A stretch of DNA of 32,168 nucleotides from NCBI GenBank assembly GCA_900313515.1, contig OMRK01000165.1, positions 1 through 32,168 of the forward strand, read 5' to 3'. The translations under genes were made by a program, and so were the position numbers. The notes below the pieces were generated by a model. The model saw nothing but the letters and a program-made list of their open reading frames with translations, made no database searches and was not told the origin of the DNA. Numbering within the stretch: the stretch's first letter is position 1; every line of letters starts with the position of its first letter. Shown here piece by piece: positions 1-32,168 of this stretch. This DNA comes from an uncultured bacterium. Its GTDB lineage: Bacteria; Vulcanimicrobiota; Xenobia; Xenobiales; Xenobiaceae.

Positions 1-16
1 CTTTACGACCAAACCT

Positions 17-1087
17 TCACAGAAGTTCCTGCATAAGCCTGGCGAAATCATCAAAATCAAGTTGCTGTTGGCAGTCGGAGCGAGCACATTTGGGATTGTC
101 ATGCACTTCAACCATAAGAGCATCGGCTCCCACTGCTTTGGAAGCTTTAGCCAAAGGCAACAAGATATCCCGCCGCCCAGCAGCATGAGAGATGTCCACC
201 ATTACAGGCAAGTGGGTCTCCTGCTTCAACAGAGGAACCGCAGAAATATCCAAAGTGTTGCGAACCCAGCGCTCAAAGGTGCGAATACCGCGCTCACAAA
301 GGATAATCCGGCTGGCTCCAGCTTGCATAAGATACTCTGCAGAAAAAAGTAACTCTTCCAACGATGCTGCGAAATGACGCTTCAAGATAATAGGCTTATC
401 CAGGGCGCCTATCTCCCTAAGAAGGGAATAATTGTACATGTTACGCGCCCCAATCTGAATAATGTCCAAGTAGGGATAGGCTGGTTCCAATTGGCGCACA
501 TCCGTTAGCTCGCTGACAACGGCTAAATTATGACGATGGGCCGCGCCTGATAGAATTTTCAGCCCTTCCATACCCAAGCCCTGAAAACTGTAAGGCGAGG
601 TTCGCGGTTTAAAGGCCCCACCCCGCATAATTCTAACACCGCAACGGGCCAGATTGGCAGCCACAGCTTCGGCCTGTTCCTCGCTTTCTATAGAACATGG
701 CCCGGCAATAACGCTAAACGAGGAGCCGCCGAACTCCGCTCCATTGACGCAAAAACGCGTGTTCTCCGGTTGATAAAGTCGAGAGACCTTCAGACTACCC
801 CGCTCACTGCTTTCCATGAGCTCTAAAGTGGTCTGGAAAATATACTTAAAGATAGAACTCACAGCTTGGGAGCTGAAAGGTCCACGGTTCTCATCAACCA
901 AGCTCTCCAGCATGGCCGACTCACGCACAGGATCGTAGCCTGAGATTCCCAAATCCGCCTTAACCCGGCTGACCTGAAGAGCAACAGCTGCCCTCTCATT
1001 CAATAATTCTAAAATCTCGGAATTAAGTTTGTCTATTCTAGCCCGCAGCCCAGCTAGCCTATCATTGTCACCGCCCACTTCAAGCAA
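17..1087 (-). CDS. aroF: Chorismate mutase-DAHP synthase fusion (first step of the shikimate pathway)
   Basis: This bifunctional 356-residue protein condenses phosphoenolpyruvate and erythrose-4-phosphate to DAHP. Residues about 10-95 form an AroQ-type chorismate mutase helix bundle (LRARIDKLNSEILELLNERA), which in related fusions acts as the prephenate/chorismate feedback sensor. Residues about 120-350 are a type I-beta (KDO8P-like) DAHP synthase with AGPCSIES, RGGAFKPRTSPYSFQG, IGARNMYN, ILKRH, NTLDISAVPLLKQETHLP, SHAAGRR and a final SDCQQQL. The start is TTG with GGAGAGG nine bases upstream. It is the last gene of the yebC-ruvCAB run, 112 bp after ruvB. The SDG usual near the C terminus reads SDC here, a minor variation. 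The family call is secure; whether the mutase half is catalytic or only regulatory cannot be judged. Confidence 0.95.
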   Translation of the reverse strand: MLEVGGDNDRLAGLRARIDKLNSEILELLNERAAVALQVSRVKADLGISGYDPVRESAMLESLVDENRGPFSSQAVSSIFKYIFQTTLELMESSERGSLKVSRLYQPENTRFCVNGAEFGGSSFSVIAGPCSIESEEQAEAVAANLARCGVRIMRGGAFKPRTSPYSFQGLGMEGLKILSGAAHRHNLAVVSELTDVRQLEPAYPYLDIIQIGARNMYNYSLLREIGALDKPIILKRHFAASLEELLFSAEYLMQAGASRIILCERGIRTFERWVRNTLDISAVPLLKQETHLPVMVDISHAAGRRDILLPLAKASKAVGADALMVEVHDNPKCARSDCQQQLDFDDFARLMQELL

Positions 1088-1199
1088 AAACCAAGGCCTC
1101 TCCGTAGCATGAGCGGAGCTCTTAGCTGAAACGGCCCGCTTCTCCTTCCCATCTCCTCAGAAAGCCAGCTAAAGCTGCACCACCGGTAGAATGTCTCAA

Positions 1200-2270
1200 T
1201 TACTCTTCTCCACCAAGAGCTAAAGTCAGTTCCTCTACCTCTCGACCAGAGCAAGCAGAAATTGATTCCGATAGTTCTGTCGACAAGCTGCGCAGGGCCG
1301 GACCCAACATCCGCCCCCGGGGAGTTTTGACGATATACCCCTGAGCCAAAAGATAAGGTTCGTAAACATCCTCAAGATTTTCCGGTTCTTCACCTATGGC
1401 TGCGGCTAAAGTAGTGAGCCCTACAGCCTGACCGGCATATTGATTGGACAAAAGTTCTAAAATGCGCCGATCGATGGAATCAAGGCCACGCGAATCTATA
1501 CCCATGCGAGTCAGGGCGTGATCGGCTACCTTGGCAGTTATAAGCTTCGCTCCTTCCACTTGAGCAAAATCGCGAACCCTCTTTATAAGCCGGTTAGCTA
1601 TACGGGGAGTACCGCGAGAGCGCCTAGCAATTTCCAAGCTACCTTCCAGATCGATTTCAATTTCTAGCAGACTAGCCGTGCGCCGGATAATTTTGGCCAA
1701 TTCTTCCGGATTGTAGAAGTCTAGTTGCATCAAAATACCGAAACGGGAGCGCAGTGGCGCCGAAAGTGTCCCCTGCCTGGTAGTGGCTCCTACCAAGGTA
1801 AAGGGCGCAACTTTGTGCTGAATAGCCCCTTTCGCATTACCCTTGCTGATAATACGGTCGAAAGAAAGATCTTCCATAACTGGATAAAGTATCTCTTCGA
1901 CCACTCTGGACAAGCGGTGAATTTCGTCTATGAAAAGAACCTGTCGCGGTTTTAGGCCATGCAAAAGCACCAAAAGATCGATGGGCCTGGAAATGGCCGG
2001 ACCAGAAGTCGCCCGCATGTCAACTCCCATTTCGTTGGCCACCAGCTGTGCCAAAGTTGTCTTTCCTAAACCGGGTGGTCCAGAAAGCAGTATATGATCC
2101 ACCGGTTCGTGTCTTTGGAGAGCAGCCTTAATGAAAACACGTAAATTGGCCACAACTTCTTCTTGACCGACATATTCGGCGATATGCTGAGGACGCAGGC
2201 TCTTCTCACTTTCAACCTCTTCTTGGGAAGTGACCCTAGATGAAACCTGACGGTGGGGTAAGTTGAACAT
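1200..2270 (-). CDS. ruvB: Holliday junction branch-migration ATPase RuvB
   Basis: RuvB is the hexameric AAA+ motor that drives branch migration of Holliday junctions with RuvA. The 356-residue product has Walker A GPPGLGKT at 64-71, Walker B LFIDEIH at about 112-118, sensor 1 GATTR at 161-165, the APLRSRFG arginine-finger segment at about 171-178 and the C-terminal winged helix (PRGRMLGPA). The N terminus carries about 20 residues before the conserved LRP start of the domain, normal for the family. The ATG is preceded by AGGAGG 13 bases upstream, and that Shine-Dalgarno overlaps the ruvA stop codon, so the two genes are probably translationally coupled. It sits in a yebC-ruvC-ruvA-ruvB order common in bacteria. 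Confidence 0.98.
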   Translation of the reverse strand: MFNLPHRQVSSRVTSQEEVESEKSLRPQHIAEYVGQEEVVANLRVFIKAALQRHEPVDHILLSGPPGLGKTTLAQLVANEMGVDMRATSGPAISRPIDLLVLLHGLKPRQVLFIDEIHRLSRVVEEILYPVMEDLSFDRIISKGNAKGAIQHKVAPFTLVGATTRQGTLSAPLRSRFGILMQLDFYNPEELAKIIRRTASLLEIEIDLEGSLEIARRSRGTPRIANRLIKRVRDFAQVEGAKLITAKVADHALTRMGIDSRGLDSIDRRILELLSNQYAGQAVGLTTLAAAIGEEPENLEDVYEPYLLAQGYIVKTPRGRMLGPALRSLSTELSESISACSGREVEELTLALGGEE

Positions 2271-2287
2271 TTCGCGCCTGCAGCCTC

Positions 2288-2929
2288 CTAGCTTTCCATT
2301 TCACCCAAAGCGGCCATAACCAGGCTTCCTGAAGATTCCGGCTGACTTCCTAAATTGGCCAGAGCGTTCTGTACCGCCTTTTTAGCTTCTTCTGCTGTAC
2401 AGCCAAGATTAACCAGTACAGAAATGGCTTCCATAGCTATGGGACTGAGATCTGCATCAGAAGTTGGAATAGCTCCAGACACTACCTCACCAGTTTTCTT
2501 ACCACTGGGAAGAGCTAAATCGTCGGCCATACTGCCAATTTTCTCCTGCAGTTCCAGAATAAGACGCTTAGCCGTTTTTGTTCCCACGCCGGGAACCTGT
2601 TTCAATGACTCAGTATCCCCCTCCATAATGCAGGAAGCGAGATCACTGGGGCTGAGGTTATCTAAAATTTTGAGGGCAGCTTTGGGGCCTATGCCACTAA
2701 TTGTAGTTAGAAGCTTAAAAAATTCGCGTTCAACGGCTGTTCTGAACCCAACTAAAAAGATTTCGTTTTCCCGAACTATCATCAGTGTCTGCAGGCGGTA
2801 CTTTTTGTCAACACACAGATTCTGAGCTAAAGACTCGGTTATCAGTACGGAGTAGCCAATCCCACCCACCTCCAATATAACCCGGTCCCGTCCTACGTAA
2901 ACGCACTGGCCTTCAATAGACGCAATCAT
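2288..2929 (-). CDS. ruvA: Holliday junction DNA-binding protein RuvA
   Basis: RuvA binds the four-way junction as a tetramer and loads RuvB. The 213-residue protein has the N-terminal OB fold (MIASIEGQ, VGGIGYSVLIT), the two helix-hairpin-helix DNA-binding motifs (LLTTISGIGPKAALKIL and LKQVPGVGTKTAKRLILEL), an acidic flexible linker and the C-terminal RuvB-binding three-helix domain (AISVLVNLGCTAEEAKKAV). I place the start at the ATG at 2927-2929: it gives the family-typical MI... start and has GGGGG eight bases upstream. A GTG six bases further upstream (to 2935) is the alternative. The start lies inside the end of ruvC (17-base overlap), which suggests coupled translation. Confidence 0.97.
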   Translation of the reverse strand: MIASIEGQCVYVGRDRVILEVGGIGYSVLITESLAQNLCVDKKYRLQTLMIVRENEIFLVGFRTAVEREFFKLLTTISGIGPKAALKILDNLSPSDLASCIMEGDTESLKQVPGVGTKTAKRLILELQEKIGSMADDLALPSGKKTGEVVSGAIPTSDADLSPIAMEAISVLVNLGCTAEEAKKAVQNALANLGSQPESSGSLVMAALGEMES

Positions 2930-3422
2930 TACCACAGCCCCCGTTAAAATCTTCCCAAAAAATATGAGTTATGGCAATGGCTACCGCATCGGCAGTATCA
3001 TCTGGCTTGGGAGCTTTATCAAGGTTCAACGTATAAACTACCGCTGCCTCCACCTCTTTCTTTTTAGCCTGACCATTACCAGTCATGGTTTCTTTGATTT
3101 CGGATGGAGTATATTCGTAAACGGGCACCTGGGCCTGAGCAGCAGCCAAAAGCACCACACCACGAGCCTCGGCCACGGCCATAGCACTGGTTACATTTCT
3201 ACTGAAAAAAAGTTTCTCCATGGACAAAGCCCTGGGATGATACTCTTTCAAAATGACGCAAATTTGCTCATACACAGACAAAAGGCGGTTTCCCGCTATC
3301 TCCTCTTTGGGTGTCTCCACACACCCACAGGCCAGCATAGCGAGCTCACCGCCCTCTTCCTGCACTACTCCCCAGCCGCAACGAGCATTGCCGGGGTCAA
3401 TGCCTAAAATTACCTTAGCCAA
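2913..3422 (-). CDS. ruvC: Crossover junction endodeoxyribonuclease RuvC
   Basis: RuvC is the RNase H-fold dimeric nuclease that resolves Holliday junctions. The 169-residue protein has the four acidic active-site positions: D9 in ILGIDPG, E69 in LSMEKLFF, and D142 and D145 in KPDDTADAVAIAITH. The typical ARG and YTPSEIK segments are also present. The start is TTG; no in-frame ATG or GTG precedes the ILGIDPG motif, so TTG is the only start that gives a complete nuclease. It lies only three bases after the yebC stop codon, with a purine-rich GAAGAAGAG sequence upstream. The gene overlaps ruvA by 17 bases. Confidence 0.97.
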   Translation of the reverse strand: MAKVILGIDPGNARCGWGVVQEEGGELAMLACGCVETPKEEIAGNRLLSVYEQICVILKEYHPRALSMEKLFFSRNVTSAMAVAEARGVVLLAAAQAQVPVYEYTPSEIKETMTGNGQAKKKEVEAAVVYTLNLDKAPKPDDTADAVAIAITHIFWEDFNGGCGNDCVY

Positions 3423-3425
3423 AGC

Positions 3426-4169
3426 TTACTCTTCTTCCAAGGCTTCATCAGGAATATCGGCATTGGAATACACATTTTGCACATCATCAAAATCTTCCAA
3501 GGTCTCAATAAGGCGCAGCACTCCGCGCGCTTGCTCCACTCCCAATTCAACGGTATCCTTGGCTATCTGAGAGAAGCTGATATCTTCAATCTTGTAACCA
3601 GCCTTCTCCAACGCTTCCTTAACCACATGCAACTGAGCAGGAGCGGTTAATACACTAAAATACTCACCATCGTTATTAAGATCATCGGCACCGGCATCCA
3701 GAGCGGCCATCAAAAGCTCGTCCTCGTCGACACCTTCCATAGGAATCTGCAAAACTCCATAGCGTGTGAAATTCCAGCTCACACATCCGGTCTCACCTAA
3801 ATTCCCGCCCAATTTAGAGAAGGTCGAACGAACATCGGCGGCCGTACGATTGCGGTTATTGGTAGCGGCCTCCACAATTATGGCCACACCATGAGGACCA
3901 TAACCCTCATAGTTCACTTCCACATAATCATCGCCCTCACCGGATCCGCTGGCCTTTTCAATAACCCGCTTAATATTATCCGCAGGCATATTCACGGCCC
4001 TGGCTCTCTGTACGGCAATCTTGAGCAGAAAATTAGTCTCGGGATCCGGCCCACCCTTGCGGACTGCCATGTAGATGTCTTTAGAAAGTTTAGTGAAGGC
4101 CTTGCCGCGCTGAGCATCAACCTTACCCTTTTTCAAACGAATATTATGCCATTTAGAGTGACCAGACAC
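3426..4169 (-). CDS. yebC: YebC/PmpR-family transcriptional and translational regulator
   Basis: This is a 247-residue member of the YebC/TACO1 family. Such proteins bind DNA as regulators (PmpR) and more recently have been linked to relief of ribosome stalling. The signature N terminus MSGHSKWHNI is followed by KGKVDAQRGK, RARAVNMPADNIKRVIEKA, EGYGPHGVAIIVEA and TNNRNRTAADVRS. The remaining alpha/beta domains include FTRYGVLQI and an acidic C-terminal tail. The start is GTG with GGAGG 11 bases upstream, and the conserved MSGHSKW start confirms it. The gene opens the ruvCAB operon, an association seen in many bacteria. A promoter-like sequence and the asnS terminator lie just upstream. Confidence 0.96.
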   Translation of the reverse strand: MSGHSKWHNIRLKKGKVDAQRGKAFTKLSKDIYMAVRKGGPDPETNFLLKIAVQRARAVNMPADNIKRVIEKASGSGEGDDYVEVNYEGYGPHGVAIIVEAATNNRNRTAADVRSTFSKLGGNLGETGCVSWNFTRYGVLQIPMEGVDEDELLMAALDAGADDLNNDGEYFSVLTAPAQLHVVKEALEKAGYKIEDISFSQIAKDTVELGVEQARGVLRLIETLEDFDDVQNVYSNADIPDEALEEE

Positions 4170-4208
4170 TTGACTTTATACCTCCGTAAACTACCGCCTG
4201 CCGTAAGT

Positions 4209-4236
4209 AGAATATCCCACTTTTCCAGACGGACAA
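4209..4236 (-). promoter_or_regulatory. Probable sigma-70-type promoter of the yebC-ruvCAB-aroF operon
   Basis: On the minus strand, TTGTCC (4231-4236) and TATTCT (4209-4214) are separated by 16 bases. Each hexamer matches the consensus at four of six positions. The pair lies directly after the asnS terminator and about 40 bases before the yebC start, the expected place for an independent promoter. This is inference from matches and position. Confidence 0.4.
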
Positions 4237-4238
4237 AC

Positions 4239-4287
4239 AAAAAAAAGCTAAAAACAGCCCCCCTGCGGCCGACCTCCAACTTAGCTT
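4239..4287 (-). terminator. Rho-independent terminator after asnS
   Basis: On the minus strand, AAGCTAA (4281-4287) pairs with TTAGCTT (4245-4251), with further G:C-rich pairing inside. Eight T residues (4239-4246) follow at once. It lies about 100 bases after the asnS stop and separates asnS from the yebC operon. Confidence 0.65.
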
Positions 4288-4388
4288 CTACACAGCCAGC
4301 CCCACCGTCATCCATTTTTCTCCAGTTTTCGAAACGGTGGAGCATAGGCTAAGTCAGCCAGCAAATCCCATCCTCGCCATCAACAGCT

Positions 4389-5747
4389 TTAGGGATGAAT
4401 CCGGCTCATGGTGCGAGCATAAGGGATGGCCTCACGCACATGCTCTATTCCACAGATCCAGGCAACAACTCTTTCGATGCCTAAGCCAAAACCGGAGTGA
4501 GGTACGGAACCATAGCGACGCAGATCCAGGTACCACTGATAGGGCTCCAACGGCAAACCCGCCTCCTTGATGCGCGCTTCCAAAAACGCAAAATCATCGA
4601 TCCTCTGGCTACCGCCAACTATCTCACCGTATCCCTCAGGAGCCAGCGTATCCACACTGCGACAGACCTCGGGACGACCAGGTTCAGGCTTCATATAGAA
4701 AGCCTTACAAGAGCAGGGATAATGATGGACAAACACAGGTTTATCAAAACGCTGGCCAATTACGGTTTCATCTGGCGCTCCAAAATCATCTCCCCATTTA
4801 AAGTCCACCCCTTGGCTCTGCAGGTATTCCACCGCCTCATCATAGGACATGCGCGGGAAGGGCGGCTTGATCGCCTCCAGTTTAGATACATCACGTTCCA
4901 GAGTTTTAAGCTCTGGCATACGATTTTTAAGTACATTGGCCACTACGTGGCTTATCATCTGCTCCTGAACTTCCATACTCTCATCAAGATCGGTAAAAGC
5001 CATCTCCGGCTCAACCATCCAAAATTCCGTCAAATGACGACGTGTTTTTGATTTTTCGGCACGGAAGGTTGGACCAAAGCAGTAAATCTTACCAAAGGCC
5101 ATAGCTGCTGCTTCACCATAAAGCTGTCCACTCTGAGTTAAATAAGCCTTGGTATCGAAATAATCGGTCTCAAATAAGGTAGAAGTTCCCTCGCAGGCGC
5201 TGGGGGTAAGAATGGGGCTGTCCACTCTCAAGAAGCCATTATCGTCCAGCCACTCACAGATAGAGCGCATGATCTCCGCCCTAACGCGTAAAATAGCATG
5301 CTGGCGGGCAGAACGAATCCACAGGTGACGCAAATCCATCAAAAATTCTGTACCATGCTCTTTCGGAGTGATAGGATAGTCGACAGAGCCGGAAATGGTA
5401 CGCACATGCAAGGCCTGAAGCTCGTAACCGCAAGCAGAACGCTTATCCTCATGCACCTCGCCAACAATTTCAAAGGAGGCTTCCTGAGTTAAACTTTTGG
5501 CAATTTGAAATTCCTCGGGAGAGATCTCCGCCTTGACCACCACAACCTGGATAGTCGCCGTTCCGTCGCGCATTTGTAGAAAAAGAATTTTTCCGCTGGA
5601 GCGCAACTTGCGCAGCCAGCCCTTCAAAACAACCTTCTGCCCAACGTACTGACCGATCTTCTCTATGGTAACGTAGGGGTAATCCCATTCACCCTGTTTA
5701 TCTGATCTGGTCCCAAGCTCTACATTTTTCAGTTGCTCTTCAGCCAT
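4389..5747 (-). CDS. asnS: Asparaginyl-tRNA synthetase
   Basis: AsnRS charges tRNA-Asn with asparagine. The 452-residue protein has an N-terminal OB-fold anticodon-binding domain ([20 protein letters not shown]) and a class II catalytic core. Motif 2 is [21 protein letters not shown]-like, and motif 3 is [15 protein letters not shown] near the C terminus. The Asn-specific arrangement ([20 protein letters not shown]; no large insertion domain of the bacterial AspRS type) separates it from AspRS. The start is the ATG at 5745-5747 with AAGGAGG eight bases upstream; a longer reading to 5789 would place the ribosome site inside the gene. It is transcribed alone, between two terminators. I found no T-box element in its 200-bp leader. 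Confidence 0.97.
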
Positions 5748-5755
5748 TGTTTGTT

Positions 5756-5762
5756 CCTCCTT
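5756..5762 (-). promoter_or_regulatory. Shine-Dalgarno that fixes the asnS start
   Basis: AAGGAGG on the minus strand lies eight bases before the ATG at 5747. It excludes the in-frame upstream start at 5789, which would add 14 residues not typical of AsnRS. Confidence 0.85.
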
Positions 5763-5945
5763 GTATAAATAAACGCAAATCTCAATCACCGCAACATAAA
5801 GTTACAACTTGCTATCTATCCGCCCTCCCCAAGCTAGCACTTTTTAAGTATCCGCTACCTAACCAGGCAACCAGAACTTCTGCACTATCGGCAGCCCTTG
5901 CTACACTCAAGTTAAATCACCGGAATATTATCTCTTCTCTTCGAC

Positions 5946-5994
5946 CAAAACAAAAGGGCGGACAAGTCCTTAACGAGGATTCCTTCTCCGCCCT
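5946..5994 (-). terminator. Rho-independent terminator after the PBP1A gene
   Basis: On the minus strand, AGGGCGGA (5987-5994) pairs perfectly with TCCGCCCT (5955-5962), with a smaller TCCT/AGGA stem inside. The hairpin is followed by TTTTGTTTTG (5946-5955). It lies 34 bases after the PBP1A stop and closes the rpmE-to-PBP1A run. Confidence 0.8.
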
Positions 5995-6027
5995 CTGCTA
6001 TGGCCTTAGAAGCCTAAAAGTTCAAGT

Positions 6028-8451
6028 CTAAGGGTTAAGCTCTATGTCATCTGGCACATTGACCGGCTCAGGTGCTGCGGGAGGTTCCTCTACCGGGGCA
6101 ACAGCAGGCGGCGGCTCGGGTGCAGCCGGCTCCACCGGTGCAGGAGGCGGCGCCGCAGGCTCGCCAGGGTTGTAGACCGTATCGGGAACGGGTATATTTT
6201 CCGGTTCCAAATTCACATTGCCGCCCTCGGAAGTGTCCACAACGTCGGGCATCACATCATTCCAACTCTGAGCGGCATCGCCGTCGGTAGGAACACTGGG
6301 CACAGGAGTAGCAGGCGTATTGTTTACGTTATCACTACGACTCTTCTGTTCCTGGGTGTAAGAGTTATCCTTCTTACCGCTCAACATCTCAGCACTTGGC
6401 ACCAAATTACCGCCATGGATCGGACAGAAATTGCGAGGGACCTGGCCGGCCGAGAAATATTCCTTGTAAGTGCTGAGGCACTTAGCATTAGCCCGGCACT
6501 TAGACTCGCTGCACATGAGCACGGAAACCATCCCAGACTTAGGTTTTTCAAAAGCCTTGTTAGGAAGGTTGCGTACAGCATAACTCATTATAGAGCGCCA
6601 GATAGGTGCCGCTACATCGCCGCCAAAGACATGCCACATGGGAGCGTAGTTGTCGTTCCCTACCCAGACCGAACAGGTGTACTGGGCGGTAAAACCGGTA
6701 AACCAGCCGTCACGGTGACCATCGGTAGTTCCAGTCTTGCCACCCACAGTACGTCCGGGGATAGCCGCTCCATAACCAGTTCCACCCTCGACTGCGTTCT
6801 GCAACATCGAACACATAGCGTAGGCTGTGGACTCGGAAAGAACCTCTTCCTGTCGGGGGAAGGTGTTATCCTCGATGACATTGCCATCTCGATCCTGCAC
6901 CATCTTGATGCCGCTGGGCTGAATTTTAATGCCACCGTTGGGGAAACAGGTAAAAGCCGAAGCCAGCTCCAAAGGAGTAACCACCGCCGAGCCCAAGGCC
7001 AACGATAAGTTAGGTTCCAGCCGCTCTTTTATGCCCAAACGGTAGGCGTATTCTATAACCCTCTGCGGACCTACCATAGTGAGCAGGCGCACGGCCGCCA
7101 CATTGCGGGACTGCATAAGAGCGGTACGCATGGGTATATTGCCCAGGAAGCGACCATCGGAATTTTTGGGAGACCAGCTTTCAGTATCGCTTATGCGGTA
7201 GGTAATGGGAGAATCCGAAATCATGGTATCAGGACCGTAACCTGACTCCACAGCTGTAGCATAGACAAAAACCTTAAAGCAGGATCCCGGCTGACGCCTA
7301 GCCTGCCAGGCACGGTTAAACTGGTTGCTCTTGGTCCAGCCCTTACCACCCACCATTGCTCGGATGTAACCGTTGGAGTTTTCGATTAGCACTGCTGCAG
7401 CGTTACTGGCATTGTACCAATTGGTATTTTGAGCGATATGCTCAGCAACAATCTTCTCAGCCTGTTCCTGCAACTTGAGATCAACAGTGGTATAAATTTT
7501 CAAACCACCTCGATAAAGCATATCCTCACTGTAGCGGTTACTAAGTTCCTTGAGAACATAAGTGGTGAAGTAAGGTACCTTGAGCACTTGGAAATCGGTG
7601 CGCCCCTTGTTGGCGTACTTAAGGCCCTTAGTAAGCTCCTTCAGAGCCTCTTTATACTGCGCCTGAGTGATCATATCTAAGGTGCGCATACGCCCCAAAA
7701 CCTCTATAGCTCGGCTGGTGGCAGCCCTCTCATTTACCAGCGGCGAATAGTAACTGGGCGAAGCCGGAAGACCTGCAATTATGGCAGACTGCACCGGCGT
7801 AAGTTTATTCGGTTTAGTTTGGAAATAGACGTTGGCCGCAGCATGAACGCCGTAAGCCCCCGAGCCCAAATAGACATGGTTCAGGTAAAGTTCCAAAATC
7901 TCGTCTTTGGTAAACTGTTTTTCAATCTGCAAGGCCAAAAGAGCCTCACGGATCTTACGATGAAAGCTCTGATCGTCGTTGAGGAAGAAAGCACGCGCCA
8001 ATTGCATGGTGATAGTGGAAGCACCTTGACGTATATGGCCTTTGGTGCGATACAAGTCTACAGCCGCACGCGCAACGCCTACGGGATCAACGCCGCGATG
8101 CTCGTAAAAACGTGAATCCTCAATGGCCAAAATAGCATTGCGCATGTGAGGTGAAATATCTTTCAGCGGAACCCAGGTGCGATTTTCCCTAAACAGGGTA
8201 GCTATAACTTGACCGTCAGAAGAATAGAGACGAGTCGTCTCGGCAGGTTCATACTGACGCAATTTGCTCACATCAGGAAGTCCCTTGGAATAATTGTTTA
8301 TAATGACGTAACCAGCCACGCAACCAGCCAGGATTACTAAGAATACTAAAAAGCAGATCCAATAAATAAACTTGGCTAAAAAAATCAGGCAACCGAACCG
8401 TTTTTTAGGCTTCTTGGGACTGGGCGGAACAGCTCCTTTCGCTGTGCTCAT
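6028..8451 (-). CDS. mrcA: Bifunctional class A penicillin-binding protein, PBP1A family
   Basis: This 807-residue inner-membrane enzyme polymerises lipid II into glycan strands and crosslinks the peptides. A basic cytoplasmic tail and one membrane segment (about 22-50) come first. The GT51 glycosyltransferase domain follows, with catalytic Glu111 in AIEDSRFYEHRG and QGASTITMQLAR. The transpeptidase domain has S390-CFK in QPGSCFK, S448RN and K572TG in GGKTGTTDG. A C-terminal tail of about 110 residues after the catalytic domain is rich in Pro, Glu and Ala and probably disordered in the periplasm. I choose the ATG at 8449-8451 because AGGAG lies 11 bases upstream and the gene then follows nusB by eight bases. 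A longer in-frame start (8511) would overlap nusB. All catalytic motifs are intact. Confidence 0.97.
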   Translation of the reverse strand: MSTAKGAVPPSPKKPKKRFGCLIFLAKFIYWICFLVFLVILAGCVAGYVIINNYSKGLPDVSKLRQYEPAETTRLYSSDGQVIATLFRENRTWVPLKDISPHMRNAILAIEDSRFYEHRGVDPVGVARAAVDLYRTKGHIRQGASTITMQLARAFFLNDDQSFHRKIREALLALQIEKQFTKDEILELYLNHVYLGSGAYGVHAAANVYFQTKPNKLTPVQSAIIAGLPASPSYYSPLVNERAATSRAIEVLGRMRTLDMITQAQYKEALKELTKGLKYANKGRTDFQVLKVPYFTTYVLKELSNRYSEDMLYRGGLKIYTTVDLKLQEQAEKIVAEHIAQNTNWYNASNAAAVLIENSNGYIRAMVGGKGWTKSNQFNRAWQARRQPGSCFKVFVYATAVESGYGPDTMISDSPITYRISDTESWSPKNSDGRFLGNIPMRTALMQSRNVAAVRLLTMVGPQRVIEYAYRLGIKERLEPNLSLALGSAVVTPLELASAFTCFPNGGIKIQPSGIKMVQDRDGNVIEDNTFPRQEEVLSESTAYAMCSMLQNAVEGGTGYGAAIPGRTVGGKTGTTDGHRDGWFTGFTAQYTCSVWVGNDNYAPMWHVFGGDVAAPIWRSIMSYAVRNLPNKAFEKPKSGMVSVLMCSESKCRANAKCLSTYKEYFSAGQVPRNFCPIHGGNLVPSAEMLSGKKDNSYTQEQKSRSDNVNNTPATPVPSVPTDGDAAQSWNDVMPDVVDTSEGGNVNLEPENIPVPDTVYNPGEPAAPPPAPVEPAAPEPPPAVAPVEEPPAAPEPVNVPDDIELNP

Positions 8452-8459
8452 TTTTGCTC

Positions 8460-9173
8460 TTACTCCTGCTCTTCTGCTTGGCAGATCTGTCCAATCTGAC
8501 TGGCCAGACAACTCTGACCAGCCGACCTAGCCTGACCACCGGCCATTTCCGTTTTTTCTTCAGGCTGAACGTCAGCTCCAACATCCCCAGATTTTAATTT
8601 CTCAGATGCCTCTTTCTCTTTACGTACCTCGCAAAGTACACCATAAACAAAACTCATAGAACGCTCGGTGGCATACTCTCCAACCAGATCGGAGCAAACC
8701 TTGATAACCGTTTTATCTGCCTTCTTTTTTTCGAAACACAACTCAAAAATGCCTATGCGCATAAGGCTACGCTCAACTACGGCCAGGCGGCCAACGCTCC
8801 AATTGCAAGTGATATGCCTGTGCAGCATTGCATCTATCTCGGGCAGATTCTGGCACACTCCATCAAAGATATGAGTAACCGATTCTTTTATTTTCGGCCC
8901 AGACTCATAGTAGAGAACATCGCTCAAGATCAACTGACGGATCGCATTGAAGCCGACCTCATTGGAAGTTACCCCACCAAAGCCAGCCTCTAACTGATAA
9001 AACGCCTGCATGGCCAAAAAGACCGAACGCCTAAACAGCTCACTGATATCACTGCGGCGCCGTTCACGATCTTCTGAATCGGAATTCTTGGTAAAACCGC
9101 CCTCCTGCTCGTATTCATCGCGCAGCTTAGCCGCACTCATATATTTTTCTGCTAATGCAGCTCCATCATCCAT
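8460..9173 (-). CDS. nusB: NusB-family transcription antitermination factor, extended at both ends
   Basis: NusB binds boxA RNA with NusE (S10) in rRNA antitermination. The core, about residues 40-190, matches the family: FRRSVFLAMQAFYQLE (first helix), the central helices, WSVGRLAVVERSLMRIGIFEL and the final SMSFVYGVL. The protein is long for the family (237 residues against about 140). It has a charged N-terminal extension of some 40 residues and a polar Glu/Gln/Ser-rich C-terminal tail of about 45. The usual INEAVELAK stretch is diverged (VIKVCSDLVGEYA). The ATG at 9171-9173 has no clear ribosome site, so the start is uncertain; a second ATG lies 33 bases in. The gene ends eight bases before the PBP1A gene and follows prmC by 67 bases. 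Confidence 0.82.
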   Translation of the reverse strand: MDDGAALAEKYMSAAKLRDEYEQEGGFTKNSDSEDRERRRSDISELFRRSVFLAMQAFYQLEAGFGGVTSNEVGFNAIRQLILSDVLYYESGPKIKESVTHIFDGVCQNLPEIDAMLHRHITCNWSVGRLAVVERSLMRIGIFELCFEKKKADKTVIKVCSDLVGEYATERSMSFVYGVLCEVRKEKEASEKLKSGDVGADVQPEEKTEMAGGQARSAGQSCLASQIGQICQAEEQE

Positions 9174-9240
9174 ATCCAGTCTATCTAAACCCCAAAGAAA
9201 AATCCAAAGTAAAACAGATAAATTACGGGTGAAATGTTTG

Positions 9241-10173
9241 CTATAGGCCTACATTTCCTGCCTGAAAGCATCCGTGGACAACCCTGTCCAGTCCACTAAA
9301 ATCCGTCAAAATCTCCACATCTACAAAAGAAGCCGCCTGCATGAGCCCCTTTACCTCATCTCCCTGCTCACAGCCTATTTCCAAGGCCAGACACCCTGAC
9401 GGCTTGAGATAAGTTGGCGCTTCTGCAACGATCCTTCTTACAAGTTCCAGGCCATCGTCGCCGCTGAAAAGGGCTAAATCTGGCTCATACTTAACAACAT
9501 TCTCGTCTGCTCGCGGCCCTTGATTGCGGCCTATGTAAGGCGGATTGGCTACTATAATGTCAAAACAACCGTTAATCTGCTCAAAAAGATCGCCACCATA
9601 CCAGGACACACACTTTTCTAGCCCCAAAGCGGTAGCATTATCAGCGAAATAATCCCGAGTAAATGGAGACACATCCTGAGCCACCAATCTAAGCTCTGGC
9701 CACGCTCTCTCACCTTGAGGAGGCCAGTTAGCACCAATGCTAAGTATCACACACCCCGAACCGGTGCATAGATCTAGAACACTTATGGGCGCAACCTCCG
9801 CGTAGTTAGCTCCTCCATCCATGCGTTTGGTAGCGATCTTTTCTGCCCAACCTAAGGCGGTCGCCACCAAAAGCTCGGTCTCCGGTCGAGGAATAAGTAC
9901 TCCCGGGCCCACCCTGAACGTTAGGCCGTAAAAACCACGCTCTTCCAATATGTAGGCCATAGGCTCTCCCTGAGCCCTGCGCTGCTGTTTAGCGGCAATA
10001 TCCTCGGCTTGGGACTGGGTTAAGGAGATACGCTCCTTGGTAAAAAGTTCCGTATCTCTGAGCCCCAGAAGTGAGGCAACCAATATTTCACTCTCACGTC
10101 TAGCCTCAACAGCACCGAACCCTGCCTTCATAAAAAGCAAGCGGCCTCTATCTATGCACTCTTTAAGATTCAA
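9241..10173 (-). CDS. prmC: Peptide chain release factor glutamine methyltransferase PrmC
   Basis: PrmC N5-methylates the glutamine of the GGQ motif in release factors. The 310-residue protein has the N-terminal helical release-factor-binding domain (EARRESEILVASLLG) and VLIPRPETELLV. The SAM-binding motif is VLDLCTGSGCVILS, and the catalytic NPPY lies in IIVANPPYIG. The conserved late motifs follow (DDGLELVRRIV, LALEIGCEQG). The start is TTG without a strong ribosome site; the next in-frame ATG is 14 codons in and would remove part of the conserved N-terminal domain. It lies 108 bp downstream of prfA, whose product is its substrate, a widely conserved pairing. Confidence 0.95.
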   Translation of the reverse strand: MNLKECIDRGRLLFMKAGFGAVEARRESEILVASLLGLRDTELFTKERISLTQSQAEDIAAKQQRRAQGEPMAYILEERGFYGLTFRVGPGVLIPRPETELLVATALGWAEKIATKRMDGGANYAEVAPISVLDLCTGSGCVILSIGANWPPQGERAWPELRLVAQDVSPFTRDYFADNATALGLEKCVSWYGGDLFEQINGCFDIIVANPPYIGRNQGPRADENVVKYEPDLALFSGDDGLELVRRIVAEAPTYLKPSGCLALEIGCEQGDEVKGLMQAASFVDVEILTDFSGLDRVVHGCFQAGNVGL

Positions 10174-10281
10174 CCTATAACTATATCCCAGACCATCAAG
10201 TTGCTAGGCCATGCCTTACCCCAACATTCAACCAGCTCTGCCATCTCAGCCGACCAACAACAAACTATCCCAGAACGGCCC

Positions 10282-11364
10282 CTAGCCTTGTCCCAGTTGT
10301 TCCATAAGTTCCTTCTGCTCATTCTCGCACAAAGCCTGGACTATGTCATCCAAATCACCCTCCATAACAGCGTTGATATTATGAACAGTGAAACCAATGC
10401 GGTGATCGGTTACCCGGCTCTGCGGAAAATTGTAGGTACGAATCTTTTCCGAGCGATCCCCCTGACCAACTTGGGAACGGCGGTTAGAAGACATTTCATT
10501 CTCAATCTTGTTGCGTTCAATTTCCAGAAGGCGAGCTTGGAGCACGCGCATGGCTTTTTCGCGGTTCTGACGCTGTGAGCGCTCGTCCTGGCAAGTAACC
10601 ACTATTCCGGTAGGTAAGTGGGTCATGCGAATGGCTGATTCTGTCTTGTTGATATGCTGACCACCAGCACCAGTGGAACGGTATGTATCAATGCGCAGAT
10701 CTTTAGGATCTATGTGTACCTCATCTATGCTATCCGCCTCAGGAAGTACGGCCACAGTAACGGTGGAGGTGTGAATTCGTCCAGACGATTCAGTAACAGG
10801 TACGCGCTGCACACGGTGTACCCCGCTCTCATATTTCATATGCTGGTAGACATCCTGGCCGACTATAGAGAAACTTACTTCCTTCATACCGCCTAAATCG
10901 GTGTCCTGACGAGCCAAAATTTCGGTACTCCAGCCCTTGCGCTCAGCGTAGTAAAGATACATCCGGAAAAGTTCTTGAGCAAACAGGGTGGACTCCTCAC
11001 CGCCAGCCGCTGGACGAATTTCTACAATAACATCACGCCCAGCGTAAGGATCGCGCGGCAGGAGCAACTTAGTTAACTCGTCTTCCAATTCGGTCCGCCG
11101 CTTCTCTAAATCATCAATTTCCGCACGGTAAAGATCGCGCATTTCCGCATCAGTCTCATCAGTTAAGGCCTTATGGCTCTCCGTAATCTGCTCATTGACC
11201 TTGCCCAGCTCACGGGAACGGACCGCTACATCTTCTATAGATTTGCGCTCTTTGGAAAGCTTCTGATATTCGGCAGGATTATTCAGCACTTCAGGATTGC
11301 ATAAGCTGTGCTCAAGTTCATCGAAGCGGCGTTCCATTTCTTTAAGTTTACTTAGATCAAGCAT
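10282..11364 (-). CDS. prfA: Peptide chain release factor 1
   Basis: RF1 terminates translation at UAA and UAG. The 360-residue protein has a coiled N-terminal domain, the stop-codon-reading tripeptide P-V-T in VPVTESSGRIHTS, and the catalytic GGQ in STGAGGQHINKTESAIR. RF2 would show SPF at the tripeptide and usually a programmed frameshift; neither is present. The ATG at 11362-11364 is preceded by a GAGG...AAGGG purine run. It lies between rpmE and prmC in the same orientation. Confidence 0.97.
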   Translation of the reverse strand: MLDLSKLKEMERRFDELEHSLCNPEVLNNPAEYQKLSKERKSIEDVAVRSRELGKVNEQITESHKALTDETDAEMRDLYRAEIDDLEKRRTELEDELTKLLLPRDPYAGRDVIVEIRPAAGGEESTLFAQELFRMYLYYAERKGWSTEILARQDTDLGGMKEVSFSIVGQDVYQHMKYESGVHRVQRVPVTESSGRIHTSTVTVAVLPEADSIDEVHIDPKDLRIDTYRSTGAGGQHINKTESAIRMTHLPTGIVVTCQDERSQRQNREKAMRVLQARLLEIERNKIENEMSSNRRSQVGQGDRSEKIRTYNFPQSRVTDHRIGFTVHNINAVMEGDLDDIVQALCENEQKELMEQLGQG

Positions 11365-11427
11365 AACCCTTACCTCATAAAAACACTAAATCCCCGCCCT
11401 CAACTTTACCCCAGAAATACGCAGAAA

Positions 11428-11456
11428 GCGTTCCCGAGGATAGTCCTTAGAAACGC
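11428..11456 (-). other. Hairpin in the rpmE-prfA spacer
   Basis: GCGTTTC (minus strand, 11450-11456) pairs with GGAACGC (11428-11434) with one G-T wobble. An inner AGGA/TCCT stem (11437-11447, loop of three) stacks on it. A short T-rich stretch (TTTC) follows. It could be a weak attenuator between rpmE and prfA or an RNA-processing site; it lacks the T run of a strong terminator. Confidence 0.35.
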
Positions 11457-11500
11457 CCTTCTGCAAGATCGGCTCACAAAAAGCCGAACAACTCGCAACA

Positions 11501-11704
11501 CTAATCTTTGATCTTATAGCGCTGACGGAATTTCTCCACTCGGCCCTCACGAGCAACCACACGCTGCTTACCGGTATAGAAAGGATGGCAAGCGCTGCAA
11601 ACTTCAACGCGCATATTTTCCACGGTAGCCAGGGTCTCAAAAGTGTTGCCGCAAGAGCAGCGGATTGTCGTTACGTGCAACTTCGGATGAGTATTTGCTT
11701 TCAC
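11501..11704 (-). CDS. rpmE: 50S ribosomal protein L31, zinc-binding (C+) type
   Basis: This small ribosomal protein is 67 residues long. It has the family pattern HPKLH near the start, CSCGNTFET, VCSACHPFYTGKQR and a final GRVEKFRQRY. The CxC and CxxC pairs are the zinc ligands of the C+ form. The start is GTG at 11702-11704 with GAGGG seven bases upstream. An in-frame ATG 36 bases earlier (11740) has no such site and would add 12 non-conserved residues. The gene heads the rpmE-prfA-prmC run, a common bacterial order. Confidence 0.95.
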   Translation of the reverse strand: MKANTHPKLHVTTIRCSCGNTFETLATVENMRVEVCSACHPFYTGKQRVVAREGRVEKFRQRYKIKD

Positions 11705-12130
11705 GTTTTTACCCTCGAACTGTACCCCTTGCCGCGACATGCGCAGGGTTCAGGGCCAATAAATTGCTGGATCCTACAAACAACCCAGTACGAACGGGAG
11801 CCATTTTACCACAATAGGCGGAGAAATGAAAGACCTTAATCACAAAAAAAAACGAGTTTTCTCTTGTGCGCTGCACCTTCTCCGTCGCCTAGGCTTCCTT
11901 GGCCCCCATAACCAAACTCAAAACACAGACTAGATGCTGTCCATTAACCATTCTGTATACTGAAAAAATGCGCAAAGTATAGGCCTACCCCTGAAGTCAA
12001 GAGCAACCTGCGCGGCAATTTACAGTTTTACCACCACTCATTCACAAAGAAGGGTTTTCTTGAAACTACTGAAAGCATACGCCGTTTTTAATGAAAAGCT
12101 ATCATTTTTGAGGTATTTGAAAAATTAAAC
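11705..12130. other. Divergent intergenic region between rpmE and the carboxyltransferase gene
   Basis: These 426 bases contain no convincing gene. For rpmE (minus strand) a good -10, TAAAAT (11803-11808), sits 17 bases from a poor -35, TTTCAT (11826-11831). For the carboxyltransferase (plus strand) a TATACT (11956-11961) is the best -10-like hexamer, without a recognisable -35. The carboxyltransferase leader would be long (about 165 bases) and A+T-rich. A copy of the nonamer TATAGGCCT lies at 11978-11986. No riboswitch or stable hairpin was recognised. Confidence 0.5.
11712..11716 (-). promoter_or_regulatory. Shine-Dalgarno that fixes the rpmE start at GTG
   Basis: GAGGG lies seven bases before GTG (11702-11704) on the minus strand. 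It supports the 67-residue L31 over a longer reading from 11740. Confidence 0.75.
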
Positions 12131-13729
12131 ATGAATTGGAATGAGGCTCTTGAGGAGCTGGAAGCCAAGCGGGCTCAGGCAAAACTGGGTGGGGGCCAGG
12201 AAAGAATCGACAAACAACATCAGTCAGGAAAGCTGACCGCCCGTGAGCGGCTAGAGAAACTCCTAGATCCGGGCAGTTTTGTAGAGATCGATAATTTTAT
12301 CGAGTCGCGCATAGACGATTTCGACTTGGACAAACGGCGTGTCCTGGGGGACGGGGTCATCACCGGTTACGGTGAGATCAATGGTCGTTTGGTTTTCGTT
12401 TACAGCGAAGATTTTACGGTTATTGGCGGCACCCTTGGGGAATACCACTCTAAAAAGATCTGCCGCCTTCAGGATATGGCCCTGGAAGCAAAGGCTCCCA
12501 TCATCTGCATAAACGACAGCGGCGGTGCTCGCATTGAGGAGGGCATAAATTCCTTGAGCGGTTACGCAGGCATGTTCTTGCGACATACCTTAGCCTCGGG
12601 AGTCATTCCTCAGATAGCTCTTATCCTAGGCCCATGCTCCGGCGGCGCCTGTTATGCACCAGCTATTTGCGATTTCATCTTCATGGTACGCGGCGTCTCC
12701 AAAATGTTCATAACCGGCCCCAACGTGGTTAAAACCGTAATCGGCGAAGAAGTCACCGTTGAGGAGCTGGGCGGCGCTGACATCCATGCCCGCAAGAGCG
12801 GTGTGTCACACTTTACCTACGAATCGGAATACGAGTGTCTGATGGGTGTGCGCAAACTTTTGAGCTATCTTCCCCAATCTTACACAGCCACTTTGCCTAA
12901 CAACGAGCCTAAGCACTCGGTTCTAAACAAAATTTCCCATCTCTTCCAAGCCAACAAGGGCTTCGACCACAACGATCGTTGTGACACCCTTGTGGACATT
13001 GTGCCCGACAACTCTAAGAAATCTTACGATGTAAAGAAGGTTATCGAGGTGATCTTCGATGCCGGTAGCTTCATGGAAGTGCAGAAGGATTTTGCCGCCA
13101 ACGTAGTGGTAGGATTCAGCCGCCTGGCCGGAGATGTGGTCGGGGTAATTGCCAACCAAGCTAACTGCATGGCTGGTTCTTTAGATTACAACGCTTCCGA
13201 TAAGGCCGCTCGTTTTATTCGTTTTTGTGACTGTTTCAATATTCCGCTGATAACTCTGGTAGATGTTCCCGCCTTCCTGCCGGGCACCAATCAGGAGCAC
13301 AGTGGCATTATCCGACACGGAGCCAAAATGCTATTTGCGTACTCAGAGGCTACCGTTCCCAAGATAACCTTAATTATGCGCAAAGCTTACGGCGGCGCTT
13401 ACATTGCCATGAACTCAAAGAATATGGGCGCCGATTATGCCTTTGCCTGGCCAATAGCCGAAATTGCAGTAATGGGTGCCGAAGGAGCAGTGAATATTGC
13501 CTTCAAAAAGCGCATCAAGGCAGCCGAGGATCCAGCCGCCGAGAAAGCCAAGTGTATAGAAGAGTACGAAAAGCGCTTTTTGAATCCGTACGAGGCGGCT
13601 TCTAAGGGCTTTATAACAGAAGTTATAATGCCACGAGAGTCGCGCCAAAAATTGCGTAGCGCCCTTATGGCTCTTAGCACAAAAAGCATAAAAATTCCGG
13701 ATAAAAAGCACGGAAACATACCGTTGTAA
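12131..13729 (+). CDS. Acyl-CoA carboxylase/decarboxylase carboxyltransferase subunit (PccB/MmdA family)
   Basis: The 532-residue protein has two crotonase-fold halves typical of the biotin-dependent carboxyltransferases of propionyl-CoA carboxylase and methylmalonyl-CoA decarboxylase alpha. Visible motifs are KLTARERLEKLLDPGSF, GGTLGEYHSKKICRLQDMAL, NDSGGARIEEG, GPCSGGACYAPA, the second-half DVPAFLPGTNQE, RHGAKMLFAYSEATVPKIT and KAYGGAYIAMNSK. It moves carboxyl groups between biotin and an acyl-CoA. No biotin carrier, biotin carboxylase or membrane decarboxylase subunit is nearby, so the substrate (propionyl-, methylmalonyl-, acetyl- or glutaconyl-CoA) is undecided. The ATG lacks a strong ribosome site (nearest GAGG is about 17 bases off). 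It is monocistronic and closed by a strong terminator. Confidence 0.93.
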   Translation: MNWNEALEELEAKRAQAKLGGGQERIDKQHQSGKLTARERLEKLLDPGSFVEIDNFIESRIDDFDLDKRRVLGDGVITGYGEINGRLVFVYSEDFTVIGGTLGEYHSKKICRLQDMALEAKAPIICINDSGGARIEEGINSLSGYAGMFLRHTLASGVIPQIALILGPCSGGACYAPAICDFIFMVRGVSKMFITGPNVVKTVIGEEVTVEELGGADIHARKSGVSHFTYESEYECLMGVRKLLSYLPQSYTATLPNNEPKHSVLNKISHLFQANKGFDHNDRCDTLVDIVPDNSKKSYDVKKVIEVIFDAGSFMEVQKDFAANVVVGFSRLAGDVVGVIANQANCMAGSLDYNASDKAARFIRFCDCFNIPLITLVDVPAFLPGTNQEHSGIIRHGAKMLFAYSEATVPKITLIMRKAYGGAYIAMNSKNMGADYAFAWPIAEIAVMGAEGAVNIAFKKRIKAAEDPAAEKAKCIEEYEKRFLNPYEAASKGFITEVIMPRESRQKLRSALMALSTKSIKIPDKKHGNIPL

Positions 13730-13750
13730 GCTAATTACCACAACAAAGTA

Positions 13751-13800
13751 CTCAGAGCACGTACCCGACCATCTGTCAGGCGCGTGCTCTGAGCTTTCTT
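13751..13800 (+). terminator. Strong hairpin terminator between convergent genes
   Basis: CTCAGAGCACG (13751-13761) pairs perfectly with CGTGCTCTGAG (13783-13793), an 11-bp stem, followed by CTTTCTT. It stands 21 bases after the carboxyltransferase stop. The stem can also serve the minus-strand gene ending at 13823, although the T content on that side is poorer. Confidence 0.85.
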
Positions 13801-13822
13801 CCCCCCTGATCGTTATTTTGCA

Positions 13823-15958
13823 CTACTCTTCGGAAGATTTGCTGGAAGCTTTGGACCTCTTGCCGCTGATGATTTCTGCACTTGACTTTATATACAGACC
13901 GTCCTTTTCCAGCTTAGCTGTGGTGTAAGAAGAACCAATAAGGTCACTAGCCTTTTCCCAGAGCTCGGTTAAGCTGCGCAACCTGCTGCTGTTTTCCTTG
14001 CCCGCTAAAGCACAGGCGGCTCGGATTCCCTGAGCAGTCTCCTCTCTGTTAACAGCTCCATCCTCACAGATCAGTACAACGCCGCGATTTTCACCATTTT
14101 TCACAAAATTTTCCAAAGGCTTGGCTTTAATCCAGCTATTTTTGGAAGTACCGGAGGCTATTTCGTCAACCATAGCTTCGGGAGCTACATTCAAGCAGAG
14201 CAAAAGCTGCTCGTTGGTAACCGCCAAATATAAGTCTGAACCAAATGGCAACTTGTATACCTCGGCTCCCTCATCGGTCTTATGACTTGGGAAAGCCGCC
14301 ATAAACATATTTACCTGGGGGAACTTGGCAATAAAGGACTCAAAAGACTTCCTATCTTTGAGGCCTATACTTAAGAGTATAGGCAGACTGGCAATTTCAT
14401 CAGGCTCTGCTTTAGCTTCAACCATTTGCTGCCCTTGGATCTTGGCCAACCCCTTAATCGAAATAGCAATTTCACCGCTCAAGACATCATTTAAAAGCTC
14501 ATTCATGCTGGTGCGATTACGGCGCAAGAACTCATCAGGAAGATCGCGCTGAGCCTTCAACTGAGGCGTAGCCCCCATAATCTCATAGACTAAGTCCCAC
14601 AATGCCCGTCCGTTAAAGGCAACGACACTGGTAAACGAGCTGGGATGATATTTCAAGGAATTGAAAGTGATGTTGTTGTTGGCATTAAAGAAACGTCGTC
14701 CATAGGTAGCGGCTCCTGCCACTTTAGGATCGCAGGCCACATATCCGTTAAAATCTAAGTGTTTGCCCTTACCAGCCCCCAAGATCCGACTTCTAAAAAC
14801 GCCATAACGCAGGGATTTGACCAAATCGCTGTTATTTTTAGCGAATCCCTTCTCTTGGGGCAGATATTCACTTAAGCCCACATCATTCATGATTTTTTCC
14901 ACATCGATGTAAGACAAAAGCACATCCTGCTTACCGATCTTACCAACAGCCTTATCGTAGTTATCGTTGTAAGCAAGTGAATCCGTACCGCGGTTGGCGC
15001 CGAGGATCGTCTTGAGATCTTCCAAAGAAGTTCCTACGTAAAGAGTATTATTGCTAATGGCCCAGGAAAAGCCTCGCACACCCTCAGGAGCATGTATAGT
15101 AGTGAAGTTCTCTTTGGCCTTGATATATTTCAGGCTACTGTCTCCCTTCACACAGGCCTCCTGAACCTTCTGCATAGTTTTTTCCAACGGAGCACCGACC
15201 CTAAACCTTTGCATGCAAACGAACAAGGCCCCATCCTCTCCTACTTCGCCGCCTTCCTTGCGTAGCCTGACAATTATAGCTCCGGCTCCATCGGCGTAAG
15301 AACTGAGCTCTTTAATGAAATTTTGCTCAGAGGTATTGGACATAGCCGTATTCAAGCGATCGGTAAGCTCTGGGGTCTCCCCTATAACTTTGACAGCACT
15401 GCCAAAAAGACTATTAAACTCACTGTCGCGCGTAAGATCATAAGCGAATAAAAACACCGTATCCCGCGGCGCCATCTTGACGGCCTGCTCGATCATATCA
15501 ACAGAGCCTCCGCCAAAATTGATGGTTTTTATCACAACAAACAAGCCTATTATAAGAACAATAATCAAGCCTATGATCAGATTGCGATGGGAAGGTTTCT
15601 TCACTTCCTCTATGCGAGGCTCATTATTGAAACTATCAAGCCGCTCTTGTTCTTCCCATTCTTCATCGGAAAATGGGCCAGCTACTCTCGGCTTGCCAGT
15701 TCCCGGTAACTCGTCGTTAGCCCCTCTAAAGCTTTGAGCTTCCAAATCAGGCTTGCTTGACTTGCTTTCCTCCGAATCCCCATTCGCGCCACTTTTAGCC
15801 CCATCATTGGAGTTCTGCCGAGCGACATCATCATCGGAGTAACTCAAATCCTCATCCACAAAATTTTCAGGACTCCTCCAACTGACCTTCGGCCTTTCCT
15901 CTTGCCTGCCGCCAGGATCAGCAGCCACCTTAGCATCATCTATATATCTGTTATCCAT
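13823..15958 (-). CDS. DUF3352-like single-pass membrane protein
   Basis: This is a 711-residue protein of unknown function. The first about 125 residues are acidic, Ser/Asp/Glu-rich and probably disordered in the cytoplasm. One membrane segment follows (about 126-147, LIIGLIIVLIIGLFVVI). The large extracytoplasmic part begins with AVKMAPRDTVFLFAYDL, a pattern like the start of DUF3352 proteins, and contains repeated alpha/beta stretches such as ISNNTLYVGTSLEDLKTIL and VTNEQLLLCLNVAPEAMVD. Motif positions in the two halves suggest a duplicated fold. The ATG has AGGAGG 12 bases upstream. It is divergent from the zinc-ribbon gene 201 bp away and converges on the carboxyltransferase terminator. 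The DUF assignment is by eye. Confidence 0.7.
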   Translation of the reverse strand: MDNRYIDDAKVAADPGGRQEERPKVSWRSPENFVDEDLSYSDDDVARQNSNDGAKSGANGDSEESKSSKPDLEAQSFRGANDELPGTGKPRVAGPFSDEEWEEQERLDSFNNEPRIEEVKKPSHRNLIIGLIIVLIIGLFVVIKTINFGGGSVDMIEQAVKMAPRDTVFLFAYDLTRDSEFNSLFGSAVKVIGETPELTDRLNTAMSNTSEQNFIKELSSYADGAGAIIVRLRKEGGEVGEDGALFVCMQRFRVGAPLEKTMQKVQEACVKGDSSLKYIKAKENFTTIHAPEGVRGFSWAISNNTLYVGTSLEDLKTILGANRGTDSLAYNDNYDKAVGKIGKQDVLLSYIDVEKIMNDVGLSEYLPQEKGFAKNNSDLVKSLRYGVFRSRILGAGKGKHLDFNGYVACDPKVAGAATYGRRFFNANNNITFNSLKYHPSSFTSVVAFNGRALWDLVYEIMGATPQLKAQRDLPDEFLRRNRTSMNELLNDVLSGEIAISIKGLAKIQGQQMVEAKAEPDEIASLPILLSIGLKDRKSFESFIAKFPQVNMFMAAFPSHKTDEGAEVYKLPFGSDLYLAVTNEQLLLCLNVAPEAMVDEIASGTSKNSWIKAKPLENFVKNGENRGVVLICEDGAVNREETAQGIRAACALAGKENSSRLRSLTELWEKASDLIGSSYTTAKLEKDGLYIKSSAEIISGKRSKASSKSSEE
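14363..14384. other. Perfect intragenic hairpin
   Basis: GCCTATACT-TAAG-AGTATAGGC forms a nine-pair perfect stem with a four-base loop inside the DUF3352-like gene. No T tract follows on either strand. Confidence 0.5.
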
Positions 15959-16005
15959 GCCCCTCTAACCGCCTCCTAACCATTCCATTCCTACGATTGC
16001 ACGCC

Positions 16006-16019
16006 TGGTAATTCTACCA
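16006..16019. promoter_or_regulatory. Operator-like palindrome between divergent genes
   Basis: TGGTAATTCTACCA is an inverted repeat (TGGTA, four-base spacer, TACCA). It lies 48 bases upstream of the DUF3352-like gene and 141 bases upstream of the zinc-ribbon gene. Half-sites of this type are bound by some GntR-family regulators. No regulator gene is adjacent, so the role is inference. Confidence 0.3.
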
Positions 16020-16159
16020 ATTTCAAGGATCTTCCCCTATTTCAGGTTTTCTAAGCTAATAACTTTTCCCGAACAACCCAGAACACTTTTTATCGGCAAA
16101 GGTTTAAAGAAAACAGCGGCGAAGGAACGGCCGTAATCTTTTTGACGGTGGTAATTTAA

Positions 16160-17176
16160 ATGGCCAAATTTTGTAGTAAATGTGGTACTCAGCTTCGAGA
16201 TGCCGCCCGCTTCTGCAGCGTATGTGGCACTCAGGTAGGCGTGCTGCGCTCCAACCGGCAGCAGTCATCTTCTCAGCCGGTTCCCAATGTCGGCTCTGCC
16301 TACAATACCAGTGCCAACTCCTATTCGAATACCCCCAACTACTCTGGCGGCACCGCTTCAGATTACCATTTCCAGAATGCCGGAGCAGCTCCGGCGCCAG
16401 GAGCTACCTACCAGCAAAATTCGAACTATCCGTTTGGTTCAGCTTCTGCACCTTCGGCGGATGGCACACCTACAATGGCCAATCCTGTGCCTCAGTTTTT
16501 TCAGTCATACGATTACCAGCCTCAGTCTCAAGCTCAACCAGCCTCCCCACCCCCGCCAGGCTCCTATAATTCGGGCTCAAGCTTCAATCCCGGCGGTAGA
16601 GATTCATCCCGCCCCCTGCCTCCCTTGAGCGATTTCTTCAATGAGGATAGCAGTAAAGAAGATAGGCGCGAACTGGCCAAAGATACCATTATGAATTTCT
16701 CCTTGTGGGCAGCGGCCATCGTTTTAATGCCTATTCCCTTCGCCGATTTGGTACTCTTGATGCCCATTCAGTCGGCCATGGTTATAGCGGTAGGTAAAGT
16801 CTACGGAGTAAAGGAGACTCCGGAGCGGGTATTGGCCATAATAGCTGGTTCCTGCGGTGCCAGCGTGTTTGGTCAGGTGACAGCGCTTCTTTTGAGCAAC
16901 ATGATCCCCTTCATCGGTTCCCTGGTAAGCGCACCCTTCATTTTTGGCTGGACCTACGGGCTGGGTGAAGTGGCCATTCGTTATTTTGAGACAAAGGGAC
17001 AGGCCACCGATAGCGAGTTAAAGTCAATATTCAAGAATGCCAGCAAAGATGCCAGCAAAAAATACGATCCCAGCAAGGTGAGCTCGGCTCAAAGTTCCTT
17101 GAACAACCTGCGTCAATACATGTCTGAAGAGGATTACAATAAGATCAAGAACCGCTTCGGTCCTGAGGCCAGATAG
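16160..17176 (+). CDS. Zinc-ribbon membrane protein with DUF697-like domain
   Basis: This 338-residue protein has three parts. Residues 5-23 form a double-knuckle zinc ribbon (C5xxC8 ... C19xxC22). Residues about 30-160 are a low-complexity Ser/Pro/Gln/Asn/Tyr-rich linker. Residues about 170-285 are hydrophobic and resemble DUF697: PIPFADLVLLMPIQSAMVIAVG, then two further membrane-associated helices rich in small residues. The C-terminal 55 residues are polar and helical. In other bacteria DUF697 follows GTPase or TerB-type domains; here the partner is a zinc ribbon. There is no clear ribosome site at the ATG. It is divergent from the DUF3352-like gene and upstream of dnaX. Function unknown; a membrane-stress or envelope role is only a guess. 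Confidence 0.72.
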   Translation: MAKFCSKCGTQLRDAARFCSVCGTQVGVLRSNRQQSSSQPVPNVGSAYNTSANSYSNTPNYSGGTASDYHFQNAGAAPAPGATYQQNSNYPFGSASAPSADGTPTMANPVPQFFQSYDYQPQSQAQPASPPPPGSYNSGSSFNPGGRDSSRPLPPLSDFFNEDSSKEDRRELAKDTIMNFSLWAAAIVLMPIPFADLVLLMPIQSAMVIAVGKVYGVKETPERVLAIIAGSCGASVFGQVTALLLSNMIPFIGSLVSAPFIFGWTYGLGEVAIRYFETKGQATDSELKSIFKNASKDASKKYDPSKVSSAQSSLNNLRQYMSEEDYNKIKNRFGPEAR

Positions 17177-17191
17177 CCAAATTAACACAGG

Positions 17192-17218
17192 GCAGGCGGC
17201 CCATCTGTATAGGCCTGC
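17192..17218 (+). other. Hairpin just after the zinc-ribbon gene
   Basis: GCAGGC (17192-17197) pairs with GCCTGC (17213-17218) around a 15-base loop, followed within nine bases by TTTT. It could be a weak terminator for the gene ending at 17176. Confidence 0.35.
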
Positions 17219-17245
17219 ATGAAGCCGTTTTAATAGGTCTCTGCC

Positions 17246-17325
17246 TTGGGGGCTGCATTGTTTGTACAACTGGCTGGGTACGGCTACTGCCGGTCCTGCT
17301 GGTGTTGTCCAGTCTGGGCCCCCAA
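17246..17325 (+). ncRNA. Structured RNA element in the dnaX leader (candidate)
   Basis: TTGGGGGC (17246-17253) pairs perfectly with GCCCCCAA (17318-17325), an eight-base closing stem. Inside, ACAAC (17266-17270) pairs with GTTGT (17304-17308) and CGGC (17281-17284) with GCCG (17289-17292). The three helices nest into one extended 80-nt hairpin ending 36 bases before the dnaX start. The ends resemble those of SRP/4.5S RNA, which sits next to dnaX in many bacteria. The universally conserved SRP tip (GGAAGGAAGCAG-like) is absent, so I do not call it ffs. It may be a dnaX leader or a small RNA. Confidence 0.35.
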
Positions 17326-17361
17326 ACCTGCCGCCCGCGTATTTTTAGGAGTGTTTTTGTT

Positions 17362-19356
17362 ATGGCCGGGGTATCGCTCTTTCAGAAGTGGCGTTCACAG
17401 AATTTTGAAGATCTGGTTGGTCAGGAAATAGTGGTGCAAACCCTGCGCAATGCCCTGACTCTGGGCAAACCGGCCAGCGCCTACCTTTTCTGCGGCCCTC
17501 GAGGCACTGGCAAAACTAGCACCGCCCGTATTCTGGCCAAAGCCCTAAACTGCGTCAATGGGCCCACTCCTACTCCTTGCGGCGTCTGCCCAGCCTGCAA
17601 AAGCATTGCCAGTGGTTCCTGTCTGGATGTTCTGGAAATTGACGCCGCCTCTCATACCCAAGTCGATAAAATCCGCGAGTTCATCATAGATAAGGTGCAG
17701 TTTGCCCCAGCCCAGGTGCGCTATAAAGTATACATTATCGACGAGGTACACAAGCTATCGGCCGCATCCTTCAACGCTCTCTTGAAAACTTTGGAGGAGC
17801 CACCGTCCCATGTGGTCTTCATTTTGGCGACTACCGATCCTCAAGAGTTGCTACCAACCATCCTTTCACGTTGCCAGCGCTACGATTTCCAGCGTTTTAC
17901 CGTAAGACAGACAATGGATCGCATAAAGTACATAGCCGAGCAGGAGAAGGTAGAGATAGATGACTTGGGGGCGGAACTGATTGCGCGCTCCTCGGAAGGT
18001 TCTATGCGCGATGCCCTGGTTGGGCTGGAGCAAGCAGTTACCTTCTGCGGTCCAAAAATAAGTGGGGAAGCCATACGAGGCCTTTTGGGACTTGCCGGCT
18101 TGGAAGCGGTGAGTGATCTTGTTTCCAGCTTTATAACCCAAGACAGTGCCAAGGCTCTGTCCATTTTAGATGATTTGGTTAAAAAGGGGCGCGATCTGAA
18201 CAAGCTTACCGGCGAACTCCTAGAGTATCTGCGTCTAATCATGTTGGTCTGTGTCGGAGCAGCCGATGCTGAATTTTTAGGTGTGAGCGATGCTTACTAC
18301 CAAGAGCTGGTGCAAAAGGCCAATATAGTCAAAATTAACACTGTAAACGGCTGGATCAAGAAAATCCTCGACCTACAACGGCGCATTGGCAAGGATGGCT
18401 TCCAGCGCCTGAACTGGGAACTTACCCTAATTGAACTCACAGTGCAGATGGCCCAAGACAGTAGCACGGGGTTAAATGCTCGCGTAGCAGCCTTGGAAGC
18501 CCAGACAACTAGGTTAACAGCCCTGCTGGAACGCCAAGAAGGAGCTATCTCCCCAACCTTCACCAATAACCACGCTGTTTCCAAATCTGCTATGGAAAGT
18601 TCCGACGCCCAGCCAACCTCTTTCCAGCCAGTCCAGTTTGAGGAAGAACCCAAGCGCCGCCATATTTCGGAGTTGTCAACTGCGCCCCACTCCCCCGCCG
18701 CGCAGACAATTCAACAACCCAGCGAACCACCAGCCCCTGCAGTTACGCCTACCGAAGATCTGGGATGGGACGAACCCTCCACCCCTTCGACCTTCCCTAA
18801 AAAGAAGTTACAACAACCAGCTCAATCCAGGCCTATGCCTGGGCAACTCCCTGTTTTGGAACCAGATCAATCAGTTAGTCAACCCGCAGGCAAATCACCT
18901 ACCGGTACTTTGCCCCTCAATGTCTCCTCTGTCCTGCCACTGGCGAGTGAGAATATTCAGGGCGAGCTGATAGCCGGTTCTACCGGGCCAACAAAACAAC
19001 CGCCGAAGAGTTCTAAAACTGCGGAAAAATGGCGTAAATTGCTGGATTATACGCTTGCCAATGCTCCCGATCTGTATCCGTTACTGGAACAGACTACCTG
19101 CCTTTCTATGCTCAAAGGCACCATAAAAATAAAGTACGCCTATTCTCAACAAGAACAATACATGGCGGCTGTTTCCCAACACAAAGACCTAGAAGCCACA
19201 CTATCAACAGCAATGCAGCGCCCTATCAGGCTAGCTTTGAACTTAGAGGCCAACACAGACAAAGATCCCCAAGAAGAATATTCTCACACTGTCAACCTCC
19301 TAATCAACAGCTTTGGGGGGCGAGTTATCAGCACTTACAATAGCCAAGGCAGGTAA
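17362..19356 (+). CDS. dnaX: DNA polymerase III subunits gamma and tau
   Basis: DnaX is the ATPase of the clamp loader. The 664-residue protein has Walker A GPRGTGKT (45-52), the four-cysteine zinc module (C64, C73, C76, C79), Walker B YIIDEVH (124-130), sensor 1 FILATTD (153-159) and the SRC arginine finger at R170. Domain III follows. A Pro/Gln/Ser-rich linker then runs from about 400 to 560, leading to a C-terminal tau-like domain. The ATG at 17362 has AGGAG ten bases upstream; a longer in-frame start (17302) lies inside the structured leader. The usual downstream partners ybaB and recR are absent; a UPF0270 gene follows six bases later. No classical A AAA AAG slip site was found. Confidence 0.97.
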   Translation: MAGVSLFQKWRSQNFEDLVGQEIVVQTLRNALTLGKPASAYLFCGPRGTGKTSTARILAKALNCVNGPTPTPCGVCPACKSIASGSCLDVLEIDAASHTQVDKIREFIIDKVQFAPAQVRYKVYIIDEVHKLSAASFNALLKTLEEPPSHVVFILATTDPQELLPTILSRCQRYDFQRFTVRQTMDRIKYIAEQEKVEIDDLGAELIARSSEGSMRDALVGLEQAVTFCGPKISGEAIRGLLGLAGLEAVSDLVSSFITQDSAKALSILDDLVKKGRDLNKLTGELLEYLRLIMLVCVGAADAEFLGVSDAYYQELVQKANIVKINTVNGWIKKILDLQRRIGKDGFQRLNWELTLIELTVQMAQDSSTGLNARVAALEAQTTRLTALLERQEGAISPTFTNNHAVSKSAMESSDAQPTSFQPVQFEEEPKRRHISELSTAPHSPAAQTIQQPSEPPAPAVTPTEDLGWDEPSTPSTFPKKKLQQPAQSRPMPGQLPVLEPDQSVSQPAGKSPTGTLPLNVSSVLPLASENIQGELIAGSTGPTKQPPKSSKTAEKWRKLLDYTLANAPDLYPLLEQTTCLSMLKGTIKIKYAYSQQEQYMAAVSQHKDLEATLSTAMQRPIRLALNLEANTDKDPQEEYSHTVNLLINSFGGRVISTYNSQGR

Positions 19357-19362
19357 GAGAAA

Positions 19363-19596
19363 ATGGACGATAACGTAGATGAGCGCCTACTGGAAATACC
19401 CTATGAACGCCTAAGCCCTGAGGCCTTGCAAGGCGTTTTGGAGGAATACGCCACCCGTGGCGGCTATGAGTGTACACTCAGTTTAACAAAACGAGTTCAA
19501 ATACTGAGGGAAAAACTGGTGCAAAGGCGGTTGAAGATCTTATTTGATCCTATAGAGCAGAACATAAATATTGTCAAAGCAGATGGTAAGCAGTAG
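19363..19596 (+). CDS. UPF0270 (YheU-like) small protein
   Basis: This 77-residue protein matches the UPF0270/YheU pattern. Visible blocks are IPYERLSPEALQGVLEEYATRGG near the start, SLTKRVQILREKL in the middle, and a closing segment (ILFDPIEQNINIV) like the VLVWSELHETVNI end of YheU. Function is unknown in all members I know of. The family is best known from gammaproteobacteria. The ATG follows the dnaX stop by six bases, with an AGG Shine-Dalgarno overlapping that stop, and the phosphodiesterase gene starts three bases after its own stop. The three genes are therefore probably co-transcribed. Sure of the gene, fairly sure of the family. Confidence 0.7.
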   Translation: MDDNVDERLLEIPYERLSPEALQGVLEEYATRGGYECTLSLTKRVQILREKLVQRRLKILFDPIEQNINIVKADGKQ

Positions 19597-19599
19597 ATT

Positions 19600-20082
19600 A
19601 TGACAAAAGTTGGAGTAATTTCGGATATACATGGTAACCTTACCCAAGAGGTGATTGATCATTTGCAGGCCTGTGAATACATAGTCTGCGCCGGCGACAC
19701 TGAGGATTTACGCCTAATAGAACAGATGCGGGCTCTGGCGCCGCTGACTGTGGTACGTGGCAATTGCGATTGGCGTCCTTGGGCCGAAGAACTGCCTAAA
19801 GACGCCCTTCTACGTGTAGAAGACGTAAACATTTACGTTCTCCACAATCTGCACAATCTATCGTTTGCTCCTGACCCACACAAGATTGACGTTGTGGTGT
19901 ACGGACATACGCACGTATACAAACAGTACTACAGTGAAGACGTACTCTACCTAAACCCAGGTAGCGTGTCTGAGCCTCGTCAAGGTCAATCTCCGCACAT
20001 GTACATTCTAGAGATAGAAGGTAAGAGTATCCACATCCAAGATGTGGATCTGGCCACTTCCAGATCCACCCACTGGTGGTGA
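19600..20082 (+). CDS. YfcE/MJ0936-type metallophosphoesterase
   Basis: This is a 160-residue calcineurin-like phosphodiesterase with all metal-binding motifs: D9xH11 in ISDIHGN, D33 in CAGDTED, N55 in RGNCDW, H82 and GHTH (102-105). The family-typical YLNPGSVSEPR follows. YfcE enzymes hydrolyse phosphodiesters such as bis-p-nitrophenyl phosphate in vitro; the physiological substrate is generally unknown. It is the third gene after dnaX, three bases behind the UPF0270 gene. The final codons form part of a perfect ten-base stem (20044-20069). Confidence 0.9.
   Translation: MTKVGVISDIHGNLTQEVIDHLQACEYIVCAGDTEDLRLIEQMRALAPLTVVRGNCDWRPWAEELPKDALLRVEDVNIYVLHNLHNLSFAPDPHKIDVVVYGHTHVYKQYYSEDVLYLNPGSVSEPRQGQSPHMYILEIEGKSIHIQDVDLATSRSTHWW
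20044..20069. other. Ten-base-pair hairpin at the 3' end of the phosphodiesterase gene
   Basis: GTGGATCTGG (20044-20053) and CCAGATCCAC (20060-20069) are perfect complements around a six-base loop. They lie in the last coding bases of the phosphodiesterase and point into a 46-bp convergent spacer. There is no T tract; it could protect the mRNA 3' end or assist factor-dependent termination for the dnaX operon. Confidence 0.5.
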
Positions 20083-20128
20083 CAACCCATTTACCAGCCC
20101 CTTTCCCCACAGGCTGGTGATTCAGCGA

Positions 20129-20803
20129 CTACTCAATACGCTGCACGATCAGCCTGCGCAGATCTTTTACATACGCTTCTATTTGGGACGGTTCCATATC
20201 TTCAACGCGACCATGGGGAAGGTCTATAGCCACATCCGCAACGGAGATCTTCACCATGCTTACACCCTTTTTAAAGAGACTTATAACCAGTTCGCGTCGA
20301 CCGTCCTCATCCAAGTAGTGCTGCACATCGGCCTGGCGAGTGGAGATAATCTTTAAGTCAGATGCTTGTTCAGCTCCATCCTCTTCGACGTCTCCGCGAG
20401 TCTTTTTACGGTCTTCAATAATGCGACGCTCTTCATCGGTAAGGTTGGGATTCCAAACTTTTGTGGCGGCTTCTTCCTTTTTGAGGCGTTCCCGTTCCTT
20501 CTTCTCATTTATAGCCAAACCAGCTCCCGGGGTAATTTCAGCATTGAACGGTGATCTGTGTTTTACTGTATAAATCACATGGTAATTATCTCTTTTCCAC
20601 AAAAGAAAATTGACAAAACCCTGTATTGTTATGAAATCGCTTTTATACGAACCACTAACTGTAACATCGGTAAAGCGGTTGGAGGCGCTAAACTTGGTCA
20701 AGCCCATCTTATGTTCCAGATCTTCTAGGGGGCCCTTAACCGTAAAATTGGCATAAAGACACACAGCAAAAATAAAGCCTGCAAGCACCACCGCATACAA
20801 CAT
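20129..20803 (-). CDS. Membrane-anchored protein of unknown function
   Basis: I do not recognise this 224-residue protein. It has an N-terminal membrane segment at about 2-20 (LYAVVLAGFIFAVCLYA). A beta-rich stretch with FTDVTVSGSYKSDFITIQGF follows. A highly charged helical segment (about 95-145, ERERLKKEEA and DEERRIIEDRKKTRG) comes next, then a C-terminal domain with VSMVKISVADVAIDLP. No signal-peptidase motif is evident, so it is probably anchored with most of the protein outside. The ATG has only a distant GAGG. It converges on the dnaX operon and lies downstream of the M42 peptidase terminator, so it probably has its own promoter. Confidence 0.65.
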   Translation of the reverse strand: MLYAVVLAGFIFAVCLYANFTVKGPLEDLEHKMGLTKFSASNRFTDVTVSGSYKSDFITIQGFVNFLLWKRDNYHVIYTVKHRSPFNAEITPGAGLAINEKKERERLKKEEAATKVWNPNLTDEERRIIEDRKKTRGDVEEDGAEQASDLKIISTRQADVQHYLDEDGRRELVISLFKKGVSMVKISVADVAIDLPHGRVEDMEPSQIEAYVKDLRRLIVQRIE

Positions 20804-20897
20804 AGTCTCTATTTTAACCTCACTGCACTTTCAAAAATGACACACTGCCTACGCCGCTTCGCAGCCGGAAGCCAAGGGGATCCCGACTGATCCAGGT

Positions 20898-20929
20898 AAA
20901 AAAAACAACCATCGGGTGTTCCACCACGG
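20898..20929 (-). terminator. Terminator after the M42 peptidase gene
   Basis: On the minus strand, CCGT (20926-20929) and GGTG (20922-20925) pair with ATGG (20909-20912) and CACC (20915-20918) across a three-base loop with a two-base bulge. Eight T residues (20898-20905) follow. It lies 16 bases after the peptidase stop. Confidence 0.6.
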
Positions 20930-20944
20930 CATCGTATTTTCCCA

Positions 20945-21994
20945 CTAGGAACCTTCACCTTGAAAACTACGCACAAAAGCCTCGCTTAGCTCCACCGCTG
21001 CTTCCAGGTCGTTAACATCCAAAATCTCGCTAGGTGTGTGCATGTAACGAATAGGAATGGAGAGCACACCCGTCTCGACCTCCGTTCCCTCCAACTGCAT
21101 AATTCCGGCATCGGTGGAGCTTACGGCAGCCGACGGCACCAACTGATACTTGATAGACAATCGGTCGGCTATTTCCGTCAGTTTATCGACAACCTTAGGG
21201 CTGGCAATCGGTCCCCGCACTATTACCGGCCCCTTCCCCAGATAAGCTTCTCCTAAGAGCCGCTTATCTAAGCCGGGTGTATCTATGGCATGGCACACGT
21301 CAAACACTAAAGCAACTACAGGTCTCTTAAATGCCTTTATAGCAGCCTGAGCACCGCGCAACCCAAGTTCTTCCTGAACTGAGGATAGCGCCGTAACCTC
21401 TACAGCACAGAAATCTCTACTTAAGCGCCTAAAGACCTCTGCCACAACGTACATACCAGCCCGATCATCCAAAGCTGGAGCAGCAATGCGTTCCCCGCCG
21501 CGTAACTCCATATATTCGGACAGGTAACTCACCGGATCCCCCGGTCTAACTAGACGTTTGACGCTCTCGGCACTGGCTGCTCCAATATCGCACCATATCT
21601 CGGTAATTTCTGGTGCCCGTGTTCTTTCTTGGCTGTTCTGCATGTGATGTGGCTTAGTGCCTATCACTCCCTCTACAGCTCCATCTTTAGTCTGAATCAA
21701 TACCCTCTGGGAAACAGCTGTCTTCGTGCTATGGCTACCCACTGGCTGTAGGTAAATCAGGCCATCCTCACTTATGTAACGCACTAAAAAGCCTATTTGG
21801 TCAGCATGGCACTCCAGCAAAACTGCTGGTCCCCGCCCGACGTTGATCCTCCCCCATACCGATCCCAAAGCATCAGCCCCAGTATCTTGGGCCCAGGATC
21901 CTATGTATTCCAGAAAAGCTTTCTGCACTTCCCCTTCATAACCGGAGACCCCATGTACAGCTGTCATCTTTTTCAGGAATTCTCTGCCCGACAT
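20945..21994 (-). CDS. M42-family metallo-aminopeptidase (FrvX/CelM type)
   Basis: This 349-residue cytoplasmic dinuclear metallopeptidase removes N-terminal residues from peptides and forms large tetrahedral oligomers in related bacteria. Metal and catalytic motifs are visible: H63xD65 in ECHADQIGF, the bridging Asp in APALDDRAG, the Glu pair in SVQEELGLRGA, the DVCHAID segment, and the final metal-binding His in RYMHTPSE. The usual HMDEIG appears as HADQIG, a mild variation. The ATG has AGGAG nine bases upstream. It is divergent from xseA (209 bp) and ends in a terminator. Related proteins have been annotated as endoglucanase or cellulase, which is probably wrong for this type. Confidence 0.93.
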   Translation of the reverse strand: MSGREFLKKMTAVHGVSGYEGEVQKAFLEYIGSWAQDTGADALGSVWGRINVGRGPAVLLECHADQIGFLVRYISEDGLIYLQPVGSHSTKTAVSQRVLIQTKDGAVEGVIGTKPHHMQNSQERTRAPEITEIWCDIGAASAESVKRLVRPGDPVSYLSEYMELRGGERIAAPALDDRAGMYVVAEVFRRLSRDFCAVEVTALSSVQEELGLRGAQAAIKAFKRPVVALVFDVCHAIDTPGLDKRLLGEAYLGKGPVIVRGPIASPKVVDKLTEIADRLSIKYQLVPSAAVSSTDAGIMQLEGTEVETGVLSIPIRYMHTPSEILDVNDLEAAVELSEAFVRSFQGEGS

Positions 21995-22134
21995 AAACTA
22001 TAACTCCTATATATCCGCCCACCAACACCCCTTTTGATCTTCACGAGAGCTTTTTTCTTATCCTGCCAAAATAAGGTTCAATGATCTCCGCCGTACGAGC
22101 TAAAAAGGCTATTGCTCCCTCCGCAGAGAAGTAG

Positions 22135-22167
22135 AAGCATGTTGTGCACTTTCGACAACAGATGCTT
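22135..22167 (+). other. Bulged hairpin in the xseA leader
   Basis: AAGCATGTTGT (22135-22145) pairs with ACAAC (22155-22159) and ATGCTT (22162-22167), 11 pairs with a two-base bulge and nine-base loop. TTC follows. It stands 36 bases before the xseA start and could act as a weak attenuator or mRNA-stabilising structure. Confidence 0.4.
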
Positions 22168-22203
22168 TTCCCGCAATAATTTTCTTAAAACAAGGAACAG
22201 CTT

Positions 22204-23715
22204 TTGAATAACGATTACTACAACACGGATGATTTTTCAGACTTTTTTTCTGTCTTTCCTAATCAATCTGGATTGTCCAATACAACGAGCAGGCAGAGGT
22301 GTACTGATTTGTACGCAATCTCTGATGATTATGCTCGCCATTGCCAAGCGATACAACCAGGTGGCACGTTAGATTCTCCCCTGCGAGTCAGCCAAGTTAT
22401 AAGGATACTCAACTCCTTATTTAAAAATGAACAAGATCTGCAATTTTGCGTGCGGGGCGAGCTTAGAGAACCTAAACCGTACAGTAGCGGTCACTTTTAT
22501 TTTTCGCTCTACGATGAAGACGGCAGTGTTATAGCGTGTAGCATGTGGAGAAATCGCATCAGGGCCCGCCAAATAGACGTAACTTCCTTCCATGGCGGCG
22601 AAGCCGTGATTGTTTGCGGAAACTTCGGACTTTACAACAAATCAGGAAAACTGAGCCTGGAGGCACACGACCTCGTCCGCTGCGGTCGCGGCACCCTTCT
22701 GGAAGAGCTGGAGCGCCTGCGCCAGCGCCTCCAAGCCGAGGGACTCTTCGATGATTCAATTAAGGTTCCCCTGCCTATTTTTCCAAGAGTAGTTGGTGTG
22801 GCCACCTCCGCCTCAGGACAGGCCATAAAGGATATATGTAAAACCATCAAAGATCGCTGTCCCCACATAAAAATAGTACTAGCTCCATGTCTATGCCAAG
22901 GTGAGAAGGCCGATCTGTCCATAATAAAGGCATTGAGTCTTCTGGAGGCCCGCCCCGATGTGGACTGCATAATAGTGGGTCGCGGCGGCGGTTCCCAAAG
23001 CGATCTGGAACCGTACAATTCGGAGGAATTGGTGCGCTTCATTGCCAAGTGTCGCAAGCCAATCGTTTCTGCCGTAGGCCACGAAGGAGACACCAGCCTG
23101 ACTGACTATGTTGCCGATGTCCGAGCCTCTACTCCAACTCGCGCCGCCGAATTAGTCTCCGCACACACCCGGGCAGAATGCCTAGAAAGCCTGCAACGCC
23201 TAAACAACAGGATTTTTGATTATCTAAGCCGTGATCTCTTTTTCCGCCAAGATTTACTCGAAAAGCTTAGAGAACGACTGCCCCGTATCATCAAAGCCTG
23301 GCTAGATAAGCAATGGACCGACTTAGGACATCTGGAAAGACAGTTGGTACTTCTCAATCCTAAGCATGCTCTGCCAACCAAAGTGGAGAAGCTAAATAGC
23401 ACCCGTGAACGCCTTATCAAGGCCCTAAAATACCTGTTAGAGTTGCACGAGTCAAAGTTAGAAAAAGTTCAAGTCGATCTAGAGCATGCTTATGCAGTCT
23501 ATTTGCACAACCAACAGGAATTACTCAATAAATTGGATTTGAAGCTTGGAGCTTTTTCGCCAGAACATATTTTGGACAGGGGGTATGCTATAGTTACAAC
23601 TGCCGATGGCCGTATTCTGAATAGAATTGTTGAAAATGGCACTCAACTTAGCATCATAATCAAGGCTGGCTGCTTGAAGGCTGAAGTAACCGACAACCGA
23701 CAAAATATTCCCTAG
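22204..23715 (+). CDS. xseA: Exodeoxyribonuclease VII large subunit
   Basis: XseA is the catalytic subunit of exonuclease VII, which degrades single-stranded DNA from both ends. The 503-residue protein has an N-terminal OB fold (VSQVIRILNSLFK, FCVRGELREP, GHFYFSLYDEDGSV) and the core with VGVATSASGQAIKDI, IIVGRGGGSQSDLEPYN, PIVSAVGHEGDTSLTDYVAD and RASTPTRAAEL. A long coiled-coil region and a C-terminal segment (HILDRGYAIVTTADG) follow. An unusual 55-residue polar N-terminal extension (Asp/Tyr/Ser-rich) precedes the OB fold. The start is TTG with AAGGA eight bases upstream. Normally xseB follows directly; here it is about 1.9 kb away behind a membrane-protein gene. Confidence 0.96.
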   Translation: MNNDYYNTDDFSDFFSVFPNQSGLSNTTSRQRCTDLYAISDDYARHCQAIQPGGTLDSPLRVSQVIRILNSLFKNEQDLQFCVRGELREPKPYSSGHFYFSLYDEDGSVIACSMWRNRIRARQIDVTSFHGGEAVIVCGNFGLYNKSGKLSLEAHDLVRCGRGTLLEELERLRQRLQAEGLFDDSIKVPLPIFPRVVGVATSASGQAIKDICKTIKDRCPHIKIVLAPCLCQGEKADLSIIKALSLLEARPDVDCIIVGRGGGSQSDLEPYNSEELVRFIAKCRKPIVSAVGHEGDTSLTDYVADVRASTPTRAAELVSAHTRAECLESLQRLNNRIFDYLSRDLFFRQDLLEKLRERLPRIIKAWLDKQWTDLGHLERQLVLLNPKHALPTKVEKLNSTRERLIKALKYLLELHESKLEKVQVDLEHAYAVYLHNQQELLNKLDLKLGAFSPEHILDRGYAIVTTADGRILNRIVENGTQLSIIIKAGCLKAEVTDNRQNIP

Positions 23716-23802
23716 CCTAGAATACGGTTGCTTCCGAACAAAAACACCGAAACGACCAGACAGCTTTCAAATTTATCGCTTTTCAACTATCATGCACTGG
23801 TC

Positions 23803-23807
23803 GGGAG
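23803..23807 (+). promoter_or_regulatory. Shine-Dalgarno that points to a GTG start at 23816
   Basis: GGGAG lies eight bases before GTG at 23816. An in-frame ATG at 23792 has no ribosome site, so the shorter start is preferred for the GT-C-like gene. Confidence 0.6.
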
Positions 23808-23815
23808 TTAAAGTA

Positions 23816-25387
23816 GTGAAGAAAAAAGTTCTCTATACGATCTATATATTGCTATTGCCAGTTTATGCCTTCTATATCTATTACTGCTTTGCCAGAATAC
23901 CGCTCACTTCTGACATGGCCAACCTTATCTTAGAAGCAGATGACATCCTGCATGGTAATCTATTTTTAAGCGGCTGGTACCTGACCGGTGCAACCTTTCT
24001 CACCACGGAGTTGCTGTATTTCACGATCGGCACGTTAATAAACGGCGTAAACCAGCAAGCCTATATACTGGCAGAGACTCTCATGTTTGTGGCGGCTTTC
24101 AGCTCTGCACTGCTGTTGCTGAAATTTTCATCCAGGTACGAAACCCCACTATGTTATATCCTACTCTTTATATCGTTGACAGCCGTACCTTCCATAGGCT
24201 GGTGCACAATGGCGAAAGTTCATCTTGGCTGGGTAGGCTGGGGATTCTTAGCTCTGTATTTCCTGGCCAAAGCTCATGACCGATTTGCTCAAGGAGAAAC
24301 AAAGCAGCCAAGCAATACTGCCGTACAATTCCTGTTGGCGGCCTCGTTGTTTTTAACTTTAGCTATTACAGGCGATGCTCTAGCAATTTTAACCATAGCA
24401 GTGCCAACACTTATAGTATCAAGTTTAGAACTAATCAAGCAGTTCAATATTACAAGAACTTGGAAATCTACGAACAAATCGAGCCTATATGCCATACTGG
24501 CCACAGTAGTGCCTATAGTGCTGGCTAAACTGATCAATGTGTTATACCTGAAAGCGGGAAAAGCTGATATTACGTACCAAGTTGATGGAGCACTCCATTT
24601 TCTCTCCTACAATGATATAACCAACAGTTTGATAAACTACGCCTTCAACATTTCCACCATATTTAATGCGGATATCCAATATCTGTCGCTGAGCTTATTC
24701 TATGTTATAACTCTTTTGCCGCGTTTAATCATCTTGCTGGTTGCCTTGTATGTCGTTTTCCGCAATGTATTGAGAAGTTTGCTGCTTCGTCTATCTGAGG
24801 ATTACGTTAGTCTAATACTGAGCTGGGGAATTTTCATTGTTTCAAGCGTATGTATCCTGTCTAACTTTAATGCCGGACGATACTATTCCTATGCCCCCTT
24901 TGCTCTCGTCCTTATCCTAGTAAGATACCTCCAAGCAGCTCCGCTACAAATCATCTCCACCAAGTTGTCTAAGCCTATAATTCTGGCAACAGCATGCTTC
25001 TTTATGGCTGCATCTCTATACCCTCCTGTGAGTTTCAGTGCAGCCATAAATCCCAGAACGGAAATGCTTATAAATGTGCTTAAAAATTACAATTTAACTA
25101 GTGGATACGGTTCATATTGGTGTTCTTCAGTTATAACTGCAGCCTCCAACAAGGAAGTAACTGTGCGTTCCATATCAGTCAACAATTCGAAACTAAGCCT
25201 GATGACTTGGTTCTGCAAGAAATCTTGGTATGATGCACCAGCAAATTTCGTAATAACCCACCCGGCCGCCACAACAATGACCGAAAATGACGTGCTAAGA
25301 GATCTGGGTCAACCTCAGGCGATCATACCAGCAGCCGATTTTAAAATTTATGTTTACGATCACGATATTTCTCCCCTGGTGAGATGA
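23816..25387 (+). CDS. Polytopic membrane protein, GT-C glycosyltransferase-like
   Basis: This protein of about 523 residues has some ten to twelve hydrophobic segments. An N-terminal segment (VLYTIYILLLPVYAFYIYY) leads to a first extracytoplasmic loop with LTSDMANLILEADDILHGN, followed by LFLSGWYLTG and FLTTELLYF. Acidic residues after the first membrane helix and this GW...TTEL pattern recall GT-C enzymes, which transfer sugars from polyprenyl-phosphate donors. The C terminus is a soluble domain of about 100 residues. The gene is A+T-richer than its neighbours (line 24661-24720 has 21 G+C of 60; 26101-26160 in ispA has 39 of 60). It splits the usual xseA-xseB pair, so it may be a transferred insertion. 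Donor and acceptor are unknown; a plain transporter-like protein is possible. Confidence 0.6.
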   Translation: MKKKVLYTIYILLLPVYAFYIYYCFARIPLTSDMANLILEADDILHGNLFLSGWYLTGATFLTTELLYFTIGTLINGVNQQAYILAETLMFVAAFSSALLLLKFSSRYETPLCYILLFISLTAVPSIGWCTMAKVHLGWVGWGFLALYFLAKAHDRFAQGETKQPSNTAVQFLLAASLFLTLAITGDALAILTIAVPTLIVSSLELIKQFNITRTWKSTNKSSLYAILATVVPIVLAKLINVLYLKAGKADITYQVDGALHFLSYNDITNSLINYAFNISTIFNADIQYLSLSLFYVITLLPRLIILLVALYVVFRNVLRSLLLRLSEDYVSLILSWGIFIVSSVCILSNFNAGRYYSYAPFALVLILVRYLQAAPLQIISTKLSKPIILATACFFMAASLYPPVSFSAAINPRTEMLINVLKNYNLTSGYGSYWCSSVITAASNKEVTVRSISVNNSKLSLMTWFCKKSWYDAPANFVITHPAATTMTENDVLRDLGQPQAIIPAADFKIYVYDHDISPLVR

Positions 25388-25593
25388 GTTCAAATATGCG
25401 ACCACCATTGTATGCTGTAAGATCCCAACCTTTAGGAAGGGGTATACAAGGCGCGTCCAGTCGAAGTCAGACCTTTTCTTGCAATTATTAGCGTTATTTT
25501 CATAAGGTGATGAAGAAAATGTAAGGCAGGTTCTGCAAGGCGAACCTGGTAACTAGATTTCTCGCATGCGTAATTTTGAAAAGGAGAACCTTA
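25388..25593 (+). other. Structured leader of xseB
   Basis: This 206-base spacer holds two hairpins. The first is TTGTAT (25408-25413) with ATACAA (25444-25449), enclosing CCTT-TAGG-AAGG. The second is CAGGTTC (25527-25533) with GAACCTG (25542-25548). A tiny ORF (ATG AAG AAA ATG TAA, 25510-25524) lies just before the second hairpin, with AAGGTG directly upstream. No longer gene is visible. Confidence 0.4.
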
Positions 25594-25815
25594 ATGCCTG
25601 AATCTTCTGAAATAAGCTCCGAATTAAAGGCAGCCCCCCAAAGCTATGAGGAAGCCTTTGCTCAACTGAACAACATTGTTAAAACATTGGAGAGCAATCA
25701 GTTAGATTTGAAGACTGCCCTCGAACTTACCGCCAAGGCCAAAGACCTTTCAGCTTACTGTCGAAGCCAGTTGCAGGAAGCACAGAAGCAATTGGAAGAA
25801 CTCCAAGGCGATTAA
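25594..25815 (+). CDS. xseB: Exodeoxyribonuclease VII small subunit
   Basis: XseB is the small helical subunit that binds several-fold around XseA. The 73-residue protein shows the family pattern SYEEAFAQLNNIVKTLES, a linker, and LTAKAKDLSAYCRSQLQEAQKQLEEL with the conserved Cys before the last helix. The ATG has AAGGAG seven bases upstream, which excludes an 18-base longer reading (25576). It lies 100 bp ahead of ispA, the classical order. Confidence 0.93.
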   Translation: MPESSEISSELKAAPQSYEEAFAQLNNIVKTLESNQLDLKTALELTAKAKDLSAYCRSQLQEAQKQLEELQGD

Positions 25816-25916
25816 GAGTTTCGTTGCTTTCATGGTTAAGTTTTATAAAAAGCTGCCTCCCCACTCCTTAAAAACGGCTGTGGGGAAGACGTGCAGAGCA
25901 GATAAGAAGGATAGAA

Positions 25917-26780
25917 ATGTTTGATACTGTTCATTTTGATCTAAAAGGTTACTTAAATAAAGAGGCTCAGATAGTCAACCAGGCTCTGGAGAATTATCTT
26001 CCCAAGCAGGGCCAGTATGCTAAAAACCTGGGTGAGGTGATGCGCTACAGCGTATTTCCTGGTGGTAAGCGCTTCCGCCCCATACTGACTCTCTCCACTG
26101 CCGCCGCCCTCAATGCAGATCCGGCCCTAGCACTTCCTGCCGCCTGTGCCTTTGAACTGGTACACTGTTTCTCCCTGGTGCACGATGATCTGCCTTGCAT
26201 GGACAATGACGATTTTCGTCGCGGCAAACCCACCGTGCACAAGGCTTACGGCGAGGATACGGCCCTCCTGGCTGGCGATGCCCTGATTATCGAAGCCTTC
26301 AATGTGGCAGCTCAAACCAACGTTCCCAATCACCCAGAAATTACCGGGGCCATTGTTAGGGAGACGGCTCTGGCAGCAGGTCATCTGGGTATGGTAGGTG
26401 GTCAGATCCTGGACATGGATGCTCAGCATCATGGAGCCACCAAGGAAAGTCTTCTGGAGGTACATAAAGGCAAAACTGGTGCCTTAATTCGCGGTGCAGC
26501 CCGTGCTGGTGCTATAGTTGCTGGCGCCTCCCCCAAGCAATTGGAGGAGATAACCGAGTACAGTGAAATCTTGGGCCTAGTTTTCCAAATTACCGACGAT
26601 ATTTTAGATGCCCAAAGTGATCCCGATCCCATAAGTTTCCCAACCTTGTTTGGAATGGAGGAATCCAAGCGCATAGCCCAAGAAAAGACCAACCGCGCCC
26701 TGCAGATTCTTGAGCCTTGGGGTGAGAAGGCGCTACCGTTGGCTGCTTTGGCCAATTATCTTTTGGTGCGCACAGTTTAG
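25917..26780 (+). CDS. ispA: Farnesyl/geranyl diphosphate synthase (IspA-type short-chain prenyltransferase)
   Basis: IspA condenses IPP with DMAPP and GPP to make farnesyl diphosphate, precursor of undecaprenyl carriers and quinones. The 287-residue protein has GGKRFRP (49-55), the first Asp-rich motif with D90, D91 and D96 (HDDLPCMDNDD), RRGKPTVHKAYGE, LLAGDAL, the HKGKTGALI segment (183-191) and the second motif ITDDILD (D227, D228, D231). Normally a segment like LGKxxGxDxxxxKxTYP follows; here about 12-15 residues carrying its two lysines are missing, and the chain runs straight from DDILDAQSDPDP to ISFPTLFGMEESK. The ATG has AAGGA five bases upstream. Reduced or altered catalysis is possible; otherwise the enzyme looks intact. 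Confidence 0.92.
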   Translation: MFDTVHFDLKGYLNKEAQIVNQALENYLPKQGQYAKNLGEVMRYSVFPGGKRFRPILTLSTAAALNADPALALPAACAFELVHCFSLVHDDLPCMDNDDFRRGKPTVHKAYGEDTALLAGDALIIEAFNVAAQTNVPNHPEITGAIVRETALAAGHLGMVGGQILDMDAQHHGATKESLLEVHKGKTGALIRGAARAGAIVAGASPKQLEEITEYSEILGLVFQITDDILDAQSDPDPISFPTLFGMEESKRIAQEKTNRALQILEPWGEKALPLAALANYLLVRTV

Positions 26781-26802
26781 TTGGATTTGAGCAAAATTTT
26801 AG

Positions 26803-26857
26803 CCCAAATCTGCCAGGATTCCCTCACCTTATAAATACGACCTAGGCAGATTCTGGG
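26803..26857 (+). other. Long-stem hairpin between ispA and the DXS-like gene
   Basis: CCCAAATCTGCC (26803-26814) pairs with GGCAGATT-C-TGGG (26845-26857): 12 pairs with a one-base bulge and a 30-base A+T-rich loop. No T tract follows, so it is not a standard terminator. It could be a leader structure or processing site for the DXS-like gene. Confidence 0.5.
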
Positions 26858-26880
26858 ACAAATGACGGCCTATAAGCGGC

Positions 26881-28485
26881 GTGGGCGGTGGGAGTATGTC
26901 ACAGTACGATAATCTAGAAGAAGTGAGTGAAGTCCTCACCGAGACCCTGCAGGCTCTTTCTTTTCGTGACGTGGCCTGGCGTGGCTTTTACGGCGACCGT
27001 TACTATTCACAAGTTCGCCGTTACAGCCACAGTTTGGCTTCTCTGGCCTCTCTGGCTTCCAGCGACGTGGCCTTGTGCCACCTAGCAGCCGGATGGAAGC
27101 GGGCCCGGGCCGTGTTACCCAGTGGCCTTTCCCTTATAGGCAACGAGCAACCTCTAGTCATTGTAATCAACGATCTCTCTTCGCTTCTGTTCCACACCTT
27201 AGAGACTCTACGGCAGGGACGCCTGGAGGCGATTGTTGTCTTTTTAGATCCTCAAAGGCGCTACATTGGCAACTTTTACGACGAGAAAGCCAAAGAGATT
27301 TGCAGTTACCCTGGTATTTTTGCCGCCGCTCGCCATATTCTGTATCCGCCGCCGGTGGACGTAGACCATCCCAAGCGCCTTTGCAATATGATGGCCATTC
27401 TAAGCCAGGAACGTGGCATCAAGATACTGCATATTCTAGGTTCTGCTCTCACCCAAAATTCTGCTTCCAGCATTCCGCGTCTTAAGAGCCAAAGTTCCGA
27501 AAGATTCTCGGCGTCGTTTGCCACTGAACCTGCAGTCAAGCGCTCTCCCAAGCTCAAACCCGGTGATCTAACCTTTGAACAGTCCGCTCTAAACCGCATA
27601 GCTATCGATCTGCAAAACGTACCTCTGGTCTCCTGCCTATGGACCAGTCCCAAAGATCCTAAACAGTTCCGCCGCCTGCACAACCGCCTGCAATTTTCAC
27701 CTGTAGATGGCGTAGTGCTGCAAGCCGTGGGTATGGCTGCCAGCGGTATCCATCCTCTTATAGTTCTCACAGCTGCTGACATGCCTAAAGTGCTCAGCGA
27801 GCTCTTTGCCATGGCGCCCTTCCCAATAACCATTCTGCTGACCGACGCCGGCTTAACCTCCCAAGGAGATCTTTTGCCCAACGCCAATTTCCACGATTTG
27901 GCCATCCTACGCAGTTTCGAGCATATGCAGGTGGGCGTGCCCTCCGATGAAGAGGAAGCCAGAAGCATGTTGCTAAATCTGTTGGCCTCCTCAACACCTG
28001 GATTACTGCGCTTAAGTAGCACTCCTGCCGTGGGCCTGCCTTCGGCCAAGCATGCCAGGGCAAAAACGAAATTGCAGGGTCGCTGTCTACACGAGGGACA
28101 GGATTTAGCCTTCATATGTTTGGGGAGCATGGCTTACCATGCTCTGCTAGCCTCCCGCACCCTAGAATCCTGGGGATACAAAACTGCAGTCTACGATATG
28201 GGCTGGCTCAATCCATTGGATACTGCCATTTTGGAGAAAGCCGCCAAAACTGGTCGCATAATAACTGTAGAAGAGCATTCTACCGTAGGAGGCCTAGGTT
28301 CAGCCGTTGCCGAGTATATACTGCAACACGTGGAAAATCAGTGCGTACAACTGCGTTCGGCAGGACTCAAGAGTGAACTCTATAGCACTTCTCTGGAGGA
28401 TCACGGACTCTCAATGGAGGGTCTACTCGAGTATGCTAAAGATATATTGCAGATAGAGCACACTCCCAGCTCGGCTAACGGTTGA
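26881..28485 (+). CDS. Degenerate DXS-like protein (probable pseudoenzyme of 1-deoxyxylulose-5-phosphate synthase)
   Basis: This intact 534-residue ORF sits where dxs usually follows ispA. Residues about 405-525 match the DXS C-terminal domain (LAFICLGSMAYHALLASR, MGWLNPLDTAILEKAA, IITVEEHSTVGGLGSAVAEYIL). Residues about 230-380 align with the pyrimidine-binding domain, and the N-terminal part distantly with the thiamine-diphosphate domain. The functional residues are gone. There is no GDG motif (INDLSSLL at its place) and LDPQRR stands where NDN is expected. The activating Glu region (AEQHA in E. coli) reads VDGVV. The THQG histidine is replaced (LLPNANFHD). The first about 110 residues of DXS, including the first catalytic His, are absent. 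The start may be GTG at 26881 or ATG at 26896; neither has an ideal ribosome site. It overlaps the convergent next gene by 11 bases. It may be a structural or regulatory partner of a true DXS. Confidence 0.75.
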   Translation: MGGGSMSQYDNLEEVSEVLTETLQALSFRDVAWRGFYGDRYYSQVRRYSHSLASLASLASSDVALCHLAAGWKRARAVLPSGLSLIGNEQPLVIVINDLSSLLFHTLETLRQGRLEAIVVFLDPQRRYIGNFYDEKAKEICSYPGIFAAARHILYPPPVDVDHPKRLCNMMAILSQERGIKILHILGSALTQNSASSIPRLKSQSSERFSASFATEPAVKRSPKLKPGDLTFEQSALNRIAIDLQNVPLVSCLWTSPKDPKQFRRLHNRLQFSPVDGVVLQAVGMAASGIHPLIVLTAADMPKVLSELFAMAPFPITILLTDAGLTSQGDLLPNANFHDLAILRSFEHMQVGVPSDEEEARSMLLNLLASSTPGLLRLSSTPAVGLPSAKHARAKTKLQGRCLHEGQDLAFICLGSMAYHALLASRTLESWGYKTAVYDMGWLNPLDTAILEKAAKTGRIITVEEHSTVGGLGSAVAEYILQHVENQCVQLRSAGLKSELYSTSLEDHGLSMEGLLEYAKDILQIEHTPSSANG

Positions 28486-29467
28486 CCGAGGTTGAAGAAT
28501 TGGCCGTCGGTTCTTTATCAGATATATCGTTTATTTGAGGAGCCTGGCCATCTTTAGGCATGGCGCTGGTGAAGTTATCTCCAGCGTTGGGCATGACCGA
28601 TGGCCTAAAGATGCGGCTTTTACGATCAAAAAGGCGTAAGTCTTCCGTTTTTTCTTCCAAGAATCGAACAGCATACCCCCAAGCCGTCCTGTCATCTGCC
28701 AAAATAACCTGACCGCTCTTGAGATTCAGCCAAGCCTCACCCTTAATATGGCCCTCACCTACCAGCTCCACATTACTAGGCAAGGGTTTCTGCGGCGTTA
28801 AGGTTATCGACCCCTCATAATCTACAACAGCCAGTTCCATGTCTTTTTGAGAAAAAATTCTGGCAATGTGGTAATTAAGGCGGTGTTCCAAATTAATTTT
28901 GGCCTTATCCAGAGTATCCACAGGATAAGCTATACTCCAGCGACCAGACCAAACTTCACCCACAGTCACTCGTTTATCGGGACGCACAATCCACAGAGGA
29001 GCCAACATTTGCCCCATGCGCACTTCATCCACAATAGGGCTCTCTTGCCCCTTTATCATGAGAAAATTCTCAATTACCCCTCCCCGGCCCAGACGCATAG
29101 AGAACACATTATTGAGGAGAGAACCGCTCTTCTTCACACCTATCTGGGCCAAGTTTTCTTCATTTATCAGATAGGCAATGACTGGATCGGCGCCAGTTCG
29201 TTCCGTTTTCTCCACACAACCCAAAGCCAAATCGTAAACATCTGGTGTAACAGTATCATCCATTGTAAAGTTGGGCTGTGAGCTTAACCCTCGCACCTCT
29301 CGGGCCTTGAGTAGCATGGAAACTATATGAATCGGCTCGGCTCTACCTTCCTGCAAATTCAAAGGAAGAGCTATCCCCAATATGCTCTGCCGCAGACTCG
29401 GTACAAAAAATACTAAGGCCGCCGCTAAAAGCAACACGCCTCCTATAGATAAGGCTAAACGCTTCAT
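28475..29467 (-). CDS. Membrane-anchored or secreted protein of unknown function
   Basis: I do not recognise this 330-residue protein. A basic N terminus and one hydrophobic segment (about 6-22, LSIGGVLLLAAALVFFV) indicate a signal anchor or signal peptide. The rest looks extracytoplasmic. The middle has VTVGEVWSGRWSIAYPV, and the C-terminal half has a beta-rich repeat with ELVGEGHIKGEAWLNLKSG and GQVILADD. This layout is like several secreted proteins of unknown function that bear a beta-sheet sandwich, but I claim no family. The C-terminal about 50 residues are polar and probably disordered. I choose the ATG at 29465-29467 because the longer start at 29512 would add 15 residues before the membrane segment. 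The gene lies downstream of the ABC exporter, 206 bp apart, and may depend on it. Confidence 0.65.
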   Translation of the reverse strand: MKRLALSIGGVLLLAAALVFFVPSLRQSILGIALPLNLQEGRAEPIHIVSMLLKAREVRGLSSQPNFTMDDTVTPDVYDLALGCVEKTERTGADPVIAYLINEENLAQIGVKKSGSLLNNVFSMRLGRGGVIENFLMIKGQESPIVDEVRMGQMLAPLWIVRPDKRVTVGEVWSGRWSIAYPVDTLDKAKINLEHRLNYHIARIFSQKDMELAVVDYEGSITLTPQKPLPSNVELVGEGHIKGEAWLNLKSGQVILADDRTAWGYAVRFLEEKTEDLRLFDRKSRIFRPSVMPNAGDNFTSAMPKDGQAPQINDISDKEPTANSSTSVNR

Positions 29468-29601
29468 AAACAAGATCTCTTTACAAAAAAATTTACTGCC
29501 CCCCCTATACATCGGAAAAGTCCAGTTCCTGCTTCAGCTCACCTTCAGCCGCCCCTACAAGCCCCCTCTGTGTAGCCCCAACCTATTCCAGAGCCTATTC
29601 A

Positions 29602-29629
29602 CCCCCCGACCCCGGCTCGCCCCTGGCCC
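29602..29629 (-). other. Canonical G-quadruplex motif in a G-rich spacer
   Basis: On the minus strand the order is GGG-CCA-GGGG-CGAGCC-GGGG-TC-GGGGGG, which fits the G3+N1-7 rule. The whole spacer 29499-29623 has seven G runs of four or more on this strand. It lies 45 bases after the ABC exporter stop and would be in the transcript if the gene at 28475-29467 is co-transcribed. Confidence 0.6.
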
Positions 29630-29673
29630 AGACCTGGCCCGCGCCTCAAACCCGACCTATGTTTCAAGCCCGG

Positions 29674-31722
29674 TCATTCCTTTGTGGTCAGCTCACCCAT
29701 CTGAGCTTCATAGATTTTATAATAAAGACCTTTCCTATCCATGAGCTCTTTGTGGGTGCCCACTTCGGCCACTTGACCGGCGTTCATAACCACAATGCGA
29801 TCAGCATGGCGAATGGTAGCCAGACGGTGAGCTATCACCAGACAAGTGCGCCCCTTCATCGATTTGTCAATAACCTCAGTAAGATTACTTTCTGCCTCGG
29901 CATCTAGGCCTGAAGTATATTCATCTAAAATCAAAATATGAGGATTATGCACCAAAGCCCGGGCTACAGCTAGACGCTGCCTCTGGCCGCCGGAAAGAGC
30001 CGAGCCTCGCTCCCCCACATTGGTGTTTAAGCCCTGCGGGAATTTAGCTATAAATTCGCTTGCTCCCGACATCTCAATGGCTTGATTTATCTGCTCATCG
30101 GTAGCACTAGCATTGCCGTAACGCACATTTTCATAAATAGTATCCCTAAAGAGAACCGATTCCTGGAAGACAATGCCTATCTGAGAGCGCAAGGATTCCA
30201 GAGTTACGTCTTTTAAATCGTAACCATCTATGGAGATAATGCCGGAATCCGGCTCGTAAAAACGCTCCAACATATTCACCAACGTGGATTTACCTGATCC
30301 ATTGGTGCCAACCAGAGCCACAAATTCACCTGGCTCTATGTGCAAATTAACCTTATTAAGAACTGGCTTGCTGGAAGAATAGGCAAAGGAAACATCTTTA
30401 AAATCGATCTCACCCTTGATTTTAGGCAGAACTTTTGCACCGGGTGCGGATGTCTCCGGCGCGCTGTCGATAATTTCGAAAGCCCTGACAGCAGCCGCGG
30501 CCGAATTCTGACAGCTACCATAAAAGGTAGACAAAACAGAAAGAGGGTGACTAGTCATAGCCATAAGCGCCCAGTATTCGGTCATCTGCCCAAAACTAAC
30601 CTGCCCTTGTAGAATGCGCGTAGCTCCGAACCAGACCAAAATTACAATACCGATAATTCCCAGAAGTTCAACCACTGGAGATTGCATAGACTGAACCTGC
30701 ACAACCTTCATCTGAGCGGCATAGTTATCTTCGTTACGATTTATGAAACGCTTGTACTCGTAATCTTCCCGATTGTTGGCCTTAACTACCCTGATGGCCG
30801 AAACATTTTCAAACTGTAAAGCAGAAAGGTCGGCTAGTCTGGCCTGAAGCTTACTGGTCTTCTGGCCGATCTTGGCTCCAAAATTACTTATAGCAATTGC
30901 CACCAGAGGGCTTATGACCAAAACCACCAGAGTCATCTGCCAATCGCGCCAGAACATCCAGATAAAGCACCCGGCTACCATGAGAAAATTCTTGGTAAAC
31001 TCAGACAGCAAGCTAAAAACACCGGAGGCAGTAATTACATCGGTGGTGGAACGGGAAAGTACCTCACCGGAGCGCATTTTATCAAAAAAGGATATAGGCA
31101 ACCTCTGCAGGGCACAGAAGACATTGTTGCGGAAATCCCTAATAGCCAACTGCCCACACTGATCAGTAAGATATTTCTGGAAGTAGGTACATACTCCCAT
31201 AACTGTCATTACAGCCAAAAAGAGCAAGCAAACAGTATTCAGAATAAGGAAGGGACTGTGCCCATTCTCGTAACTAAAAAACTGATAGAAAGCGGCTTCT
31301 TGGGCTGTTTGCGCCCGCTGTGCAGTCGGGCCATCGGTCGAAACGGAGCCTCTTTCGACAGCTGAGCCATTCCCGTTAGTTGTCCCGTCTACTCCATCAA
31401 CGCTGTTACTCCCGCCGTCGCCCCCACCGGAGGCCTGTACGCCTTCCGTTTCCTCTCCCTGCCTGCCTTGCACATTTTCCCGATGTTCAACCGCCCTCTG
31501 CCTTTTGATCAGTTGTTCCTGTTGACGCTCCTCCAAGACCTCGGCTATAACCGGACTGCCCTTAGACATTAAATCCATTATCCAGCCCACAAACTTGGCC
31601 TGGCACAAGCGCGTACCTGTAGCTAAAAGATTGAATAGGACGGCTATTATTACTATTTTCCAATAAGGCAGCAGATACTTTAATACACGACCCAAAGTTT
31701 TAACCAGGGTTTTAAAATTCAT
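29674..31722 (-). CDS. ABC exporter, fused permease and ATPase (MsbA-like type)
   Basis: This is a 682-residue half-transporter with one six-helix membrane domain and one ATPase. The ATPase has Walker A GTNGSGKST, Q-loop FQES, signature LSGGQRQRLAVARAL, Walker B ILILDEYTSGLD (usually ATSALD) and the H-loop VIAHRLATI. All catalytic residues are present. Between helix 1 (about 22-50) and helix 2 (about 157-183) lies an unusual hydrophilic insertion of about 100 residues, charged and Gly/Ser/Asn-rich (for example GGGDGGSNSVDGVDGTTNG). In related transporters this first extracytoplasmic loop is short. The substrate may be a lipid, lipid-linked glycan or drug. The gene is the second of the minus-strand group; the exonuclease gene ends 23 bp upstream. 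Confidence 0.93.
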   Translation of the reverse strand: MNFKTLVKTLGRVLKYLLPYWKIVIIAVLFNLLATGTRLCQAKFVGWIMDLMSKGSPVIAEVLEERQQEQLIKRQRAVEHRENVQGRQGEETEGVQASGGGDGGSNSVDGVDGTTNGNGSAVERGSVSTDGPTAQRAQTAQEAAFYQFFSYENGHSPFLILNTVCLLFLAVMTVMGVCTYFQKYLTDQCGQLAIRDFRNNVFCALQRLPISFFDKMRSGEVLSRSTTDVITASGVFSLLSEFTKNFLMVAGCFIWMFWRDWQMTLVVLVISPLVAIAISNFGAKIGQKTSKLQARLADLSALQFENVSAIRVVKANNREDYEYKRFINRNEDNYAAQMKVVQVQSMQSPVVELLGIIGIVILVWFGATRILQGQVSFGQMTEYWALMAMTSHPLSVLSTFYGSCQNSAAAAVRAFEIIDSAPETSAPGAKVLPKIKGEIDFKDVSFAYSSSKPVLNKVNLHIEPGEFVALVGTNGSGKSTLVNMLERFYEPDSGIISIDGYDLKDVTLESLRSQIGIVFQESVLFRDTIYENVRYGNASATDEQINQAIEMSGASEFIAKFPQGLNTNVGERGSALSGGQRQRLAVARALVHNPHILILDEYTSGLDAEAESNLTEVIDKSMKGRTCLVIAHRLATIRHADRIVVMNAGQVAEVGTHKELMDRKGLYYKIYEAQMGELTTKE

Positions 31723-31745
31723 GGCATAACTCTTTCGAACAGTAA

Positions 31746-32168
31746 TTAATGTAAACGTAGCATAGGCACATCGGCCTCATCTATTATCTGCAAAGGATGG
31801 CCCTGCAATACCATATTCTCAGCCTTGCTCAGCTTGGAGGAAGGTGGCGTTCCGGACTTGCGCAAGCCGCCCACCACCAAGAAGTCAGTATCAATCCGGA
31901 GTGTATCCAAAACTAGGCCGCCACTCTCATGCAACAGCTCTTTCACGTGCTTTCTGGAACCGCAAACGAATTTTCCTGTCAAGCAATAGCGCGTACCTGC
32001 CTCCCCCAGTAGATGCCCACGAAACGCCGCCTCTCCCTCTACTCCAGCGTTGAAGGCCCTGAAAGAATCGAGATTTCGATATTCCCTGATATCTTCTGGA
32101 ATCAGTCTATCTTCACCACGTAAACACTCCAAAAGCTGTCGACAGGCTTGAGCGTCGGACAAAGCGTC
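31746..32168 (-). CDS. DEDD exonuclease-BRCT fusion (partial, 5' end beyond the window)
   Basis: The visible 140 residues are the C-terminal end of a longer protein. Its first visible residues, DALSDAQACRQLLECL, match the last exonuclease motif (HxAxxDAxA) of the DnaQ/Pol III epsilon family, with the catalytic Asp present. Residues about 50-138 of the visible part form a BRCT domain: CLTGKF, SRKHVKELLHESGG, TDFLVVGG, SSKLSKAE and a final IDEADV. Exonuclease-BRCT proteins of this type occur in various bacteria, presumably for 3'-5' trimming in DNA repair or replication. The reading frame runs to the window edge without a plausible start, so the gene continues upstream. Confidence 0.88.
   Translation of the reverse strand, partial: DALSDAQACRQLLECLRGEDRLIPEDIREYRNLDSFRAFNAGVEGEAAFRGHLLGEAGTRYCLTGKFVCGSRKHVKELLHESGGLVLDTLRIDTDFLVVGGLRKSGTPPSSKLSKAENMVLQGHPLQIIDEADVPMLRLH

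Follow-up and report, generated by a model that had tools for sequence, protein, structure and literature searches.

The window, by which we mean the whole stretch of 32,168 nucleotides that was analysed, carries on its forward strand the genes for the large and small subunits of exonuclease VII (xseA, 22204..23715, TIGR00237 above cut-off; xseB, 25576..25815, TIGR01280 above cut-off), followed by ispA for farnesyl diphosphate synthase (25917..26780, NF045485 FPPsyn above cut-off and in agreement with synteny) and then by a homologue of DXS on the same strand (26896..28485), which we refer to as pseudo-DXS. In many bacteria the usual place of dxs is downstream of xseA-xseB-ispA, and the genes upstream thus put pseudo-DXS in the locus where many bacteria have dxs, as an earlier note on this DNA had claimed. 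That note had also described an intact frame of 534 codons, and the open frame (26881-28485, plus strand) is indeed unbroken, with 534 codons from a GTG at 26881 or 529 from an ATG at 26896; of the two, the ATG, which follows GGTGGGAGT, is the more probable start. About 115 bases separate ispA from pseudo-DXS in the window, and in most members of the order the two genes abut or overlap. Two further ORFs of the window are without a match in Pfam or NCBIfam, one encoding a 531-aa, membrane-protein-like product between xseA and xseB (23792-25387, plus strand) and the other a product of 711 aa (13823-15958, minus strand).

By family models pseudo-DXS does not qualify as a DXS. Among NCBIfam models it scores best with dxs (TIGR00204), but the 68.8 bits that it reaches lie far below the cut-off of 465.95, and the Pfam search did not find DXP_synthase_N (PF13292), so that the protein fails on both counts; Pfam does recognize Transketolase_C (PF02780, 1e-19), and Transket_pyr stays below threshold. 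In a MAFFT alignment of 12 canonical DXS proteins of the same phylum with 15 pseudo-DXS family members, all three DXS domains can nevertheless be traced. Residues 1 to 225 (26896..27570, plus strand) are a remnant of the DXS ThDP-diphosphate-binding domain, as judged from the alignment, conservation counts and the AlphaFold2 model, and of the 41 DXS-invariant residues aligned here, 8 are still the majority residue. The pyrimidine-domain remnant (residues 226 to 395; 27571..28080, plus strand), delimited by Pfam and the alignment, keeps 19 of 51, and the transketolase C-terminal domain (residues 396 to 529; 28081..28482, plus strand) is the best-kept part with 11 of 13, which agrees with the preservation ascribed to it earlier; another 26 DXS-invariant residues align to gaps in the window protein. 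The earlier estimate that about 110 N-terminal residues are missing was right about the total, which is close to 100, and wrong in placing them in a single N-terminal block, since about 40 to 45 are absent at the N terminus and the remainder in internal loops.

The same alignment reveals the loss of the entire active site. The GDG motif site reads V-I-N-D (residues 90 to 93; 27163..27174, plus strand) and the NDN motif site V-F-L-D-P (residues 115 to 119; 27238..27252, plus strand), so that GDGA is replaced by VIND, NDN by FLDP, AEQHA by PVDGV, and THxG by LLPxN, and the DXS motifs GGHLAS, GHSSTS, KGKGY, and LHG are likewise gone. Around the first two sites, where DXS has SAGLGFAKAR...VVAVIGDGA...DMIVVLNDNEMSI and the window protein HLAAGWKRAR...LVIVIND...EAIVVFLDPQ, the flanks align convincingly. 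The GDG...N Mg-ThDP binding motif is missing from all 15 aligned family members, none of which has a conserved Glu or His at the positions of the catalytic Glu (Val270) or the THQG His (Pro328), and no acidic residue near the Glu position is conserved across these 15 proteins, so that a slight shift of the alignment would not restore the catalytic Glu. The replacement of all four elements, first noticed in the window protein, is therefore a property of its close relatives as well, and pseudo-DXS is predicted from its sequence to be incapable of binding or activating ThDP. What is conserved instead consists mostly of scaffold residues shared with DXS or of new hydrophobic and aromatic positions (W67, W249, P255, W426). 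Invariant or near-invariant polar residues do occur in the family (D118, H179, D334, R372, E459, E460, H461), and no new polar catalytic set was seen among the conserved residues.

Pseudo-DXS is predicted to adopt the DXS fold. AlphaFold2, run on a 12-sequence alignment, returned a model with a pLDDT of 78 and a pTM of 0.72, with a low-confidence loop at residues 188 to 223, and the top 44 Foldseek matches of this model are all DXS (E values from 5.5e-26 to 4.1e-21), followed by transketolase; over the whole chain, TM-scores reach only about 0.5, which leaves the relative placement and packing of the domains in the model uncertain. In a tree built on the pyrimidine and C-terminal domains, from which three rows were left out (two truncated and one on a very long branch), the pseudo-DXS family forms one clade (100/99) that joins DXS as opposed to transketolase, E1-beta and split transketolase (96/81). 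The clade lies outside the DXS of the phylum and is not nested within it, a placement that a long branch could also produce. At the same locus, the class-mate G015 (family f4) has xseA-ispA followed by a canonical DXS, and this synteny, together with the tree and the predicted fold, supports a conversion of dxs into pseudo-DXS in place. Plasmids searched with tblastn held nothing beyond distant DXS or transketolase matches, and a Verrucomicrobia match (L144) was rejected as a family member, as it is, judged by eye, an ordinary transketolase-like protein.

The family spans the whole order. A homologue search of 58 genomes, most of them draft metagenome bins, found relatives of full length in each of the eight f1 genomes, f1 being the window's family, and in G009; the order's six f2 genomes gave shorter matches, but the ORFs extracted there proved to be complete and of the pseudo-DXS kind, and they adjoin ispA wherever the flank was compared. 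Pseudo-DXS is thus present, with an open frame, in 15/15 genomes of the order examined, and it is kept down to about 23% identity. The ispA-pseudo-DXS pair was seen at 13/13 order loci compared, with xseA ahead of it in 12. In nine close pairs dN/dS ranges from 0.06 to 0.22 (0.04 to 0.12 for the neighboring ispA), which places pseudo-DXS under purifying selection.

Canonical DXS is absent from 14/15 order genomes, several of which are 94 to 97% complete. The earlier note had proposed looking for a second, intact dxs in the same genome, and none turned up: no DXP_synthase_N was found in the 2.35-Mb assembly of the window's genome (88.8% complete), and in 13 of the other 14 genomes of the order no canonical DXS rose above the background of transketolase/E1-type matches. 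Run in the same way, the search recovers DXS from class-mates, from most of the phylum and from 13/14 control genomes, although some DXS-less control genomes give a signal through transketolase-type domains. The exception within the order is G001, with a separate PRK12315-type DXS of 590 aa on a contig of 5.8 kb, whose tetranucleotide correlation with four core contigs is 0.23 to 0.46, against 0.48 to 0.62 among the core contigs themselves. The origin of this contig is doubtful, and contamination and recent acquisition are indistinguishable. The same genome also holds a split transketolase pair within an apparent nucleotide-sugar gene cluster (L168, contig C68).

The later MEP pathway, judged on DXR, IspG, and IspH, has been retained. 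DXR and IspH were each found in 14/15 order genomes and IspG in all 15 (partial in G014); in the window's genome the three lie on separate contigs (DXR on C233, IspG on C185, IspH on C53), and its DXR scores 526 bits to the family model. Immediately before dxr in that genome (L146, 1567-5492) is a CdsA-like gene and after it a phosphopentomutase-like gene, both named by eye, and a pentose-phosphate enzyme adjoining dxr could be a lead toward the DXP source. Two IspH (LytB) genes per genome were seen in G008 to G014 (families f2 and f3). IspG is called indispensable in the literature; G015 and G017, both of f4 and 100% and 93% complete, have DXS, DXR, and IspH and gave no IspG match, which may reflect assembly gaps.

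With DXS absent and the later MEP enzymes kept, something else must make DXP. The mevalonate pathway was rejected as a replacement in the window's family, as HMG-CoA reductase was found in none of the eight f1 genomes and, elsewhere in the order, only in G009 and G010, with fragments in G011. The MTA-isoprenoid shunt is excluded as a DXP source by the absence of a RuBisCO-like protein (PF00016) from the 15 order genomes, whereas class-mates of f4 have PF00016. Among ThDP enzymes, searched through the Pfam families Transket_pyr and TPP_enzyme_N (pyruvate:ferredoxin oxidoreductase lies outside both), the sole strong Transket_pyr match in the window's genome (G000) and in G004 is transketolase, and no TPP_enzyme_N enzyme was found in G000 and G002 to G007, which makes an acetolactate-synthase-type substitute in f1 unlikely. 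Five genomes of the phylum outside the order (G037, G044, G047, and G055 of f15 and G045 of f12, 95 to 97% complete) have DXR and lack both canonical DXS and pseudo-DXS. Loss of DXS therefore does not require pseudo-DXS; DXS was apparently lost on more than one occasion within the phylum, where a source of DXP that does not depend on DXS may be more common.

The reading that we favor, with a probability of roughly one half, is that pseudo-DXS is a catalytically dead pseudoenzyme that descends from dxs, occupies the locus of that gene and owes its retention to a binding role, with DXP coming from another route. dxs would have lost its catalytic residues in its own locus and become a dead protein in which the scaffold of DXS and transketolase persists, most of all in the C-terminal domain; made together with IspA, it would most likely serve the synthesis of isoprenoid precursors as a scaffold or a regulatory partner, and the DXP used by DXR would be supplied by another activity. 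A non-catalytic role, a place in isoprenoid metabolism and a replacement source of DXP are all three what we infer. Since the conserved residues are mostly scaffold or hydrophobic and aromatic positions with no new polar catalytic set, a binding protein, probably a scaffold or regulator made with IspA, is their simplest reading; the sequence would also be compatible with a new ligand or activity. The pseudoenzyme proposed in the earlier note, a conserved scaffold without an active site, is thus upheld by motif loss, selection, DXS fold, and synteny, whereas its suggestion of a partner to a separate true DXS finds no support in genomes from which canonical DXS is missing.

A more far-reaching version, which we regard as possible and hold only tentatively, is that DXS was replaced across the order by a new DXP-forming system, involving transketolase or another enzyme, in which the dead DXS serves as an indispensable subunit or scaffold. 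One concrete form of it, rather unlikely in our view, is a prozyme-like subunit: pseudo-DXS would form a hetero-oligomer with a ThDP enzyme, for which the housekeeping transketolase is the most plausible candidate, and would redirect that enzyme to the synthesis of DXP from pyruvate and glyceraldehyde 3-phosphate. This would account together for the retention of a dead DXS and the absence of a live one, the DXS-like scaffold is still preserved, activation of a live partner by a dead paralogue has precedent (PMC5201418), and transketolase is, as described above, the sole strong Transket_pyr match in G000 and G004. However, the transketolase of the window's genome is itself of the ordinary kind, scoring 861 bits to TIGR00232, and the DXR-bearing genomes with neither DXS nor pseudo-DXS count against a strict tie of pseudo-DXS to DXP supply.

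A neofunctionalized enzyme, with a new active site that yields DXP or another isoprenoid-related product without ThDP, is improbable. The exact former position of DXS, the DXR-containing genomes with no other DXS, the strong purifying selection and the conserved polar residues listed above would all suit it, but those residues are mostly scaffold shared with DXS, no new polar motif was seen, and the N-terminal domain, a possible place for a new site, is the least conserved part of the protein. Slightly less likely again is that pseudo-DXS regulates a true DXS which the assemblies do not include or which came in by horizontal transfer, possibly as in G001; the 590-aa enzyme of that genome is what speaks for it, and against it stand the weaker tetranucleotide fit of its short contig and the 14 DXS-less order genomes, set beside a search that detects DXS in controls and class-mates. 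A decaying pseudogene or dxs relic, which the loss of every catalytic residue might suggest and the earlier note had already denied, can be dismissed on the dN/dS values, the frame open throughout the order, the retention at low identity and the tight coupling to ispA.

These findings make pseudo-DXS a concrete target for pull-down experiments and the order genomes a set in which to seek the missing DXP source, and they serve as a warning for annotation that a transketolase-domain ORF in the dxs position is not necessarily a DXS. In its predicted fold, three-domain order, ispA-adjacent locus, C-terminal residues, and nearest tree clade, pseudo-DXS resembles canonical DXS (TIGR00204); it differs in having no GDG/NDN Mg-ThDP site, catalytic Glu or His, in being about 100 residues shorter and in scoring far under the cut-off. 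Its top single-sequence PDB match is the C-terminal subunit of a split transketolase (6yaj), which it resembles over residues 308 to 489 in its pyrimidine and C-terminal domains, but identity with such a subunit was rejected because pseudo-DXS groups with DXS in the tree and has an N-terminal domain alignable to DXS; it also lacks the catalytic Glu.

The earlier statement that no DXS pseudoenzyme has been described does not stand as worded, as plant class-3 DXS (DXS3, for example SlDXS3) was reported to be a DXS homologue without DXS activity or a TPP-binding site (PMC10675008). A DXS pseudoenzyme as such is thus not new. Plants, however, have active DXS1 and DXS2 alongside, and pseudo-DXS is a separate occurrence, in a bacterial order of which 14/15 genomes lack canonical DXS; the statement holds in that we found no such protein described as the sole dxs descendant of an organism with the MEP pathway. 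A whole bacterial order with a dead but selected sole descendant of dxs appears to be new, as no earlier description was found in the open-access literature, which was the scope of our search.

A survey listed 181 bacterial species as candidates for having the MEP pathway without DXS, and for most of them no substitute is known (PMC10663253). The order described here resembles them in its later MEP enzymes, missing DXS and open mechanism, and differs in that its dxs locus is occupied throughout by a dead but conserved DXS, which makes the order a clean and deep case with a molecular trace, dxs itself persisting as a dead protein. That DXP can come from other enzymes is known from E. coli, where mutant AceE or RibB is able to supply it (RibB suppressors G108S and D113G; PMC3424233). 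The prozyme of trypanosome AdoMet decarboxylase is a dead homologue that activates a live partner (PMC5201418); no live paralogue of pseudo-DXS was found in the order genomes, in which respect the two differ, yet both are catalytically dead homologues maintained by selection, and among the alternatives the most exciting, and one that can be put to the test, is a prozyme-like model that casts transketolase as the live partner.
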